Positions 1-64,000 of a stretch of 64,000 bases of DNA are shown here, piece by piece; the stretch's first letter is position 1, and each line of letters opens with the position of its first letter. The translations under genes were made by a program, and so were the position numbers. The notes beneath the pieces were generated by a model, which ran no database searches, was not told where the DNA came from, and saw only the letters and a list, made by a program, of their open reading frames with translations. This DNA comes from Candidatus Bathyarchaeia archaeon (lineage in GTDB: Archaea; Thermoproteota; Bathyarchaeia; 40CM-2-53-6): assembly GCA_035935655.1 (NCBI GenBank), contig DASYWW010000062.1, forward strand, positions 124,001-188,000, given 5' to 3'.

Positions 1-290
1 TCGATGTTGAGAACACGATCAAGGCCATTGGGAAAGTGACGTCTGAGTATGGGAGAAACTTTAGTTTCGACTCATCTTTCGACGGCAAGACACATGTTCT
101 CGTTATGCGGCATGAAAGCGGGAAGAATGCTTCTGCGTACTATGGAGAGTCTGTGAAAGCTGTGTTCGCGATGCTCGGACTTGATTGCAAAGTAGAAGAG
201 AATGAAGACCAAGTCACGGCACACGTTGACATTCTTCCCTCAATCAAACTACCCCCATCTACGCCGAAAGTTGTAACGACTTCCACCTGA
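1..290 (+). CDS. C-terminal end of an unknown protein (partial at window edge)
   Basis: The reading frame is open from the first bases of the window to the TGA ending at 290, so the true start lies upstream. An internal GTG at 36 is not needed as a start. About 95 residues are visible: an alternating charged and hydrophobic region followed by a proline/threonine-rich tail. No family was recognised. The frame is followed by about 160 non-coding bases before the lipoate ligase pair. Confidence 0.5.
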   Translation, partial: DVENTIKAIGKVTSEYGRNFSFDSSFDGKTHVLVMRHESGKNASAYYGESVKAVFAMLGLDCKVEENEDQVTAHVDILPSIKLPPSTPKVVTTST

Positions 291-452
291 CCGTGCCCGA
301 GTCGCGGGGATCGAACCCAGACGTTTGTGGGCCAATTCACGCTTTTTCTTGCTTGAATGAAACTACGGGAGCCGGCAGCCCCTAACCCGAATGATGCAGG
401 GTGTGCCTGGATTTAAAACCGGGCCCCACATCGTTCTCCTCCAACACGAAAG

Positions 453-737
453 ATGGAAAGATCCGCAGACTACAAGGCCTCAGGGGGAAAGTTGGTCCGG
501 ATCAGACTGAAAGAAGAACACGGCCTAATCAGAACGATCAAGATTACCGGAGATTTTTTTCTGATCCCTGAGGAGAGTTTGCGGAAGCTTGAGAGGATGT
601 TGGAGGATGCGCCGTTGCGGGAGCCGGAATTGCGTCTTCTTGTCAATCGTTTTTTCCGTGGGACTCAGGCCCGGGGGCTAGGTGTTTCTTCTGATGATTT
701 TGTGAAAGCAATTCTCTCAGCGAAGGAGACGATTTAG
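453..737 (+). CDS. lplB: Lipoate-protein ligase accessory subunit (LplB-type)
   Basis: The 94-residue protein resembles the C-terminal accessory domain of bacterial LplA. In Thermoplasma-type archaea this domain is a separate protein needed to activate lipoate for transfer. The sequence shows a beta-rich N-half with a GGKLVRIRL-like strand, then a charged helix and a C-terminal helix. It ends three bases before the TTG start of lplA, so the two are almost certainly cotranscribed and act as one enzyme. The ATG at 453 is the only reasonable start. The product should act in the cytoplasm on E2 or GcvH lipoyl domains. No such substrate gene is in this window. Confidence 0.8.
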   Translation: MERSADYKASGGKLVRIRLKEEHGLIRTIKITGDFFLIPEESLRKLERMLEDAPLREPELRLLVNRFFRGTQARGLGVSSDDFVKAILSAKETI

Positions 738-740
738 ATC

Positions 741-1508
741 TTGGAAACTTGGCGGCTGGTTGATCTAGAGTATCGGGATAATCCGTTCATGAACCTGGCT
801 GTTGAAGAGGCGATACCGCGAATGGTCGGGGAGGGAAAGGCTCCAAGCACGGTCCGTTTCTGGCATAACTCCAACACGATCGTCATCGGCTGTTTCCAGT
901 CTGCAAAGTTGGAGGTGAACATGGAGGCTTGCAAAGAGACCGGGACCGAGATTGTTAGGAGGTTCACGGGTGGAGGTGCGGTCTATCATGATAGTGGGAA
1001 TTTGAATTATGCGATATCGTTGCGAAAAGGTGATCCCATCGTCCCGGATCAGAATCTACAATCTGTATTCCAGAGATTATCTGAAGGCGCGGTCGATGGC
1101 TTGCGAAAACTGGGCGTAAGGGCAGAGTTTCAACCGGTCAACGATATCCAAGTTGACGGGAAGAAGGTTTCTGGGGCTGCGGGAAGCATTCGGTGGAACA
1201 CAGTCTTCCATCACGGATGCATTCTTGTCAATTCCGATCTCAGCATTCTTGGAAAGGTCCTGAATGTTCCCCGAGTGAAGTTGGAGGAAAAACATGTTGC
1301 GAGTGTGCTGAAACGAGTGACGACTGTGCGAGATGAACTGGGCCGGGATGTATCCACTCGTGAGGTTCGGGACGCTATTGTGGATGGGATAGAGAATTGT
1401 TATGGGGTTAGAGTGGAGCCTGGTGACTTGAAGAAAGAAGAATTGGGGTTGGCGAAGGAGTTGTATCAGACCAAGTATAGCCGGTTGGAATGGAACTTGG
1501 AGCCCTGA
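741..1508 (+). CDS. lplA: Lipoate-protein ligase A catalytic subunit
   Basis: This 255-residue protein of the biotin/lipoate ligase fold attaches lipoate to carrier domains by way of lipoyl-AMP. It carries the hallmark RRFTGGGAVYHD motif followed by GNLNYA near residues 74-92. The later K-x-SG-A segment (VDGKKVSGAA) supplies the adenylate-binding lysine. It lacks the C-terminal accessory domain of E. coli LplA, which is supplied by the gene just upstream. The chosen start is a TTG at 741, with GGAG at 725-728 as a plausible ribosome-binding site. Its 3' end overlaps a convergent small gene. Confidence 0.92.
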   Translation: METWRLVDLEYRDNPFMNLAVEEAIPRMVGEGKAPSTVRFWHNSNTIVIGCFQSAKLEVNMEACKETGTEIVRRFTGGGAVYHDSGNLNYAISLRKGDPIVPDQNLQSVFQRLSEGAVDGLRKLGVRAEFQPVNDIQVDGKKVSGAAGSIRWNTVFHHGCILVNSDLSILGKVLNVPRVKLEEKHVASVLKRVTTVRDELGRDVSTREVRDAIVDGIENCYGVRVEPGDLKKEELGLAKELYQTKYSRLEWNLEP

Positions 1509-1792
1509 TCAAGACTCGGCTCCGGCTTCGTCAAAGGCTGTATTCTAGCTCTAGCTTCAGGCATCGTGATCTTTGTCAGAAGCTCGCCGTGTGTTCTGAA
1601 CCAGTCCGGTATTATGACCGCGCGCAATAGCTCCTGGACTGTTACTCCGCGCTCTTTTGCTTCACTGTCTAGGAGGTCGAAAGTTTGCTGTCCGAACGCT
1701 ACCATCACTTTTATCGAGGACACTTTTCCGTTTTCACACCATTTTCGCGAGTATCCCTGAGGTCCTACAAAATGGACCCGAGAGATGTTCAC
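1466..1792 (-). CDS. Small hypothetical protein, possible ribbon-helix-helix-like
   Basis: This 108-residue protein lies convergent to lplA and overlaps its last 43 bases. The central part has a strand (SSIKVMVAFG) followed by two helices separated by a RGVTV turn. That pattern is compatible with a CopG/RHH-like DNA-binding fold, but it is not a firm match. The C-terminal 30 residues overlap lplA and look unstructured. An internal GTG in the V-M-V segment would give a shorter protein starting at the strand. Confidence 0.45.
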   Translation of the reverse strand: MNISRVHFVGPQGYSRKWCENGKVSSIKVMVAFGQQTFDLLDSEAKERGVTVQELLRAVIIPDWFRTHGELLTKITMPEARARIQPLTKPEPSLDQGSKFHSNRLYLV

Positions 1793-2224
1793 ACTATCGA
1801 CTACGCTTACCAGCTAGAATTGATATAAGTCTGCCGGAAATAATCCTATCAGGAAACCGAAAGAGCGACTCCTAATTGGCGACAAGGGCTCGGCTTATAG
1901 ACTCGATTGCTGGATGAGGAGAGAACTACCACTAGTACAGCTACTGGAATGGTGGCGCGAGAGGACCCACACCCGACCACCTACTGCGCAATGAGTCTTG
2001 TCCTGCTGGATCTGAGGACCGGTCGGGGTGTCGGGGCTTAGAATGTCTAAATTGCCTTCGCTGGCAGGACTTCGCGGGACAGTTGGTCTGACATGTTGCC
2101 TTGTGGCTTGCTATCGCTCGTCCGCCGATGATTTAGTGTGCCTTCGAAGCTGAAGCTCACAGAGTTCGGACTCATGGCCTCAAAGGTGACGCTCGTCCCG
2201 ACGGTGCCCCCGCCTCGGAGGGCT
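1793..2224. other. Gap with no convincing gene
   Basis: About 430 bases lie between two small minus-strand genes. Short frames here overlap each other and show no recognisable protein pattern. No repeat, tRNA or clear promoter was seen. Confidence 0.4.
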
Positions 2225-2503
2225 CTAGAAGTTTGTTTTTCTCGTCCTGCCACGCTGGGACAGGCCCTCCTTGAGGGCTGATCCTTCTGGTCCGTACCCG
2301 TAAGTTCTGAGCCACAGCTTGACGATCCCGATACACGTTCGACAACGGATCCTCTTGGCTTGGACAAGCTTCCTCTTCCATATTTCCCTAGTAGCGTTCC
2401 AGCTCTCCTGGCTGGCCTTTCTCAACTGTCTACTCCGGTTATAGTAGTTCGTCCAGTAATCAACCCAACCCTCAGGTGTTGTGGGTGGGTGCAGACTTTC
2501 CAT
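2225..2503 (-). CDS. Small basic hypothetical protein
   Basis: This 92-residue protein is rich in Trp, Tyr and Arg. A helical, positively charged centre (residues about 13-70) includes a CRTC pair, and the tail is basic. Composition and codon choice look protein-like, but no family was recognised. It is isolated between non-coding stretches, so no function can be suggested beyond possible nucleic-acid binding from its charge. Confidence 0.4.
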   Translation of the reverse strand: MESLHPPTTPEGWVDYWTNYYNRSRQLRKASQESWNATREIWKRKLVQAKRIRCRTCIGIVKLWLRTYGYGPEGSALKEGLSQRGRTRKTNF

Positions 2504-2680
2504 GTCCTACAGGATGATGCCCCGTCATTCTAGTTCTACCGATCGAGATGATCAGGCATCGGTATGACCTTTTCCACGTGTCTTGATGATGATATCAAAC
2601 TGGGGAGATCTTGAGAAAACTTATCTTCGATCGTTTCGATCTCTCTTCTGATCTTCGATAAGGCGAGTGAGCGATTCAAC

Positions 2681-2782
2681 ATGTCAGAGGATGCTGGGAA
2701 ACGTCGACAACCTGCTCGTAACAGCAAGAGCAGGCGTAGTCGTAGGCAGAGACGGTTCGAATCGAAGAAACACAAAAAGTAG
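2681..2782 (+). CDS. Very small Arg/Lys-rich protein (33 residues)
   Basis: ATG at 2681 opens a 33-residue frame ending in TAG. About half of the residues are Arg, Lys, Ser or Gln, including clusters such as SRRSRRQRR and a KKHKK end. Such composition suits a small nucleic-acid-binding protein, but it could be chance. A weak purine-rich stretch (AAGGCGAG) lies about 14 bases upstream. The opposite strand reads as an unlikely Leu/Arg-rich frame, which favours the plus strand if either is real. Confidence 0.28.
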   Translation: MSEDAGKRRQPARNSKSRRSRRQRRFESKKHKK

Positions 2783-2988
2783 GACGGACTTCTGAATTCC
2801 TGCGGGAACTCACATTGCGGGGTCCACCCAAGTGTCCAGAAAAAAGCTCTCGGGGAACCGCGCTCTTCTCAAATCCTAAGGCAAACTTGAGATCTGTCTC
2901 AGGTAATTGTCAAACTATCGGTCGCGCAACAGGATTCTATTCGGGGGTCTAAAAAAGGGGGGAGGTTGTCGGAGCTATTATCGGATGA

Positions 2989-3507
2989 TTACGCTTTGAA
3001 GAACGGTGCATAAGCGAGAAGTGTCTCGCTCTTGAAAATTCCATCAAGGTGACTAACTCTCTCAACGGAAGTCTTCACAATGTCTTCAGAGGTTCTTGCT
3101 TGCCAGAGGGCGACTATGTCGAACTGTCCGGGTACCGTAGATGCTTCTACGAAGCCTGGGATGCTGCTGAGCTGCTTGATGACGTTCTCGCTGGTAGTGT
3201 GCTCACATGTTAACAAAGAAACGCCGAGAGCCATTTGGTTCTCGAATTTCTTAGTAGGCTGAATACCGTCGAAGCCCGTGTGAGTGTCGGTGGTGCGGAT
3301 GTCGGTGATATTGCGGATTTCTTTGACTGTCTGGTATACGTTGTGTGGTGTGTTTGGTTTCAGGCGTAGAACTAGGTCGTATCGGCCTGTAACCGGTGCG
3401 ATGAGGTCAATCTGGCTATTGCGCTTTAGCTCCTCAACCACGTTGGTGCTGCGGCCCGGATTGACGGTCGCGAACACGTAGGTCGGGAAATTCATATTGG
3501 TTTGCAT
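2989..3507 (-). CDS. Tandem Lrp/AsnC ligand-binding (RAM) domain protein
   Basis: This 172-residue protein has two copies of the Lrp/AsnC effector-binding domain (residues about 6-80 and 90-168) and no helix-turn-helix. Each half has the beta-alpha-beta pattern with a conserved turn (APVTGRYDLVLRL in the first, VPGQFDIVALW in the second). Stand-alone RAM proteins bind amino acids or other small ligands and can modulate partner regulators; this role is inferred. A perfect inverted repeat, CTGCA-TTTTAT-TGCAG at 3522-3537, surrounds its probable TATA element about 22 bases before the ATG. The gene is divergent from the ACT-domain gene at 3622. Confidence 0.85.
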   Translation of the reverse strand: MQTNMNFPTYVFATVNPGRSTNVVEELKRNSQIDLIAPVTGRYDLVLRLKPNTPHNVYQTVKEIRNITDIRTTDTHTGFDGIQPTKKFENQMALGVSLLTCEHTTSENVIKQLSSIPGFVEASTVPGQFDIVALWQARTSEDIVKTSVERVSHLDGIFKSETLLAYAPFFKA

Positions 3508-3521
3508 TGTTGTTTTTTCTA

Positions 3522-3537
3522 CTGCATTTTATTGCAG
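3522..3537. promoter_or_regulatory. Inverted repeat over the promoter of the Lrp-like gene
   Basis: The sequence reads CTGCATTTTATTGCAG, with five-base arms around an AT-rich centre. On the minus strand the centre reads ATAAAA and lies about 22 bases before the ATG at 3507, as expected for a leaderless archaeal promoter. The arms therefore flank the TATA box, a typical place for a repressor or autoregulator. Confidence 0.5.
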
Positions 3538-3621
3538 AGTAGTAATACCCATTACTTGCTTATAAGACTTTTATTTGAGACCATACGCTATGTTACATGA
3601 GGATAGAAGGTCACAAGGCTC

Positions 3622-4335
3622 ATGGCAGCTCAAAGGAACAGCGTCAGCGTCCCCGAAGCGGTACGCGAGATTCTGACCAGAAACTACCCCATCTACCAAT
3701 GTTTGAAGATGAAGCTCATGAATTTCCACTCCCTCGCACAACTCATCCAACCCCAAGTCAAACAGCTCAGCGGGAAAGATGCAACCATCAACACTCTAGT
3801 CGTAGCGATCAAAAGATTCTCAGACACATTATCCAACGACAAAAGCCCTGACGCCTCAAGAGTCCTCAAAGACGCGAGAATATCCCTTTCAAGCGGCATA
3901 GTCGATGTGACGATAAGAGCGCCTAAGACGCAGTTCTCAACCATCATCAAAGAATTGTCAGAGGTCTGGGGCGATCTCTCAGAGTTCCCGCATGTTTTCC
4001 CATTATCAAACTCGATTAAACTCATCCTCCCAGGAGAAGACTACGCTCTGGTCCGTGGAAAGCTGGAACATCTTCGGGAAGCAACCACACAGGCGAACGT
4101 GGCCAAGCTGACACTCAACCTCCTGCCCCGCGCCGAGATGACCCCTGGAATAGCATCATACATAACGGAATTATTGTTCAGAAACGGCATCAATATCCTA
4201 GACGCATTTCTGGGCTACGGAGACATCATAATGGTCGTTGACGAGAGAGACGGACCCCTGGCCTACGACATTCTACAGGGAGAAATCCACGGCTCCACCA
4301 AATGGAGGAGTGGAAACCACGAGCCCCCACGTTAA
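3622..4335 (+). CDS. ACT-domain protein with N-terminal helical (wHTH-like) region
   Basis: This 237-residue protein begins with a helical segment (residues 8-60) that resembles a winged-helix region. A middle alpha/beta domain follows (residues about 88-160). The C-terminus is an ACT-like domain (residues about 165-225) with a GINILDAFLGYGDIIMVVDE core, as in aspartokinase-type ACT modules. Proteins of this layout are probably small-molecule-responsive regulators in archaea. A TATA element (TTATAAG near 3560-3566) suits transcription starting about 33 bases before the ATG. It is divergent from the tandem Lrp-like gene, so the two may share control. Confidence 0.7.
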   Translation: MAAQRNSVSVPEAVREILTRNYPIYQCLKMKLMNFHSLAQLIQPQVKQLSGKDATINTLVVAIKRFSDTLSNDKSPDASRVLKDARISLSSGIVDVTIRAPKTQFSTIIKELSEVWGDLSEFPHVFPLSNSIKLILPGEDYALVRGKLEHLREATTQANVAKLTLNLLPRAEMTPGIASYITELLFRNGINILDAFLGYGDIIMVVDERDGPLAYDILQGEIHGSTKWRSGNHEPPR

Positions 4336-4365
4336 GGCGGACCCTATCTCGTAAACCGTGCAAAC

Positions 4366-4381
4366 TTTCTTGAGCAAGAAA
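4366..4381. promoter_or_regulatory. Palindrome in a conserved leader before the AHSA1 gene
   Basis: The sequence is TTTCTTGAGCAAGAAA, a perfect 16-base palindrome. It is preceded by GCAAAC and followed after 16 bases by the ATG at 4398. The same arrangement, with the same 16-base spacing and matching flanks, precedes the tautomerase gene at 22282. This points to a shared operator. Confidence 0.6.
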
Positions 4382-4397
4382 CACCGGCCCGTTTCCC

Positions 4398-4838
4398 ATG
4401 CCAAAGTCGTACGTAGCTAGGCAATCATACTATTTCGAGAAGGCGCCGCCTGAGAAGGTGTTCCTGGCCCTAACAGAGCCGAAGATGCTTGTGAAATGGT
4501 TCCTCTCGAGAGCAAAAGTCGAACCGAAGAAAGGTGGAAGTTACTCCTTCGATTGGGTCGGTGGATATCACATGACGGACAAGGTGAAGAGATTTGAGGC
4601 GAACAAGGCCGTATCGTTCGCCTGGTCAGACAAAATAAAAAACGGAGAGATCGCGAAGACCACTGCCTCGTTCGAAGTAGCCAAGAAAGGAAAAGGGACG
4701 CTATTGAAGCTGCGCCATACCGATTTCAAAGACCCCGAACATTTCGCTGACTGTTCGTCACGATGGGCGTACTACTTGACGAATATGAAGTCGGTTTTGG
4801 AGCAAGGCGTCGACCTACGTTCAAGATACGATGGGTAA
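4398..4838 (+). CDS. AHSA1/SRPBCC-domain protein
   Basis: This 146-residue protein of the AHSA1 branch of the SRPBCC (START-like) superfamily starts with the characteristic strand and 'P-P-E-K-V-F-x-A-L-T' helix. Next comes a K-W-F-L segment and an RHTDF strand near the end, followed by a long C-terminal helix with WAYYLTNMKSVLEQG. Family members bind hydrophobic ligands or assist chaperones; the exact role is not predictable. The gene shares its 5' leader palindrome with the small tautomerase gene at 22282. Confidence 0.85.
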   Translation: MPKSYVARQSYYFEKAPPEKVFLALTEPKMLVKWFLSRAKVEPKKGGSYSFDWVGGYHMTDKVKRFEANKAVSFAWSDKIKNGEIAKTTASFEVAKKGKGTLLKLRHTDFKDPEHFADCSSRWAYYLTNMKSVLEQGVDLRSRYDG

Positions 4839-4961
4839 ACGTGAGTCCAAGTGAGGACAGTGACTCTCGTGCACGTACGCACACACTGTGTGTATAAGAA
4901 GGGGCCAGTCGGGCCTCTGGGGAGGTTGAACTGCTGGTCGCGGTCTTACCAGACCACTTAA

Positions 4962-4986
4962 GTAGTACTGGAGACCTTGGTACTAC
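4962..4986. promoter_or_regulatory. Inverted repeat upstream of vapBC
   Basis: GTAGTAC at 4962-4968 and GTACTAC at 4980-4986 form an inverted repeat ending 9 bases before the TTG start of the antitoxin gene. VapB antitoxins commonly autoregulate by binding such repeats. The site overlaps the expected transcription start region, which would suit repression. Confidence 0.5.
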
Positions 4987-4995
4987 CGAGAAACG

Positions 4996-5232
4996 TTGGC
5001 GGAACGGCTTGTCAAGGTAACCAGAAAAGGCCAAGTTACGATACCATTGGAGCAGAGGAAGAAATACAGCATACGCGAAGGTATGAAGCTTCTCGTCAAG
5101 GACAGCCCTCAAGGGATCCTGTTGAGCCCGGTCAAGCCAGTAGAGGATCTCGCTGGGATCGACGCGGGAAAAACCAGTATTGAAGATATGAAGAAGAAAC
5201 TTGACAAGATGCGCTCCGAGGACCGTTATTGA
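4996..5232 (+). CDS. vapB: VapB-type antitoxin (SpoVT/AbrB swapped-hairpin)
   Basis: This 78-residue protein has an N-terminal swapped-hairpin AbrB domain, visible as VTRKGQVTIPLEQRKKY at residues about 7-23. A tail follows (residues 50-78) that would wrap the toxin. It starts with TTG at 4996 and its stop codon overlaps the toxin start, so the two are translationally coupled. An inverted repeat just upstream (4962-4986) is a likely autoregulatory operator. Confidence 0.85.
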   Translation: MAERLVKVTRKGQVTIPLEQRKKYSIREGMKLLVKDSPQGILLSPVKPVEDLAGIDAGKTSIEDMKKKLDKMRSEDRY

Positions 5233-5633
5233 GCCCGCCGCAAACCGTTGACACTCGTTTCTTCCTCACCCATTTCCTTGCGCATACCGATTCTCTGAGA
5301 GATAGGTCGCGACGAAAGATCACTGAGCTGCAGCGCCAGAACGCAATAGTTCCCACAATAGTTGTTCACGAGGTCTACAAGTACGAATATGAAGAATCGG
5401 GGGTGGAGGTTGCGAATTTGCGGATCGATTCGATACTGAGGTCCAGCTTCAGGATCATCGATCTCTCCACGCCGATAGCCATCACTGCTGCAACCCTAAG
5501 AGCTCGCCACCGGGGACTTCCAACCGCGGACGCTATAATCGCAGCCACAGCCCTGCACCAAAAGGCTAGAAGAATCGTCTCAGACGATCCACATTTCTCG
5601 AGGATCGAAGGACTCACGACAGAATGGCTGTAA
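5229..5633 (+). CDS. vapC: VapC-type PIN-domain toxin (ribonuclease)
   Basis: This 134-residue PIN-domain protein is probably a magnesium-dependent endoribonuclease neutralised by the upstream AbrB-type antitoxin. The acidic active-site set is visible: Asp in QTVDTRFF near the N-terminus, Glu in VVHEVYKYE, Asp in PTADAIIAATAL, and Asp in SDDPHF near the end. It starts with TTG at 5229, overlapping the antitoxin stop by four bases. The length is normal for VapC and all catalytic positions are present, so it looks functional. Confidence 0.87.
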   Translation: MSPPQTVDTRFFLTHFLAHTDSLRDRSRRKITELQRQNAIVPTIVVHEVYKYEYEESGVEVANLRIDSILRSSFRIIDLSTPIAITAATLRARHRGLPTADAIIAATALHQKARRIVSDDPHFSRIEGLTTEWL

Positions 5634-5755
5634 GAGTGGACAGCAGTGTCGAAGGAAAAAATTGCAATAGAAAACACTCATTCGGTATTGAGAAATTCTT
5701 CCTGTGGAGCGAATAGGTCTCAATCACGTCGTCTCTCGGTTCGTCTTCGCTGTCA

Positions 5756-6550
5756 GTGGTTTTTGTCCTCAAACGTAATATTAGTCAAGTAATCAGCCGA
5801 CGAAGGGATTGGGAGACTGAGACTATCCAGAGTGTAGGTAAAAAACGGTCGTGGGTCCAAACCTATGCCAGGATTGCCGGGATAATCTTCCTGGTCGCAG
5901 TTGTAGCAGGCCTCATCGGCGAGGCCACTGTTCCATCAATGCTTGTCGTGCCAGGAGATCCGGCTGCTACCGCGCGCAACATCGTTGGGAACGACTTGCT
6001 CTTTCGTCTCGGCTTCGTTGCCTACATTGTAGAGGCGTTGACCGATGTGGCTCTTACCTTCCTGCTCTACGTCCTGCTCCGGCCTGTCCGTGCAAATCTG
6101 GCCTTCGCCGCTGTACTCTTTCGAGTCATGGCCACTGCAACGTTCGCGTCCGGCGAAATCTTCTACTTCGCCCAGAGACAGATTCTAGGAGGAGACCAAT
6201 ACCTGAACAACTTCACGACTCCACAATTGCAGACGCTTGCACTATTGTCATACAACGTCTCCATCGCGGCCGGCAACCTCTCCACCATATTCTACGGGAC
6301 AGGCTCGATCATCCTCGGATACTTGATCTGGCGATCAGGATACCTTCCGAGAATCATGGGCCTGTTATGGGTTATCGGCGGAATAGGATTCGCCACCGGA
6401 ACCCTAGTATGGTTCACAGCTCCAGCTTATGCTTCCATCCTCTTGATGCTGCCGATGATCATCGCGCTAATCATACTGGGCGCGTGGCTTCTCGTCAGAG
6501 GAGTCAACCTGGCGAACTGGAGAGAACGCGAGCCGGGCGGAACCGTCTAG
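5756..6550 (+). CDS. DUF4386-type integral membrane protein
   Basis: The protein has about seven hydrophobic segments and the DUF4386 opening YARIAGIIFLVAVVAGLIGE. A central NVSIAAGNLSTIFYGTGSIILG segment and a C-terminal LLVRGVN are also typical. Function is unknown for the family. The start is uncertain: GTG at 5756 gives about 36 residues before the first membrane helix, longer than usual. No ATG, GTG or TTG exists between there and the helix. A TATA-like AATATTA lies near 5778-5784. Confidence 0.8.
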   Translation: MVFVLKRNISQVISRRRDWETETIQSVGKKRSWVQTYARIAGIIFLVAVVAGLIGEATVPSMLVVPGDPAATARNIVGNDLLFRLGFVAYIVEALTDVALTFLLYVLLRPVRANLAFAAVLFRVMATATFASGEIFYFAQRQILGGDQYLNNFTTPQLQTLALLSYNVSIAAGNLSTIFYGTGSIILGYLIWRSGYLPRIMGLLWVIGGIGFATGTLVWFTAPAYASILLMLPMIIALIILGAWLLVRGVNLANWREREPGGTV

Positions 6551-6607
6551 AGTGTCGATCTGATAACAGATTATACCTGCCTCTTACAGGCTATCATCTG
6601 ATGCTAA

Positions 6608-7231
6608 TTGTCGAAGGATCAGAGAGAGACTAGTAGGATAGAGGCGTTCAGCGACGGGGTCATAGCCTTCGCCATCACACTCCTGGTCTTGAATCTCAAG
6701 GATCCTTTGCTAGATCCGGCTTTGAGTCGGGGATCACTGTTTCAGGGATTATTGACGCAGTGGCCTGCGTTCTTTGCTTTCGTCACGAGTTTCGCGACGA
6801 TACTGATAATGTGGGTGAACCATCATAACATGTTCACATTCATACGGCGGGTGGACACGACCCTATTGTTCTTGAATGGTCTCTTGTTGTTCTTTATTGT
6901 CCTGACAGCTTTCACGACCTTGCTCGTCGCGAACCACGTTGGTCTAGGCCAAACCAATGATGGAAGAACCGCTGTTGCTATCTACACTGGGAACGCTATG
7001 ATACTGGGTCTGGTCTGGTCGACAATATCGTACTACTGTGCGAAGACTGGGCTCGTCCCTGCCGCTCCAGGCGGGATACGATATCTCATTGGTCCGGTCC
7101 CCTATGCAATCGCTTTCGGATTGAGCTTCGTCAACGCCTTCGCTAGTTTGGTAATAGTCTTGATTATCGCTGGATTCTGGACCCTGGCTTCAAGGGGTTT
7201 CTGGAGAACGGCACTAGCAGAAACCGCGTGA
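6608..7231 (+). CDS. TMEM175-family (DUF1211) potassium channel-like protein
   Basis: This 207-residue membrane protein has six hydrophobic segments. It carries the signature RIEAFSDGVIAFAITLLVL at the first helix, whose F-S-D residues are characteristic of the bacterial and archaeal TMEM175 group. Bacterial members are tetrameric potassium channels, so transport of potassium is likely but inferred. It starts at TTG 6608. It follows the DUF4386 gene by about 57 bases and is probably cotranscribed with it. Confidence 0.85.
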   Translation: MSKDQRETSRIEAFSDGVIAFAITLLVLNLKDPLLDPALSRGSLFQGLLTQWPAFFAFVTSFATILIMWVNHHNMFTFIRRVDTTLLFLNGLLLFFIVLTAFTTLLVANHVGLGQTNDGRTAVAIYTGNAMILGLVWSTISYYCAKTGLVPAAPGGIRYLIGPVPYAIAFGLSFVNAFASLVIVLIIAGFWTLASRGFWRTALAETA

Positions 7232-7268
7232 TTGTGAATTGAAAAAGAAACTGTGGGGAGTCTGCGAT

Positions 7269-7332
7269 AGCTTGGGAGCTTGGAAAGCGAAGAACCCATC
7301 CGAACCAAGAGTGAGTATCGTTACACTGCTCG
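7269..7332 (+). pseudogene. Relic matching the 3' end of the gene at 14140
   Basis: About 64 bases match 14529-14594, the coding end of the zinc-ribbon membrane gene, at most positions. Both contain AGCTTGGGAG, TTGGAAAGC or GTGGAAAGC, and CCATCCGAAC in the same order. Here the frame is broken by indels and stops. This suggests the leftover of a decayed paralogue between two unrelated genes. Confidence 0.45.
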
Positions 7333-7342
7333 GCTAGAGCGC

Positions 7343-7768
7343 TCACTCGAGCGAGTGGCCGCAGCTGGGACACTTGTCTGCGGAATTTCGAGAGACGGCG
7401 GAGCCACAGTGGGGGCATAATTTAAGATCAGCTTCGTCAACAACTTTCGGCTTTGTCATGTTTTCTATTTCTTTCTCTCGGCGCGAAGGACCAATCGGAA
7501 CAGGATTCGCGATTTGACTTGTCCGCAATTGACGCAGAGTGGCCCTCATGCTGCGCCTCAAAAGCAAGAATTGGACGATGAAGTAAGCCAAGATGTAACC
7601 ATAGAAGATTCCGGCTGCCAGTTTTCCACTGATTCCCAGAGCTGGGAGGATGATAACGATGGGAATGAAACCCAGGAGAAGAGGAACAAACATCCGAATG
7701 GCAAACCATTGCCGTGCCCGTCCGGCCTCCTTCTTCGCTTGCCCCCTTGAAGATGATGACTGACTCAT
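7343..7768 (-). CDS. Two-helix membrane protein with C-terminal zinc ribbon
   Basis: This 141-residue protein has a basic N-terminus, two hydrophobic helices (residues about 25-45 and 50-70), then a soluble linker. The end is a zinc ribbon with CPHCG and CPSCG knuckles separated by about 13 residues. Such architectures are common in archaea and are mostly uncharacterised; the ribbon probably faces the cytoplasm. It is convergent with the TMEM175-like gene. Confidence 0.75.
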   Translation of the reverse strand: MSQSSSSRGQAKKEAGRARQWFAIRMFVPLLLGFIPIVIILPALGISGKLAAGIFYGYILAYFIVQFLLLRRSMRATLRQLRTSQIANPVPIGPSRREKEIENMTKPKVVDEADLKLCPHCGSAVSRNSADKCPSCGHSLE

Positions 7769-8112
7769 CCGGCTCCCTTTTTTCGAAAGATACTAGTCCT
7801 TCACGCTACCTTTTGATAACGATTCTAGGGTTGCTTTTGAGCGGGTCCGGTCTGTCCGCTCTCACGACACAAAAATCTTGAAACGTATCCCCCTTTTCTC
7901 AAGTCTATTTTCGTTGTCTTGCACTGATAATGGGCGAATTGTCGTGTTTGGGGCGTGATATGGATTGGAATCGTGGGGTGATTGTCGGGCCGGTCAAGAA
8001 GGATTTCGAGACAGCTCTGGTGAGGTTGTCCCAGATCCCGGATCAGGGCTGGAAATAAGCGATTTTTCGGAAAATCTTCGTTTTTCTTTCTCTGCGTTAG
8101 GTCGACAAACGG
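7769..8112. other. Gap with one doubtful micro-ORF
   Basis: About 340 bases lie between two minus-strand genes. A 32-residue frame on the plus strand (ATG at 7960, stop 8058) reads like protein but has no family match and no neighbours. It may be a decayed fragment. Nothing else was identified. Confidence 0.35.
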
Positions 8113-11100
8113 CTAGGATCGGGGTCCTCGTAGCCAGGCTCGGATACCTGTCTCCTCAACGTCAATGACTAATGGCTGAGCCTGGTGTGTCATCTGTTGG
8201 CCGAATGAGTTGACGAAGCGGATTGTGGGCTGTAATGTGTATTTGCCCGGATGATCTGGCCGAGCCTGCAAATCTATTTGCAACGTCTCCAGTGGGGAGA
8301 GTCGTTTGCCGCTCAGGTTCAGGATTCCAGCGTGGACCGTCTTTTCAGTCTCGCTGGTCCTAACTGTCAGTCCGGACTGAGAGAGATTTTCTACGCTGAT
8401 GAGACTAATACGTGTCTGGCTTGGATTCAGGATGGTCAGCGTCAGTTGGGCAGGTTTTTCGGGATAGAGAGGGCTCACGGGTGCGCGCAGGGCCGCGTGA
8501 AGGAGTGGGCGATCTGCCGTCTGGTGAATAATTGTCTGATTCAGCGCTGTCGGTGTGACGATGCCTGTTGTGGACTGTGCGATTGAGGCTGCCGGTATCG
8601 GGCCCACCGTGAGGGTTGTGTGTTTTTCCGATATTGATTGTAACAGACGTTCGGCATCGTCCTTCCGTGCCGTGTATCCGGCACGTTGGAACATTTCTAT
8701 GGCTTGGTGAGTCTGCTCTTCGGCTTGGCGGTACAGATTGTCGCGGTCTGCTTGAATGAGAGTAGACTCGGCCTCAGCAAGGTAGGCGACCGCGTCGTAC
8801 ATGCGCCCAGTTGCAGCAAGCCATGAGACGCTTGACGTGGACCCTGCGTCTGTAAAATTGCTGTGGGCGATTGCTAGATATTTTTTCATCTTCTGGAATT
8901 CTGTTGCCGCGAGGTTGTCTTTGTAGTGGATGCCGATGGCTAGGGCTCGGCAACAGGCAGCCCAGCCTCCGAGGAGCGAGGATACCGAACGGGTCTTGGA
9001 TGTTTTTTTTGCCTCGTCGAAGAGTAAGGCAGCTTGGTCATAGTGCTCTGCTCTTAGGGTCTGTTCCGCTTCGAGCATTGCCTGGCTCGCACGACAGATA
9101 AGTGCGTGTCCACGCATCATGTCTCGGGTCTCAGGATCGTCGTATGCCCTTGCAAGCTTGTCGAATTGGTCGGCTGCTTTTGAGAGTTGGTTGATGCTTT
9201 CGGCGAGTTGTCCCTGTCTTTCTAGGAGGTGGGCTCGATCGAGAAGGACACGTGATTCCGCATATTCCCTGCCAAGAGTTGCAAGGCTGCGCCAAGAGGT
9301 CGTTTGGTCAGTTGCATTTACGGTGGAAGCGTCTAACCATTTTTCAGCTCTGGAAAACGTGTCGACGGCCATCGCCAGGGTCTTGCTAGAGAGTTCGGGA
9401 TCTGTTTGATTCTGCTCTTCCGCTTTCGATGTCAGAGCCCATGCCTCGAAGAAGCTTGATAGTGCCTTGGACGCGTTTGTCAACTCGAGAGTCTTGCTGG
9501 CTTCACGATAATGTTCGACTGCGGATTTGTAGTCGCTCTTGAGGTAAGCAGCTTGTGCAAGAGTCGCAGAGGCTCTTGATTCCAGTCGTTGGGCTTGATC
9601 GTGAAAGTCTGAAGCTAAACCGGGATATTTTGTGGCTGCTTCCTCGTAGCACTTTGCAGCGTCGAGAAATGTTCCGTTTGCTTTTTCGAATTTCCCCGCG
9701 TGAACGTAGGCTTGGCCGAGCTTGATGAGGGATTCTGCTGCTCGAGTTGGAAGCGTTTGGTTCCTTGCAAACTCGTTGCTTTGTTGGAGGTTTCTCAGGG
9801 CCTCTTCGTTCAGGTGAGGGTCGCGGGTTTCCTGGTAGAGGTCGAGCTGGGCGCTCGCAAGGTCGTACAGGTATTTGGCAAGTATTCTTTGTTTCAGGCC
9901 GGGGTCTAGTGCGAGAGGGCTGTTGAGGACGCTTCGCGCCGTGTCTGTTGCCTTCTGAAACATGCTAACTGATTCGGTTAGGACCTTTTCCTTGTCTGCG
10001 TCAGAGAGTCGGGCTGTCTCGCGTTTGATCTCTCCGTAAAGGTAGAAGTGTTCTGCGTCTCCCCAATCCCAGTGTGAGTAGAATTGCTTCGTGCTTTGCT
10101 CGTACACGAGGCCGGCCTTCCACGCCTCGTCTAGAGTCCTTTTCTTCTGCTCATTCTCCTCTAGTGTGGCAAGGTAGTATAGGTAGAATCCGAGGTTGCT
10201 ACTCTGGTTAGCTATCCCGGTGGGTGGTGATTGTTCGGCGATCTTCCGACTGATCTCCACCGAGTCTCTAACGAGACGGATGCGTTCTTCTTTGGTCTTG
10301 GGAAACCATCGAGAATAGAACGCCACAATGTCGCCCATAGTCCACAGGATGTAGCCTGGGCTGTTGCGGAGTCGGCGAACTCCTCCGAAGTATCGTAGTT
10401 CTTCCAGCCCTCTGGCGGATTCCTCCTTGCTCTTTCGTAGGAAATTTGTGGCTTCGCCTGGGTCTTCGAGCGCTGATAACTCATCGAGGTATGATCGTAG
10501 TTTTGCGGCTAGCTGGCTGCCGAGCGCCAGATGGTCATCTGTAGCGCTGACCTTGGCGAGGTATTCTGTTGGGTCGATGATAGGCGGGGTTGTCGGGAGA
10601 AGGTACCAGGACTCGATCTGGTCCCATAGCGCTTGGGCAGATATCCTTGGATCGGCGGGCTCTTTGATCTGGTGTCGTAGTGTCTCGAATTGTTCTATCG
10701 CTTTGTTTCCAGCGGTCTCTCGATCTTGGTACTCCGGTAATTGGGTCCACGCAAACTGGTGAGCATCGATTTGTTCAATGATTAGGAGTTGTTGTTGGTC
10801 CCTGTTGAGGTTGGCATAGAATGGTCGCGTTGGGTCTGATGCTCGTAGGCTTTGTTCTAGGGCCGGGAGCCGGGTTAGAATTTTTGGGTCGTAGTTCTGG
10901 AGGTCGTTGGAGATGATGAGCATCTCGAGAGGAAGGGTCGGAGCTATTTCGTTGGCTCGCGCAGGATCGGCGGTCCATCCTTCCATGAGTGCCCTGAAGG
11001 CTTCATGCAGTTGAGTGAGGGCTTGGCCGTTGTCGACTGCGGTTTGGGCGGTACAGTATTTTGATAGGCCATTGTATCGGGCTGCTATGATCTGAGAATT

Positions 11101-11358
11101 ATTCTGAACGGCTTTCCCGGCTCGTTCGAACTCGCTTGCTGCGAGAAGCATGAGCCTGTTGAACTGGTCATGTCGAACTGTTTGAAAAGCGGCTTGAAAA
11201 TGGCAGTGGGCAGAGTAGCGCCAATTGTTATGCGCTCCAGAGCTGTTCGTCCAGGAGCTATTCGTGTCCTCTAATTCTCGTGCTTGGTCTAGCCAGCGGT
11301 AATTGTGACTGGGAGCTGGGTTATCGTCCGGATTGCGCCCGATTGCCGTCCAAGACAA
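8113..11358 (-). CDS. Large TPR-like solenoid protein with C-terminal Ig-like domain
   Basis: This 1081-residue protein is almost entirely helical. It has many TPR-like pairs (for example A-x-x-x-L-x-x-A-A-x-x-Y/F spacing, ALRNLQQSNEFARN, EKANGTFLDAAKCYEEAA) from about residue 30 to 900. Residues about 940-1065 form a beta-sandwich of the adhesion or CARDB-like type (YPEKPAQLTLTILNPS). No signal peptide or membrane helix is visible, so it is probably a cytoplasmic scaffold. It starts with TTG at 11358. The last residues, GIRAWLRGPRS, closely match the tail of the unrelated hydrolase ending at 50631. Partners are unknown. Confidence 0.8.
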   Translation of the reverse strand: MSWTAIGRNPDDNPAPSHNYRWLDQARELEDTNSSWTNSSGAHNNWRYSAHCHFQAAFQTVRHDQFNRLMLLAASEFERAGKAVQNNSQIIAARYNGLSKYCTAQTAVDNGQALTQLHEAFRALMEGWTADPARANEIAPTLPLEMLIISNDLQNYDPKILTRLPALEQSLRASDPTRPFYANLNRDQQQLLIIEQIDAHQFAWTQLPEYQDRETAGNKAIEQFETLRHQIKEPADPRISAQALWDQIESWYLLPTTPPIIDPTEYLAKVSATDDHLALGSQLAAKLRSYLDELSALEDPGEATNFLRKSKEESARGLEELRYFGGVRRLRNSPGYILWTMGDIVAFYSRWFPKTKEERIRLVRDSVEISRKIAEQSPPTGIANQSSNLGFYLYYLATLEENEQKKRTLDEAWKAGLVYEQSTKQFYSHWDWGDAEHFYLYGEIKRETARLSDADKEKVLTESVSMFQKATDTARSVLNSPLALDPGLKQRILAKYLYDLASAQLDLYQETRDPHLNEEALRNLQQSNEFARNQTLPTRAAESLIKLGQAYVHAGKFEKANGTFLDAAKCYEEAATKYPGLASDFHDQAQRLESRASATLAQAAYLKSDYKSAVEHYREASKTLELTNASKALSSFFEAWALTSKAEEQNQTDPELSSKTLAMAVDTFSRAEKWLDASTVNATDQTTSWRSLATLGREYAESRVLLDRAHLLERQGQLAESINQLSKAADQFDKLARAYDDPETRDMMRGHALICRASQAMLEAEQTLRAEHYDQAALLFDEAKKTSKTRSVSSLLGGWAACCRALAIGIHYKDNLAATEFQKMKKYLAIAHSNFTDAGSTSSVSWLAATGRMYDAVAYLAEAESTLIQADRDNLYRQAEEQTHQAIEMFQRAGYTARKDDAERLLQSISEKHTTLTVGPIPAASIAQSTTGIVTPTALNQTIIHQTADRPLLHAALRAPVSPLYPEKPAQLTLTILNPSQTRISLISVENLSQSGLTVRTSETEKTVHAGILNLSGKRLSPLETLQIDLQARPDHPGKYTLQPTIRFVNSFGQQMTHQAQPLVIDVEETGIRAWLRGPRS

Positions 11359-11511
11359 GCTCTCTGAACCGTGAATGAATATGGTTCCGGGTTATGGGCT
11401 TTGGCTTTTCGAACTACGGTCGAGCCTCTCTTCATGACGGTCTGGGAACTTGGAATCACCGTCTAACGAAAGAGACCGAGCTGATTCTGGAAAGTCGCTG
11501 GCTATCCGATG

Positions 11512-11985
11512 TCACATCAGTCCGATCTGGCGCATCAGTCCGACTTGGTCATAGAAGAGCCGTTCTTCAGCAATCTCCCCTTTGCTGTTCCAAGTTGCTA
11601 CCGTGCAGAATTCGACGTGAAAGCCTTTTCCTGAGGCTGGAATTGTCTTTCCATCTGGCATCTTCATGGGACCCTTCATTGTGCCATAGAAATCTGCGAC
11701 TGAACAAGTATGGTTTCCTTCGGCGAACAGGGTCTTGTAGGGTCGATTGATGAGATGATTGTCCGGGAATATTTTGAAGAACTCTACGGCCTCGAGGTCA
11801 TGGTTTTGCCTTCCCCTTGTTGGCTCAGGTTGGCCGGGCCAGTAGACGGCAACGTCTTCCGTATGCCGTTTCTTGAACGTATCCCATAGGGGACTCTGCG
11901 GTCCGGCATTCCATGCATCATCTAGGGTCTGCATTAAGTTCTTCAGATTCAACTCTGTAACCTGCGACATACTGAACCGAGACAA
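11512..11985 (-). CDS. SnoaL-like (NTF2-fold) polyketide-cyclase family protein
   Basis: This 157-residue NTF2-like protein of the SnoaL/ester cyclase group has an N-terminal helix pair (LMQTLDDAWNAG), a WDTFKKRHTEDVAVYWPG segment, and a strand-rich core with FHVEFCTVATWNSKGEIAEERLFYDQVGLM. That ending is characteristic of this subgroup. Such proteins bind or isomerise small hydrophobic molecules; the substrate cannot be told. The gene stands alone. Confidence 0.82.
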   Translation of the reverse strand: MSRFSMSQVTELNLKNLMQTLDDAWNAGPQSPLWDTFKKRHTEDVAVYWPGQPEPTRGRQNHDLEAVEFFKIFPDNHLINRPYKTLFAEGNHTCSVADFYGTMKGPMKMPDGKTIPASGKGFHVEFCTVATWNSKGEIAEERLFYDQVGLMRQIGLM

Positions 11986-12126
11986 ATATTGGACCTGTAG
12001 TTTCTTAAAACAATAGTGTTGACTGATGCGTCTCCTATCCTGAAAAACAGGTCCTCAGCAGGCAGGCTTTGAGGTCTAATTTCCGTCGAGGTTCGGCGTG
12101 TCTGTCTTTTGCTTTGGTTTCATGTT

Positions 12127-12288
12127 TCAAGCGATGAGAAGCAAAATGATTCCTGTGAGGATGAGAGCGAGGCCAAGAAAGAGCGAGAGGCCATACAGCG
12201 GGACATTGGACAAGCCCGCGAGGGTTTGGAAAGACGGGTAGTGCGTTTGAATGAAAGCACTGACAAGAACGAACATTAGCAGGATCAT
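12127..12288 (-). CDS. Very small two-helix membrane protein
   Basis: A 53-residue frame from ATG 12288 encodes two strongly hydrophobic helices separated by a short polar loop (QTHYPSFQTLAGLSN). The hydrophobic pattern continues about ten residues upstream of the ATG (LGFALIILG), but no ATG, GTG or TTG lies there after the in-frame stop. The true start may therefore be unusual, or the gene may be truncated. Function is unknown. Confidence 0.5.
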   Translation of the reverse strand: MILLMFVLVSAFIQTHYPSFQTLAGLSNVPLYGLSLFLGLALILTGIILLLIA

Positions 12289-12464
12289 TCCTAGGATGAT
12301 GAGCGCGAACCCTAGTGTTTAGAGAGATTTCAGATCACCCCATGACAACGTCGGACCTTATCCGCTACGGGACAAGGGAGATGTGTAGAGAAACGTCGAT
12401 CGGTCTTGCCTTGGACATGCATATGCGTGATAGGTCGGACTTTGCATTGTTATCGTGACAAGCA

Positions 12465-12818
12465 TTGGTCAAGTGCAGGATCTGCGGAGAGACCGTTGGC
12501 TGGAGGTCTGTCAACGGACACCGTCGGATGAAACATCCAGCGTACCATCGTGCGCTCATGCGACTCGTTTGGATACCGTATCTTCCCGCGGCATTTTGGT
12601 TTACTTGCATCTACTTCATTTATCTGGATGCGTTCAACTACTCGCTCGTCCGGCTCCTTTTCAGCTTAATCGGAATCTCTGTAATCATTTTCTTCGTCAC
12701 TTACCTTCTGCTCTGGCGCAAGATGGCCAGAGTCCGAAGCAGGTCACGTGCCCCCTTCGAGGCGGAGAAGGGTCAGAACGGCGAGAAGTCGGGGAAACCT
12801 GAAACGGAGCCGCAATAA
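12465..12818 (+). CDS. C2H2-like zinc-finger membrane protein
   Basis: This 117-residue protein starts with a zinc-finger-like element: CRIC near residue 4, then H-R-R-M-K-H at about residue 19. Two hydrophobic helices (about 37-55 and 62-82) and a basic, then acidic, tail follow. It starts at TTG 12465. It is followed closely by a possible 59-residue gene and a hypothetical gene on the same strand, so these may form one transcript. The function is unknown. Confidence 0.65.
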   Translation: MVKCRICGETVGWRSVNGHRRMKHPAYHRALMRLVWIPYLPAAFWFTCIYFIYLDAFNYSLVRLLFSLIGISVIIFFVTYLLLWRKMARVRSRSRAPFEAEKGQNGEKSGKPETEPQ

Positions 12819-12828
12819 TACGAATCTA

Positions 12829-13008
12829 ATGAGGGTACTCGGCATCATCATCCCCAACAACTTCAAGGCGACTCCGCTTCAACGAATGGCCTCATCGGGA
12901 CGCCTCACGGGAAGCTTCGCCGACGAAGTCGTCACACGCGACCAGTTTGACCAGCAAGACGACGCAAGCCATATTCTCGGTTATCCTTGCGAGACAAAAT
13001 ATCAATAG
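12829..13008 (+). CDS. Possible small hypothetical protein
   Basis: ATG at 12829 opens a 59-residue frame with a strong preference for C in the third codon position, like many genes here. The protein shows a hydrophobic start (MRVLGIIIP) and a polar remainder with one cysteine. It ends 11 bases before a GTG that could start the next gene at 13020. No family was recognised. Confidence 0.35.
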   Translation: MRVLGIIIPNNFKATPLQRMASSGRLTGSFADEVVTRDQFDQQDDASHILGYPCETKYQ

Positions 13009-13538
13009 GGGTCTCGTCGGTGTCTTACAACAACGTGTTTGTAGATCGTTTATCGGCGAGATTGTCCAACGACGGATATTCTATCCAGAGAGCCATAAAG
13101 TTCGCAACGTACGACCTCGATCTGTTAGCGACGAAGGTCGAGTTGTCTGTCCTCAAAGGCAACAGAATCCATGTAATTGTTGCCACAACGATGGAAGTTC
13201 CCAATTCCGATGAAATCTCCTCGTTTTCCGAATCCGCCTACCAGTACGTCACAGGGAATTTGTCCGGGCTGGTCCAAGCGGCCGTACAAAAGCCGGTAAA
13301 GGGGAAGCTCAACCTGTACGTAATACCTGTTACTGTCTCAAACGACTTTTCAGAGGACATCAAAAAGTGGATTAGTAGTAATATTCCTGCAAAACACTTC
13401 GTCCCCTTCAACTATCCAATTCTGATCTCCAGCAATAACGGGCAGGTCTTCATGTGCAAGAAAACCCCGGTCCTAGGCGCCCTTGCCTGGAAGGGCCTGA
13501 TGAAATTCGTCGAGAAACAGCTCAGTCCTCAGAGCTAG
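12987..13538 (+). CDS. Hypothetical protein
   Basis: This is an up to 183-residue soluble alpha/beta protein with no recognised family. It contains strands such as NRIHVIVATTMEV and KLNLYVIPVTV and a C-terminal helix (LGALAWKGLMKFVEKQL). Two starts are possible: TTG at 12987 or GTG at 13020. The GTG follows an AGGGGT stretch and avoids overlap with the small frame ending at 13008. The gene is convergent with the membrane protein at 13548. Confidence 0.6.
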   Translation: MRDKISIGVSSVSYNNVFVDRLSARLSNDGYSIQRAIKFATYDLDLLATKVELSVLKGNRIHVIVATTMEVPNSDEISSFSESAYQYVTGNLSGLVQAAVQKPVKGKLNLYVIPVTVSNDFSEDIKKWISSNIPAKHFVPFNYPILISSNNGQVFMCKKTPVLGALAWKGLMKFVEKQLSPQS

Positions 13539-13547
13539 GGGTCCACT

Positions 13548-13955
13548 TTATCGTTTCATCGAGTCCGCTATTCCGAGGGCCAAGTAGTAGAGTCCAAAGA
13601 GGATTGGACCAAATGAAACGACGTAGACTCCTCCTGTCACGCTAGATGCGGCAGCAAGAAAGGTTCCGACTGTTATGAGTGCTCCAATGGCAAACGCGAT
13701 GAGGCCAATCTTGATGCGTCTCTTGCCTCTGCTTCTGATAGCCGTCTTCCTTTGGACTCTTGCCGTTTGGACGATTGTCTGAGCTTTGTCAGCTTGTACC
13801 CCCTTTGCAACAAGCGCGTTCACTATCTCGGCATCCTTCTTTCCTAGAGACAATTGTCCGAAGACAAACTGGAACAGCTGTCTATCATCAGACGTCGGGA
13901 GACTAGCGAGTGGAACCGACGAGGACAATTCGAATTCGACACTAATTTCGCCCAT
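13548..13955 (-). CDS. Membrane protein with N-terminal helical domain
   Basis: This 135-residue protein has a polar N-terminal part with a compact helical pair (residues about 25-65), including KKDAEIVNALVAKGV, which resembles short helical modules used for protein contact. A basic stretch and two hydrophobic helices follow (residues about 82-104 and 110-130). No family name can be given. The ten bases between it and the preceding convergent gene leave no room for separate terminators. Confidence 0.6.
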   Translation of the reverse strand: MGEISVEFELSSSVPLASLPTSDDRQLFQFVFGQLSLGKKDAEIVNALVAKGVQADKAQTIVQTARVQRKTAIRSRGKRRIKIGLIAFAIGALITVGTFLAAASSVTGGVYVVSFGPILFGLYYLALGIADSMKR

Positions 13956-14139
13956 CAGGCTATTTGAGCGTATACACTGAACGCTATCACCGGATCAATC
14001 GCTTCATGCTGCACTCTTGGCTCCAATGGATAACCTCTTGATGAAAATCCAATAAACATTGGGAAAACCTGCTCAACGAGAGGGACGTTACGCGGCATGT
14101 TTTTCCCGGGGGAGCCGGAACTGGCTCGAGTGACAGTCA

Positions 14140-14610
14140 GTGGACCCTAGTCTGAAGACCTGGAAGAGGGAACTCGTGTGCGACAGATGTAGAAGATGGG
14201 CTTCTGCTCTGACCTTGATCAAACCCGGTGATACTTGGAATGGATCCGGGACTCATCCGGAGCTAGTGGGTAAGAGACTCTGTTACACTTGCATCGCGCA
14301 GATACTAAGACCACCCGTACCAGATTCGCCAGCAGAGGTCCCAGAGGCAATACTCATAGTCTCAACGGCTGTCATCTTTCTCATCGCACTATTGGTCAGA
14401 ATCGACCCCACGATTCCGGGATTACTATTCGTCGGATCACTCGGAATTGTTGCTTTGAAGCGAGAGCTGAAAAGCAGGTTCGACGGGCGGCCGTCGCCCT
14501 GGCGACGGAACCCGGTGAAGAGTCAGCGAGCTTGGGAGGCGTGGAAAGCTAGAAAACCATCCGAACAACTAGTGGGAATCGAATTACTGTTCGAAGAACT
14601 TCCAATGTGA
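14140..14610 (+). CDS. Zinc-binding membrane protein of unknown function
   Basis: This 156-residue protein has a zinc-site-like CDRC near residue 14 and CYTC near residue 48. Two hydrophobic helices (residues about 68-85 and 90-105) and a basic tail ending in EELLFEELPM-like acidic residues follow. It starts at GTG 14140. A degraded copy of its last 65 bases lies at 7269-7332, showing that a paralogue once existed. Function is unknown. Confidence 0.6.
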   Translation: MDPSLKTWKRELVCDRCRRWASALTLIKPGDTWNGSGTHPELVGKRLCYTCIAQILRPPVPDSPAEVPEAILIVSTAVIFLIALLVRIDPTIPGLLFVGSLGIVALKRELKSRFDGRPSPWRRNPVKSQRAWEAWKARKPSEQLVGIELLFEELPM

Positions 14611-14668
14611 AAAATCTAAACTAAGATCCGGGAGCTTCGAGAAATGGGCAACCTATTAGAAGACGTTC

Positions 14669-14833
14669 TCACCTAACGCTCATCCAGCCTAGGATCCGGA
14701 ATGGGTGAAAGCCTATTAGTGTTTTCTCGAAGAAGTCAATTATCTTGGGCCGCTCGCCCTTCGCTTGAAATATCATCTCTCCTTTTCGTTCAACACAATC
14801 CCAAAATTGACAACCCATGCGATGCTTTCTCAT
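14669..14833 (-). CDS. Possible small protein after the S41 peptidase gene
   Basis: ATG at 14833 opens a frame of about 54 residues that begins just beyond the stop of the S41 peptidase gene and runs in the same direction. The sequence (QAKGERPKIIDFFEKTLIGF in the middle) is protein-like and aromatic-rich. No family was recognised. It could be a downstream operon member or a chance frame. Confidence 0.3.
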   Translation of the reverse strand: MRKHRMGCQFWDCVERKGEMIFQAKGERPKIIDFFEKTLIGFHPFRILGWMSVR

Positions 14834-14837
14834 CCGG

Positions 14838-16013
14838 CTATACGTCTCCTGCCCCGGCACTGTAGCTCAACGCCCACTCCAGCACAGGGTCATGCCCGGA
14901 CCGGTAGTCATTCCAGGAGGGGATAATTTCCTTATCGGGGCGGATGAGGTTTTCGCCGCTCTCTACGAATTTGTAGAACTTTACTGAGTACTGAACTGTC
15001 CAATGCGAGTTGGGCAGCTTCATACTGCGGGCTTCTTGGTAACTGTTGGGCTTCTCGCCAATCTGCTGGCCGACCAGAATAGCGCTGGTCTGGTAGCGGA
15101 AATGGGCGGAATTGGACATGGCCGCCGAGAATGTGCTTGGACCGATCAATACGAAAAGATGGCCTTTACGGTTTATTTCCGAGAGGTCGCGAATTGGATG
15201 CACTAGATACTTCAGCCCCTTCTCATAGTCACCCCCTCCGTTCAACCGCATATCTATGACGAGCTTGTCAGGAGTATGTCGACTGATCTGCCGAAAGAGC
15301 TGTCTGGAATGATTCCTTAGATCCTTGTAACCCCGAAAGCTTACGTAAATCGCGTCATGATTGCGAAGGTGGGCATACCAGAAACTCACGCCGTGCCTCT
15401 GCCGAAACAGCGGGGGCTCCTTGAATACATGAGTCCAGTTCGCTCGAGAACGTTTCCTGAATGCAATTGGATGCGTATCGATATTGAATTCTCTTCCGTC
15501 GTCGTTTGCAAGAGTGTAACGCGTCGTGTTACGATCATGGATAATTCCGGTTCCATGAAGAACTGAGCCTCTCGTGAGCAAGGTTGTGACGCGTAGGTCG
15601 CGCAAGACTTGGGTTTCGTCCCCGGGCGTCAGGGAAAAGAGCATTTCACGGGCACGCGTGATCGGCGTGCCTTCAATCTCAATCACTCGTCCCCCGAGGG
15701 CCCCTTTGTAATCAGATGTACTCTCTACCACGCGGTATTCCTCGCCGAACCGCTCTAGCTTGAGGGGGAATGTAGCATCGTCCGTGGGGGATGGCATGTA
15801 CGTGTGCCCATCTCCAATCATATTGGTGAGCCGGTTCATCCCGACATAGATTTCGTCGCTGTTGAGGTGGTCTATGTTTCGGTCGAGTTCGGCGACTATG
15901 GTTTCGAAACGTTCACGGGAAACATGGTGGAAGGCGTTGGCGTGGCGCTTGGGCAGTTCCCGGGCGAGGAATCGGAGATCCTCGTGCCACTGCGCCGTGG
16001 TTAGAACGCGCAT
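14838..16013 (-). CDS. S41-family (C-terminal processing-like) serine peptidase
   Basis: This 391-residue protein has a helical N-terminal S41 domain containing RLTNMIGDGHTYM, then a beta-rich middle resembling a divergent PDZ region. The catalytic core holds LVIDMRLNGGGDY near residue 251 and GPSTFSAAMSN near 291, in which Ser296 is the likely nucleophile. There is no obvious signal peptide, so it may be cytoplasmic. S41 peptidases process C-termini or degrade peptides; the substrate here is unknown. Confidence 0.85.
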   Translation of the reverse strand: MRVLTTAQWHEDLRFLARELPKRHANAFHHVSRERFETIVAELDRNIDHLNSDEIYVGMNRLTNMIGDGHTYMPSPTDDATFPLKLERFGEEYRVVESTSDYKGALGGRVIEIEGTPITRAREMLFSLTPGDETQVLRDLRVTTLLTRGSVLHGTGIIHDRNTTRYTLANDDGREFNIDTHPIAFRKRSRANWTHVFKEPPLFRQRHGVSFWYAHLRNHDAIYVSFRGYKDLRNHSRQLFRQISRHTPDKLVIDMRLNGGGDYEKGLKYLVHPIRDLSEINRKGHLFVLIGPSTFSAAMSNSAHFRYQTSAILVGQQIGEKPNSYQEARSMKLPNSHWTVQYSVKFYKFVESGENLIRPDKEIIPSWNDYRSGHDPVLEWALSYSAGAGDV

Positions 16014-16257
16014 CCTCGTCGCCCCGCAACTCCGATTCTACGATTAAAGACGCTCGGAGCTCAATTCCCAGGCTAGAAACCGGCGAAAAGCTCGGGTTCA
16101 AATCGAAAGATGAGTACCATAAGGCACAGAAGGAAAGACTCAGTTCCGACAGGATCCAGAGCCTGTGAGTCATCGAGTAACCGCGTCCTGCGACTGTCGG
16201 TGTCGCATGAGATTTCAGCTTGAGCGTTAAACGCTCACCAGGGGCCAAGAATCTAAC

Positions 16258-16452
16258 ATGACTTGTGGAGGTCCAAAGTACGTTCAGGGTCGGAGCTGCC
16301 TACAGCAGGGTAAGCTTGGCCATCCCTACAAGGAAGTAATCTCGCATCTGACGGGACAATCCTACGGACACTGCCCTGAATGTGGTAGTAGCATCAGTCA
16401 TGAAGATTGGATTAGGCGCGATCAATCAAGGCGCCACAAGATTACGCAGTGA
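16258..16452 (+). CDS. Small cysteine-containing hypothetical protein
   Basis: This 64-residue frame from ATG 16258 has a CPEC pair near residue 39 and two earlier cysteines, suggesting a small zinc-binding protein, followed by a basic tail. There is no family match and no operon partner. It is flanked by non-coding DNA on both sides, so it remains doubtful. Confidence 0.35.
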   Translation: MTCGGPKYVQGRSCLQQGKLGHPYKEVISHLTGQSYGHCPECGSSISHEDWIRRDQSRRHKITQ

Positions 16453-16816
16453 AATTCCAACTAGAAGAAGCTAGCCGAGAATTCATAGTCACCAACAACT
16501 ATTTGGCGCAACCTCTCGAAGTGTGTGAGTTGGCGATTACCGAGGCCAGGCAGCCATGAAAGCCCCTGAAACTGTCTCTAAGCGTGAACAATAGGCCGAG
16601 AAAATTTTGGCGATCAAGAAAAGAGACTCAAAAAGATCGCCCCGGAATATTCGAAAGAAGCAAGGAAGAACAGAAAAAAGGAGTCTAACGAATTTGATTG
16701 CCGAAGGCAGTGGGTAAAGCTGTCTCTATCAAATCCCATATGCGAGTAAAGGCTTATCTACTACTTGGTATAGTGCTGTATACTATTGAACATTCGATTG
16801 GTAAGATGGTCTTTAC
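16453..16816. other. Non-coding gap upstream of the wHTH/membrane pair
   Basis: About 360 A-rich bases contain only short broken frames. A GTATACTATTG stretch near 16779-16789 could serve as the TATA region for the gene starting at 16817. No RNA gene was recognised. Confidence 0.4.
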
Positions 16817-17359
16817 TTGAGCGATAATCTAGAAGAAATAGGAAAAGAACTCCGCGACGAGATCCGGTCCTTCAAGACCGAGATACGCCGCGAGCTAGCC
16901 GAAGCCCTCCGTGGCGCGGCCGAGGGCTCGATTAGAGTAGACGTCTCCAGGGACGAGGCGGCCCAGACAGAACCCGCAAACGTGGTCGTCAAAGATCTAG
17001 TCAAACTGATCCGGGACAATGTTCGTTCCAGCCTCGTCGAGCGTGGCGAACTGGCAGTCGATGAGCTTGTTGAGAAGATGAGCGAGGACAAAGCCTCCGA
17101 CCTGCTCAAATCACTCGCCAACAACGAGAGAATTAAGATCGCAAAAATGCTGTATAACAGCAAGATGACATTCAGCGATATCGGAACAAAATCCGACCTC
17201 AAGAACCCCTCTGTCATCTATCACATTAACAGTCTCAAGAAAATGGGTCTCGTCACAGCCAGCGACGAGGGTGGTTACGAGCTCACACGTCGCGGACGAC
17301 TACTAGTCAGAACACTCGCGCTCATGAACGAGGCATTGGGAGGAGAAAAGATTGATTGA
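16817..17359 (+). CDS. Winged-helix regulator with N-terminal coiled coil
   Basis: This 180-residue protein begins with a charged amphipathic helix (residues 3-37) that looks like a coiled coil. The C-terminal half is an ArsR-like winged helix (residues about 92-165). It has LLKSLANNERIKIAKMLYN, the recognition region around NPSVIYHINSLKKMGLV, and a wing ending in GYELTRRG. It starts at TTG 16817 and overlaps the next gene by eight bases. This indicates translational coupling with a membrane protein that it may sense through or control. No metal-binding cysteines are present. Confidence 0.8.
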   Translation: MSDNLEEIGKELRDEIRSFKTEIRRELAEALRGAAEGSIRVDVSRDEAAQTEPANVVVKDLVKLIRDNVRSSLVERGELAVDELVEKMSEDKASDLLKSLANNERIKIAKMLYNSKMTFSDIGTKSDLKNPSVIYHINSLKKMGLVTASDEGGYELTRRGRLLVRTLALMNEALGGEKID

Positions 17360-18797
17360 GATAGGACGGGAGAGAATCGTCGAGATCGGTCTCAAGAGAG
17401 TCGGATCCGTCGCCGGCAGCATCGCCAGCCTACTAGTACTAGTCTGGCTCGTCAGGGGATGGGTCTATCTCTCCGCCTACTCCGCCGCCCTGCTCACCAT
17501 AGCCTTCGGACTCATCTACACCCACCACATACTCGACACGAAGCTCAGCGCCGGAAAAACACGCGCTTTATCCAGCCTTTTCTGGAGCATTGCCGGAAGC
17601 AGCATCATCGTACTTCTCTCGATAGTGGTTCTTGGATGGATCGCGGGAATACAACGAGACACGTTCCCAGCCAGCATCAATGACCTGGTCCCCAACCTCC
17701 TCATCCTGACAATAGCCACGGGCATCGCGGCCTACGCATTCTACCGGCTAGCGCCCCGGTCAACCGGTCCCATCACGAGCACACCAGCCATCAAAGTCAC
17801 CTCATCCTCAGCCCTCGACTTCGGCAAGGTACGATTGTCCACAAAGAACGACTCGATGATACTCCCGATCAGAGCCTCCAAAGGAACCGTCGGTGCCCTA
17901 GTCTACGGAGACGTCCAAGCAACCTTCGACACACCAATGGGTAAAGTAGTCGGCAGCATCCCCGGACCAGTAACAACAATCGGCGTCCCATTCCGCGGGG
18001 AAAAAGCGAATGGCGATGAGATTTCCAAGCTAACCGGCAAATCCCTCGACCAACTCCTCGACGAGACCGATGTTGACACGACCCTTCCACGCGGCGAGAT
18101 CTTCACCCAAGGCTTCACCCCTACTAGGTACGGAGAAACCAGAATTGATTTACCCTTCATCCGGATTAGCAAGAGAGCGGATGGCGAGAATGTCAAAGTC
18201 GGCCCGATAAGCGTCAGCACCGGGCCACGCGCAGAAGACGACGTGGAGGTCGGACCTTTCGATTTCAGCCCCTGCGACTTCATCATGAGCAATGACGATG
18301 GACGGACCTGGTTCGCCTCAGACGAAAGGGGATCAAGAGGCTCACGACGAAGACGACGCTTCGGCAAACGATGGATAGCCAAAGCCAATGAGGGAAACGC
18401 CTACCTCAGCGCATCGCCTGAAGGCCTCCAAGCCCGCTGGAATGGCTCTTCCTTACGCTTGAAAGGCGATTCGATGAAGATGGCCGTCGGACAGGACGGC
18501 TTCGTCTACACTCCGACCGAGCTAGAGACCTATTCCCCACTACACACCCTACACGTCACACCAACAAAGGCGACGCTAAACGCGAACAAGTTCACACTGA
18601 ACATCATCGGGAACAGGGTCATCCTACGGTCAGAGGATGGATCCAAGAGCACAGAATCACCTGGTCTCGCCAAGGATCTCCTCGACCTCTTGACAGAGAC
18701 CGCCAACAGCCAGGTCAAGTCGGTCATGAGCGGCCAGCCCATGGAACTGGACGAGATGCTTCTCGGGACAGAGGAGGTCCTCAAGAAACATGAATGA
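17352..18797 (+). CDS. Membrane protein with large beta-rich cytosolic or external domain
   Basis: This 481-residue protein has four hydrophobic helices within the first 135 residues. A long beta-rich soluble domain with repeated short strands follows (residues about 140-450), with a basic patch GSRGSRRRRRFGKR around residue 330. The overall plan recalls YvlB/DUF4097-type sensors, but that is only a resemblance. It starts at TTG 17352 inside the upstream wHTH gene and ends with an acidic tail. The pair may be a membrane sensor and its regulator. Confidence 0.7.
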   Translation: MIEIGRERIVEIGLKRVGSVAGSIASLLVLVWLVRGWVYLSAYSAALLTIAFGLIYTHHILDTKLSAGKTRALSSLFWSIAGSSIIVLLSIVVLGWIAGIQRDTFPASINDLVPNLLILTIATGIAAYAFYRLAPRSTGPITSTPAIKVTSSSALDFGKVRLSTKNDSMILPIRASKGTVGALVYGDVQATFDTPMGKVVGSIPGPVTTIGVPFRGEKANGDEISKLTGKSLDQLLDETDVDTTLPRGEIFTQGFTPTRYGETRIDLPFIRISKRADGENVKVGPISVSTGPRAEDDVEVGPFDFSPCDFIMSNDDGRTWFASDERGSRGSRRRRRFGKRWIAKANEGNAYLSASPEGLQARWNGSSLRLKGDSMKMAVGQDGFVYTPTELETYSPLHTLHVTPTKATLNANKFTLNIIGNRVILRSEDGSKSTESPGLAKDLLDLLTETANSQVKSVMSGQPMELDEMLLGTEEVLKKHE

Positions 18798-18854
18798 TTC
18801 GACCATAAGACAGCAGCCTAGTATCATGATCCTGTTGGAGAGAAGAATAGCACG

Positions 18855-19862
18855 ATGAAAGCCGTCATCCAGGAAAAATATGGACCTCCAGAGGTCCTTG
18901 AACTTCGAGAAACAGAGAAACCAAAACTAATGGGAAATAGACTCCTAGTCCGGATACACGCGACAAGCGTCAACCCGGCTGACTACCATCCGATGAGGGG
19001 CATGTTCCTCGCCCGTGTGATGGGCCGCACAGGAATACGCAAACCAAAAGATGGAAGATTCGGCACAGACTTCGCAGGCGTCGTCGCTGAGCTCGGCCAG
19101 AACCCTTCACATTTCAAAGTCGGAGACGAAGTCTACGGCGTCGTCCCCGGCGCCGCCGCCGAGTACGGAGCAGCACGAGAAGACCGGATCGCACTAAAAC
19201 CATCAAACAGCACGTTTGAAGAAGCCGCAGCCGTCCCCATCGCAGCCTTCACCGCCCTCCAAGCCGTCCGCGACAAGGGAAAAGTCCAATCAGGCCAGAA
19301 AGTTCTCGTCAACGGTGCATCTGGCGGAGTAGGAACATTCGCCGTCCAGATCGCAAAATCCTACGGGGCAGAAGTCACAGCCGTCACCAGCACACGAAAC
19401 CAGGATCTAGTCAAGAAGATCGGCGCAGACCATGCCATTGACTACACCCAACAAGATTTCACCAAGACTGGCGAGAAATATGATGTTATCATCGACACGA
19501 TCGGAAACCATTCCGTCCTCGACATCAGACGCTCACTGACCCCGAATGGAAGGTGCGTCGCGATCGGGTTCGGTGGCTTGACCGGCTTCTTCGGACACAT
19601 GATTCTTGGATCACTATCCTCCGCGGTCAGCAGCAAGAAAGTCGGCTTCTTCGTAGCAAAATCCAACTCGAAAGATCTCGAATTCCTCAAGGAACTCATA
19701 GAATCAAGAAAGATCAAACCGGTGATCGATCGAACCTACGCGATGAAGGAGATCTCTGACGCGGTCCGGTACGTCGAGGGACCCAACCACCGGCCCGGAC
19801 ACGCCCGCGGAAAAGTCGTCGTCACCGTGCCCTCGAACCCAACCATAGGAGCCAGCCCATGA
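18855..19862 (+). CDS. Zinc-free MDR oxidoreductase (quinone reductase-like)
   Basis: This 335-residue medium-chain dehydrogenase/reductase has an N-terminal GroES-like domain (ATSVNPADYHPMRG, GTDFAGVV) followed by a Rossmann domain with VLVNGASGGVGTFAVQIAKSYGAEVTAVTS as the NADPH site. Catalytic and structural zinc cysteines are missing, which fits the quinone oxidoreductase branch. Its stop overlaps the start of the next gene (ATGA at 19859-19862). The two form a translationally coupled redox pair acting on unknown substrates. Confidence 0.88.
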   Translation: MKAVIQEKYGPPEVLELRETEKPKLMGNRLLVRIHATSVNPADYHPMRGMFLARVMGRTGIRKPKDGRFGTDFAGVVAELGQNPSHFKVGDEVYGVVPGAAAEYGAAREDRIALKPSNSTFEEAAAVPIAAFTALQAVRDKGKVQSGQKVLVNGASGGVGTFAVQIAKSYGAEVTAVTSTRNQDLVKKIGADHAIDYTQQDFTKTGEKYDVIIDTIGNHSVLDIRRSLTPNGRCVAIGFGGLTGFFGHMILGSLSSAVSSKKVGFFVAKSNSKDLEFLKELIESRKIKPVIDRTYAMKEISDAVRYVEGPNHRPGHARGKVVVTVPSNPTIGASP

Positions 19863-20821
19863 CGATCCTCGTCGTCGGCGGCCTCAACGGTTTCGTCGGA
19901 AGCAACACCACCGAGGCACTCGTCAACCTCGGCCAAGACTGCGTCGTCACCAGGCACAAGAGGCCAGAGATTCCACGATTCCTCCAGTCACGCATCGATC
20001 ACAAACGCGTGATCATCGAGGACGCGGACGCGACCTCGATCGACGACCTGCGAAGGATCGGTGAGAAACACAGGATCGACGGTATCGTAAACGTCGGAGG
20101 CGGCTTCAAAGTTCCCAAGAGTCCCTATCCGGGTCTCAAGGGCTACTTCGACATGCTCGACGCCATGTTCCAGCTCGCGCAGGAATGGAAGGTCAAACGC
20201 GTCACGTTCTCCAGCACCGGCGGAATGTACCTCGGACTACAAGGAACCGCGAGCGAGGACCAACCCATCTATCTTCAGAGCCCACTCCCCGGTATTCCGG
20301 GAATCCTCCAACGCCAGAAGATCGTCGAAGTCGCCAGCGAGGAATTCACCAAAGCCACTGGTATCAGCTCGATCTGTTGTCGGCTTATGGGCTTCTACGG
20401 ACCTTTCCAGGACGTGGACCAAGCCAGCGTAGCAAACCGGCTTGTGCACGCAGCCGTCAGGGGCAAACCGCTGGATCTCGAGGGAGCCTTCTTCAGCTTC
20501 ACAGACGACGCCGTCGATGTGCTGTACATCAAAGACCTCGCCCGCGCCGTCGCCCTGCTCCACACCGCCGAGAAGCTGAACTACAACGTGTACAATATCG
20601 GCACCGGCAAAGCAACACCGAATCGGGAATTTCTTGAATCCACAAAGAAAGCGGTCCCGGGCTTCGACGCGACTCTTCCACCTGGAAAGTTCCCCTTCCC
20701 AGCAATACTCATCATGAATACCAAGCGATTACAAGCGGACACTGGATTCACACCAAAATTCGACACCCAATCAGCGATCCAAGACTATGTCGACTGGCTG
20801 AAGGCAGGAAACCCGAAGTAG
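19859..20821 (+). CDS. NAD-dependent epimerase/dehydratase (extended SDR)
   Basis: This 320-residue extended short-chain dehydrogenase has an N-terminal glycine-rich motif, ILVVGGLNGFVGSNTTEAL, which binds NAD(P). A Ser-rich strand, VTFSSTGGMYLG, stands in the catalytic region. The usual YxxxK is weak or displaced (RQKIVEVASEEF follows), so the chemistry is uncertain. The C-terminal part carries the sugar-epimerase-like YNIGTGKATPNREFLE. The start overlaps the upstream MDR gene, so the two are coexpressed. Confidence 0.83.
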   Translation: MTILVVGGLNGFVGSNTTEALVNLGQDCVVTRHKRPEIPRFLQSRIDHKRVIIEDADATSIDDLRRIGEKHRIDGIVNVGGGFKVPKSPYPGLKGYFDMLDAMFQLAQEWKVKRVTFSSTGGMYLGLQGTASEDQPIYLQSPLPGIPGILQRQKIVEVASEEFTKATGISSICCRLMGFYGPFQDVDQASVANRLVHAAVRGKPLDLEGAFFSFTDDAVDVLYIKDLARAVALLHTAEKLNYNVYNIGTGKATPNREFLESTKKAVPGFDATLPPGKFPFPAILIMNTKRLQADTGFTPKFDTQSAIQDYVDWLKAGNPK

Positions 20822-21060
20822 AGAGGTTCGGTCGTTGGAGCTTCTAGAGGCCGACGGTCTCGCAAAATCGTTCATCGTCAAGGAAGGCCCTATCTTCGGG
20901 AAAAGCCCCAAGACCGCCAACGCGCTGAACAGTGTCAGCTGACAGAGAAATACGCTCAAACAAAGGGTGTAATCGGGACCCACTAGGTTCGAGCGTGTCA
21001 CCGTCCCTTGATTCGCTCGGTTGAACTCGACAATTATTCCAGACGACAACAGTTGCTAGT

Positions 21061-21498
21061 GTGAAGAATTACCTGTTCAGCTGGAGACTATTCATCATCG
21101 TCGTAGTCGTTATCGCAGTTGCTGTCTTCACGGTTTACTCGGAATCTCAGCAGACGGTGGCTTGCCTTGCCTGCCCCGTCTCTTACACGGGGAAGGAGCA
21201 GATCGGTCTCAACTCCGTCCGGGTCAACTCAGCTACGAGTATAATTCTCAGCGTAACCAACATAGGCAGCTTGAACATCGGGCTCGCATCATACTACCTC
21301 AAAGACTCCAAGGGAGATATGTACTGGAACCAGACGTGGTTGGGCCCCACCCTGAGCCCCGGCGGATCCGTAACCGTGAATCTCTCGCTGACAGGAAATC
21401 TCACAGGACAGCCATTCCAGTTCCAGTCGGGACAGGCTTACACTGTCGAACTCGTAACTGCAAGGAACAACCCATTCACGTATACTTTCACAGCTTGA
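21061..21498 (+). CDS. Membrane-anchored secreted beta-sandwich protein
   Basis: This 145-residue protein has one N-terminal hydrophobic helix (residues about 9-27), preceded by a short basic stretch, then an extracellular-looking domain rich in Ser, Thr, Asn and Gly. The domain alternates strands such as SIILSVTNIGSLNIGLASYYLKD in the manner of archaeal flagellin- or pilin-associated beta sandwiches. Two cysteines (CLAC) lie just after the helix. The start is GTG at 21061. The function is unknown. Confidence 0.62.
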   Translation: MKNYLFSWRLFIIVVVVIAVAVFTVYSESQQTVACLACPVSYTGKEQIGLNSVRVNSATSIILSVTNIGSLNIGLASYYLKDSKGDMYWNQTWLGPTLSPGGSVTVNLSLTGNLTGQPFQFQSGQAYTVELVTARNNPFTYTFTA

Positions 21499-21827
21499 TC
21501 ACGTCTGCCGATAGCCCGCCAGTCTTTTCTCAACCGGGTCCCCTAAAAGGCAGCCACGCCTCACCAAGTAAACGAGCAGACGTCTTGCCAAGACCGTAAG
21601 TCCCTTACGAAAGTTACAGAATATCTCGATATCTCTCCGTCTATAAATTGCAAGAGGTCGAGATCCAGCGCCTGATCCTGGCCGAGCAAACAACGACTTG
21701 TACACCGTGTTCAAAACTGTAGTGTTATCCGTTTATCTCCCGTCATTGGAGTGTCCTTGAGAAGAGTGGAGTATTTCTCGGTCAGCCCTGGTCATCGTTC
21801 GCCGAGCGTGCTCCACGATCACCAAAT
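21499..21827. other. Non-coding gap with a TATA box but no gene seen
   Basis: About 330 bases without a convincing frame. A strong TATA element (CTATAAAT, near 21642-21649) would start transcription near 21670. No structured RNA could be drawn with confidence. Confidence 0.4.
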
Positions 21828-21835
21828 AGGAGGTG
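21828..21835 (+). promoter_or_regulatory. Near-perfect Shine-Dalgarno without a canonical start codon
   Basis: AGGAGGTG is followed by ATA-GTC-TCG-AAG-AAG, which begins an excellent signal peptide frame. A TGA closes that frame just before the ATA. Standard spacing would place initiation at the GTC (21840). Confidence 0.6.
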
Positions 21836-21839
21836 AATA

Positions 21840-22073
21840 GTCTCGAAGAAGATAGCGCTCCTCCTTTTGGTCGTAGCAGTCCTTCTCCTCCCAGCGGTTG
21901 CTCTTGGTCATGCAGCCTCTAACGCAGGCGGTTCAGACCATGCAAAGAGCAAGGGTCATCCCGACAGTGACAAGCATCAAGCAACAGACCATGAAGACTG
22001 TGACCATGACGATCGGGCCGCGGATGCAACCGGCCACGCTTGTGGAGTAGCTCACAAGAAAGCAGGGATGTAG
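21840..22073 (+). CDS. Small secreted His/Asp-rich protein
   Basis: The frame encodes a typical signal peptide (SKKIALLLLVVAV, then LLLPAVALGHA). The mature part of about 50 residues is rich in His, Asp and Lys and would bind divalent metals or carry charge; it has two Cys near its end. No ATG, GTG or TTG precedes the signal peptide, although a strong ribosome-binding site sits at the right place for a GTC codon at 21840. The first canonical codon, TTG at 21867, falls inside the hydrophobic core and is 31 bases from that site. The true start is therefore unclear. Confidence 0.5.
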   Translation, partial: VSKKIALLLLVVAVLLLPAVALGHAASNAGGSDHAKSKGHPDSDKHQATDHEDCDHDDRAADATGHACGVAHKKAGM

Positions 22074-22249
22074 CCTGGCCCTGAAGTCAAGGCTGCTCAT
22101 TCGCCCAATTTTTTTCAGTCAACACTAACTTATCGGACCACCATGCTCTTGGCTCCATAATTCTCGAAACCTTCTCTTCCCCCCCTGCCTGATCAAGAGG
22201 ACAACACCTAGCCCTGCCACAAACAGGACAAGCTTGTTACAACGCAAAC

Positions 22250-22265
22250 TTTCTTGAATAAGAAA
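22250..22265. promoter_or_regulatory. Palindrome in a conserved leader before the tautomerase gene
   Basis: TTTCTTGAATAAGAAA has six-base arms around GAAT and lies exactly 16 bases before the ATG at 22282. Its flanks (GCAAAC before, GGCCCATTTTC-ATGCC after) match the leader of the gene at 4398. This is probably a binding site shared by two unlinked genes. Confidence 0.6.
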
Positions 22266-22281
22266 CGCTTGGCCCATTTTC

Positions 22282-22461
22282 ATGCCGATTGTTAGAGTAC
22301 TAATGTATCCGGGAAGAACGCAACAGCAGAAGGACGATCTCGCCAAGGCAATCACGGACGCCGTAGAGAAGATCGCAAAGGCGCCACGGGACCAGACAAT
22401 AGTCGTCATACAGGAAGTCCCCAAAGAACAGTACTACGTTGCCGCAAACCGGGCAGCGTAA
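22282..22461 (+). CDS. 4-oxalocrotonate tautomerase family protein
   Basis: This 59-residue protein has the family's hallmark N-terminal proline directly after Met (M-P-I-V), which acts as the catalytic base in these enzymes. A GRT...K-D-x-L helix and a VVIQEVPKEQYYVA strand follow, typical of the beta-alpha-beta fold that assembles as hexamers. The substrate is unknown; members tautomerise keto/enol acids. It is fixed by the ATG at 22282, without which the catalytic proline would be lost. It carries the same palindromic leader as the AHSA1 gene at 4398. Confidence 0.85.
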   Translation: MPIVRVLMYPGRTQQQKDDLAKAITDAVEKIAKAPRDQTIVVIQEVPKEQYYVAANRAA

Positions 22462-22520
22462 GAAAAACACCATCGACAGAAAGGCTTGTTGACAATCAAC
22501 CCATGAAGAAAAGATATCCG

Positions 22521-22880
22521 CTAGACTGGAAATCTTAGACTAGGGGTTGTTGGATGCAGCCGATCCTCTACAACCCTCTCTTTTAGATAGACAAATCTAT
22601 CCGGCAAGGAATCATCGTAGTCGAAGTTCGGGGTCACGGAGAACTCCTTGTACAATTCTACTATTGTCCGGTAAGCGATGACTCGTGCACTCGTCCCTAA
22701 TCTCTCCATCAATGTCTTCACAACATCCTCAAATCTGCCAGGGATATCTTCCCGGCTGATTCCTTTCTTGTTTAGGAAGTCGTAGATCCAGTCGCGGATG
22801 GGTCCACCCATTCCCTGTAGGACACGGTCGAACCAGTAGTCGACAGCCAGTTGAAACCCAGACATCAAGTTAGAACGCAT
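22521..22880 (-). CDS. Unknown helical family protein, paralogue of the one at 28052
   Basis: This all-helical protein of about 119 residues contains a run shared with the protein at 28052: F-L/L-E-x-x-G-I, then R-F-D/E-D-V-V/I-x-x-L, S-A-x-V/I-x-x-Y-x-T, E-L-Y-K-E-Y/F-S. The two align without large gaps. An ATG at 22880 (or 22865) fits the paralogue; the frame could extend further upstream, but that part is basic, low in structure and probably untranslated. Both copies flank a GvpD-like ATPase gene. No function is known. Confidence 0.65.
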   Translation of the reverse strand: MRSNLMSGFQLAVDYWFDRVLQGMGGPIRDWIYDFLNKKGISREDIPGRFEDVVKTLMERLGTSARVIAYRTIVELYKEFSVTPNFDYDDSLPDRFVYLKERVVEDRLHPTTPSLRFPV

Positions 22881-23191
22881 GGATAGCCCAAACGCGTGAA
22901 TGAAACGGCGAGGCAACGACTGGATACGCATAGCGTTTCCAGCATTCGAGACAAACGGTAACCCCTTATTCCCTGCCGGAAGCCCGACCCTACCCCTACC
23001 CTTGTGACTCGAAGGGCCGTCCCTACTTCGAAGCCAAGCCCGACAGTCCTTTCTCCTTCCAGGTCGAAGGGTCTTGGTAAACCCCAACTTTCTAAGGTTG
23101 CATCTTGTCGGAACTTGTATCCAATACTATCCTTGTAGATAATAGGAAACCACCTAGTTTCTTCTTATACTCGTGCGTTTTTGTTTTTCTT
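22881..23191. other. Intergenic stretch between the helical-family gene and the RNA candidate
   Basis: About 310 bases. The part next to 22880 is the likely leader of the minus-strand gene and is C-rich on the plus strand. The end holds the TATA element (TTATAC, 23165-23170) of the structured RNA described next. Confidence 0.4.
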
Positions 23192-23296
23192 ACGGGCCCT
23201 CCGAGGTATTAACCTGATGACCACCCAAGAGACCCTTCGGGGTCCTCTTGGTTCGGGTTTTGCCGGAGGGTCCGTTCGAATTCCGAGCGCTTTTTT
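23192..23296 (+). ncRNA. Structured RNA candidate with own promoter and T-run
   Basis: A 12-bp helix closes the element: 23192-23203 pairs with 23264-23275, including one G-U pair. Inside are a small hairpin (AGGT-ATTA-ACCT, 23204-23215) and a long hairpin (23225-23251) with 11 pairs, one bulge and a C-UUCG-G tetraloop. That tetraloop favours the plus strand. A TATA element at 23165-23170 is centred about 25 bases before 23192, so transcription should start at the first base of the closing helix. Six T residues at 23291-23296 could end it. No known RNA family was recognised. Confidence 0.65.
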
Positions 23297-23925
23297 CAAT
23301 GGTGAACGAGCTCGAGATCCCTAGTAGCATCCTCAGTTCGAAAGAGTCCGGGGAGACGTCGTTTCAAGACTCTGTGTTTAGTTGTCGGCGGAGGTTCGAA
23401 CGGTCTTACCTATCGGGCCTTTATGTCTACGTCCTTAAAGTCATTCATTGACGTCCAAAGAGTGGGGGAACAGAACACTTCCCGATGGAAGTAGTTGGAT
23501 CAGAAACGACCGCGAAAATCCGTTTCGGAGAAGAGAACGAATTTTCATAATAAGAGAAGATCAGAGCGAAGAAGATCGTTCGTTTCACGCTAGACTCGGG
23601 ACGAGAGGAAAGACTTGACGTTTCCATCGTTCGATTTGAACGACCGGTTTTTTTCATATTAAGACTTGTGGTACAATCAATCCAGCAGAGTTTGCTGTGG
23701 ATAGATGCGGCCGGCTGGTGATATCTCTGGTGAATTGTAATTAATGTTCGCATCGAGCATCTTATATTTCAAGTAGTCGTGTTCGTAGTTGGTCATCAGG
23801 TTGAAAACCAAAAAATTGGAAGCGGTACCACTGCAACTTCGCCTAATGGTTTGTGATTCTAGCGTACCTCTCTCCTGCCTCTTCCTGCGGCTGGGAGCAC
23901 GCGCATAACGGATTCGTCCCATCAC
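23297..23925. other. Long gap after the RNA candidate
   Basis: About 630 bases without a credible protein. Local inverted repeats exist, for example AGAGTC (23343-23348) with GACTCT (23368-23373), but no overall fold could be drawn. The end carries the probable promoter and N-terminal region of the phosphoesterase. Confidence 0.4.
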
Positions 23926-26238
23926 ATCAAGATCGCGACTCGAACAATTATCCTCTGCTCGGTAATCATTCTCGGACTCGGCTACACAACATCTCATTTC
24001 TCCGCCACTATTCAGACCCCGGCCACTTCCAACGCATCGACTGCATTCAACTATGTTGTCGTCATCCTCATGGAAAACCATGGCCTCAGCGACATTGTCG
24101 GCCCCGCAACCTACATGACGACCCTGGCAAACACCTACGGTCTCGCGACTCAATACACCGCGGTAAGCCATCCATCAGAACCAAACTACCTTGCACTGGT
24201 CGGCGGTGACACCTTCGGAATTAGCAGCGACGGTGTCTGTTGCTGGACGATTAACTCGCCGAACATAGTCGATCGGATCGAAAACGCCGGGCTGACCTGG
24301 CAAGCATGGGCTGAAGATGCTTCGGGTTCCGGAACTTGCCGCTTCAGCCCACCACGGTCGGCAGACCACTTTGGTTTCCTGGAGTTCAGCGATATCAACA
24401 CCACTTCTCGTTGCGGTAATTTCCACTCGACGCAGTCATCTTCTGATTCAGAGTTTGTCAATGCTCTCAACAACAGCCCCTCGAACCTCATGTGGCTGAC
24501 CCCTAACGACTGCAACAACATGCACGACTGCCCCGTCACCACAGGAGACACTTACCTTGCTGGTCTGGTACCCAAAATATTGACGAGCAACCTCTTCACG
24601 ACAGAGAAAGCCGCCCTCTTTATCGTCTTCGACGAGGGTAACAAGGGTTCTCCTAACGACTACGTCTACAGCCTGTGGGCAGGCTCAGCCGTCAAGAAAG
24701 CTTACCAATCCAGTAGCCAGTACAGTCACTACTCTTTCCTCCGCACAATCGAAGCGAACTGGAACCTTCCTTCGCTTACGTCTAATGACGCGAACGCGCC
24801 AGCCATGACAGAGTTCTTCAGCACTCCAATGTCCAGTCAATTACAGGCTAGTTTCACCGAGACACCAAAGGCACCGAATGTTGGCATGTCAGTCACCTTC
24901 ACGGCAATTGCCTCGGGAGGTAATTCGCCTTACACCTACTCGTGGACCTATGGCGACAACGGGACGGGGTCAGGGATCTCCAGCACTCACGCATATGGAT
25001 CAATCGGAAATAGAACAGTGACCCTAACGGTCCAAGACTCGTCCTCCCCCTCCCAGACCACCAACAGCTCCCAAATCGTTACCGTGTCAAGCGGATTGCC
25101 ATCCGCTGGGGTTGACTTCGGAACCTGCATGCCCCTCCCCAAAGGTTGGAGGTGCGGCAATACTAACGGTTTGACAGGTAGTTCCGCCACTATCGTAAAT
25201 GGCGTACTCGAGACTCGGGAGTCTAATCCAAACGTTGGAAACGACAGCAGATATTACTATTCAACTGGCCAAAAAGGTACATTCCCTTGGTCACCTTGTC
25301 AAGCGCCCGCCAACGGGACACTGCCTACCAACATTACAACAGTGAGCACTACATTTACTCCACTGGTCTTTCTGCCCTCAGGATCGTACCGATACCACCT
25401 CTACGTCGCCCTTTACTACTGGCTACCAAAAGGCCCGGTTGTTGCAGGATCCTCTTCGTATCGCTGCCTCGACACGCAGGTCAGAGTTCAGAACATCAAC
25501 GGCACGTTCAGTCGCGTCGGGACAACTGCAACCTACAATCCCGGCGATTCGTTCGGCTGGAGCAACGTTACTGTTGGTGAGGTAGCTATGGGTCAAACAT
25601 ACAGCCTTACGGCGAATGTTGAAAACCAGTGCCGACAAGACCTCATGGCTTGGGGTTTGGACCCGAGCACTCCATGCCAACTCGCCGGGATTGAAATCGG
25701 CACCGAAGGCTATCAGTTCCGAGAGCTCGACGTGAACTGGCTCAAGGTTAACCTAGTAGCAACCGCCCAACCAGGAACGCTGGCTGCTGCGATCAGCGCA
25801 ACACCCAATAAGCCACACGCCGGAGAGACCATGTCTTTCTCCGGCTCGGCAAGCGGCGGGACCGGCCCATACACGTACTCTTGGAGTTTTGGAGATGAAG
25901 CAACAGCGTTTGGCCCCACCGTGAACCATGCGTATCCGAGATCTGGAGACTTCAGAATAGCGTTGTTTGTAACAGACAGCTCTGCAATAACCCAGACATA
26001 CACCGCCACGCAAGTCGTACATGTGAACTCGTTCTGCGTCCCGGCCAAATTCATCAGGGCGGACGTGAACCATGATGGACAAGTCGACTCGGCCGACGTC
26101 GCCATAGTGGCTCAGGCGTTTCAATCGACACCGTCATCAGCCAACTGGAACCCCTCAGCGGATGTCAACCAAGACGGGATAGTGGATATTGTTGACGTGG
26201 CCATCATAGCATTCACCTTTGGTCAGTCAGTATGCTAA
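23926..26238 (+). CDS. Secreted phosphoesterase with PKD domains and dockerin
   Basis: The catalytic part (from about 24046) is of the phospholipase C/acid phosphatase type, with VVVILMENHGLSDI followed by HPSEPNYLALVGG. An alpha/beta core ends near 24840. A PKD domain, a beta-sandwich of about 200 residues, and a second PKD domain (TYSWSFGDE) follow. The end is a type I dockerin with two calcium loops (DVNHDGQVDSADVA and DVNQDGIVDIVDVA). A signal peptide precedes the catalytic domain in frame (MKIATRTII-like). It lacks ATG, GTG or TTG; ATC 23926 is the best start, while ATG 24070 falls inside the catalytic motif. It probably hydrolyses phosphomonoesters or phospholipids outside the cell. Confidence 0.8.
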   Translation: MKIATRTIILCSVIILGLGYTTSHFSATIQTPATSNASTAFNYVVVILMENHGLSDIVGPATYMTTLANTYGLATQYTAVSHPSEPNYLALVGGDTFGISSDGVCCWTINSPNIVDRIENAGLTWQAWAEDASGSGTCRFSPPRSADHFGFLEFSDINTTSRCGNFHSTQSSSDSEFVNALNNSPSNLMWLTPNDCNNMHDCPVTTGDTYLAGLVPKILTSNLFTTEKAALFIVFDEGNKGSPNDYVYSLWAGSAVKKAYQSSSQYSHYSFLRTIEANWNLPSLTSNDANAPAMTEFFSTPMSSQLQASFTETPKAPNVGMSVTFTAIASGGNSPYTYSWTYGDNGTGSGISSTHAYGSIGNRTVTLTVQDSSSPSQTTNSSQIVTVSSGLPSAGVDFGTCMPLPKGWRCGNTNGLTGSSATIVNGVLETRESNPNVGNDSRYYYSTGQKGTFPWSPCQAPANGTLPTNITTVSTTFTPLVFLPSGSYRYHLYVALYYWLPKGPVVAGSSSYRCLDTQVRVQNINGTFSRVGTTATYNPGDSFGWSNVTVGEVAMGQTYSLTANVENQCRQDLMAWGLDPSTPCQLAGIEIGTEGYQFRELDVNWLKVNLVATAQPGTLAAAISATPNKPHAGETMSFSGSASGGTGPYTYSWSFGDEATAFGPTVNHAYPRSGDFRIALFVTDSSAITQTYTATQVVHVNSFCVPAKFIRADVNHDGQVDSADVAIVAQAFQSTPSSANWNPSADVNQDGIVDIVDVAIIAFTFGQSVC

Positions 26239-26297
26239 GCTAGAGTCCAACTGTCGTACTCAACCCCGCTCTTTCTTTGGATTTCCTCTAGCCATAG

Positions 26298-27785
26298 TTA
26301 GACGATCTCCGTCAACGATAATCTAGGGTAGCCGCGTTCAAAGCCGAATTTTACACCGTGAACGTTTGTAATCGGTTTGACCCCATAGATCAAGAGTGAC
26401 CCGTTGACGGTCTGCATTTTCAAGTGGTAGTCAACCGCTCTTAGAAGCTCTTCCCTCAGACTTGTCGGTCGTGAGATCACGCCAACGCTAAGTGCACCTG
26501 AATCACGGATGCCTGCCCCTATTTCGGCAATCCCTGGAAGTCCTAGAGTTTCGCCGTAAAGTTGTACTGCCTTATCGAAATCGTATTTCAGTACTCTCGC
26601 GGATGAGATAGCTCCAAGCTCATTCCATGCATTGTTGAACGCGGCCAGGTCTCCTGTTAGATTGCCTGAAAGCTTCACCCTCCATTTTTCGTCGCGAAGA
26701 ACTTGGTTGAACTCTGCTATCCGGACCCGCTCGTTTAGCACTGTATCTCCAACGTATGTTTTCAGAGACTCAGCTATGTTCTGTGAACTGAATATGCTGT
26801 AGGGAATGATGAAAGCAGTTCCTCCCTGGTTGATGAAATTCGCTGCCATTATGTCGAGGAGAAGCTTCACGGAGTGAGGCGAGACGGTGCTGTTGACATC
26901 CAACAAAAGAGAAGAACCCTTTCTGACTCCACCGTCCAACAAAGCATCAAGATCGGGACTACCGGTCGAGTAGGAGGACTCGGAGTTACGCACGGGGCTG
27001 AGTAGCTTCGGATTGACCGATCTATCAATGTCAAAGTGAAATTCAACCCGGGGTAAGAGAGTGAATTTGCCCCCATCGAGCGAGAACAGCGCCCCTTGTG
27101 TATGGAGCCTGAACCCGCGAAGCTTGTTGACAACTACGCTCCTCACAGTTCTATCTTCTAGGTCGGATAGCGCCAGTGTAACGATGCCGTCCACGAGATA
27201 GTCGAGCTTAGGAGAGTTTACGCTTTCGCTCACGATCACTGCGCTTAGTTTGCTCTCATCCAGATCTTGAAAGATCGCTGTTTCCATTGCGTGACGTTCT
27301 TCCTCTGTCGCGTTGGCTACTGCTCCTTCCCAACTATCCACAACTATGATGCCCTTCTGTTTAGCCCGTTTCAATGCAATAATCCTGTCAACAATATTCG
27401 ATGCTCCTCCGTTTCGACTGTCTCCTCTCGTCCTAGTGGCTGTTGCCTGTCTTCGAGACATGGAATCGAGGACCTCACGAACCCCCGGGAAATGTCGCCG
27501 CAGCTTCGAGGACGAGACCCGACTTGATACGTACACCTTATTGGCAGAAATTGTGTGAGGACCGATGCGAGTTCCTTTCGCCTCATTGAGAAGTTCCAGG
27601 GCGAGAGTTGTCTTGCCAGTGCCCGGGGCCCCTTGAATGAGCAACACGTTTCCTGGCGATTCTAGAAATCTTGACATAAGGTCTAGAAGGTCGCTAGCCT
27701 TAGACTTCTCAGCCCCTATCTGTTCCGCCTCAACCTGAGGTTCTAGCGCGGTTTCGTCCTCGCCGGAGACACCTTCAGCCATCAT
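26298..27785 (-). CDS. GvpD/KaiC-like P-loop ATPase
   Basis: This 495-residue RecA-superfamily protein has an acidic N-terminus and Walker A GAPGTGKT at residues 52-59. The VYVSSRVSSSKLRRHFPGV stretch is characteristic of GvpD-like proteins, and Walker B is GIIVVDSWEG near residue 147. The second half repeats a degenerate RecA-like fold (SYSTGSPDLDALLDGGVRKGSSLLLD) without a full P-loop. GvpD proteins regulate gas vesicle genes in haloarchaea, but no gas vesicle genes are seen here. Helical-family genes lie on both sides, one of them divergent 266 bases away. Confidence 0.82.
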   Translation of the reverse strand: MMAEGVSGEDETALEPQVEAEQIGAEKSKASDLLDLMSRFLESPGNVLLIQGAPGTGKTTLALELLNEAKGTRIGPHTISANKVYVSSRVSSSKLRRHFPGVREVLDSMSRRQATATRTRGDSRNGGASNIVDRIIALKRAKQKGIIVVDSWEGAVANATEEERHAMETAIFQDLDESKLSAVIVSESVNSPKLDYLVDGIVTLALSDLEDRTVRSVVVNKLRGFRLHTQGALFSLDGGKFTLLPRVEFHFDIDRSVNPKLLSPVRNSESSYSTGSPDLDALLDGGVRKGSSLLLDVNSTVSPHSVKLLLDIMAANFINQGGTAFIIPYSIFSSQNIAESLKTYVGDTVLNERVRIAEFNQVLRDEKWRVKLSGNLTGDLAAFNNAWNELGAISSARVLKYDFDKAVQLYGETLGLPGIAEIGAGIRDSGALSVGVISRPTSLREELLRAVDYHLKMQTVNGSLLIYGVKPITNVHGVKFGFERGYPRLSLTEIV

Positions 27786-28051
27786 GATATTCTAGCATCA
27801 CGAGGACTCTTCTCTGAGGACAAGCATTGTGTAACTCGACAAGGCACTCCAAGGTTGAATACAATAGAACACAATGAACATCTTACGGAATGTATCGAGA
27901 TGCAAGAAACTTAGATGAAAAAGCTCAAACACAGTAGAGAAAAAATGGTATCCAGTTTCGCGCTCCGATCTTGAAGAGGTCCCTCTACTCAGAGAGCGTC
28001 TCCATTTTGGCGAGTCACCTGTTACACTCGGCTTAACCTGCGCCCGAGAAT

Positions 28052-28438
28052 ATGACAACCTTCAGAGAGGTTGTCTTTGTGCGGACGACGATAGTAGAAA
28101 CGTTTCAGTCGACGATGAACCAATGTTTCACTATCGTTGTTGAGGAAATACTTGGCCGGAGCGTCAGGGAGGAGATCTTCCAGTTACTGGAGAGGAACGG
28201 GATCGAACCGTTGGAAATCTCCAGCAGGTTCGACGACGTAATCGAGGTTCTCACAAGGGTCTTCGGAATCAGTGCCCAGATTCTTGTCTACAAGACGGTG
28301 ACGGAACTCTACAAAGAGTATTCATTGCGGACTGGCTTCGCTTTCGGCGAATCTATGAAAGATCAAGTTGCCCAGCTACGGGAAAAGGTAGCGAACGACC
28401 TTCTGAAGCCTAGGCACTATACCAGCATCGACCCTTGA
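28052..28438 (+). CDS. Unknown helical family protein, paralogue of the one at 22521
   Basis: This protein of up to 128 residues is helical from the second methionine onward. Shared positions with the other copy include ERNGIEP...SRFDDVIEVL, FGISAQILVYKTVTELYKEYS, and a final LREKVANDLLKP. ATG 28052 gives 21 extra residues; ATG 28115 matches the start of the paralogue better. It is transcribed away from the GvpD-like ATPase. No motif for catalysis or metal binding is visible, so it may be an interaction module. Confidence 0.68.
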   Translation: MTTFREVVFVRTTIVETFQSTMNQCFTIVVEEILGRSVREEIFQLLERNGIEPLEISSRFDDVIEVLTRVFGISAQILVYKTVTELYKEYSLRTGFAFGESMKDQVAQLREKVANDLLKPRHYTSIDP

Positions 28439-28605
28439 TGTAAGTCAGCCGGAGAAAGTCTCGATAGAACACTCGCAGAATGACCCTTGTGGAATCTCGG
28501 ACAGGGGACTTGTCAGAATTAGTCTATAAATAGCGCGAGGGAAGAGTGCTTTGTAATGTTAGTTCTTTTCGAGAAAGAGGGAAGTTTCCTCTGAAGGCCA
28601 GTTTG

Positions 28606-29199
28606 ATGCAACCAGGCAAAAGGCGAAGAATAATGAAACCTGAGAAAAGGAATTTAGCGCAAAATCGCCGGCAACAGTCCTTGAAGACCAAGAAGATTGT
28701 GAATGCAGTTGACTCTGTTCTAGGACCCGGCAAGACCGCTCCTAATTTTTCTCTTAACAGTACACCGGATCAGAAGGTGTCCCTGAACGATTTCCGGGGA
28801 CAACCTGTTATCCTTGCTTTCTACCCTGCAGACTGGAGTCCCGTCTGCACCGACCAGTTATCATTGTACGCAATGGTGATGCCGGAATTCAAGAAGTTCA
28901 ACGCAGAGCTCCTCGCCATATCCGTAGACAATATCTGGTCCCACCTCGCTTTCGCAAAAGACCGCAAGCTCAACTTCCCGGTGCTAGCAGATTTCGAGCC
29001 GAAGGGAGTCGTCTCCAGAAAATATGGTGCCTTCAAAGAGAAGATCGGCGAGTCCGCTCGAGCACTCTTCGTAATCGATGAAAAGGGAATCATCAGATGG
29101 AGCCATCTCTCCCCTGACGGGATCAATCCCGGAGCTGACGGAATTCTTTCAGCCTTAGAGAATCTGAACAAGACCCAGGCGACTGGGGAAAGAAGCTGA
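28606..29199 (+). CDS. Peroxiredoxin (AhpC/TSA family)
   Basis: This roughly 197-residue protein has an extended basic N-terminus, then the thioredoxin-like peroxiredoxin domain. The active-site region is AFYPADWSPVCTDQ, with the peroxidatic Cys in P-V-C-T. Conserved DIWSHLAFAKD-like and FVIDEKGIIRW strands follow. It should reduce hydroperoxides in the cytoplasm. A TATA box (TATAAATA, 28525-28532) predicts transcription from about 28555, so the ATG at 28606 or 28633 is preferred over upstream starts. The DsbA-like thiol gene begins nine bases after it, suggesting an operon for thiol redox control. Confidence 0.88.
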   Translation: MQPGKRRRIMKPEKRNLAQNRRQQSLKTKKIVNAVDSVLGPGKTAPNFSLNSTPDQKVSLNDFRGQPVILAFYPADWSPVCTDQLSLYAMVMPEFKKFNAELLAISVDNIWSHLAFAKDRKLNFPVLADFEPKGVVSRKYGAFKEKIGESARALFVIDEKGIIRWSHLSPDGINPGADGILSALENLNKTQATGERS

Positions 29200-29207
29200 C
29201 CGCGAAG

Positions 29208-29825
29208 ATGTCCGGGACAACGACGGTTGCGCGAAAGAAAGTCGCGGGGAAGACCCTACTAGAGCCCGCCGGCAAGGAGACAGCCGGAAAGTATCAGGCC
29301 CCGAAATTGGAAATTCCAGTCAGTCCTGAGCGCGATCACATAGAAGGACCATTGAAAGCGGCTCTGACCCTTGTTGAGTATGGAGACTATCAATGTCCGT
29401 ATTGTGGTGCTGCTTATCCGGAAGTGAAAAAGGTCCAGAAAGAACTCGGCTCTGACCTACGGTTCGTCTTTCGCAACTTTCCTCTAACAAACATCCACGA
29501 GCACGCTATGAAGGCCGCGGAGACAGCAGAGGCAGCATCTGCCCAGGGCAAGTTCTGGCCTATGCACGATTTTCTCTACGAACACCAAGCCACTCTCGGC
29601 GACCCTAGCATCGCCCTTGGCTTTGCAGGGAAGCTAGGCCTTGACACTCGAAAATTTGAACATGGGATAGCTCAGCACATGTATCAGAAAAGAATCAAGG
29701 ACGATTTCATGGGGGGAGTAAGGAGCGGTGTTAACGGAACACCAACGTTCTACGTCAACGGTGTCAGACACGACGGAGACGCAGTCGCCAAAGCCCTAAT
29801 CGAAGCCCTGAACCATAACAAGTAA
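29208..29825 (+). CDS. DsbA-like thiol-disulfide oxidoreductase
   Basis: This 205-residue protein with a thioredoxin fold and helical insert carries a CPYC active site (GDYQCPYCGAAYPEV, around residue 66). It also has the cis-proline region VNGTPTFYVNG near residue 180. The N-terminal 45 residues are polar and rich in Lys and Ala with no obvious signal peptide, so it may be cytosolic. It follows the peroxiredoxin with only nine bases between. It may recycle or act alongside the peroxiredoxin; that partnership is inferred from position. Confidence 0.88.
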   Translation: MSGTTTVARKKVAGKTLLEPAGKETAGKYQAPKLEIPVSPERDHIEGPLKAALTLVEYGDYQCPYCGAAYPEVKKVQKELGSDLRFVFRNFPLTNIHEHAMKAAETAEAASAQGKFWPMHDFLYEHQATLGDPSIALGFAGKLGLDTRKFEHGIAQHMYQKRIKDDFMGGVRSGVNGTPTFYVNGVRHDGDAVAKALIEALNHNK

Positions 29826-29903
29826 CGGCCCTTCACTCGGGAATTCTTTCACATTTCCTGCCATCTCTTCCTTAATCGATCCTAGCCAATTCTCCTCTCG
29901 TCC

Positions 29904-30095
29904 ATGCGAGCGGTGACGGTCAAGGAGGTCATGTGGTGTTGGAGTTGCAACAAGGTCATGGAACATGATGTTAGCAACCACCCTGGTTCCGCTGGCGGAT
30001 GGGTCACGATTGTCTGCAAGGGTTGCAGAGCAACGCAAGTAGAGCAGCTGTGGAAAGATGGAACGATACGAGATTCTCTTCGAGGACAAATCTAG
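29904..30095 (+). CDS. Small zinc-ribbon protein
   Basis: This 63-residue protein has a CWSCNK knuckle near residue 12 and a CKGCR knuckle near residue 38, which together form a four-cysteine zinc ribbon. The C-terminus is helical and charged. Such tiny ribbons are common in archaea, often with a role in transcription or translation, but nothing here specifies it. The ATG at 29904 is a clear start, and the gene lies between the thiol operon and the convergent phosphate transporter. Confidence 0.6.
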   Translation: MRAVTVKEVMWCWSCNKVMEHDVSNHPGSAGGWVTIVCKGCRATQVEQLWKDGTIRDSLRGQI

Positions 30096-30176
30096 GATAA
30101 TCCTATCCCACGAGAGCGGGATCACCGGAGCGAGGCCTGGACGCGAAAGCTTCACAGAACAAGCCATCAATCGTGC

Positions 30177-31187
30177 CTAGCTGAGGCCTGCAAGGCTCAG
30201 AACATAATATGATAGGCCGGCTATCGCGGCCGCTGCGGGAATCGTGAGGACCCAGGCGTAGACTATTCTGCGCGCCACTCCCCATCTTACCGCTGAGAGT
30301 CTGCGTGTCGAGCCCACTCCCATGATCGCCCCGGCTATGGTGTGAGTTGTGCTGACAGGGATTCCAAGGGACGCCGTGGCGAAAAGCGTTGTGGCCGCCG
30401 CAGTTTCAGCGCTGAAGCCCCCAAAAGGATGCAACTTTGTAATCTTCATCCCCATGGTCCGGACGATCCTCCACCCTCCGAAGTATGTCCCGAAACCCAT
30501 GGCGGTTCCCGCCAACACTATGACATAGAATGGAAGATAGAACGTCGAACCTAACAGTCCCTGCGCGAAAAGGAGGGCCGCTATGATCCCCATTGTCTTT
30601 TGAGCATCATTCGTTCCGTGCCCTAGACTGTAGAGCGCTGCAGAGACAAGCTGGAGCCGTCGGAACGCGTGGTCGGATGCGGAACGGGAATAGCACATGG
30701 CAATTCTCACGGTCAGCAGGACCAGACCAATGGCGAGGAAGAAGCCGATCACGGGAGACAAGAATATGAAATACGCTATCTTGCTGACGCCAGCGACCTG
30801 GACTACGCCCCAACCTCCCTTTACGACACCTGCCCCGATGAGGCCGCCGACCAGGGCATGAGACGAACTTGTGGGCAATCCAAACCACCACGTAATGACG
30901 TCCCAAGCGATAGCCCCGGTGAGAACGGCAAGTAGCAGCCAGGCGGTGACAATCTTCGGGTCTATCGTTCCTTTGCCGATGGTTGAGGCAACGTTGACTC
31001 CGAAGACGAAGGCTGCGACGAAATTGAAGAACGCGGCCCAGAGCACAGCGACACGCGGAGTAAGAACTCTGGTAGAAACTACGGTGGCGACCGAGTTCGC
31101 TGCATCGTGAAACCCATTCATGAAGTCAAACCCTAGGGCAACGACAACAACTAGGACGACTATCTCAAACGGTACTGTTGTAGACAC
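30177..31187 (-). CDS. pit: PiT-family inorganic phosphate permease
   Basis: This 336-residue protein has about ten hydrophobic helices and the two PiT signatures: FDFMNGFHDAANSVATVV near the N-terminus and YSLGHGTNDAQKTMGI near residue 190. A second N-G-like repeat lies at GIPVSTTHTIAGAIMGVG. It should import phosphate with sodium or protons. The gene sits 15 bases behind a PhoU-like gene on the same strand, a common archaeal pairing in which the partner modulates the transporter. Confidence 0.93.
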   Translation of the reverse strand: MSTTVPFEIVVLVVVVALGFDFMNGFHDAANSVATVVSTRVLTPRVAVLWAAFFNFVAAFVFGVNVASTIGKGTIDPKIVTAWLLLAVLTGAIAWDVITWWFGLPTSSSHALVGGLIGAGVVKGGWGVVQVAGVSKIAYFIFLSPVIGFFLAIGLVLLTVRIAMCYSRSASDHAFRRLQLVSAALYSLGHGTNDAQKTMGIIAALLFAQGLLGSTFYLPFYVIVLAGTAMGFGTYFGGWRIVRTMGMKITKLHPFGGFSAETAAATTLFATASLGIPVSTTHTIAGAIMGVGSTRRLSAVRWGVARRIVYAWVLTIPAAAAIAGLSYYVLSLAGLS

Positions 31188-31202
31188 TTGTGGACCCTAT
31201 GT

Positions 31203-31838
31203 CTAGGAGTACTCTAGGATAATATCCCGGATTACCTGCACAACATCCTCACACTTGTCAGTAATCGTCTCCATCAGTTCGTAGACCTCCTTGAACTTGA
31301 TAATAGCGATCGCATCGTTCGTCTTGAAGAGGGCGGCGACGGACTCGTTCAGAACAACATCCGCCTCGTTCTCCAAGGTGTCGACTTCATTGCATCGAAT
31401 CTCAATCTCAGAGGCCTTGATCTTTTGAATGCTGGCGAATGCGAAGTCGATTTCCCGGACCGACTTCAAAACCAAGTCAGCGAACCGTCTCATCGGCTCC
31501 GTTGGCGAATCGACCTCATAGAGAAAAAGACGGTTGACAGCGGCGTAGATGTAGTCCAAGACATCGTCGTAGAGGGAAGCGAGCTTGCTAATGTCTTCTC
31601 TATCAATGGGAGTGATGAAAGTCTTCACTAGGCGATCATAGATTGAATGAACGATTTCGTCTCCGTGATGTTCAATGTCCTTTATCTTGTTCCTCTTGTC
31701 CGCCAAGTGATCGAAGTTCTGGATCAGTTCACTGAAGGCGATTGCTCCCGCCAAGACATTCTTCGACTCTTCCTCCAAAAGCTGAAAGAAGATTTTCTCT
31801 CGGGGTATCAGAAGCTCCCTTAGGCCCATATGTAACAA
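31203..31838 (-). CDS. PhoU-like (DUF47) protein
   Basis: This 211-residue all-helical protein of the DUF47/PhoU-like group has long helices with characteristic charged spacing (DIEHHGDEIVHSIYDRLVKTFITPIDREDI, then LASLYDDVLDYIY). Acidic clusters would bind a metal ion. In this family the protein is usually encoded beside a PiT transporter and is thought to regulate phosphate uptake. It is the first gene of the two-gene unit. Confidence 0.9.
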   Translation of the reverse strand: MLHMGLRELLIPREKIFFQLLEEESKNVLAGAIAFSELIQNFDHLADKRNKIKDIEHHGDEIVHSIYDRLVKTFITPIDREDISKLASLYDDVLDYIYAAVNRLFLYEVDSPTEPMRRFADLVLKSVREIDFAFASIQKIKASEIEIRCNEVDTLENEADVVLNESVAALFKTNDAIAIIKFKEVYELMETITDKCEDVVQVIRDIILEYS

Positions 31839-31992
31839 GCGGCGCGAATCAGCCCGGAGATAAATCGTTTCGGTTAGGAGAACTGGGTTTCATGCTGCCG
31901 TTGCCTGCCCTCTCCATTATTGGCTGAAATAGAGCTTATACGGGATTTCTCACTGCGCAACGTTTCACTTAACCGAAGGGAGCGGCTGTGAT

Positions 31993-33441
31993 ACGGAATA
32001 CAAGTACACTGTACTAACGAACACGACCATTGGCGCGTTCATGTCCCAGCTTGACGGGAACATCGTGCTCATCGCTCTGCCTACAATTACGCGGAGGCTG
32101 AACGCGTCGGCCTTCGAAGCCCTCTGGGTGTTGATGGGCTACATTCTCATGACCGCAGTCCTGCTGCTATTGTTCGGCCGACTGGCCGACATGTACGGCA
32201 AGGTGCGTCTCTACAATCTCGGCTTTCTAATCTTCACAATCGGCTCAGGGCTCTGCAGCCTCGCCCTCACCGGGACGATGCTCGTCTTCTTCCGTCTTGT
32301 CCAGGGAGTCGGAGCGGCGTTGATATGGGCGAACAACGCTGCCATCTTGACAGACGCCTTTCCTCCCAACGAGCGAGGACGTGCCATCGGAGTTAACCTC
32401 GTAGCTGGTATCAGCGGGTCCGTGATCGGCCTCATACTTGGCGGGGTCCTCACAGCTTCTTTGGGTTGGCAGTCGATATTTTGGATAAACTTGCCAATAG
32501 GCGCGTTCGCGACATTCTGGGCCTATAAGAAACTCCGTGAACTCGGCACTGTAAAGCATGAAAGAATAGATCTGCCAGGGAACCTGCTGTTCGCAGGAGG
32601 ATTGTCAGTATTCCTAATCGGGCTAACGCTGGGAGCATTGTCGGGATATACTCTTCTCGACCTGGTAATGATGATCGCGGGCTTGATCGCGCTCGTCGGA
32701 TTTGGCTACGTGGAACTCAAAGCCCCGACCCCATTGATGGACTTGAAGCTATTCAAGATCCGACCTTTTACTGCCGGAATCCTGAGCAACTTCCTCGCCT
32801 CGATCTCGAGGAGTGGAATCTCACTCGTGTTGACGATCTTCTTTCAAGGAGCATTGCTCTATGATGCATTGACAGCAGGTATTCTCCTGATCCCCTTTGC
32901 AGTGGCCTTCGTCACTGTCGGACCCTTGAGTGGCTTTCTCTCTGACAAGTATGGGGCCAGAGGATTTACCACAGGAGGTCTCTTGATATCGGCCGCGGCA
33001 CTGTTCGGGTTCGCGCTGGTCCCAGGGGATGCGTCCTATCCGGTCCTTGCATCGCTCATGGTTGTTAGCGGAGCCGGTGGTGGAATGTTTGTGGCACCAA
33101 ACATAAGCTCAATCATGAACGCAACCCCGGTAACCAGGAGAGGCGTTGCTTCAGGAATGTCAGCGACTCTTGTCACAACAGGAGCACTTCTCAGTCTCTC
33201 GATAGCGTTCGTTGTCTTGGCGACAAGCATCCCGTACAATATTCTCCAAGAAGTCTTTGCAGGCATTACCCCAACGAGTTCGAACGCGTCTAATATTGCC
33301 CTGTTCGTTTGTCCCATGCATACCATATTCCTGATAATGGGAATCATGAGCCTCGTTGCCGTAGTCCCTTCAGCATTAAGAGGCCAAAAGTTCGAGGGAG
33401 TTCCCGAATCAAGAGTCGCCAGCGCAGAACCTGTAGGGTAA
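31993..33441 (+). CDS. Major facilitator superfamily exporter (EmrB/QacA-like)
   Basis: The product has 14 hydrophobic helices, as in drug/proton antiporters of the DHA2 group. Signature stretches are AFMSQLDGNIVLIALPTI in helix 1 and GRLADMYGKVRLYNLG in the loop after helix 2. GSVIGLILGGVL follows in helix 5. The methionine at 32041 lies inside helix 1, so the real N-terminus is upstream (T-E-Y-K-Y-T-V-L-T-N-T-T). No ATG, GTG or TTG occurs there in frame; an ACG at 31993 is where relatives usually have ATG. The substrate is unknown. Confidence 0.87.
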   Translation, partial: TEYKYTVLTNTTIGAFMSQLDGNIVLIALPTITRRLNASAFEALWVLMGYILMTAVLLLLFGRLADMYGKVRLYNLGFLIFTIGSGLCSLALTGTMLVFFRLVQGVGAALIWANNAAILTDAFPPNERGRAIGVNLVAGISGSVIGLILGGVLTASLGWQSIFWINLPIGAFATFWAYKKLRELGTVKHERIDLPGNLLFAGGLSVFLIGLTLGALSGYTLLDLVMMIAGLIALVGFGYVELKAPTPLMDLKLFKIRPFTAGILSNFLASISRSGISLVLTIFFQGALLYDALTAGILLIPFAVAFVTVGPLSGFLSDKYGARGFTTGGLLISAAALFGFALVPGDASYPVLASLMVVSGAGGGMFVAPNISSIMNATPVTRRGVASGMSATLVTTGALLSLSIAFVVLATSIPYNILQEVFAGITPTSSNASNIALFVCPMHTIFLIMGIMSLVAVVPSALRGQKFEGVPESRVASAEPVG

Positions 33442-33514
33442 TTCTTCACCACACTCTTGTGCTTGCTCATTTCAACATGTGGCCCTGGACGGTGCCTCTT
33501 TCTCTGACTGAAGC

Positions 33515-34447
33515 CTATGTTGTGAAGTGTTCGTGGGGGTGTTGGTGAGGATCGACAATGGGGACCGGCGTCACGACCAGCCTTCGCAAGCCTCGGATTC
33601 TAGATTTGACTGAGGCTTCCAGTTCCGTGGCGACTTCGTGAGCCTCGTTCAACGTCATATTTCCCTCAACCTCTACCTCTAGTGCCCCCGTTATGAATGG
33701 GCCGGCTCGACGCAGCCTGAGATCTCTTATTCCCCTGACATCGGTATGGGATCTTATCAGACGTTCTATTTCGTGAGAAAGTTCTGGCTCGTGGAACTCG
33801 TCAAGGAGGACTAGGGAGGATTCTCGCAGAGCTACGTAGGCGACCGTAAGAATGTAGACTGCCACCAGCATTCCTCCAATGGCGTCCGCGAAGTGAATTC
33901 CGAAGGACGCGACGAGAACGCTGCCGAAGGCTACGAATGATGAGGACGCGTCTTTGATCGAGTTTCTCGCGTCAAGTTTCAGAGAGGAGATGTTGTACTT
34001 GTTGGCTACTTTGCGCATCTGGAGGGCACGGTAGAGAGAGCCCAATCCTGCGGCTAGAAGCACAGCTAGAGCAAGGGGAGGCGCATTAAGAGGTACGGGA
34101 TGCTGGAGAGCCCTGTAGGATCTCAGGAAAATGTAGCCTGAGACTGCTACGAGAACGATCGCGGTGATGAGGCCTGTGAAGCTCTCGACTTTGTAGTAGC
34201 CGAATTGGAACCTGCGAGTGGGCTTGCGGCGTGAGATGCGGAGACCGGCCCAGACAAAAAAGCTCACTACCGCGTCCGAGATGGAGTCAATACCATCTGC
34301 GAGAAGTGAGATGCTTCCGCTAATTAGGCTGAAGACTATCTCGACAATGCCGAGAGCCAATAAGGTCCAGATGGAGACCTTTGCAATTCTTTCTCCTTCC
34401 TGGAAACCGTGGCTTTCGTCTTCCAACCCTCGCTCGGTTGCCCCCAC
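33515..34447 (-). CDS. Cation diffusion facilitator (CDF) transporter
   Basis: This 310-residue protein has six hydrophobic helices and a C-terminal ferredoxin-like cytosolic domain. Metal-site motifs are visible: SLLADGIDSISDAV in helix 2 and HFADAIGGMLVA in helix 5, with the two Asp pairs typical of divalent cation exporters. The cytosolic domain has TLNEAHEVATELE and the HPHEH end, which may bind metal. The usual H-x-x-x-D in helix 2 is D-G-x-D-S here. Substrates could be zinc, iron or manganese; they cannot be told apart by sight. Confidence 0.88.
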   Translation of the reverse strand: MGATERGLEDESHGFQEGERIAKVSIWTLLALGIVEIVFSLISGSISLLADGIDSISDAVVSFFVWAGLRISRRKPTRRFQFGYYKVESFTGLITAIVLVAVSGYIFLRSYRALQHPVPLNAPPLALAVLLAAGLGSLYRALQMRKVANKYNISSLKLDARNSIKDASSSFVAFGSVLVASFGIHFADAIGGMLVAVYILTVAYVALRESSLVLLDEFHEPELSHEIERLIRSHTDVRGIRDLRLRRAGPFITGALEVEVEGNMTLNEAHEVATELEASVKSRIRGLRRLVVTPVPIVDPHQHPHEHFTT

Positions 34448-34563
34448 TTCACTCTCTTAGCTTGATTCACCTGAGGGTATGTTGATTTAGGTTTGGACCT
34501 GCGACGAGTGGTCAGGTCCCTCTCGGTTACCATTAATTATTCGAGCCCTATCCCATATTTGCC

Positions 34564-34995
34564 ATGGTCCTAGTTGCGAAAGACATTGTCGAGAAGGAGT
34601 TTCTTTCTCTCTCAAGAGAAACATCGGCGCTAGAAGCGGCTCGACAGATGAAAGCGAAACGACATGGATACGCGATCATAGCATCCTCCACTGGCAGCCC
34701 GGAAGGGATAGTTACCGAGTGGGACTATCTCTCCAAGATTGTGGCCGAGGGAAAAGACCCTTCGCATGTGAAGCTCGGAGACATTATGACAAGTGATCTC
34801 GTCTCCGTAGACGCGAACGTCGGACTTGATCAGGTCGCGGAGCTGATGGCTCACAAAGGGATTCGAAGAGTTCTAGTCTTGAAGGACCACAAGGTAATCG
34901 GCGTCATTACCGCAGCAATCATGCTCTCCAGACTGAAAGAATACGTCGACAAGGTCTCATCCACAATCGCAAGACTCCAATCCCCAATGATGTAG
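34564..34995 (+). CDS. Protein with two CBS domains
   Basis: This 143-residue protein is made of a tandem CBS pair (residues 8-65 and 72-130) and nothing else. Typical strands are GIVTEWDYLSKIVAEGKDPS and VLVLKDHKVIGVITAAIML. CBS pairs usually bind adenosine nucleotides and regulate partner proteins. It ends three bases before the methyltransferase gene, but that neighbour is probably only cotranscribed. Confidence 0.88.
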   Translation: MVLVAKDIVEKEFLSLSRETSALEAARQMKAKRHGYAIIASSTGSPEGIVTEWDYLSKIVAEGKDPSHVKLGDIMTSDLVSVDANVGLDQVAELMAHKGIRRVLVLKDHKVIGVITAAIMLSRLKEYVDKVSSTIARLQSPMM

Positions 34996-34998
34996 AAT

Positions 34999-35820
34999 AT
35001 GACTGGCCAGCAACAAAGTGCATGGAATGATTACGGCGGTAGTGGGCCAGAAATCTATGAGCGTTACATGGTCCCATCTCTCTTTGGCCCTTGGGCAGTA
35101 GACCTTGTCAAGTTAGCCGCTCCTGTGCGAGGTGAAAGCGTTCTCGATGTAGCGTGTGGAACGGGAATTGTAGCCCGACTTGCAGCCCAACACTCAGGCC
35201 CGATGGGGAAGGTTGTTGGGTTGGATCTTAACCCTAGCATGCTAACAGTTGCCCGCTCAGCATCTGCAGGAACAGAGAGTATCGAATGGCGAGAAGGTAA
35301 CGCGATGGCCTTGCCTTTTTCTGACAAAACATTCGATCTGGTTTTGTGCCAACAAGGGCTGCAGTTCTTTCCTGACCGTCTTGCTTCCTCAAAGGAGATG
35401 CACCGTGTTTTGGTTCCCGGTGGAAGGCTTGCCCTTAGTGTTTGGACTTCTATCAGCAATTGTCCCGGGTTCCAGTCCCTCACAGAAGCGTTAGCAAATC
35501 ATATTGGCTCAGAGGCAGCCGCATTTATGCGGTCGCCCTTTAGTCTGGCAAGTGAAAGCGAATTGCGCTCTCTGGTTGAGAGGGCCGGATTTCATAACGT
35601 GAAAATCCATACAGCATTCAAGGGATTGTTCTTTCCGTCTCCGGATGAGTTCGTCAAGCGTTATGTGGCGGCATCACCTTTAGGGCCCATGGTCGCTAGA
35701 GCAGAAAGCAGGTCTCAGCAAGCGTTGCTTGAGGATGTGAGTGAGGCTCTCCAGTCTTGTGTCAACGACGATGGGTTGACATTTCCCATTGAAACGCATT
35801 TTGTGCTTGCGAAGACCTAG
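34999..35820 (+). CDS. Class I SAM-dependent methyltransferase (UbiE-like)
   Basis: This 273-residue enzyme has motif I VLDVACGTGIVARLAAQ, then GLDLNPSMLTVAR and DLVLCQQGLQFFPD. The last two carry the SAM-binding acidic residue and motif IV. The later MHRVLVPGGRLALSVW is also typical of UbiE/menaquinone-type methyltransferases. The substrate may be a quinone precursor or other small molecule. It is placed directly after the CBS-domain gene. Confidence 0.87.
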   Translation: MTGQQQSAWNDYGGSGPEIYERYMVPSLFGPWAVDLVKLAAPVRGESVLDVACGTGIVARLAAQHSGPMGKVVGLDLNPSMLTVARSASAGTESIEWREGNAMALPFSDKTFDLVLCQQGLQFFPDRLASSKEMHRVLVPGGRLALSVWTSISNCPGFQSLTEALANHIGSEAAAFMRSPFSLASESELRSLVERAGFHNVKIHTAFKGLFFPSPDEFVKRYVAASPLGPMVARAESRSQQALLEDVSEALQSCVNDDGLTFPIETHFVLAKT

Positions 35821-35915
35821 TGAGGAGCGCCCGGTATCGTTGATTTGTGAGGCCTAATCCGCTCTTTCGGGGCAATGTTTAACACGGGAATTTGCGAGTT
35901 CTAGTACGTTCTCCT

Positions 35916-36881
35916 ATGGCTCAGATGCTCCAGTTCAACGGACACGGGGAGCTGGCAGCGGAGATTCTGCGTCTGAAAGAGGAGAGAAACGCGGTCATTC
36001 TAGCGCACAATTACCAGGTTCCAGAGGTCCAGGACATCGCGGACTTTGTAGGGGACTCATTAGGTCTATCGCAAGCTGCGGCTAGAACGCCTGCGGATGT
36101 GATCGTGTTCTGTGGAGTTCACTTCATGGCAGAGACGGCCTCGATTATCTCGCCAAAGAAAACTGTGTTATTGCCGGATCTAGGTGCTGGTTGTTCGTTA
36201 GCGGCGACGATCGATGGGGAGAAGTTACGGGCCTGGAAGAAAGAGCACCCGAACGCGGTCGTTGTTTCGTACATCAACACGACTGCCGAGGTTAAGGCCG
36301 AGAGCGATTATGTCTGTACCTCCAGTAACGCGGTGAAGGTCGTTAGCAGTATTCCTAAAGATCGAGAGATTCTCTTCCTTCCGGATCTTTTCTTGGGAGC
36401 ATACGTCAAGGAGAAGACCGGACGCGAGATAGAGATTTGGCCGGGGGAATGCCATGTTCACGCAGGGATAACACCGGATATTGTGAATCGGAAGCTTGCT
36501 GAGAATTCCGACGCGGAGTTTCTGATTCATCCTGAGTGTGGATGTGTTACCCAGTTTCTCTATTTTGCTGAAAAGGGCGATTTCAACATGCCGATGATTC
36601 ATGTTGCCTCCACCGAGGGTATGGTTCGTCGCGCAAGAGAGTCGAGCTCGGACAAGTTCCTTGTTGCGACGGAGACTGGTATCCTTCATCGCATGCGAAA
36701 AGAGAACCCGGACAAGATGTTCCTCCCGGTGAAAGAGGACGCTGTCTGCCAATACATGAAAACGATAACTTTGGAGAAAGTGGCTAACTCGCTGAGAAAC
36801 ATGGTCCACGAGGTCAGAGTCCCGGAAGAGACGGCTGGAAAGGCGCGCCTGGCCATCCAGCGTATGCTCCAACTGGCCTAG
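35916..36881 (+). CDS. nadA: Quinolinate synthase A
   Basis: NadA condenses iminoaspartate with dihydroxyacetone phosphate to quinolinate using a [4Fe-4S] cluster. Visible signatures are VILAHNYQVPEVQDIADFVG and FCGVHFMAETA, which carries the first cluster Cys. PGECHVHAG and HPECGC lie in the C-terminal half. ATG at 35916 matches the family start; TTG at 35892 would add eight residues. The next gene starts eight bases later. NadC, the next pathway enzyme, is encoded far away at 51612. No nadB is in the window. Confidence 0.95.
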   Translation: MAQMLQFNGHGELAAEILRLKEERNAVILAHNYQVPEVQDIADFVGDSLGLSQAAARTPADVIVFCGVHFMAETASIISPKKTVLLPDLGAGCSLAATIDGEKLRAWKKEHPNAVVVSYINTTAEVKAESDYVCTSSNAVKVVSSIPKDREILFLPDLFLGAYVKEKTGREIEIWPGECHVHAGITPDIVNRKLAENSDAEFLIHPECGCVTQFLYFAEKGDFNMPMIHVASTEGMVRRARESSSDKFLVATETGILHRMRKENPDKMFLPVKEDAVCQYMKTITLEKVANSLRNMVHEVRVPEETAGKARLAIQRMLQLA

Positions 36882-36888
36882 CTTAAGA

Positions 36889-37233
36889 GTGCTCGCGGAC
36901 GAATTGGAGGGACGAGAATCCCTGGCGTCTGTATTCGATGTTGGATCAGAGGCGATCGTCCCTGCACTAGTTTTGCTCGCGATAGGCTTCCTGGTAGGGA
37001 TTGTGCTCAAGAAGACTGTGAAGCTCGGGCTCGCGATCATTTCTCTCGTCGGTTTTCTTGTCGCAACAGGCTACATCAACCTCCAACTGAGCGATTCCTC
37101 GAAGGCAACGATATACCGGGTCTTCTCGCAAGCGCCAGCCGTGGCCAGCCAAGCCTCGGCAGTCGCAAGCATACTGCCAATCACCTCCGCAGCGTTTCTG
37201 GTTGGCCTTGCCCTAGGAATTTGGAAAGGCTGA
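36889..37233 (+). CDS. FUN14-like membrane protein
   Basis: This 114-residue membrane protein has two or three hydrophobic helices. The first carries VLLAIGFLVGIVLKKTVKLGLAI, like the glycine-rich helix of the FUN14 family. The middle is a polar amphipathic stretch, and the last segment is ITSAAFLVGLALGIWKG. The role in archaea is unknown. It begins at GTG 36889, directly after nadA, and is probably cotranscribed. Confidence 0.7.
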   Translation: MLADELEGRESLASVFDVGSEAIVPALVLLAIGFLVGIVLKKTVKLGLAIISLVGFLVATGYINLQLSDSSKATIYRVFSQAPAVASQASAVASILPITSAAFLVGLALGIWKG

Positions 37234-37322
37234 CACAAACAGAGGACGCTATACCCTAGAACTGGACGCCGGGGAACATTACAATTTAGATTGAGACCCT
37301 TGTAAAGGGCGCTGAAAGCGAC

Positions 37323-38231
37323 ATGTCAAGGGTCCTAGGAAAAGACTCAGGTCTCTTCAGTAATTTTTCAAACCCGAGCGAGAAAGATAGATGCGAATCC
37401 TGCAGCAATATTGCAACCTGCAACGTATGCGGTAAGTCGATCTCTGGCTTCGAACATATCGGCGTGAGGGCCACAGCCGGTCAAGAATCCGGAATATGGC
37501 ACTATGCCAGTCCCTGTCGTCACCGAAACCAGCTCCGCGCTAGATCCGCCAATGTGAAATATGGTGGCGGTCCACTATGGAAGAACGGTTACACCTGGCA
37601 GAACGTCTATTGGGGTCCCTACTTTGCAAGCTCGGCCGCTGCACCGTGGGTACAGAGCATTGAGAAGGCTGTTGTCGACATAGAGACTGACAAGACGTAT
37701 TCCGCGGGGCTATCGCAATACAATGTTGGGATTGGGAAGCTCAACTCCCTCATTATGATTAAGACGGCTCCCGCGGCGAAAATATCCGATGGGCAAATCA
37801 GACAGAATCTTGCAAGCTGGATCTCATCGGGCACCGTTCCCAATCTCGGGACCAAGGGGGCGTACAACATATTCCTTCCACCGGGAGTTACAGTATCTCT
37901 CTCACCGGCAGAGGCGTCTTGTGCGTTCTTCTGTGACTATCACAATACCGCCAACGGGTCCAACGGTCCATTCTATACGGTAGAGCCCTTTCCGTGTACC
38001 AAAGGTTGTAACCATTGCACCAACAATTCTCTGGACACTCTGACGCAAGGATTGTCGGAAGAGATGGTGGAGTTGAAGACTGACATGAACCCGGGAACAG
38101 GATGGGTCATAGGAAACCTTGAGCTCTGCGACTATTGCGATGCGAATTTCGTATGCAACCGGATCAGTGGTGGAGAGTACGTCAACGCTTGGTACGACAA
38201 GAACAAGAAGGCCTGCTGGAAAGGCATCTGA
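37323..38231 (+). CDS. Cysteine-rich protein resembling exordium/PHI-1-type secreted proteins
   Basis: This 302-residue protein starts with a zinc-ribbon-like segment (CESCSNIATCNVCGK, residues about 24-38). A core follows with WQNVYWGPYF, LASWISSGTVP and CAFFCDYHNTANG, then SLDTLTQGLSEEMVELKTDMNPG. The core order resembles plant exordium-like and related bacterial proteins. Those usually carry a metal-like H-E-x-x-E; here the His is replaced by Ser (LSEEMVE), so any protease activity is doubtful. Many cysteines (CTKGCNHC, CDYCDANFVC) suggest metal or disulfides. No signal peptide is seen. Confidence 0.5.
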   Translation: MSRVLGKDSGLFSNFSNPSEKDRCESCSNIATCNVCGKSISGFEHIGVRATAGQESGIWHYASPCRHRNQLRARSANVKYGGGPLWKNGYTWQNVYWGPYFASSAAAPWVQSIEKAVVDIETDKTYSAGLSQYNVGIGKLNSLIMIKTAPAAKISDGQIRQNLASWISSGTVPNLGTKGAYNIFLPPGVTVSLSPAEASCAFFCDYHNTANGSNGPFYTVEPFPCTKGCNHCTNNSLDTLTQGLSEEMVELKTDMNPGTGWVIGNLELCDYCDANFVCNRISGGEYVNAWYDKNKKACWKGI

Positions 38232-38375
38232 TTCTCAGGACTCGATCTATCAAGAACCATTCTGTAAATTGGGCCAATCCTCTTAGCCAAAATACTCTTC
38301 AGCGATGATCGGTATCACATTGGACCATCAGAAAATCTGACACAGATGACCTAGACAAACAGAGGAAGAATCTCC

Positions 38376-38777
38376 ATGCCTGATCCCATCGAAGAATTTC
38401 TTTCGAACTATCCCGAGGAAATACGGCGGATCAGCGCAGAATTGCGCAAGATAACAAGAAATACGATGCCCAAGGCGCACGAATTCCTATACTATGACGC
38501 AATCAACTTCTCGCTTGACGATTCTCCTCTCGGACGCATCTGCTACATCTCACCAACGGAGAAGTATGTTACGCTAGGATTCTTGTTCGGCGCACAGCTG
38601 GATGATCCGGATCACTTGCTACAAGGTAGCGGCAAACGAGCGCGACACATTAAGATTAGAACGTTGAAAGAAACGAAGAACTCAGCTCTCAAAGAGTTGG
38701 TAAAGGTGGCATGGAGCCACGGGACCGGCCCCGTCCCAATGGCTACGCGAAAGCCCGCCCCAAGATCTAAGCGCTGA
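38376..38777 (+). CDS. DUF1801 / YdhG-like protein
   Basis: This 133-residue single-domain protein of the DUF1801 group shows DPIEEFLSNYPEEIRRISAELRKI at the start, then a strand-rich core with ICYISPTEKYVTLGFLFG. The end is a basic linker. Related proteins include YdhG, described as an iron chaperone-like fold; the role here is unknown. ATG 38376 is the start, and the gene is convergent with corA. Confidence 0.82.
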   Translation: MPDPIEEFLSNYPEEIRRISAELRKITRNTMPKAHEFLYYDAINFSLDDSPLGRICYISPTEKYVTLGFLFGAQLDDPDHLLQGSGKRARHIKIRTLKETKNSALKELVKVAWSHGTGPVPMATRKPAPRSKR

Positions 38778-38831
38778 AGACTGGCAATCTACTCCTTGAT
38801 AGATTGTAAGTGCGCTTCGTTGGCGTTGATC

Positions 38832-39833
38832 TTAGATCCAGCCGCTTCTCTTGAAGTAGTAGACGAATCCCAGCGATATGATGAACATAGCTAGAATCAG
38901 GATGTAGAATCCGAGTGGGTCGCTGGATCCAGGTTGGAAGAAGCCTGGGGTGAAGTTCATTCCGTAGATTCCTGCAAGTAGAGTGAGCGGTAGAAATATT
39001 GTTGCGACAAGTGTGAGGACCTTTATTGTATTGTCTGTCGAGGCTGAGTGGAGGCTGATGTAGAGATCCCGGACATCACTTGTCCTGTCTCGATCATTAT
39101 CGATTGTTTCCAATAGCTGGAAAGAGTGGTCGTACACGTCTCTGAAGCTTCTGAGACTGGTATCCGCGACAAACGGGACCGCACCGCGCATCACCATCCC
39201 AAGCATGTCCCTGGTCGGCGTGAGAGAGTGCCTGAGGGTCATCAGTCGCTTTCGCACGGCTTCAATCGTCGTTATGATGTTGATGATGTTCTCCATTCTC
39301 TTCACCCGTGTCTTGAAGGTTGTAGCTGCTTGTTTGTCGATTTCCTCAAGCCGCTCCTCCGTTTCATCAAGGATGGGATAATACGCGTCGACCGCGAAAT
39401 CCAGGAAGACGTAGAACAAGAGGTCAGGGGTGGGAGTGGTCGTGAGTGGGGAGAGGCCTCTTGTTTTGATTCGCGAGTCGACAGCATGGATTAGCTCTGA
39501 CTCGACGGTGTGGATGGTTATGATCCAGTTCTTCTGGAAGAACACGAAAAGCTCGATTATCTCGCTCTTCCGGTTCTTCACGACTGGTACGTGGATGACT
39601 GCGAAGACGTTCTTCCCATAGTCCTCAAGTTTCGGCCGCTGATTCTTATGGACGACATCCTCGACCGCGTAATCGTCGAGTCCAAACCGCTGTTTCAGGT
39701 CGGCCAGCTCTTGCTCTGTCGGGCTCTCAGCGTCAATCCAGAGCAGCTCGCCCTGCTTCACCTCAACAGGGAATCCCTTCAAGGTCTCCGCTCCCGAATC
39801 TATATTGGACTTGAGAAGTGTGAGACTGATCAA
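38832..39833 (-). CDS. corA: CorA-type magnesium/cobalt channel
   Basis: This 333-residue protein has a large N-terminal cytosolic alpha/beta domain with long helices and two C-terminal membrane helices. The pore signature YGMNFTPGF follows the first helix (LTLLAGIYGMNF, near residue 292). The acidic loop between the helices is normal. CorA forms pentameric channels that open when cytosolic magnesium falls. It stands alone, divergent from the SnoaL-like gene at 39927. Confidence 0.94.
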   Translation of the reverse strand: MISLTLLKSNIDSGAETLKGFPVEVKQGELLWIDAESPTEQELADLKQRFGLDDYAVEDVVHKNQRPKLEDYGKNVFAVIHVPVVKNRKSEIIELFVFFQKNWIITIHTVESELIHAVDSRIKTRGLSPLTTTPTPDLLFYVFLDFAVDAYYPILDETEERLEEIDKQAATTFKTRVKRMENIINIITTIEAVRKRLMTLRHSLTPTRDMLGMVMRGAVPFVADTSLRSFRDVYDHSFQLLETIDNDRDRTSDVRDLYISLHSASTDNTIKVLTLVATIFLPLTLLAGIYGMNFTPGFFQPGSSDPLGFYILILAMFIISLGFVYYFKRSGWI

Positions 39834-39944
39834 CGGTCAGAACTATATCCGCTCGCAATACCAAATAATAAACTGACGATGGATCACTTCGAAGCCTCAT
39901 AGAAAATGATATTTCGGTATCGCTGAGTGAAGAATGGGCTCAAG

Positions 39945-40346
39945 ATGGCTAGTACTAGGCTAGTCGTGAACAGATGGATTCGCAACTACACGAGAGCATG
40001 GTTGAAGAAAGATGCAAAAGCGATTTCCTCTCTCTTCGCGGAGGACGCGACGTACCAATCTCATCCCTTTCGTCCGGCGAATCAAGGTGTGAAGAGCATC
40101 CTGGATTATACGTTGGGGGCGTTGGATGTCGGACAGGTATACGAGGTTCGTTTTGGAAAGCCCGTCGTAGAAGGCTCCCGAGCCGCAGTCGAATACTGGA
40201 CAACGATGAAAGAGAAAGTGGAAGATGTAACACTCGCCGGATGCGTAACGCTACACTTCGCAAGGAACGGATTGTGCAAGGAACTACATGACTACTGGGT
40301 CCTGCAAACAGGAAGACAACAAGCCCCACTCAACTGGGGACACTGA
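39945..40346 (+). CDS. SnoaL-like NTF2-fold protein
   Basis: This is a protein of about 133 residues with the NTF2 cone fold: helix RWIRNYTRAWLKKDAKAISSLFAEDATYQSHPFRPANQG, then strands AAVEYWTTMKEK and VTLAGCVTLHFARNG. The family is used for cyclases, dehydratases and hydrolases as well as non-enzymes, so no reaction is claimed. ATG 39945 is preferred over GTG 39927. Confidence 0.75.
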   Translation: MASTRLVVNRWIRNYTRAWLKKDAKAISSLFAEDATYQSHPFRPANQGVKSILDYTLGALDVGQVYEVRFGKPVVEGSRAAVEYWTTMKEKVEDVTLAGCVTLHFARNGLCKELHDYWVLQTGRQQAPLNWGH

Positions 40347-40426
40347 GACAACTCGCTCGTGCGAGACTGAGAGCGCAGGACCAGCAAAAACTGCACCAAA
40401 AGAAGCGTTGACAAGACCAAAAGCCT

Positions 40427-40999
40427 CTATAATGCCTGGGATGCGATTCTCCAGTCTTTCACGTCGAATTTTGCCCTAAGCAGGAGACTCTTCGATTCTT
40501 CATTGTCTACATTCAGAGTGGCAAACAATCCTTTGATATCATGTCTTCGTGCAAATTCTTTGGCCGCTGAGATTAGAGCTAGGCCTACCCCTCTTCGCCT
40601 GTGAGCAGGATGAACTGCGATGTACTCAAGCCAGAGCGCCTTGTCCCAGTCATTAACCCAGCTGAGAAGCTGAGCCAGCAGAAACCCAACCAATTTCCTA
40701 TTCTCTATCGCAACAAAGCTACTATGAGTTGCGACGTAGAAGTCGAGTTGTGCAGCGTCAAGGTGGGGTCCAACTGGATCGTATACTTCTCCTGATCGCT
40801 GTCTTTGGTATTGCAAATACTCATCGATCACAGTTTTGTAAATTTCTCGAACATCGGAATAGTCTCTTTTCTGGAGCGGCCTGATCTCCAATCTTCCGAA
40901 CCTGCAGGTCCACGCGTAGGCCTCGTCCCCAAAAATGGCTTGCCTCGTCAGCCCATGTTGAGATTTTGGCTGGTTCTCAGAACCGAGCGAAGATTCCAT
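40427..40999 (-). CDS. GNAT-family N-acetyltransferase
   Basis: This protein of about 190 residues has the acetyl-CoA-binding motif VHPAHRRRGVGLALI (near residue 139) preceded by WLEYIAV. The C-terminal strand is GLFATLNVDNEESKSLLL. An upstream extension to 41158 would run through the start of a plus-strand gene and has low protein character, so ATG 40999 is chosen. The substrate is unknown. Confidence 0.8.
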   Translation of the reverse strand: MESSLGSENQPKSQHGLTRQAIFGDEAYAWTCRFGRLEIRPLQKRDYSDVREIYKTVIDEYLQYQRQRSGEVYDPVGPHLDAAQLDFYVATHSSFVAIENRKLVGFLLAQLLSWVNDWDKALWLEYIAVHPAHRRRGVGLALISAAKEFARRHDIKGLFATLNVDNEESKSLLLRAKFDVKDWRIASQAL

Positions 41000-41108
41000 A
41001 TGGCTCTTGAGTAGACCCGTAACTCCGCAGACCGGGATTGCGTGACAAACATTTGATGTCTCACCCGGTTCCGCCAGACTCTCCTCGCGTCTGTAGGAGA
41101 GCCAGCTC

Positions 41109-41381
41109 GTGTCGACCAAGAGAAGCATCGTCGTTACCGTCGTAGTCTTGGCCATCATCGCAATCGCGGCTTACGGCCTGTTCTCTCTCGGAGGTGGCAC
41201 TGCGCGAGGAGGCAATGAAAGCGGTTTCCGATCTCTGAATGTCAGAACCCTTATCACGCTCGCAGTAGTCGGTGGGTCTGCATTCATTACCGGCTTCGGA
41301 ATGAGAGACGTCATCGGCCGGGTTGTAGCTACCCGCAATCGGAATCGGCTGAAGTCTCTTCAGGAGCAGAAGAGACCGTGA
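41109..41381 (+). CDS. Small membrane protein coupled to a haem-type membrane protein
   Basis: This 90-residue protein has an N-terminal hydrophobic helix (SIVVTVVVLAIIAIAAYGLF) and a second one (ITLAVVGGSAFITGFG). A glycine-rich stretch lies between them and the tail is basic. It starts at GTG 41109. Its stop overlaps the next start (GTGA at 41378-41381), so the two are translationally coupled and may form one membrane complex. Unknown family. Confidence 0.65.
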   Translation: MSTKRSIVVTVVVLAIIAIAAYGLFSLGGGTARGGNESGFRSLNVRTLITLAVVGGSAFITGFGMRDVIGRVVATRNRNRLKSLQEQKRP

Positions 41382-41929
41382 TCCCATCCAGACGAAAAGT
41401 CTCCTTGACCACATACACGTGGCCGGTTTTCCTAGTCGTCAGTTTCATTGTCGTCGTAGTTCTCTTGGAGTATCGGCGGGCGATAACCGGATCCTTCGAT
41501 GGCCTAAAAGGCGGGTCGCAAATCGGGCTGGCACTAGCCTACACTGGCTCCCTTCTTCTCGTCGCGGCTCAGTTCTACACTATCGTCAAGAGGAGCGCAT
41601 GGATCGGCTTCATCAAGGCGGTTGGTGGGGTCCGACCGTGGCTTTCGATACACATCACATTAAGCTTCATTGGTCTCATCGCAGTCCTCGTCCACGCTGG
41701 CTTCCCCTACCAGTTCAACCAGCGCGACCTCCTTGACCACGGGCTTGCCGGCCTGACCACGTGGCTGCTGGTCGCCTCCGCGGCGAGCGGAGTCTTCGGA
41801 CGTTACGTATACAAAAGACTGCCGGCGATGAAGAAAGTCTTCGCCTACTGGAAACCCTCACACCTGTTGATAACAGGATTACTATTCCTCGCCGCGATCA
41901 TCCACATGATAACAGCATTCGGCAACTAG
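41378..41929 (+). CDS. Ferric-reductase-like membrane haem protein
   Basis: This 183-residue protein has about five hydrophobic helices. Two helices carry histidine pairs: WLSIHITLSFIGLIAVLVHAG and SHLLITGLLFLAAIIHMI, with His residues about 13 apart, as in ferric-reductase-like b-haem proteins. No FAD or NADPH domain is attached, so it would need an electron-donor partner. It is coupled to the small membrane protein upstream and ends about 60 bases before the DJ-1 gene. The haem assignment is inferred from the His spacing. Confidence 0.65.
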   Translation: MIPSRRKVSLTTYTWPVFLVVSFIVVVVLLEYRRAITGSFDGLKGGSQIGLALAYTGSLLLVAAQFYTIVKRSAWIGFIKAVGGVRPWLSIHITLSFIGLIAVLVHAGFPYQFNQRDLLDHGLAGLTTWLLVASAASGVFGRYVYKRLPAMKKVFAYWKPSHLLITGLLFLAAIIHMITAFGN

Positions 41930-41993
41930 CTATTTACATTTGTAAAGCCATGCACTGAAATGAGTCGCCCCTAGCTCAAGGGACGATTACGAG

Positions 41994-43136
41994 ATGGCAA
42001 GCGAGCACCCAACAGTTATCACAATACGTCCTAGTCATGGCACGCCCACGAACGTCTACTCCTGCCCGCCATGCGGACAGGAGTGCGATAAGATCAAATT
42101 CGATAAGCCCGGTAACTGCCCTCATTGCGGAATGAAGCTGGTTCCGTTAGGGAGCGGTTGGGACAGTCCCCCTGTTGTGGCCATCCTTCTCTTCAACGGA
42201 GCTCAGATCATCGATTTCGCAGGGCCTTGGGAAGTGTTCGGCACTGCGGGTTTTTTGGTTCACACGGTGGCCAAGAGCCAGGAACCTCTTACCATGGTTT
42301 TCGGTCAGAAAATAGTTGCTGATTACACCTTTGAGAACAGTCCGAAGGCAGACATCCTGTTGATCCCTGGTGGAGGCGTCGGTGCAGCGATGGACGACCC
42401 ACGACTCATCCAGTGGATTCAGGCTAAGGCGAAAGATGTGAGCCACATCATGTCCGTGTGCACGGGTGCTTTCCTTCTGGGAAAGGCGGGCTTATTGGCT
42501 GGTCAAACGGCTACGGCGACATATGGCATGGTTGATGACCTTCTGACTTTTCCAAACACTCGAGTCGTCCATGACCAACGTTATGTCGATAATGGAAAGG
42601 TAATCACCGCCGCCGGTCTCACGTCAGGAATCGATGCCGCTCTTCACCTGGTTTCCAAAATGCGCGGCAGAGGCGAGGCCCAGTCAGTCGCTCTTGGTAT
42701 GGAATACCACTGGGATCCTGACTCGAAATATGCGCGGGGAGCTTTGGCCGATAGATATCTTCCCGATGGACTGGCCTTCGGAAACGCAAGTTTGAAGGGA
42801 GCCCAGGCTGAGATGATCTCCACAGACGGCGATACTGATCATTGGGAGGCAAAGATCCTTGTTTCAGAACCCAGCTCACTCACGGGGATCATGAATCTAT
42901 TGCATGATCGTGTTGCCTCTAACATCGCCTCGGCAGGCATGTCCAATCGCATTTCCCACATACAAGGCAAGGTTAGTTTAGGCCGAGTACGCCCGAACGA
43001 CTCCGAGATCTCATGGAAATTCAAAGATGATCGCGGAGACGGTTGGAGCGGGCTAGGTGTTGTAGAGTCAGCGACTGATCATGAAAACAAATTCGTTGTT
43101 ACACTCAAGCTCACAAGACAAAAAGTAGCTCGGTGA
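41994..43136 (+). CDS. DJ-1/PfpI-family protein fused to metal-binding and C-terminal domains
   Basis: This 380-residue protein has three parts. Residues 21-52 form a heavy-metal-binding-type ribbon (YSCPPCGQEC, CPHCGMKL). Residues about 58-255 are a DJ-1/PfpI domain with the nucleophile elbow VCTGAFLLG (Cys156) and the acidic partner near Glu80. Residues about 270-380 are a beta-rich domain of unknown type. DJ-1 enzymes include peptidases, deglycases and amidase-like regulators, so the reaction is open. The fusion of the metal ribbon is unusual and suggests metal- or redox-responsive control. Confidence 0.82.
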   Translation: MASEHPTVITIRPSHGTPTNVYSCPPCGQECDKIKFDKPGNCPHCGMKLVPLGSGWDSPPVVAILLFNGAQIIDFAGPWEVFGTAGFLVHTVAKSQEPLTMVFGQKIVADYTFENSPKADILLIPGGGVGAAMDDPRLIQWIQAKAKDVSHIMSVCTGAFLLGKAGLLAGQTATATYGMVDDLLTFPNTRVVHDQRYVDNGKVITAAGLTSGIDAALHLVSKMRGRGEAQSVALGMEYHWDPDSKYARGALADRYLPDGLAFGNASLKGAQAEMISTDGDTDHWEAKILVSEPSSLTGIMNLLHDRVASNIASAGMSNRISHIQGKVSLGRVRPNDSEISWKFKDDRGDGWSGLGVVESATDHENKFVVTLKLTRQKVAR

Positions 43137-43148
43137 CTCAACTTTCTT

Positions 43149-44624
43149 CTAGGCTTTGGCGAACTCCTCGATGACTCTTGCTATCCACTTGCTTCCTTGA
43201 ACAAACACATCGATCCTCTGGTTCTCGTTAGGAGCATGCGTATTGCTCTTAGCGTGGTTACAGCCAATAGCTACGGTCGGCAGCCCTAGTGCGTTTGTAA
43301 AATAGTGCATCGGTCCCGAAGCCGCGGAGGTCACGAGTGTCACGGGCTCCTTGCGAAACACTTCCCTTCCAGCCCTAGCGGCAATCTTCGCAATCGGTGC
43401 GTCGATAGAGGTCCGTGCCGCAGGATTTTCGGCTTGAAGATTCACTTCCACATCCCCGAAACCATGTCGATCTAGGTGTTGTTTCAGCTTCCCAGCCAGC
43501 TTAACCGGATCCTGGTTAGGCACGAGCCGGAAGTCCATCTTCGCCTGGGCAACAGATGGGAGAACTGTCTTGTGTCCAGGGCCGGTGTATCCCGACCAGA
43601 TGCCCGCGATGTTCGCCGTCGGATTACCATAGAATGCTTTCTTGAACTCGAGTCCTGTCAGGCCGTAGAGGAAATTCTTGACCCCTAGCTCGTCTCGAAT
43701 ACTATGCTCTTCCAACGGCATCGCCCGTATAACCTCCAGCTCTTCCTGAGAGAACGGTTTGACGTCGTCATACCAACCTTCTACCATGATCCTCCCATCC
43801 TCGTCCGTGATCGTGTCCAGCATCCGGACCAGACGCCACGCTGGATTCTCTACAACTGCCGCACGGGCCGAATGCGAATCCTTCAGCGCGGTTTGAACTC
43901 TAAACTCAACATAGAGCATTCCTTTCAGGCCCAGGGTAACTAGAGGGCGGTCTTCGTAGTCGAGACCTCCGAACTCCCAAATGCCCGCGTCTCCATTCAG
44001 CTTCTCCTTGTACCACGAGATGAACTGGGAGAAATGAGGGCTGCCAATCTCTTCCTCACCCTCGATTACCCATTTGAGGTTGCAGGGAACGGTTCCTGTT
44101 ACCTTCAAGAACGCGTTAATCGCCATTAATCGAGAGACGATGTTTCCCTTGTTATCACTCGCCCCACGAGCATAGATTCTGCCATCCTCAACTGTTGCCG
44201 AGAACGGAGGATTCTTCCACAGCTCGAGAGGCTCGACCGGTTGCACATCATAATGATTGTAGATGACAAGCGTCTTTCTGCCGGTCTTGGATTGGAGCTC
44301 AGCAAATACTACAGGAGGACCCTTGCTTGGGAAGAACTGTTCCGCTGTGAAGCCTATCTCTTTGAGAGACTTGTGAACCAGCGCAGCAGTCTCGTCTAGT
44401 CCAAAGTTCTGGGCTGACACGCTCGGCTGTCTGCAGAGGGCTTGGAGCTGTTCGACAAACCTGTCACTACTACTGTCGATCTCATGGAAGATCTCGTCTT
44501 TCCGTTCAGTGACAATCTCGCTCGGGGTCTTGGACACGCGGAATCCTCTTGTATAACGAGAATTTGGACCAGATATCAACAATTCCCTCTTTTCTCGGCT
44601 CCATGGAGCTCTGAGCGGGTCCAA
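43149..44624 (-). CDS. M20-family metallopeptidase (dipeptidase)
   Basis: This protein of up to 491 residues is of the CNDP/DUG1 type of M20 peptidases. Metal ligands are visible as YNHYDVQP (His and Asp), RGASDNKGN, EGEEEIGS and a late His region (ALGLPTVAIGCNHAKSNTHAPNE). It hydrolyses dipeptides or short peptides using two metal ions. The N-terminal 30 residues are weakly conserved, so the start may be at a later GTG (V-S-K-T-P-S). It is divergent from the ABC transporter genes. Confidence 0.88.
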   Translation of the reverse strand: MDPLRAPWSREKRELLISGPNSRYTRGFRVSKTPSEIVTERKDEIFHEIDSSSDRFVEQLQALCRQPSVSAQNFGLDETAALVHKSLKEIGFTAEQFFPSKGPPVVFAELQSKTGRKTLVIYNHYDVQPVEPLELWKNPPFSATVEDGRIYARGASDNKGNIVSRLMAINAFLKVTGTVPCNLKWVIEGEEEIGSPHFSQFISWYKEKLNGDAGIWEFGGLDYEDRPLVTLGLKGMLYVEFRVQTALKDSHSARAAVVENPAWRLVRMLDTITDEDGRIMVEGWYDDVKPFSQEELEVIRAMPLEEHSIRDELGVKNFLYGLTGLEFKKAFYGNPTANIAGIWSGYTGPGHKTVLPSVAQAKMDFRLVPNQDPVKLAGKLKQHLDRHGFGDVEVNLQAENPAARTSIDAPIAKIAARAGREVFRKEPVTLVTSAASGPMHYFTNALGLPTVAIGCNHAKSNTHAPNENQRIDVFVQGSKWIARVIEEFAKA

Positions 44625-44650
44625 GGCAAGGGTCTTTACCCTTCAAACTG

Positions 44651-45604
44651 ATGGTCAGCTCTCACAAGCGGCTGAATAACTGTTTGATAGAGACTGTGAA
44701 CCTGACCAAGAAGTTTGGCGATCTGACTGCGGTCAATGGTGTGACCCTTCGCGTTGAGGAAGGAGAGGTCTTCGGGTTCCTCGGACCCAACGGAGCTGGG
44801 AAGACCACTACGGTCAGGATGCTTTGTTGCTTGATATCAAAGACCAGTGGAGCGGCCAGGATAGCGAATTTCGAGGTGGGTAACGATGCAGATTCTCTGA
44901 AGATCAGGAAGATCATCGGATTGGTTCCTGACAATGTTGGTCTCTACGAGAATATGACTGCGTATGACAACTTGGATTTTTACGGGAAGCTGTACAAATG
45001 TTCAGAGACGCAGAGGAAGGAGAACATCCAACGGTTCCTCAAGATGCTGGGACTTTGGGAGAAGAAAGATGTCATGGCCGGAGCATTTTCGAAAGGAATG
45101 AAGCAAAAACTTGCGATAGCACGCGCGCTAATTCACGAACTGGACGTATTGTTCTTGGACGAGCCGACAGTCAATCTAGACCCAGAGTCATCTAAGACAG
45201 TGAGGGACTTTCTTCTCGAGCTGAGGAATGAGAAGAAGACCATCTTTCTAAACACCCACAACCTCGACGAAGCGCAACGCATCTGCGATAAGATCGGCAT
45301 ACTCAACACCAAGCTGATGGCAATAGGCACTCCCGAAGAACTTGAACAATCGGTGACGGGTAGGAAGACCGTAATTCACCTAGAGAGGGTAAACGACGCG
45401 GTTCTGAACGCGTTGAAAGAAATATCGATTGGAAAGATGGTCAGTGATAACAACAAGTTAATGATTGACGTGGTGAATCCTGAAAAGGAGAATCCTGCAA
45501 TTATCCGCGCCATTGTCGAGGCAGGCGGCAACGTTCAGTCTGTCTCCGTGCTAGGTTCAACGATAGAAGATGCCTATCTGAAACTCGTGAAAAAGAAAAA
45601 ATGA
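44651..45604 (+). CDS. ABC transporter ATP-binding protein (ABC-2 type)
   Basis: This 317-residue protein has Walker A GPNGAGKTT (residues 45-53), the ABC signature FSKGMKQKLAIARALI, Walker B DVLFLDEP and the switch His in NTHNLDEA. A C-terminal domain of about 85 residues follows, as in drug and lantibiotic exporters. Its stop overlaps the permease start (ATGA), so the two are coupled. The short leader shared with the divergent M20 gene may contain both promoters. Confidence 0.9.
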   Translation: MVSSHKRLNNCLIETVNLTKKFGDLTAVNGVTLRVEEGEVFGFLGPNGAGKTTTVRMLCCLISKTSGAARIANFEVGNDADSLKIRKIIGLVPDNVGLYENMTAYDNLDFYGKLYKCSETQRKENIQRFLKMLGLWEKKDVMAGAFSKGMKQKLAIARALIHELDVLFLDEPTVNLDPESSKTVRDFLLELRNEKKTIFLNTHNLDEAQRICDKIGILNTKLMAIGTPEELEQSVTGRKTVIHLERVNDAVLNALKEISIGKMVSDNNKLMIDVVNPEKENPAIIRAIVEAGGNVQSVSVLGSTIEDAYLKLVKKKK

Positions 45605-46335
45605 ACCTTGGAACTTCGTGGATTATTGCGGCGAAAGACCTCAAAGTTATCACGCGTAAGAAGTCGATCCGCTACACCCTCGTCGTTCTTCCAGTCTTGC
45701 TCGCGATTCTATTCCCACTGGTGATCAGGTTCGTGCTAAACAAGGGTGCGGTAATACCGGCCCCGGTTCTCATGGGACTTCTGAATGCGTTCGCCTTCTT
45801 CTTCGTTATCGTTGCTGCGTTGATTCCCACCCCGATTGCCTCGTATAGCATCGTGGGCGAGAAAGTTGAGAAAAGCCTGGAACGGTTACTGGCAACCCCT
45901 ACTACCGACGGGGAGATTCTGCTTGGAAAGAGCATTGCAGCGTTTCTGCCATCGATCATCGCGACCTATGCGGGCGCCACGATCTTCATGGCTCTCATCG
46001 ATAACGAAACTTACGCCACGCTCGGCTACCTCTACTTTCCAAATTGGATCATCGGTGTCATGCTTCTGCTTCTCGCACCACTGGCTGCAGTTCTAAGTGT
46101 CGAGCTAAGTATAGTCATCCGCAAGGGTTAGCGATGCGCGTGCAGCGCACAGCTCGGGGCTCTCATGTTCACCCCCTTCATGGGCATCTACATCGGAGCG
46201 GAGATTGGGTTGATATCGCTCGACACCAACACTCTTCTCATTATCTCTGGGATTCTCGCAGGCGTTGACCTAGTTCTCTTCCGCGTCAGTACAGCCACTT
46301 TCCGTAGAGAGGAAATACTAACTAAGTGGAAATAG
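45601..46335 (+). pseudogene. ABC-2 permease with frameshifts and an in-frame stop
   Basis: The 5' part encodes four or more hydrophobic helices, ending at a TAG (46129-46131). The protein resumes in the same frame as QLGALMFTPFMGIYIGAEI and runs to a TAG at 46333-46335. Between the halves, the expected conserved stretch is found one frame over, as ARVSDARAA at about 46119-46145. Two opposite frame shifts would restore one full permease of about 244 residues. It belongs to the export system of the upstream ABC ATPase. It may be a sequencing error or a real defect. Confidence 0.7.
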
Positions 46336-46428
46336 GCGCGGACGCTGTGTTGGTTGGCGATGTTTCTAGGAAAATTCGCAAATGGATAATCGATAGTGAT
46401 AAGAACTAATGGGGTTGAGACGAGACTT

Positions 46429-47292
46429 ATGCCAATTGTTAGTGTCGGTAAGGAAAACTCTGGAGATATTGATCTTTACTACGAGGACCATGGTTCGGGT
46501 AAGCCCGTTGTACTGATCCATGGTTATCCGTTGAGCGGTGCATCCTGGGAGAAACAACTGCCAGTTCTTCTGGCTGGGGGGTATCGGGTCATCACCTACG
46601 ATCGCAGGGGCTTTGGTAAGTCGAGCAAGCCGACCTCAGGCTACAACTATGACACATTCGCCGAAGACCTACAGAAACTCGTAAACCACCTGGGCCTTCA
46701 TGATTTCGCGCTTGTAGGTTTCTCGATGGGCGGTGGCGAAGTCGCACGCTACATGGGACGATACGGATCCAAAGACGTCAGCAAAGCAGTGTTCATCTCG
46801 TCAGTTCCACCGTATCTTCTGAAGGCACCGGACAACCCAGAGGGCGTTGACGGCAGTGCCTTCGATGGCATTCAGGCTGCGATCAAGGCGGATCGTTACG
46901 CGTTCTTCACCGAGTTTTTCAAAAACTTCTACAACACCGACCAGTTCCTAGGCAAGAGAGTCAGCGAACAAGCCGTCCAAGCCAGCTGGAACATCGCCGC
47001 AAGCGCAGGAGCCACTGCCAGTCTAGCTTGTGTTTCAACGTGGCTTGAGGACTTCCGGAAGGATCTAGCTCGCGTCCAAGTGCCTGTTCTGGTCATTCAC
47101 GGCGATGCAGACCGAATCGTTCCTTTCCCTGCCTCTGGACAGCGAACCGCAAAGATGGTCCCTGGAGCACGCCTGGTCGTTGTCAAGGATGGACCGCACT
47201 TCATATCATGGACACACTCAGATGAAGTCAGCGCCGCACTGTTGAGCTTTCTGAAAGAAGAGAAGAAGCTCGAACTGACAACACCTGCCTAG
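46429..47292 (+). CDS. Alpha/beta hydrolase (non-haem haloperoxidase-like)
   Basis: This 287-residue protein has the nucleophile elbow GFSMGGGEVARYM (Ser), the oxyanion region HGYPLSGASWEKQLP, the acid in VIHGDADRIVPF and the final His in DGPHFISWTH. The opening PIVSVGKENSGDIDLYYEDHG is typical of the chloroperoxidase group of hydrolases. These enzymes are mostly esterases and make peracids with peroxide and acetate. ATG 46429 fits this family better than an upstream TTG-type start. Confidence 0.88.
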   Translation: MPIVSVGKENSGDIDLYYEDHGSGKPVVLIHGYPLSGASWEKQLPVLLAGGYRVITYDRRGFGKSSKPTSGYNYDTFAEDLQKLVNHLGLHDFALVGFSMGGGEVARYMGRYGSKDVSKAVFISSVPPYLLKAPDNPEGVDGSAFDGIQAAIKADRYAFFTEFFKNFYNTDQFLGKRVSEQAVQASWNIAASAGATASLACVSTWLEDFRKDLARVQVPVLVIHGDADRIVPFPASGQRTAKMVPGARLVVVKDGPHFISWTHSDEVSAALLSFLKEEKKLELTTPA

Positions 47293-47354
47293 CCAGCAAA
47301 TACGACAGCAGTAGAGAATAGACAGCAAACGTTTTCAGTACTCTAAGCGAACTT

Positions 47355-48317
47355 GTGCTCATGACGCTTAGAGCGTCAACCAGTCCGTCTGCTGTCCCAC
47401 AGCCTGTCGCGACACCTCTGACTCGCGCCGCGATCTTTCTAGTCGTTACAATCAACCCGGGGGCCGGGCATCGAGCTGCAATCCGCTCCTTCTGCGCAGA
47501 TCTATCCGCGCTCGTGCGTTCCGTAGGGTTTCGCGAACAAGAAGGAACTCTTTCCTGTGTTATCGGGTTCGGATCCGATTCATGGGACCAGTTATTCGGG
47601 AAGCCGCGGCCGAGAGAGCTCCACAAGTTTCGCGAGATCCGAGCCGGAGAACGTCATGCCGTCTCGACACCGGGAGACATGCTCTTCCATGTTCGCGCGC
47701 AGCGCATGGATCTATGTTTCGAGCTGGCGACGCAGATCATGGCGAAGCTGGGACCCGCAATCAGCCCAGTAGACGAGGTTCAAGGGTTCCGTTACTTTGA
47801 CAGCCGCGACCTCATCGGCTTCGTCGACGGGACAGAGAATCCTAAGGGCCAAGAAGCTATTGATGCGACCCTGATCACAAGCGAGGATCCTGGATTCGCC
47901 GGGGGAAGCTATGTGATCATTCAGAAGTATCTCCATGATCTGGCCCGCTGGAACGCATTACCGACAGAAAAACAGGAAAACATTGTTGGACGCACAAAGC
48001 TGAATGACGTGGAATTGGACGATAAGACCAAGCCAACCTACGCGCACAACGCGCTGACCAAGATAGTTGTGGATGGGAAGGAGGTTAAGATTCTGCGGGA
48101 CAACATGCCCTTTGGTCATGCCGGTCAGAAAGAATTTGGGACCTATTTCATAGGCTACAGCCGTTCACCTCGGACGATAGAGGAGATGCTTCAGAACATG
48201 TTCGTCGGCAAGCCGCAAGGCAACTATGATCGATTATTGGATTTTAGCCGGGCGGTCACGGGGAACCTCTTCTTCGTTCCATCAGCGACATTTCTAGAGA
48301 ATGTCGAGTCCGACTAG
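47355..48317 (+). CDS. DyP-type haem peroxidase
   Basis: This 320-residue protein has the DyP catalytic signature GFVDGTENPKG (Asp), the proximal His region YAHNALTKI, and a late GHAGQKEFGTYFIGYSRSP with an arginine and haem-contact residues. It resembles the YfeX/EfeB branch without a signal peptide, so it probably acts inside the cell. Its likely role is peroxide-dependent oxidation or haem and dye breakdown. Start is GTG 47355 or ATG 47361. It follows the haloperoxidase-like hydrolase by about 60 bases. Confidence 0.9.
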   Translation: MLMTLRASTSPSAVPQPVATPLTRAAIFLVVTINPGAGHRAAIRSFCADLSALVRSVGFREQEGTLSCVIGFGSDSWDQLFGKPRPRELHKFREIRAGERHAVSTPGDMLFHVRAQRMDLCFELATQIMAKLGPAISPVDEVQGFRYFDSRDLIGFVDGTENPKGQEAIDATLITSEDPGFAGGSYVIIQKYLHDLARWNALPTEKQENIVGRTKLNDVELDDKTKPTYAHNALTKIVVDGKEVKILRDNMPFGHAGQKEFGTYFIGYSRSPRTIEEMLQNMFVGKPQGNYDRLLDFSRAVTGNLFFVPSATFLENVESD

Positions 48318-48601
48318 GCTGGCGCGTTCGTAGCAAACCTGGTTGCATAGCGAGCTTTTGCTTTGGCAATCTCCAGTTCTCTGTTTCTCGGTTGTGCGTT
48401 CGTTTCAAGCGATCTAAGAAGTTGGTTTGATGCGTGCGCGATCTCGTCGACCGCGGCACGAAATGAGCGCTCATTTGCTTTTGACGGTTGTCTAAACCCG
48501 CTGATTTTTCGGACGAACTGTAAGGAAGCATCCCGAATCTCCGCGTCTGTTGCGGGAGGTTTGAAGTTGAAGAGCGGTCTGATATTTCTGCACATTCTCA
48601 A
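48314..48601 (-). CDS. DUF2277-family protein
   Basis: This 95-residue helical protein opens with MCRNIRPLFNFKPPATDAEIRDA and has LQFVRKISGFRQPSKANERSF, a strong match to the DUF2277 family of unknown function. ATG at the MCRN position (48595) is the usual start. It overlaps the DyP gene end by a few bases on the opposite strand. Confidence 0.85.
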   Translation of the reverse strand: MRMCRNIRPLFNFKPPATDAEIRDASLQFVRKISGFRQPSKANERSFRAAVDEIAHASNQLLRSLETNAQPRNRELEIAKAKARYATRFATNAPA

Positions 48602-48690
48602 AGCCTCAAGGATCTAGTAGGTTCTAGCCGTGTTTTTAGCATAGCTATCCGTTCGATGTCGATTTTCTCCCCAAGACACGGTAGGGATGT

Positions 48691-49709
48691 TTAGTGCTTC
48701 TTGAGGGAACCGGCCGGTTCAAAGAGCTCGCACAGTCGCTCGCTGCCACATCCGCTGATGATGAGGCGCTCCTTCGCATTGTTTAGGAGCTTCTGGGTCC
48801 AGTTCACATCTCCACCGTCTACAAGCTCATGCTCCCCACCCTTGGAAGGAGTTGCGAAGATCTTGAAACACAACTGACCATAATACCCGCTGCCTTGCTT
48901 CCGATCCTGGTCGATTCCAATTCTGACTCTCTTGTTAACAGCCTGAAGCTTCACAACCACTTCTGATTGAACCATCGGTCGCGGCACCTTGGACCCGAAG
49001 TCAGAAACAGCAACCCGGAGAACAGTCTTTGTGCCCAAAACCCGTCTCAGTGCCCTAAGATAGAATCCAATATGGAGCACTAGAGTCTCGGTCTCGAACC
49101 CGAGATTCCCTGAATCGCGACCCGCACTGCAAAGGGTGAAGACTCTGAAGTGTTGTCTAGTACCGGGCCAACGCCAAATTTCTGGCCTCTCAAGAGGCGA
49201 TGGCTCGACGCCAGATGAACTGAATCGGCTTTACCTGAAGAAAAGTTCCTGCGCTCGCGGCGTCGGACCGCACACTCAAGCGCGAGCACGTTTGTCGAAT
49301 CAGCAACAACCTCAGTATTCCGAATCGTCGAAACGGTCCAGTCCTGGCTGATATGGGATAGCACGGAGACTGTTCCCAGTGGGCATACCGGTGAGAGTTC
49401 GATGGGCTGGAAAGACTTCGGCAGCAGTGAGAACGCAACGCGATCCCATTCCAGAAGGCGTGGTGGACTAGTAGCAGACGGCCGTGTGAACCTGTTTGAA
49501 ACATGATCCTCAAGCACTGCCCTGGCCTCTCGCTTCTTCGCCCTGCGGCCGTGGACCTCCAGAAGCAGCGATTGAAGGTCGGTAGGAGCTATACGATTTG
49601 CGAGAATGTTCGCTAAGTTAGGGACCCCTGCTTCCCTCTCGATCCTCTCTATGATCAGGCTTTTCCGAGCAGGGTCAGGAGACGACGGATCCTCAGGCGA
49701 AGTTGGCAT
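48691..49709 (-). pseudogene. Conserved hypothetical gene split by one frameshift
   Basis: Two overlapping frames make one protein of about 339 codons. The first half (from ATG 49709) contains PTDLQSLLLEVHGRRA, AFSLLPKSFQPIELSPV and VSTIRNTEVVADSTNVLALE, a pattern of a conserved prokaryotic family of unknown function. Near 49145-49160 the frame moves, and the sequence continues as FRVFTLCSAGRDSGNLGF into the second half (HIGFYLRALRRVLG, DQDRKQGSGYYGQLCFKI). Either the gene is broken or one base was lost or gained in assembly. The function is unknown, though the family recalls HisZ-like folds. Confidence 0.7.
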
Positions 49710-49736
49710 AGCTGAGATCGGGGAACTGCTAGGTCA

Positions 49737-50600
49737 TTAATTGTTGACACCACGAACCCGAGATGAGACGAGGTAGGGCCCGGCCCTCACAAAGGCTTCA
49801 TCTCGCAACGATTCTTCCTTGATCATTTCCATATCGGCACTCCACTGGAACCATTTGCCGATTTGATCCTCACGGGCGAGAACGCACGCATCGATCGTCT
49901 TCTCGAGGAGTCTCGCCAGCGCTTCGTTGTACGGGAGGCTGGCGCGACTTATTTTCCTACCAGTTCTCTTCTCCCATGTCTGCCAGATGTTCGCGTGCAG
50001 GTGTGTCTCTGGTTGAGGATCTTCAACGCCGATTATCATTGCATAGCTCTCTAGGTTGCTAAGTGATCGATGAAATCTTGAATTGTTCTGTTTTCCTTCC
50101 AGTCTTAGCTTCTTTCTCAATTGGTCAGTCCGGATAGACCCTTCGGCTCCGATCGCTTCTAGAAGTTTTAGTTCGAGCTCTGAGAATGTCTTCTGCTTTA
50201 CTGCGGGATCCTGGTAGTGCGTCACTATTGGACTAAGAATCGGCCACAGCTCATCATTTACGAAGGTCTTGGTTCCCCTGAAAATCCTGGTAGCAAGAAA
50301 ATCCTCTCTACCTTCAATCTCCCTAGAAACCCGGGCTACAGGTTCGCCGGATATCTTGATTGACCACCAATCATTCCATCCGGTGAATCCTTTCGCGGAG
50401 GGTTTCCAGGGTCTGCCTAGTATCGCGCCGATGAAGCTTGGAAGCTCGTTTCCTCCAAGCGCCGAGACAAGGCCCCTATTGTGGATGAACTCGTAGATGT
50501 CATCTTTGGTTTTCAATCTGAGAGATGGTTTTAGCCGGTGTTCTCGATTCCGGATTTTCTCTGCTTTCTCTATCAGCTGTTTCGCGTTCGATTCAGAAAC
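49737..50600 (-). CDS. AlkZ-like winged-helix DNA-repair-type protein
   Basis: The core (from TTG 50516) contains the AlkZ-related pattern EFIHNRGLVSALGGNELPSF and GFTGWNDWWS, then a winged-helix run around IRTDQLRKKLRLEG and LSNLESYAMIIGVED. AlkZ proteins are DNA glycosylases for crosslinks; this relative may or may not cut. The frame stays open upstream for about 28 conserved-looking residues (KQLIEKAEKIRNRE, HRLKPSLRLKTKDD) with no ATG, GTG or TTG, so the true start is unclear. It follows the hydrolase gene on the same strand. Confidence 0.65.
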   Translation of the reverse strand, partial: VSESNAKQLIEKAEKIRNREHRLKPSLRLKTKDDIYEFIHNRGLVSALGGNELPSFIGAILGRPWKPSAKGFTGWNDWWSIKISGEPVARVSREIEGREDFLATRIFRGTKTFVNDELWPILSPIVTHYQDPAVKQKTFSELELKLLEAIGAEGSIRTDQLRKKLRLEGKQNNSRFHRSLSNLESYAMIIGVEDPQPETHLHANIWQTWEKRTGRKISRASLPYNEALARLLEKTIDACVLAREDQIGKWFQWSADMEMIKEESLRDEAFVRAGPYLVSSRVRGVNN

Positions 50601-50630
50601 ACTATCCTAGAACGATTTTCTTCAGGTCTG

Positions 50631-51546
50631 CTATTTCTTTGGTCCTCTGAGCCAGCCTTTGACGCCTAACTCCTTCGCTTTCGAAGACCGTTCGGGTCCT
50701 GTCTCTTTCACCCCTAGAAATCGTCGGGTCTCGATTAGAAAGTCCTTCCACGCTGGCTCGTCCTCCAGCAACAGGTGATTCTTGCTCTCCAACGGGATGA
50801 AGTGGGCTCCGCGAATCAATGTTGCTAGGTCTCTTCCATCCTCGAACCGGTTTACCAGGTCGCCTCGCGTGTGGACGACTAGTGTTGGGGTTGACACTTT
50901 GTCGAGCTGGTCGAGGACGTCGATCTGGGCGAACTCTATCAGGTAGCGCACTGCGTTTTCTGGCGACGTGGATTTTCGCTGCAACTCGTTGAACCAGTTT
51001 GCCTGCTCGGCCGTCCCTCCTGGAACGAATAAAGATGTAAACAGTTGACGGTAGGTCGGGTCGTCCTTTCCCCAACCCATCTTCATCAGCGTCACCATGG
51101 CCTTTCCCTCTTCCTGTTCGGCAGGCGACGTATGGATTTTCGACCAGCCCAACGCACTCGCACCGTATAGAATCAGATGACTCACCCTCTGAGGATGGCG
51201 TGCAGCGTAGGCGATGCTGACAGCGCCTCCCTGAGACATCCCCAGCAATGCGAATTTGTCAAGGCCCGCGGAATCCACAACCGTTTCCAGGTCATGCACC
51301 CAATCCTGAAAGTTAGAACTCTTGACCTCGCGGTCGGATAGCCCACACCCCCGATCATCATAACGGACCAATTCACTGTATTTTGACAGCTCCCTGATCC
51401 AGTGACGAAATATTGGACTTTCCAAGTCGAACTGCAAGTGCCCGAGCCAGTTCGCAGCCTTGACCAGCGGAGGCCCATGACCTATTGTGGAGTATGCAAG
51501 TCTGACACCGTCCCTTGTAGTGCAGAATCTAATCTTCTGTTCCAGA
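50631..51546 (-). CDS. Alpha/beta hydrolase with basic C-terminal tail
   Basis: The protein has the nucleophile elbow LLGMSQGGAVSIAYA (Ser), catalytic Asp in VVHTRGDLVNRF and His near SKNHLLL. Its N-terminal region (IRFCTTRDGVRLAYSTIGHG, then ANWLGHLQFDLE) is typical of a family with close bacterial members. The canonical start at TTG 51437 removes this region. The only suitable upstream start is CTG at 51546, 24 bases from a TATA-like AAATAATA (51566-51574). After a linker the protein ends in KGWLRGPKK, a tail shared with the TPR protein ending at 8113. Confidence 0.8.
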
Positions 51547-51565
51547 CGAACTATCCCGTTCCGGT

Positions 51566-51574
51566 ATTATTTGT
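51566..51574 (-). promoter_or_regulatory. TATA element of the hydrolase gene
   Basis: On the minus strand this reads CAAATAATA and is centred 24 bases before the CTG at 51546, the standard distance for a leaderless archaeal transcript. This placement supports the CTG as the first translated codon. Confidence 0.5.
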
Positions 51575-51611
51575 CCAGACGGTTTAAGATTGCTAATCGA
51601 TGTGTCCCAGG

Positions 51612-52469
51612 CTATCTCTTGACCGAGTGAAGCTCCATACTCATATCAATCGCCTCCGCGGAATTTGTTATCGATCCAACCGAAATCACATCCACGCCCG
51701 TCTTCACATAGCCAGCAAGATTCTCTCGAGTAATGCCCCCAGACACTTCGACCAGAATCTGTTCTCGCAGCTTCTTCATCTCTAACAAATCCACTGATTT
51801 CTTCACCTCCTGCGGTGTCATGTTGTCCAGCAGGACAATGTCAGCTCCGGCTGAAGCTGCTTCAACTGCCTGCCGAGGGCTGGTTGCCTCAACTTCTATT
51901 TTCTTGGTGAAACTCACCTTCGCCTTAGCTTTCTTGACAGACTCGGTTATAGAACCAGCCAGCGCCAGATGGTTGTCCTTGATCAAGACAGCGTCGTCAA
52001 GCCTTAGGCGATGAGTATCGCCGCCCCCAAGCTCGACCGCTCTCTTCTCAAAGTACCTTAGACCTGGGAGGGTCTTTCGGGTACAAGCTATTCTAGCAGA
52101 CCGACGATTCATCTTGACAATTCTCACGAGTTCTTCGGTTGCGGTTGCAACTCCAGACATGTGACATAGCAGGTTCACCATGGTCCGCTCTACCTTTAGC
52201 AAGTCGACTCCACGACCACTAGTTTCTAGGACAACAGTCCCGATGGGCACTTCCTGGCCATCGCGTACCTTTGGTTTGCCTTCGCAGCCCACAAGTTTCA
52301 GCAAGGTGACGGATTCGGCGAGTCCAGCCACAATGGCTCGTTCCTTACAAACCACCTGTCCAATCGCCATCGTCGCTGGATCAACGACAGAGTCTGTGGT
52401 GATGTCCCCGTAGCCAACATCCTCATCGAGAAACTCTCGGAGCTTGCGTTCAACTATCAAGTCGGACAA
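51612..52469 (-). CDS. nadC: Nicotinate-nucleotide pyrophosphorylase (quinolinate phosphoribosyltransferase)
   Basis: This 285-residue enzyme converts quinolinate and PRPP to nicotinate mononucleotide. Signatures are GYGDITTDSV, HMSGVATATEELV, TRKTLPGLRYFEKRAVELGGGDTHRLRLDD, KDNHLA and ADIVLLDNM. Length and order are as in other NadC proteins. It complements nadA at 35916, though the two are about 15 kb apart. A NadB or aspartate dehydrogenase is not visible here. Confidence 0.95.
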   Translation of the reverse strand: MSDLIVERKLREFLDEDVGYGDITTDSVVDPATMAIGQVVCKERAIVAGLAESVTLLKLVGCEGKPKVRDGQEVPIGTVVLETSGRGVDLLKVERTMVNLLCHMSGVATATEELVRIVKMNRRSARIACTRKTLPGLRYFEKRAVELGGGDTHRLRLDDAVLIKDNHLALAGSITESVKKAKAKVSFTKKIEVEATSPRQAVEAASAGADIVLLDNMTPQEVKKSVDLLEMKKLREQILVEVSGGITRENLAGYVKTGVDVISVGSITNSAEAIDMSMELHSVKR

Positions 52470-52599
52470 GTCTCACGTTGAGCGGTCAGGTTTCTCCCTA
52501 ACTTAAGCATGCAAGGTCCCGTGATCGCAGGTTCTGGAATATTCCGCTCGATAATTACCAGCCTGGCTGTCTGAGTCGTAGACTCGATTTCCACGTCTG

Positions 52600-53010
52600 C
52601 TACGCCTCGGCCTCTATTTCTCCACGATGGACCTCATGGCCGCACGAACCTAGAAAGAGGTCCAGGCCGTCTGGCAAGGCGTCATTCCGGTACGGGCTCA
52701 CGTGGACGAACACGACCTCGTGATGGTCGACAGGGCATTCGGCCTTGATGAGATTCTTTGCCTTGCTTCTGGGTCTCTGCCTCGAAACTGGGTCCAGTCT
52801 CGCCGAAAGTTTCTCGATTTTTAGGCCAAGCATTCCAGCGTAGAGACCCCCGATGCAAAAAATTCCGCTTCCAGCAAGCAATCCAACTACCCCTACCATA
52901 CCCAACGCGTCGCTCGATGTCATCGCAAAATAGAGAGCCACCACCGGCGCGATCACTGCAACGCCAATAATGGCCTTGCCCATGACCGAGAGAAAGCCCA
53001 TTTCTTTCAA
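52600..53010 (-). CDS. Two-helix membrane protein with C-terminal soluble domain
   Basis: This 136-residue protein has two hydrophobic helices (residues about 10-30 and 37-60) and then a soluble part with CPVDHHEVVFVHVSPYRND and a GSCGHEVHRGE end. The Cys and His in that part could bind a metal. No family is recognised. It lies between nadC and the B12-binding gene on the same strand. Confidence 0.6.
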   Translation of the reverse strand: MKEMGFLSVMGKAIIGVAVIAPVVALYFAMTSSDALGMVGVVGLLAGSGIFCIGGLYAGMLGLKIEKLSARLDPVSRQRPRSKAKNLIKAECPVDHHEVVFVHVSPYRNDALPDGLDLFLGSCGHEVHRGEIEAEA

Positions 53011-53048
53011 GCTCTATCGAGATAGCTTCAGATAGAAAGGTTTTGACC

Positions 53049-53495
53049 CTATCTCTTCTTTTTCGACTCTCTCTCGCTCACAACTGTCTCAACATGCTCT
53101 ATGATTGTCTTGAGAGGCGTCCCCGGCCCGAAATTGCCAGTAATACCCTGTTTCTCAAGCAACGGCTTATCCTCGTCAGGAATTATGCCTCCCCCCACCA
53201 ATAGAATGTCGTCTCCGCCCTTCTCACGTATCAGCTTGGCGACCTTCGGGAAAGCAGTCATATGAGCACCGTTTAGGAGGCTCATCGCGACAACATCAAC
53301 ATCCTCGTCAATCGCCATCTGCGCAACCTGTTCGGGTGTTGCTAGAAAGCCGGTGTAGATGACTTCCATGCCCGCGTCTCGGAACGCTCGCGTTAGAATC
53401 AGGGCACCTCTATCGTGGCCGTCTAGTCCCGGCTTTGCCACAAGGATGCGAATCTTCTTGTTAGATGTCGAGGTCGGTTTTTTCTGCGAGGGCAT
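53049..53495 (-). CDS. Cobalamin-binding small subunit of methylmalonyl-CoA mutase type
   Basis: This 148-residue protein has the B12-binding fold. The base-off/His-on motif is GLDGHDRGALIL, followed by MEVIYTGFLATPEQVAQMA, VDVVAMSLLNGAHM and DDILLVGGGIIPDED. These are the usual signatures of the stand-alone cobalamin subunit of methylmalonyl-CoA mutase. The large subunit is not in this window, so it must be encoded elsewhere. Confidence 0.92.
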   Translation of the reverse strand: MPSQKKPTSTSNKKIRILVAKPGLDGHDRGALILTRAFRDAGMEVIYTGFLATPEQVAQMAIDEDVDVVAMSLLNGAHMTAFPKVAKLIREKGGDDILLVGGGIIPDEDKPLLEKQGITGNFGPGTPLKTIIEHVETVVSERESKKKR

Positions 53496-53562
53496 CGGAG
53501 CGTTCTGGTTCTTCCGAAAGAGTCCTTTCGCTAATAAGGACTATCGGAATTGGTTTCGGTTG

Positions 53563-53775
53563 TCAGGGGTGGGAGTAGATGTGTCGCTCAACTCTTCGAA
53601 CGAATTTGAGAAACCCGATCGCTAGGATTACCGAGCTTATTATGACCGTTAGGGTTCCGGTCAACTGCAGTACTGTTCCAGCGTTTCCGCACATGCCTGA
53701 TGAACAAGAGAAACTGATAACGGAGACAGCAGTCTGGAAAACCCATCCCACGGCAAGACCGAGGAATCCGATGAT
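53563..53775 (-). CDS. Small two-helix membrane protein
   Basis: GTG at 53751 gives 62 residues with a hydrophobic segment, two cysteines (CSSGMCGN) and a second hydrophobic helix (TLTVIISSVILAIGFLKFV). The first helix visibly continues upstream (IGFLGLAVGW) but has no ATG, GTG or TTG there. An ATC at 53775 lies about 24 bases from a CTTAAT element. The function is unknown. Confidence 0.45.
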   Translation of the reverse strand: MIGFLGLAVGWVFQTAVSVISFSCSSGMCGNAGTVLQLTGTLTVIISSVILAIGFLKFVRRVERHIYSHP

Positions 53776-53845
53776 TATGATGTTTGAATCACGCGATTAA
53801 GTCAAGACGGGCATTTGTAGACTGTCTTAGGGCTCCCTGGAGGCC

Positions 53846-54904
53846 TTAGTTGTATAGCTCGTCGTATCTCTTGTACTTCCAATACGCCATCGATGCAACC
53901 CATGATACTATGAAGATGCCGATTATTCCGAAGCCCATCGTCTCAAAATCAAGCGTCCCCAGCGATTTCCAGAATGGACCGGTCAGCTTCAGCTCGTTGG
54001 AGAGGACTTGGAGGAGTTCGACTCCGCCGATCGCAAAGGCAACTGCGACAGATATGATCGTCACGGTAAGATTGTAGTATATTTTGCGAATCGGTCTGAG
54101 GAAGGCCCAGCCATACGCGGTGAGCATAGTAATCCCATCGGTCATGTCGACGAGAACCATTCCGCAGGTGAACATGAAGGGAAGAACTAGGATCATCCAG
54201 AGAGGAACGGCCGCTGAGACCCCAACACCCACGCTGATCGCTATCAGCGCAATCTCGCTCGCCGTGTCAAAACCAAGCCCGAACAAGACCCCGATAGGGT
54301 AGATCTGCCAGGGTTCGCGGACGATTTTGAAGAGTCCTTTGAAGTAGCGGTTTAGGAATCCCCTGTTCTCTAGGAGACTGTCAAGCTCCGACTCGTTCAT
54401 CTTACCCTGTTTCAGGGTCTTGAAAACTCGGTAGATCCCGAGAACAATAACGACGTTGATTAGTCCGATGAGAAAGAGGAATATTCCGGAGACTGTTGTT
54501 CCTATTATTGCGCCACTGGTTCGAAGCGCAGGAATCTGATCTCTCACCGCGTTGGTGGCAAGAATGAGGGAGACGATAAGACCGACGACCACTGTCGAGT
54601 GGCCGAGCGAGAACCACATCCCAATTGTAAGGGGACGCTTGCCCTCTTGGAGGAGTTTCCTTGTCGTGTTGTCGATAGCGACAATGTGGTCGGCGTCAAC
54701 CCCGTGACGTAGGCCGAAGGTGAAGGCGAGGACTCCGAGACCCGCCAGCAATGCTGACAATTGGCCGATGATAATTGAGGCTGCGAGCCCAGCGAGAGTG
54801 GCAACGCCTAAGGCGGAGTATATGACGGATATTTTGATCTTCTCGGCTGTTGAGAGTCCGAGCTTTGAGTGATCTAACTGGAGTTCAGTCAATTCAGAAG
54901 ACAT
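53846..54904 (-). CDS. Nickel/cobalt transporter (NiCoT family)
   Basis: This protein of about 352 residues has eight hydrophobic helices and the NiCoT signature GLRHGVDADHIVAIDNTTRK in helix 2 (a variant of RHAxDADH). FSLGHSTVV is in helix 3 and GFDTASEIALI near helix 5. It should import nickel or cobalt ions. ATG 54904 is preferred; longer frames to 55135 overlap the divergent nikR. The intergenic region has paired GGTAATAT/C repeats, so NikR is the likely regulator. Confidence 0.92.
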   Translation of the reverse strand: MSSELTELQLDHSKLGLSTAEKIKISVIYSALGVATLAGLAASIIIGQLSALLAGLGVLAFTFGLRHGVDADHIVAIDNTTRKLLQEGKRPLTIGMWFSLGHSTVVVGLIVSLILATNAVRDQIPALRTSGAIIGTTVSGIFLFLIGLINVVIVLGIYRVFKTLKQGKMNESELDSLLENRGFLNRYFKGLFKIVREPWQIYPIGVLFGLGFDTASEIALIAISVGVGVSAAVPLWMILVLPFMFTCGMVLVDMTDGITMLTAYGWAFLRPIRKIYYNLTVTIISVAVAFAIGGVELLQVLSNELKLTGPFWKSLGTLDFETMGFGIIGIFIVSWVASMAYWKYKRYDELYN

Positions 54905-54968
54905 GTCTCCCAAGAGCCTTGTGGCTCTCAGCGGATATTGACAGGATGTCTCGACCTGACCCTTCCGT

Positions 54969-55030
54969 TTGGTAATATAAAGTCTTAAGTTGGTAATACT
55001 TTTAGCCAACGCTGTCCGGTTGAGTAATAC
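54969..55030. promoter_or_regulatory. Probable NikR operator region
   Basis: Two direct repeats, TTGGTAATAT at 54969-54978 and TTGGTAATAC at 54990-54999, are spaced 21 bases apart. A palindrome, GAGTAATACTC, follows at 55021-55031. The TATA-like part of the minus-strand promoter lies within the first repeat. Together they sit between the divergent nickel transporter and nikR genes, the expected place for NikR binding. The repeats differ from the E. coli nik box. Confidence 0.5.
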
Positions 55031-55054
55031 TCTGAGGCTGATCGTGAATTGGTA

Positions 55055-55474
55055 TTGAATGATGAGGGAGTTACTAGGATTAGCATGTCTCTTCCGCCTG
55101 AGCTTCTCGAAGCCTTCGACAAGGCCTCCGAGCACAGCGGCTACCGGGACAGATCCAAGGCGTTGCAGGCGGCGATGCGGTCTTTCATATCAGATTTTGA
55201 GACAGGCGTCCCGGCGGGACACATTGTCGGTTCCATTGTCATGGTGTACAATCATGAGACGCATGGTGCTGACGAGGGTATCACAGAGACGTCCCATCAT
55301 CATCGACAATCCATCCTCTCTTCACTCCACGCTCACATCGACGCAGCACACTGCCTATGCGCCCTGCTCGTCCGCGGCAAAGCTCAAGACGTCACTCGAC
55401 TGGAGGGAGAGCTGAAGCGGCAGAAAGGAATCATGCAGGTAAAATCATCCTATCTCAAGACAGAATCAGTCTAG
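55055..55474 (+). CDS. nikR: Nickel-responsive regulator NikR
   Basis: This protein of about 139 residues has an N-terminal ribbon-helix-helix (TRISMSLPPELLEAFDKASEHSGYRDRSKALQAAMR) and a C-terminal ACT-like metal domain. The nickel-site pattern is present: HHHRQSILSSLHAHIDAAHCL, with several His and the Cys of the canonical site. A VYNHETHG stretch precedes it. It should repress the divergent nickel transporter when nickel is plentiful. TTG 55055 or TTG 55049 could start it. Confidence 0.9.
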   Translation: MNDEGVTRISMSLPPELLEAFDKASEHSGYRDRSKALQAAMRSFISDFETGVPAGHIVGSIVMVYNHETHGADEGITETSHHHRQSILSSLHAHIDAAHCLCALLVRGKAQDVTRLEGELKRQKGIMQVKSSYLKTESV

Positions 55475-55563
55475 GATCTAGAGTTGCCGTTTGTGCAGCG
55501 ACGCGAATCAGTGGTTGAAAGCTGCAAAGGGTTATTGAACCAGCTACGACCGGGGCGGTAAAT

Positions 55564-56109
55564 ATGAGAAGAGTAATCGTTTCAGAGTTCGTGACTCTTG
55601 ACGGGGTCGCGGAAGAGCCTGGTAAGTGGTCCTTCCCGTTCTGGAATGACGAAATTGGCAAATTCAAGTTCGATGAGCTTTTTTCGAGCGATGCTCTTCT
55701 GCTGGGACGATTGACCTACCAGGGTTTTGCAGCAGCCTGGCCGAAGATGAATGACGAGGCGGGCTACGGTCACAGAATGAACAGCTTTCCGAAGCATGTG
55801 GTGTCGAGAACCCTGGAGATGCTTGACTGGAACAATTCACACCTGATTAAGGGAAACATCGAGAAGGAAGTATCCAAGCTGAAGCAACAGCCAGGCCAGG
55901 ACCTCTTGATCTTCGGCAGCGGTCAGCTAGTAAGTGAGTTGATGCAACATGATCTGATCGACGAGTATCGGTTCCTTGTCTACCCGATCATTCTGGGAAA
56001 CGGAAAACGGTTCTTCAGGGATGCCAATAAAGCAACCCTCAAACTCGTAGAGACAAAGACGTTCAGTTCCGGAGTCGTTCTGCTCCGCTACCAGGCCAGC
56101 AAGAAATAA
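55564..56109 (+). CDS. RibD C-terminal/dihydrofolate-reductase-like protein
   Basis: This 181-residue protein of the RibD_C group shows VSEFVTLDGVAEEPGKWSFPF at the start and LLLGRLTYQGFAAAWP in the centre. LLIFGSGQLVSELMQHDLIDEYRFLVYPIILG lies near the end. These proteins share the DHFR fold and NADPH site; the substrate of this subgroup is unknown. It stands alone, 90 bases after nikR. Confidence 0.9.
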   Translation: MRRVIVSEFVTLDGVAEEPGKWSFPFWNDEIGKFKFDELFSSDALLLGRLTYQGFAAAWPKMNDEAGYGHRMNSFPKHVVSRTLEMLDWNNSHLIKGNIEKEVSKLKQQPGQDLLIFGSGQLVSELMQHDLIDEYRFLVYPIILGNGKRFFRDANKATLKLVETKTFSSGVVLLRYQASKK

Positions 56110-56143
56110 TCTCTCCCTGGGCCATGGATGTTTGAAAGTCGCA

Positions 56144-56923
56144 TTATGTAGATACGCTGCTCGCGAACATTTGCAGCTTGAACTCCTCGACGATGCCTAG
56201 AGCGGCTTCCATATTTCTGAACACATCTTTGGGATGATGAGCGTCTGAGCCAAGGCTGACCCTGCAACCAGCCGTCGAACATGCCTGCGCAAGTGTGCGG
56301 ACGAGTTGCGGAGCGTACCCTATGTCGTTTCCGTTCAGCTCAAGCGCCTTGTTCCTCCTCCTTGCCGTTCTTGCGAGATCTACCAATAGATCATCAATCT
56401 CAGGAGGAGGGTTCACTTTTCCCCTTGCCAATCTGACAGGGTGCGAGAGCACATTGAAGGGGACGAAGTCGCTCTCTAACGCCATATTTTCCAGTCTGAG
56501 ATATTCGCTCCATCGCTTGCGTCCCAGTATCGTATCAAACACGCCCAACGCTCTCTCAATGTCTGTCCGGTCATCGAACTCGTGGACCGAGCAGAGCAGA
56601 ATGCTCCATTTTTCCTGTCCGACAAAATCTCCCACTTGCTTCTCGAAACGTGGGGAAAAATCGATCTCAAGCCCGCGATTGATCTTCATGTTCCAATCTT
56701 CATGGTCATCGACCTTCCTGAACTCATCAGTGTACTCTTTCAGGTCGTTGAACATCCTCCCGGTCGAGTGTATGGACCCGAACTTGATGGATTCTCTGAG
56801 CTCTCTGAACTGTGAGACGTGTTCCGTGATAGAATATTCACTAAGGTCCCTCGCCTTTGCGGCCGAAACCATGTCCACTATGTTCGCAAGAAGAATGTGG
56901 CTGTGATTGTCGACTCTCGTCAT
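56144..56923 (-). CDS. PHP-domain phosphoesterase (histidinol-phosphatase-like)
   Basis: This 259-residue protein has PHP metal motifs: VDNHSHIL at the start, ITEHVSQF, LCSVHEFDD, NVLSHPVRL and LGSDAHHP near the end. These supply the His and Asp ligands for three metals. The nearest functional relatives are histidinol-phosphate phosphatases and polymerase-type PHP proteins. No histidine genes are nearby, so the substrate is open. Confidence 0.87.
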   Translation of the reverse strand: MTRVDNHSHILLANIVDMVSAAKARDLSEYSITEHVSQFRELRESIKFGSIHSTGRMFNDLKEYTDEFRKVDDHEDWNMKINRGLEIDFSPRFEKQVGDFVGQEKWSILLCSVHEFDDRTDIERALGVFDTILGRKRWSEYLRLENMALESDFVPFNVLSHPVRLARGKVNPPPEIDDLLVDLARTARRRNKALELNGNDIGYAPQLVRTLAQACSTAGCRVSLGSDAHHPKDVFRNMEAALGIVEEFKLQMFASSVST

Positions 56924-56976
56924 CTACGGCGCCATCGTGATTCGAGTGGGCCCGGTCCTTGAAAGCATAGCTGGGA

Positions 56977-57657
56977 TCAAGCGGGAATTCTTGTAGCGGA
57001 AGTTAGGTATGCTTTCCCGCCACTGTTGTGAAATCGCGTGGCGAACAATGCGTCCCGAATGAAGTTGATTTTGAAGAGCGGCGAGAACGTCGCTTCGATC
57101 TCCCCTCTCGCAACTCTTCTCGGTCCGCCCCAGTTAGTGGGCTCTTTTTCGCTGAAACAAAGCATGAAGTATCTTCCTCTCGGAGCTAGAACCCTGGCTA
57201 TCTCCCGGGCGTAAACGGGCCTCTCAATATCGTTGAATGTGTGGAAGAGTCCAGAATCAGTAACGTTGTCGAAGAGACCGTCTTTGAAATCTAGCGAGAG
57301 CACGTTCCCCGTTCGAAAGTCGACTTTCAACCCTCTCTCCGTAGCCTTCGCCTTTGCCGCGGCAATCGCGCGGTTTGACAGATCAACTCCGACAACTGAG
57401 AACCCGTTCTCCGCCAGATAGAGTGCATTCTCCCCAGTTCCACAACCAACATCGAGAACCCCGCCCTTGTTCAGTTCCCTGACTCGCACAAGTTCTACGA
57501 AGGCCGGTTGCGGACGGCCTACGTCCCATGGTGGAACGGTCTTGTAGGCGTCCTCCCAAGAACTCACCGATTTTCGGACTCGTGGATCGATGCCGAATTC
57601 AAGAACGTTGCGGAGATGGAGACGAGCCGACATGGGATCGTTAGCTCCGAATTGCAA
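56977..57657 (-). CDS. Class I SAM-dependent methyltransferase (TehB/thiopurine-like)
   Basis: This 226-residue enzyme has the opening WEDAYKTVPPWDVGRPQPAF, typical of thiopurine/tellurite-type methyltransferases. Motif I is GGVLDVGCGTGENALYLAENG and motif II is VVGVDLSNRAI. Its position suggests no pathway. It may detoxify small thiols or metals, which is inferred from family. Start could be at 57657 or at a later in-frame codon. Confidence 0.87.
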   Translation of the reverse strand: MQFGANDPMSARLHLRNVLEFGIDPRVRKSVSSWEDAYKTVPPWDVGRPQPAFVELVRVRELNKGGVLDVGCGTGENALYLAENGFSVVGVDLSNRAIAAAKAKATERGLKVDFRTGNVLSLDFKDGLFDNVTDSGLFHTFNDIERPVYAREIARVLAPRGRYFMLCFSEKEPTNWGGPRRVARGEIEATFSPLFKINFIRDALFATRFHNSGGKAYLTSATRIPA

Positions 57658-57699
57658 AAAGGCTCTTTAGATGATATGCAATGCTTTTCATGAGCCCAA

Positions 57700-58755
57700 T
57701 TGGAACAGCTTCAGAAAGAGACCCTAGTCTCGCCGACCGTTTCAAAATGGTTGCTGGAGAGCGAACCTTCGAGTCAATACTTCACACTCAGAGAGTTGAT
57801 GGGACGCGACAAGCAAGACTCCTCCGTTCGAAAGGCTAGAGATAGGATCGGTCGAGAAGGATGGGCTGCGAAGATTTTCGCGAAACAGAAGGAGAACACC
57901 TACTGGGAGAACAAGGAAACCTGCTACGTTCCCAAGTTCAGCTCCACAGGATGGCAGCTAGCGGTTCTCGCTGACCTGGGAGTATCATCGGAGGATTCTC
58001 GGTTCGCAAATGCTGTGGAGCACTTTTTCGATCTTCACAACGTTGAGACTGGTGGATTCTCTATGCGTCCTAGGAGCCAGAAACCGTTCGAGCCTCATGT
58101 CTGCAATACTGGCAACATGGTTTGGGCCCTCGCGAAAGCGGGATATGCAAAGGATGAGAGGGTTCAGAAGGCGATGAGCTGGCTTATGTCCAAGCAGCTA
58201 TCAGACTCGGCCTGGAACTGTGCCCCATCAGGCAAGCACGGATCCTTCCTCGCCACTGTTGAGCCTATGTGGGCTCTCTCCGAGATGATAAGGCAAGAGC
58301 CGAGAGAAGAGTGGAAACAGGCCGCCGTCAAGTCGTCCGAGTTCGTTCTCAAACACAAGATCTACAAGTCCGACAGGGATGATTCCGTTGTCCTCTTCGA
58401 CTTTCTAAAGATCCACTATCCCACTCACTACTGCTATGACTTTCTTCACGGATTACGAGTCCTTACAGAGTTAGGAGTTCCGAAGGATGAAAGAATGGAT
58501 GATGCTCTAAGATTATTGCGCGCAAAGCAACTGGTAGATGGGAAATGGCCACTGGAGGCGGTGTACCGTGGCTGGCGTCAATCGCAGCCTATGCATGGAA
58601 CGGAGACGGTATCAAGACCTGAGGAGCGAGAGCTTGTAACTGAGGGGTGGGGAATTGATCGGACCTTGCAATTGGAAGAGGCAGGTAAGCCTAGCAAGTG
58701 GGTGACGCTTCAAGCATTGCTGATTCTGAAACGACTGGGCCTGCTTGAGTCGTGA
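57700..58755 (+). CDS. Squalene-cyclase/prenyltransferase-like alpha/alpha toroid protein
   Basis: This 351-residue protein has repeated helical hairpins with W/F and G motifs at regular spacing, for example TGWQLAVLADLGV, NTGNMVWALAKAGYAKDERVQKAMSWLMSKQL and HGLRVLTELGVPKDERMDDALRLLRAKQLVDGKWPLE. This is the fold of terpene cyclases and prenyltransferase beta subunits. The catalytic DXDD of squalene-hopene cyclases is not evident, so it may be a non-cyclising relative. It begins at TTG 57700, divergent from the methyltransferase. Confidence 0.8.
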   Translation: MEQLQKETLVSPTVSKWLLESEPSSQYFTLRELMGRDKQDSSVRKARDRIGREGWAAKIFAKQKENTYWENKETCYVPKFSSTGWQLAVLADLGVSSEDSRFANAVEHFFDLHNVETGGFSMRPRSQKPFEPHVCNTGNMVWALAKAGYAKDERVQKAMSWLMSKQLSDSAWNCAPSGKHGSFLATVEPMWALSEMIRQEPREEWKQAAVKSSEFVLKHKIYKSDRDDSVVLFDFLKIHYPTHYCYDFLHGLRVLTELGVPKDERMDDALRLLRAKQLVDGKWPLEAVYRGWRQSQPMHGTETVSRPEERELVTEGWGIDRTLQLEEAGKPSKWVTLQALLILKRLGLLES

Positions 58756-58786
58756 TCATGACCATCCGGTGGTAGAGCTAGCTTAG

Positions 58787-58802
58787 CCCTAGCTTGGGCT
58801 CC
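58787..58802 (+). terminator. Short GC-rich hairpin after the toroid gene
   Basis: AGCCC at 58787-58791 and GGGCT at 58796-58800 form a five-base stem around a short loop, shortly after the stop at 58755. The following run of bases is not strongly T-rich, so termination is only possible. Confidence 0.3.
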
Positions 58803-58881
58803 CGGTCTTGTTGTGAACGGTGTTTACTGTTATATTGAGACGTAGCGTAACAGAGTTAGGATTGTGTCAAGGTAGAGGACC

Positions 58882-59805
58882 TTGTTTGAAATAAAAGCGG
58901 CCACGAAAATCTTCTCGGCCAAACAGGGTCCAGCCATAGACGCGGTCAGCTTCGACGTTAAGAATGGTGAGATTGTCGGGTTCGTAGGGCTAAACGGGGC
59001 CGGAAAGACAACGACCATCAGAATCGCGGTCGGAGTCTCTCTTCCGACTTCCGGGACTGTTCTGATAGATGGTCACGATATTACTCAGGAGAAGCCTGAG
59101 GCTTCTAGGAGCATCGGATGGGTCCCGGAGATTCCGAACTTCGAGCCCAACGCGAAGGCGTGGAAACTGATGCGATATTTGGCCGGGTTCTACGGAATGG
59201 ACGGAAGAGAAGCAACCAAGGAATCGAAGGAACTCCTCGCCTCAGTAGGACTTTCAGGCTTCGAGAACCGTAAGTTTCGAACATATTCTCAGGGGATGAA
59301 GAAGAGATTCGCCCTAGCCGCTTCAATGCTATCGAACCCACAGAACTTCCTCTTCGACGAGGTCCTCAACGGTCTCGACCCTGAGGGAATACAATTCTTC
59401 CGACAACTCATGATGGGACAAAAGAAGGTCAACAAAGCCATCCTGTTATCTTCCCACATTCTCACCGAGGTTGAGAACCTCGCTGACAGGGTCGTCTTCA
59501 TCCACAAAGGGAAGATTGCCAAAACCGCAACCCGCGACGAGCTGGCTTCGTACGCTGCGAAGGGCACAATACTCAGAATACAACTCCAAAATGTCACCGA
59601 CGAGGCCGTTTCCTATCTCAAGACATTAGGAACAGTCCAATTGGATGGCAACGCGATCGTTCTATCAGATTTCCAAGGAGATTCGGCTCAAGTCAATAGT
59701 GAGCTGGTCAAGAGGGGCTTCCAAGTTCGGGAGATCAAGCACGAAAGAACTGGGCTGGAGGAGTACTTTTTCGATATCATTCGAGGGACTGACGCAGGAA
59801 AATGA
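58882..59805 (+). CDS. ABC transporter ATP-binding protein (second system)
   Basis: This 307-residue protein has Walker A GLNGAGKTTT (near residue 37), the signature YSQGMKKRFALAASML, a Walker B FLFDEVLNGLD and the switch His in SSHILTEVENL. A C-terminal domain follows, as in exporters of antibiotics and lipids. The start is TTG 58882. Its stop overlaps the permease start (ATGATG at 59802), so the two genes are coupled. Confidence 0.9.
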   Translation: MFEIKAATKIFSAKQGPAIDAVSFDVKNGEIVGFVGLNGAGKTTTIRIAVGVSLPTSGTVLIDGHDITQEKPEASRSIGWVPEIPNFEPNAKAWKLMRYLAGFYGMDGREATKESKELLASVGLSGFENRKFRTYSQGMKKRFALAASMLSNPQNFLFDEVLNGLDPEGIQFFRQLMMGQKKVNKAILLSSHILTEVENLADRVVFIHKGKIAKTATRDELASYAAKGTILRIQLQNVTDEAVSYLKTLGTVQLDGNAIVLSDFQGDSAQVNSELVKRGFQVREIKHERTGLEEYFFDIIRGTDAGK

Positions 59806-61259
59806 TGATACGGCCGTTCTTCTACGACTTTAGACGGACGATAACTAGCAAATCAGTATTAATCCTAACTGGAATTATTCTTCTCATAAGTCTCGCGATC
59901 ATCCCGTTTACCGCTCCCGTTGTATCATCCTTTGGCGGTTCGTCCAGTCCCGACATTCTTTACTATCGCGACCCCGGCGCTTACCACTTCATAGTATTCT
60001 CCTCCGATCAGTATGGTCAGCCAGTCCAAGGAACCCAGATATCGATGAAACTCTCCGGCGCGCAGACCTATGCCAATTCAAGCACGACAAACTCCCAGGG
60101 TTACGCGTTCATCACTCTTAGTGCTCCAAATGGAACATATTACTGGACAGTGAATGCGAGTAGAGGAGGAGGCTCATCCTCACTTAGCACATACCTGTAC
60201 TCCTCTCCCGTGGTTGGACAGCCGCAGTTCCAATACACATCCTGGATCTCAACTGTGCAGGACAAGGCGAACGCGTCAAAAGCGGACATTCGGACATTCT
60301 ACGCAGGGCTCTACGGCGCCAAACCAACAGGCTACAGCATCCGGTACAAAATCCCAACCACACCACCGCCTCTAACATACAAGGACGACAGTCCCTACAC
60401 CGCGGCTCAAATGGATCTTCTCGGCAACCTGACTGACTACCGTCAGGTCTTCGACCCCACAATCCCTAATGGGCTCCCCCAAAACACCGATGTCTGGTTC
60501 GAACTATTTGCTCCAAACGGAACCGCCATCGCTGGAACGCAGATGCCAGTCTTTGAGCTGACACGACAACAATTCCGTCCTCAAGCGACAAACGTTGCAT
60601 CCTTTTTTTTCTCCACAATCTTGAGCTTCTTCATGCCTCTAGCAGCGATCCTTGGAGCCTACTCTTCCTACGGTAAGGATCGTCTCACTGGCGTGCTGGA
60701 ATCTGTGTTGGCTCGGCCTATCAGCAGGCGCGGACTCGCAATCTCAAGGTTTCTCTCGACTCTGACCGCGCTCGCAGTCGCGGCCATAGCCTCAGTTGGA
60801 ATAGTAGACCTCCTGCTAAACCAGGTCTTAGGATCAGCTCTACCCCAAGACTACGCTCTGGCCATAATCTCTGGACTAGTAGTGGAGGTGGCTGCTTTCA
60901 CCGGTCTGATCTTTCTACTATCCCACCTCGTCAAATCGACAGGGCTTCTGCTAGGGATCAGTATCGTGCTCTTTGTCATCTTGGACTTTTTCTGGAGTCT
61001 AATAGTCTTCTTGCTGACGCTTCTCCTCGGAGGAACTTCAGGATCGGCCGTAGCATTGGAAGCGACGCTTATCTCCTATTACGCTAATCCAGCACAATTT
61101 CTGCAGCTCATCAACGTGTACGTCTTCCAATCGTCCTCCGGAATCGGGTTCCAATCATCAAACTACGGAGTGACACTCCCGGCTATCGTTCTGGACGGGT
61201 TTTTGTGGGCTATCCTGCCCTTCCTAGCGTTCCTCTACCTTGCTGTCAAACGAGACTAG
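59802..61259 (+). CDS. ABC-2 type permease with large extracellular Ig-like loop
   Basis: This 485-residue protein has one hydrophobic helix near residue 20-40, then about 220 residues of a Ser/Thr/Asn-rich beta domain. Five further helices follow, with ARPISRRGLAISRFLSTLTALAV typical of ABC-2 permeases. The extracellular loop includes GQPVQGTQISMKLSGAQ and resembles an Ig/carboxypeptidase-regulatory-like domain. It would form the membrane half of the exporter of the upstream ATPase; the substrate may be a surface polymer or peptide. Confidence 0.85.
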   Translation: MMIRPFFYDFRRTITSKSVLILTGIILLISLAIIPFTAPVVSSFGGSSSPDILYYRDPGAYHFIVFSSDQYGQPVQGTQISMKLSGAQTYANSSTTNSQGYAFITLSAPNGTYYWTVNASRGGGSSSLSTYLYSSPVVGQPQFQYTSWISTVQDKANASKADIRTFYAGLYGAKPTGYSIRYKIPTTPPPLTYKDDSPYTAAQMDLLGNLTDYRQVFDPTIPNGLPQNTDVWFELFAPNGTAIAGTQMPVFELTRQQFRPQATNVASFFFSTILSFFMPLAAILGAYSSYGKDRLTGVLESVLARPISRRGLAISRFLSTLTALAVAAIASVGIVDLLLNQVLGSALPQDYALAIISGLVVEVAAFTGLIFLLSHLVKSTGLLLGISIVLFVILDFFWSLIVFLLTLLLGGTSGSAVALEATLISYYANPAQFLQLINVYVFQSSSGIGFQSSNYGVTLPAIVLDGFLWAILPFLAFLYLAVKRD

Positions 61260-61316
61260 ACGAGTCTGTCCATAGGATGTTGTAGACAAGTTTCGGTTGA
61301 CGCAACGCAAATTGAG

Positions 61317-61324
61317 TATAAATA
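61317..61324 (+). promoter_or_regulatory. TATA box for the CsoR-like gene
   Basis: TATAAATA is centred about 27 bases before the ATG at 61347, the ideal distance for a leaderless archaeal gene. It marks the ATG as the original start of the interrupted CsoR-like frame. Confidence 0.75.
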
Positions 61325-61345
61325 CATCCCCTCCCAAGGGTCTGG

Positions 61346-61359
61346 TATGTCGCGACATA
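61346..61359. promoter_or_regulatory. Perfect palindrome over the transcription start
   Basis: TATGTCGCGACATA is a perfect 14-base palindrome that overlaps the predicted transcription start and the ATG at 61347. A repressor bound here would block transcription of the CsoR-like gene and the P-type ATPase. It is a candidate operator for the metal sensor. Confidence 0.5.
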
Positions 61360-61610
61360 AGCGGCCCGAAGTCGAGAGCAGACTCTCATGAATTGAAGGT
61401 CATGTGCGAGCCATCAGGAAGATGGTACAGAATGATCGCAGCTATCCCGAGATCGTCCATCAAGTTGCAGCAGTGCGAGCCTCTTTGGATGGAGTTGTCG
61501 AAGTTATCGTTGACGACCTCGTAGAAGACTGCGTAGCAAGTGCTCGCAAAGGTGGGTCCGTCAGGGAAACAGTCCTCGAGCTTCAACAAGTAGTCGCAAG
61601 CAGCCGATGA
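61347..61610 (+). pseudogene. CsoR/FrmR-family regulator with in-frame TGA at codon 15
   Basis: ATG 61347 opens a frame that reads RPEVESRLS, then TGA at 61389-61391, then IEGHVRAIRKMVQ. The family consensus is R-L-K-R-I-E-G-Q-V, so the TGA replaces an Arg codon, as a single CGA-to-TGA change would. The rest is intact to 61610. Metal or thiol residues are reduced: the first Cys of the family is Tyr here (DRSYPEIV) and the His before the last Cys is Leu (DLVEDCV). Reinitiation at GTG 61404 would lose the first helix. It overlaps the ATPase gene start. Confidence 0.75.
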
Positions 61611-63499
61611 GCACCTCCAAACTCGAGCTTCCGGTAGTCAGCGGAGTCCAGGAGTCGAGTTCCATAGAATCTCGCCCGAAGAATAGGAAAGACGAAATCC
61701 GTCTCGTTCTGATGGGGATTGCAGCACTCGTCAGCTACCTAGGACTCTTGCACGGTATTACTCCAATCGATATTGTAGCGATCGGAGCGAGTCTGATTGG
61801 AGGGTATCCAGTGTTCATGGAAACCTTCCGCACTCTCCGCCATCGTTCCATAAACATGGAAGTATCCATGACCGTGGCGATTGCCGCCTCTCTACTAGTA
61901 GGCCAGTTCACGGCCGCGGTTGTAGTGACCTTCTTCGTTCTTCTCTCAGAATTCATAGAATCCTACGCTGTCGACAAGGGAAGAGCAACAATCCTCAAAC
62001 TGGAAAAGTCCATTCCGAGAAGAGCCCTGGTCAGACGGAACGGAGCCGAAGTCGAAACCGACGTAGAGACAATCCAATCAGGTGAGGTCGTGATTGTTCG
62101 AGACGGAGAACGGATCCCGGTCGACGGAGCAATAGTCAGAGGCTCAGGGTTTGTCAATCAATCAGCCATAACTGGAGAAGCTCTATCCGTCGAGAAGACT
62201 AATGGCAGTCGAGTGTTCGCAGGCAGCGTTGACGAGTCCGGCGTCCTCGAGGTGCAAACAGACAAAGTCGGAAATGAGACAGTGTTCGGCCAGATTATCA
62301 AACTGGTCGAGGAGGCTGAGAGCCGAAAAGCCCCGATCCAAAAACTATCCGACAAGCTCGCGACCTGGCTAGTCGAGTTCACCATCGCCTTCTCAATAAT
62401 CACGTTCATCGTAACTCGAAATCTGATCTCAGCAATCTCCGTCATCGTAGTTGCAGGTGCCTGCGGTGTCGCAGCCGGAACCCCGCTTGCAATCGTAGCG
62501 GCCATGGGGGGACTGGGTAAGAAAGGCGTCATAGTGAAGGGCGGAGCCTACATTCAAGAGATGAGCAAAATCAACGCAGTCGTTGTTGACAAGACCGGCA
62601 CTCTCACTCTCGGCGATCCAGAAGTAACCGACGTCGTGGGACTTGACGGCTGTTCTCAGAAACAGGTCCTCACCTATGCCGCTGCTGCAGAGAAACTATC
62701 CAATCATCCCCTCGCACGAGCAATAACCGCGAAGGCTCAGGAGCTTGGAGCCAATCCAACCGGAAGCCTCTCGTCTGACTATCTAGCCGGAAAAGGCATC
62801 ATATCCCAATACCAAGGGGAACCCGTCCTCGTTGGAAATTCCGTCCTGATGAGCGAGCAGAACATCCACATATCGAGTGACGCTCAAGCAACCATCACGA
62901 ACAAGATCTCAGAAGGAAAAACCACGGTAATAGTCGCCCACGGAGGGCACACCTGCGGAATTATCGGAATCTCAGACAAGATCAGAAACGAGAGCCGAGC
63001 CGCGGTTCAAGAACTGGAGAAGATGGGAATCTCTACGGTTATGTTGACAGGCGACAACAAGGTCGCTGCTTATCGCGTCGGTGAACAAGCAGGAATCAAA
63101 CAGGTCTACGCGGAGCTTCTGCCCCCAGACAAAGTCTCGATCATCGAGCGTATGACGGAAACGGGTCAGAAGGTTGCAATGGTGGGAGACGGAATCAACG
63201 ACGCTCCTGCTCTAGCCAGAGCGAATGTTGGGATTGGTATGGGAGCGGGCACCGATATTGCCATTGAGGAGGCGGATATTGTACTGATGACAAATGACCT
63301 GGGCAAGATTCCGGCAATCGTGAGGGCGAGCAAACAGGCTTACGGAGTGATCTTACAGAATTTCTATGGCACTCTGATTGTGGATGGGATTGGATTGGCC
63401 TTAGCTTTTGACGGTCTTCTCAATCCATTATTCGCAGCGGGCATTCATGTAGTGTCAGAGCTTGTCTTCATCCTCAATTCCGCGAGACTAATTCGATAA
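61607..63499 (+). CDS. P1B-type heavy-metal P-type ATPase without CPx motif
   Basis: This 630-residue protein has the phosphorylation motif DKTGTLTLGD (Asp328), the TGEA dephosphorylation loop near residue 189, SNHPLARA and GDGINDAPALARANVG. About eight hydrophobic helices are visible. The ion-binding helix reads VVAGACGVAAGTPLAI (residues about 281-296), so the usual CPC/CPx is replaced by GAC, with one Cys kept. No N-terminal metal-binding domain is present. It exports metal ions, perhaps not copper. The start ATG overlaps the upstream CsoR-like frame, so both respond together. Confidence 0.9.
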   Translation: MSTSKLELPVVSGVQESSSIESRPKNRKDEIRLVLMGIAALVSYLGLLHGITPIDIVAIGASLIGGYPVFMETFRTLRHRSINMEVSMTVAIAASLLVGQFTAAVVVTFFVLLSEFIESYAVDKGRATILKLEKSIPRRALVRRNGAEVETDVETIQSGEVVIVRDGERIPVDGAIVRGSGFVNQSAITGEALSVEKTNGSRVFAGSVDESGVLEVQTDKVGNETVFGQIIKLVEEAESRKAPIQKLSDKLATWLVEFTIAFSIITFIVTRNLISAISVIVVAGACGVAAGTPLAIVAAMGGLGKKGVIVKGGAYIQEMSKINAVVVDKTGTLTLGDPEVTDVVGLDGCSQKQVLTYAAAAEKLSNHPLARAITAKAQELGANPTGSLSSDYLAGKGIISQYQGEPVLVGNSVLMSEQNIHISSDAQATITNKISEGKTTVIVAHGGHTCGIIGISDKIRNESRAAVQELEKMGISTVMLTGDNKVAAYRVGEQAGIKQVYAELLPPDKVSIIERMTETGQKVAMVGDGINDAPALARANVGIGMGAGTDIAIEEADIVLMTNDLGKIPAIVRASKQAYGVILQNFYGTLIVDGIGLALAFDGLLNPLFAAGIHVVSELVFILNSARLIR

Positions 63500-63546
63500 C
63501 TAGAGTACGCACTATCAACGGGACTTGAGAACATCTAGTGAACCGT

Positions 63547-64000
63547 TTAGAAGACTGATCTGATCAGTCCTCCGTCAATTGCAAGCATTGTCCCATTGAT
63601 GTAGCTCGCCTTCTCGCTGGCGAGAAACGCGACGAGATAGCCAACTTCCTCTGACAAGCCATATCTTTGCGCGGGTACATCTTGGAGCATCTGTTTCATA
63701 GCCTCTTCAAGGCTTTTTCCGGTTCGTGAGGAAACGTCCTGAGCAACTTGTCTCTGCCTGTCTGTAAGTATGTGTCCTTGCATGATCCCGTTCGAGGTTA
63801 TTCCTCTCGAAGCATATTCGAGCGCGAGGGACTTCGACAATCCGGCGAGGCTCAATCTCACAGTGTTTGACAAGACCAGATTCGGGACTGGCTGTCGAAG
63901 CGCGGAGGATGTGAAGTAGATCAGCCTCCCCCACTTCTTCTGAAGCATCCCTGGAATAACCTGTTTCGTGAGCCAGACGGCACTCATCAGAAGCAGTTTC
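63547..64000 (-). CDS. Short-chain dehydrogenase/reductase (N-terminus beyond the window)
   Basis: The visible C-terminal 150 residues carry the SDR pattern: WGRLIYFTSSALRQPVPN with the catalytic Ser, a TVRLSLAGLSKSLALEYA segment, and VGYLVAFLASEKASYINGTMLAIDGG near the end. The catalytic Tyr-x-x-x-Lys region appears as N-T-V-R-L, so Tyr and Lys are not obvious and activity is uncertain. The coenzyme-binding N-terminus lies past position 64000. Confidence 0.85.
   Translation of the reverse strand, partial: KLLLMSAVWLTKQVIPGMLQKKWGRLIYFTSSALRQPVPNLVLSNTVRLSLAGLSKSLALEYASRGITSNGIMQGHILTDRQRQVAQDVSSRTGKSLEEAMKQMLQDVPAQRYGLSEEVGYLVAFLASEKASYINGTMLAIDGGLIRSVF

Follow-up and report, generated by a model that had tools for sequence, protein, structure and literature searches.

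A putative portable docking peptide on unrelated, mostly sensor-type proteins in a family of Bathyarchaeia

Introduction

Why would two proteins that otherwise have nothing in common end in nearly the same residues? This question is raised by a stretch of 64,000 nucleotides (here termed the window) of contig DASYWW010000062.1 from Candidatus Bathyarchaeia archaeon (GenBank assembly GCA_035935655.1). An initial annotation, made from the sequence alone, had noticed there that an alpha/beta-hydrolase ends E-L-G-V-K-G-W-L-R-G-P-K-K and a TPR protein E-T-G-I-R-A-W-L-R-G-P-R-S, and had proposed a docking peptide, a localisation signal or a degron used by a common partner. To our knowledge, the signalling of these archaea has been little studied, and no paper containing the motif strings or the combinations of terms tried was found in the open text of PubMed Central.

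The shared tail in the window

Both tails are indeed present at the ends of the two open reading frames, and the features concerned are the following:

50631 to 51545, minus strand: alpha/beta-hydrolase, LipJ-like, with Ser motif GMSQGG; start inferred from orthologs
50640 to 50666, minus strand: putative docking motif GVKGWLRGP at the hydrolase C-terminus, followed by residues KK and the stop
8113 to 11358, minus strand: TPR giant of 1081 residues, in which the helical TPR region precedes a beta-sandwich domain and the tail comes last; the C-terminal 359 residues were modelled
8122 to 8148, minus strand: putative docking motif GIRAWLRGP of the TPR giant, C-terminal except for residues RS before the stop

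The hydrolase frame reads KAKELGVKGWLRGPKK before its stop codon (final residues KELGVKGWLRGPKK), and that of the TPR giant DVEETGIRAWLRGPRS (final residues EETGIRAWLRGPRS). That the proteins are otherwise unrelated holds as well, as the best local match between them in BLASTP is the tail itself (E = 0.006) and nothing else is common to both. The hydrolase resembles the lipase-cyclase LipJ, with a score far under the LipJ family cut-off. Its first standard start codon is a TTG at 51437 (ORF 50631 to 51437, minus strand), and judging from orthologs, translation probably begins at a CTG at 51545. Neither this gene nor a TolB-TPR gene with an N-terminal motif (contig C46, locus L109) shows ATG, GTG or TTG where its start would be expected, and CTG starts are likely for both.

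At the DNA level, a pattern for WLRGP occurs three times in the window, with 0.13 occurrences expected, and two of these are the tails of the hydrolase and the TPR giant. The third match, at 35573 on the plus strand, belongs to a 35-residue chance ORF and was discarded. As a strict string, WLRGP is C-terminal in only these two proteins of the whole genome; the exact pentamer therefore understates the observation, and a test narrowed to it would have dismissed the observation altogether.

The motif and its bearers in the genome

The tail can be described by a motif of nine residues, G-[IVL]-x-[GA]-W-[LI]-[KR]-G-P, with three hydrophobic residues, with glycines and a proline that are invariant, and with G, W and P constrained at fixed spacing. 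About 0.009 matches would be expected anywhere in a proteome of the size of the one encoded by this genome (G000), given the composition of the long ORFs of the window. With the relaxed pattern G-[ILV..]-x-x-W-[LI..]-[KR..]-G there are 15 matches in the genome versus 4 for the reversed pattern; if P and [GA] are required, the numbers are 8 versus 0, and if two base mismatches are allowed, 38 versus 12.

Matches read in context amount to 11 bearers in this genome, eight with a C-terminal motif, two with an N-terminal one and one with the motif inside a domain; the reading covered only some of the eight two-mismatch places without a locus. The C-terminal motif is found in three hydrolases (C62:174641, C62:40037, C40:23832), three TPR giants (C62:132123, C37:75561, C46:133744), a KaiC-fold protein (C39:51079) and a TolB-TPR protein (C37:56666), and the N-terminal motif in two other TolB-TPR proteins (C46:137948, C37:89346). 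The internal case is a STAND AAA_16-TPR ATPase of 930 residues (C62:212172), the single protein of its kind, which has the motif inside its AAA domain. A match inside a long ORF at C52:8801 (ALEGWLTGP) was counted as chance, as the first glycine is missing. The label TolB is our own assumption for the part with an IAVLPF signature and does not reflect a Pfam hit; what Pfam detects in the TolB-TPR proteins are the TPR repeats. The Pfam domains of all bearers, including those from other genomes, are hydrolase, TPR, KaiC, AAA_16 and FIST, and the bearers look like regulators, i.e. unrelated, mostly sensor-type proteins.

The hydrolase paralogs at C40:23943 and C62:39554 each have the same small-protein neighbour, presumably with a lamin-tail domain, and represent a duplicated gene pair.

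Distribution across genomes

A tail that is no more frequent than by chance in related proteomes would have refuted the initial annotation, yet the motif matches 46 times in 12 of the 21 genomes of the family, and the reversed pattern not once. These matches comprise 17 KaiC-fold proteins, 10 hydrolases, 7 TolB-TPR proteins with a C-terminal and 4 with an N-terminal motif (one of the latter in a broken gene), 6 TPR giants (one frame-broken), one out-of-frame copy behind a GNAT gene and one chance match. Among the 40 C-terminal copies, 38 end at most 6 residues after the proline, and two KaiC-fold proteins extend 19 and 37 residues past it. The out-of-frame copy, GISAWLKGPKKK, lies near position 12348 of G006:C41 (L102), directly behind the GNAT acetyltransferase gene, and this gene may be an additional, frameshifted bearer.

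Outside the family, 17 genomes of the same order gave no pattern match. In a sample of 398 genomes from the phylum, eight match: three belong to the family, two have FIST proteins and three were read as chance; the FIST proteins, from another family of the class, end GIGIKGWIKGPAEE and GIGIRGWIKGPAEE. A scan of genome contigs with a K-only pattern yielded 42 stretches: 27 long archaeal ORFs that bear the motif, one small frame and 14 chance stretches, the last all in bacterial records. According to the record titles, 25 of the 27 ORFs are from Bathyarchaeota or Crenarchaeota, one is from Thermoplasmata and one from Euryarchaeota, and these last two are TPR giants that end with the motif (two euryarchaeal genomes). 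The match in a thaumarchaeal record (L153, Thaumarchaeota nzgw5) is a small frame ending KERGIKGWIKGPSS, which follows the in-frame stop of a neighbouring gene that we take to be DUF309-like. No matches were found in viral contigs.

The two proteins of the window do share the tail, as had been claimed, but they are only a part of its bearers, which belong to at least six protein families; likewise, the extreme C-terminus is the usual position of the peptide, but not the only one.

Most TPR homologs at other loci and in other genomes end with GISGWLKGP, and the motif is present in 6 of 6 genes whose match extends to the C-terminus; the homolog L045, which has a different C-terminus, lacks it. 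In case of the hydrolase, the tail is kept in all 8 close orthologs and in 4 of 4 unfused paralogs (about 54% identity) despite differing linkers. Two further homologs (56%; G016:C29 L031 and G013:C61 L032) have a C-terminal AAA ATPase domain instead of the tail, and it is possible that this fused domain is a pointer to the partner.

Selection and structural context

The tail is a selected peptide. Ten KaiC-fold orthologs, which were found by their whole sequence, have pN = 0 at pS = 0.50 in the nine codons of the motif, and a pN/pS of 0.36 in the linker and 0.07 in the domain. The tail is present in each of 18 close KaiC-fold homologs, and such homologs are found in exactly the 12 tail-bearing genomes; 13 distant homologs whose ends were read stop at the domain edge without a tail. 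The distant genome G020 has 12 KaiC-fold matches, and the two with ends read have no tail. For the 8 close hydrolase orthologs, pN/pS is 0.28 in the motif versus 0.13 in the linker, and the motif is thus no more constrained there, because positions 3, 4 and 7 vary (K/R, G/A/S and R/K).

The KaiC-fold protein is modelled as KaiC/RecA, with KaiC and PH0284 as best PDB matches; this model rests on a shallow alignment of 10 sequences and is of moderate confidence (mean 69.6), with linker and tail (residues 252-269) at pLDDT below 50. The last 359 residues of the TPR giant, modelled with only 6 sequences in the alignment, form helices and a beta-sandwich, and residues 349-359 are below pLDDT 50; a PDB sequence search with this C-terminal region gave only weak matches. 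Both models place a short helical turn at the tail tryptophan, and if they are correct, the tail sits outside the folded domain in both proteins.

Relation to class III cyclases

Strong matches to PF00211 were found in 9 of the 21 genomes, namely in 8 of the 9 tail-less but in only 1 of the 12 tail-bearing ones. Fisher's test gives p = 0.0004 for this exclusion, or 0.008 if the weak matches near 1e-4 in G003 and G008 are counted. The genomes are not independent, because the tail/cyclase label needs just two changes on a tree of FtsZ-like proteins. The only tail-bearing genome with strong matches is G006, in which three of the four cyclase genes lie on one contig of 6.4 kb, possibly due to a binning error, and G020 is a tail-less genome that also lacks strong matches. 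The genome of the window, G000, has no match to PF00211.

Some of the cyclases are attached to modules that resemble bearers. Among 30 cyclase loci, 11 combine cyclase and TolB signature in a single ORF, with the cyclase first, and the three TolB-TPR proteins of G000, which have no cyclase, align to such cyclase-TolB-TPR fusions (39-50% identity) over a stretch that begins approximately at the TolB part and reaches the end. A hydrolase-cyclase fusion was found in the tail-less G001. LipJ-type hydrolase-cyclases and cyclase-TolB-TPR sensors have the same sensor modules as the bearers. What distinguishes the bearers is that they have either no cyclase or a dead one and possess the peptide, which in several cases lies close to the position of the cyclase.

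The weak match in G003 is itself a cyclase-TolB-TPR protein, in which FTD is changed to FTE, IGD is lost and NVASR has become AVASK. These are, as we assume, metal and substrate residues of the cyclase, and from its sequence this domain is dead; an intact class III domain is thus found neither here nor in G000. The catalytic hairpin of the G003 protein has a 26-residue insertion that holds GVGLKGWLTGP, and it was only the cyclase model, not the motif, that retrieved the protein. It is possible that this dead cyclase with its peptide is an evolutionary intermediate. A STAND gene near the cyclase-like gene of G008 was sought and is not there, and the internal STAND case therefore stays single.

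Discussion

What is the function of the tail? The explanation that we favor, with a probability of roughly 0.6, is that it serves as a portable docking peptide on diverse sensors for one shared partner, and probably replaces a fused class III cyclase output. KaiC-fold proteins, TPR giants, TolB-TPR proteins, the STAND AAA-TPR ATPase, LipJ-like hydrolases and FIST proteins would present the motif on a flexible end or a probable domain loop and would thereby bind a common hub or effector in trans. The peptide would have replaced the covalent cyclase domain that TolB-TPR and hydrolase modules still have in sister genomes, and the partner would have taken over the output of sensors without a cyclase of their own. 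Docking to one partner explains the data best because all observed positions can expose a peptide and there is no common host domain, and the near-exclusion with cyclases together with the G003 protein suggests that the partner assumed the lost output. That the contact is between proteins, that all bearers have a single partner and that this partner supplies the lost output is inferred, and there are no binding data. Some observations count against parts of the model. In one TolB-TPR subfamily, the motif and the former cyclase position are at opposite ends, no cyclase-fused relative of the KaiC-fold and TPR-giant bearers was seen in the genomes examined, and the cyclase exclusion comes down to about two evolutionary events, with G006 having both features and G020 neither. 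Moreover, no common gene was recognised in the bearer neighbourhoods that were read, and the idea of a shared operon partner is unsupported.

A precedent for such docking exists in chemoreceptors. According to PMC7390727, the Trp-containing C-terminal peptide NWETF sits on an unstructured linker of these sensors and recruits a shared enzyme (CheR/CheB), and the pentapeptide consensus, which is mostly acidic, has W at position 2 and F at position 5. What the two have in common is a short Trp peptide that terminates an unstructured linker in sensor proteins. The columns of the present motif do not fit this consensus; NWETF is mostly negative and occurs on chemoreceptors only, whereas our motif is basic, belongs to at least six other families and is also N-terminal and internal. 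No bearer is a methyl-accepting chemoreceptor by its Pfam domains. By analogy, the tail may work like the NWETF tether without being a member of that family.

The conserved C-terminal peptide of FtsZ has a consensus of hydrophobic, aromatic and basic residues that are spaced similarly to the present motif. A relation to this peptide was rejected, as none of the FtsZ-like C-termini that were read has the motif and most end with PLYQMEQ or similar; FtsZ-like proteins were matched in 20 of the 21 genomes, none above the family cut-off. The FtsZ-like proteins of the family (L179 and relatives) have a conserved C-terminus of their own, PLYQME, PLYEME or PLFQME.

What alternatives exist for docking to a partner? 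The main rival is a targeting or cargo peptide that sends the bearers to a common compartment or scaffold. According to PMC7355545, encapsulin cargo-loading peptides have about ten residues, occur at C- or N-termini and are common to unrelated proteins, and our motif meets this description. However, the encapsulin peptides are found on iron and redox enzymes next to a shell gene, whereas the present bearers are sensor-like and share no recognised neighbour gene. None of them is a typical cargo such as a ferritin-like protein or peroxidase, visual inspection of the bearers' neighbours in eight listed regions of G000 revealed no recognisable shell gene, and the motif also occurs inside domains. 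We consider this reading unlikely; the localisation signal of the initial annotation cannot be excluded, but docking, which was also among its proposals, fits better. Its third proposal, a degron or stability tag recognised by a protease adaptor, agrees less with the data, since copies are also found at N-termini and inside domains. Degrons commonly are C-terminal hydrophobic tags, and regulator-like bearers would be plausible targets, but a simple degron would not need the fixed spacing of G, W and P, and this function thus seems quite improbable. Even less can be said for a membrane anchor or other lipid-binding segment: I, W, L and the basic residues as well as the helical turn in the models would be compatible with it, but three hydrophobic residues, beside invariant glycines and a proline, are few, and the insertions inside STAND and cyclase domains do not agree with it. 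That there is no common function at all, only chance and inheritance, would account for orthologs that have the tail from one ancestor, but it is already contradicted by the counts, i.e. six or more families with different folds at about 0.009 expected chance matches per proteome, 46 matches versus none for the reversed pattern, and exclusively silent changes in the motif codons of the KaiC-fold family, which leaves it with practically no credence.

If the peptide indeed docks to one partner, a larger step can be considered, which we put forward only tentatively and hold to be somewhat doubtful: this soil lineage of Bathyarchaeota may have moved its signalling from a covalent to a modular organization, in which built-in cyclases were lost and the same plug peptide came to serve one hub. 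Nine residues, gained terminally or within a loop, would then be enough for any protein to join the pathway. Its hub would represent a new kind of signalling centre in archaea and could be reached directly with a peptide bait. This short code word marks an entire group of archaeal regulators at once and predicts one reader protein, and its history would be a case in which evolution exchanged a fused output domain for a plug peptide.
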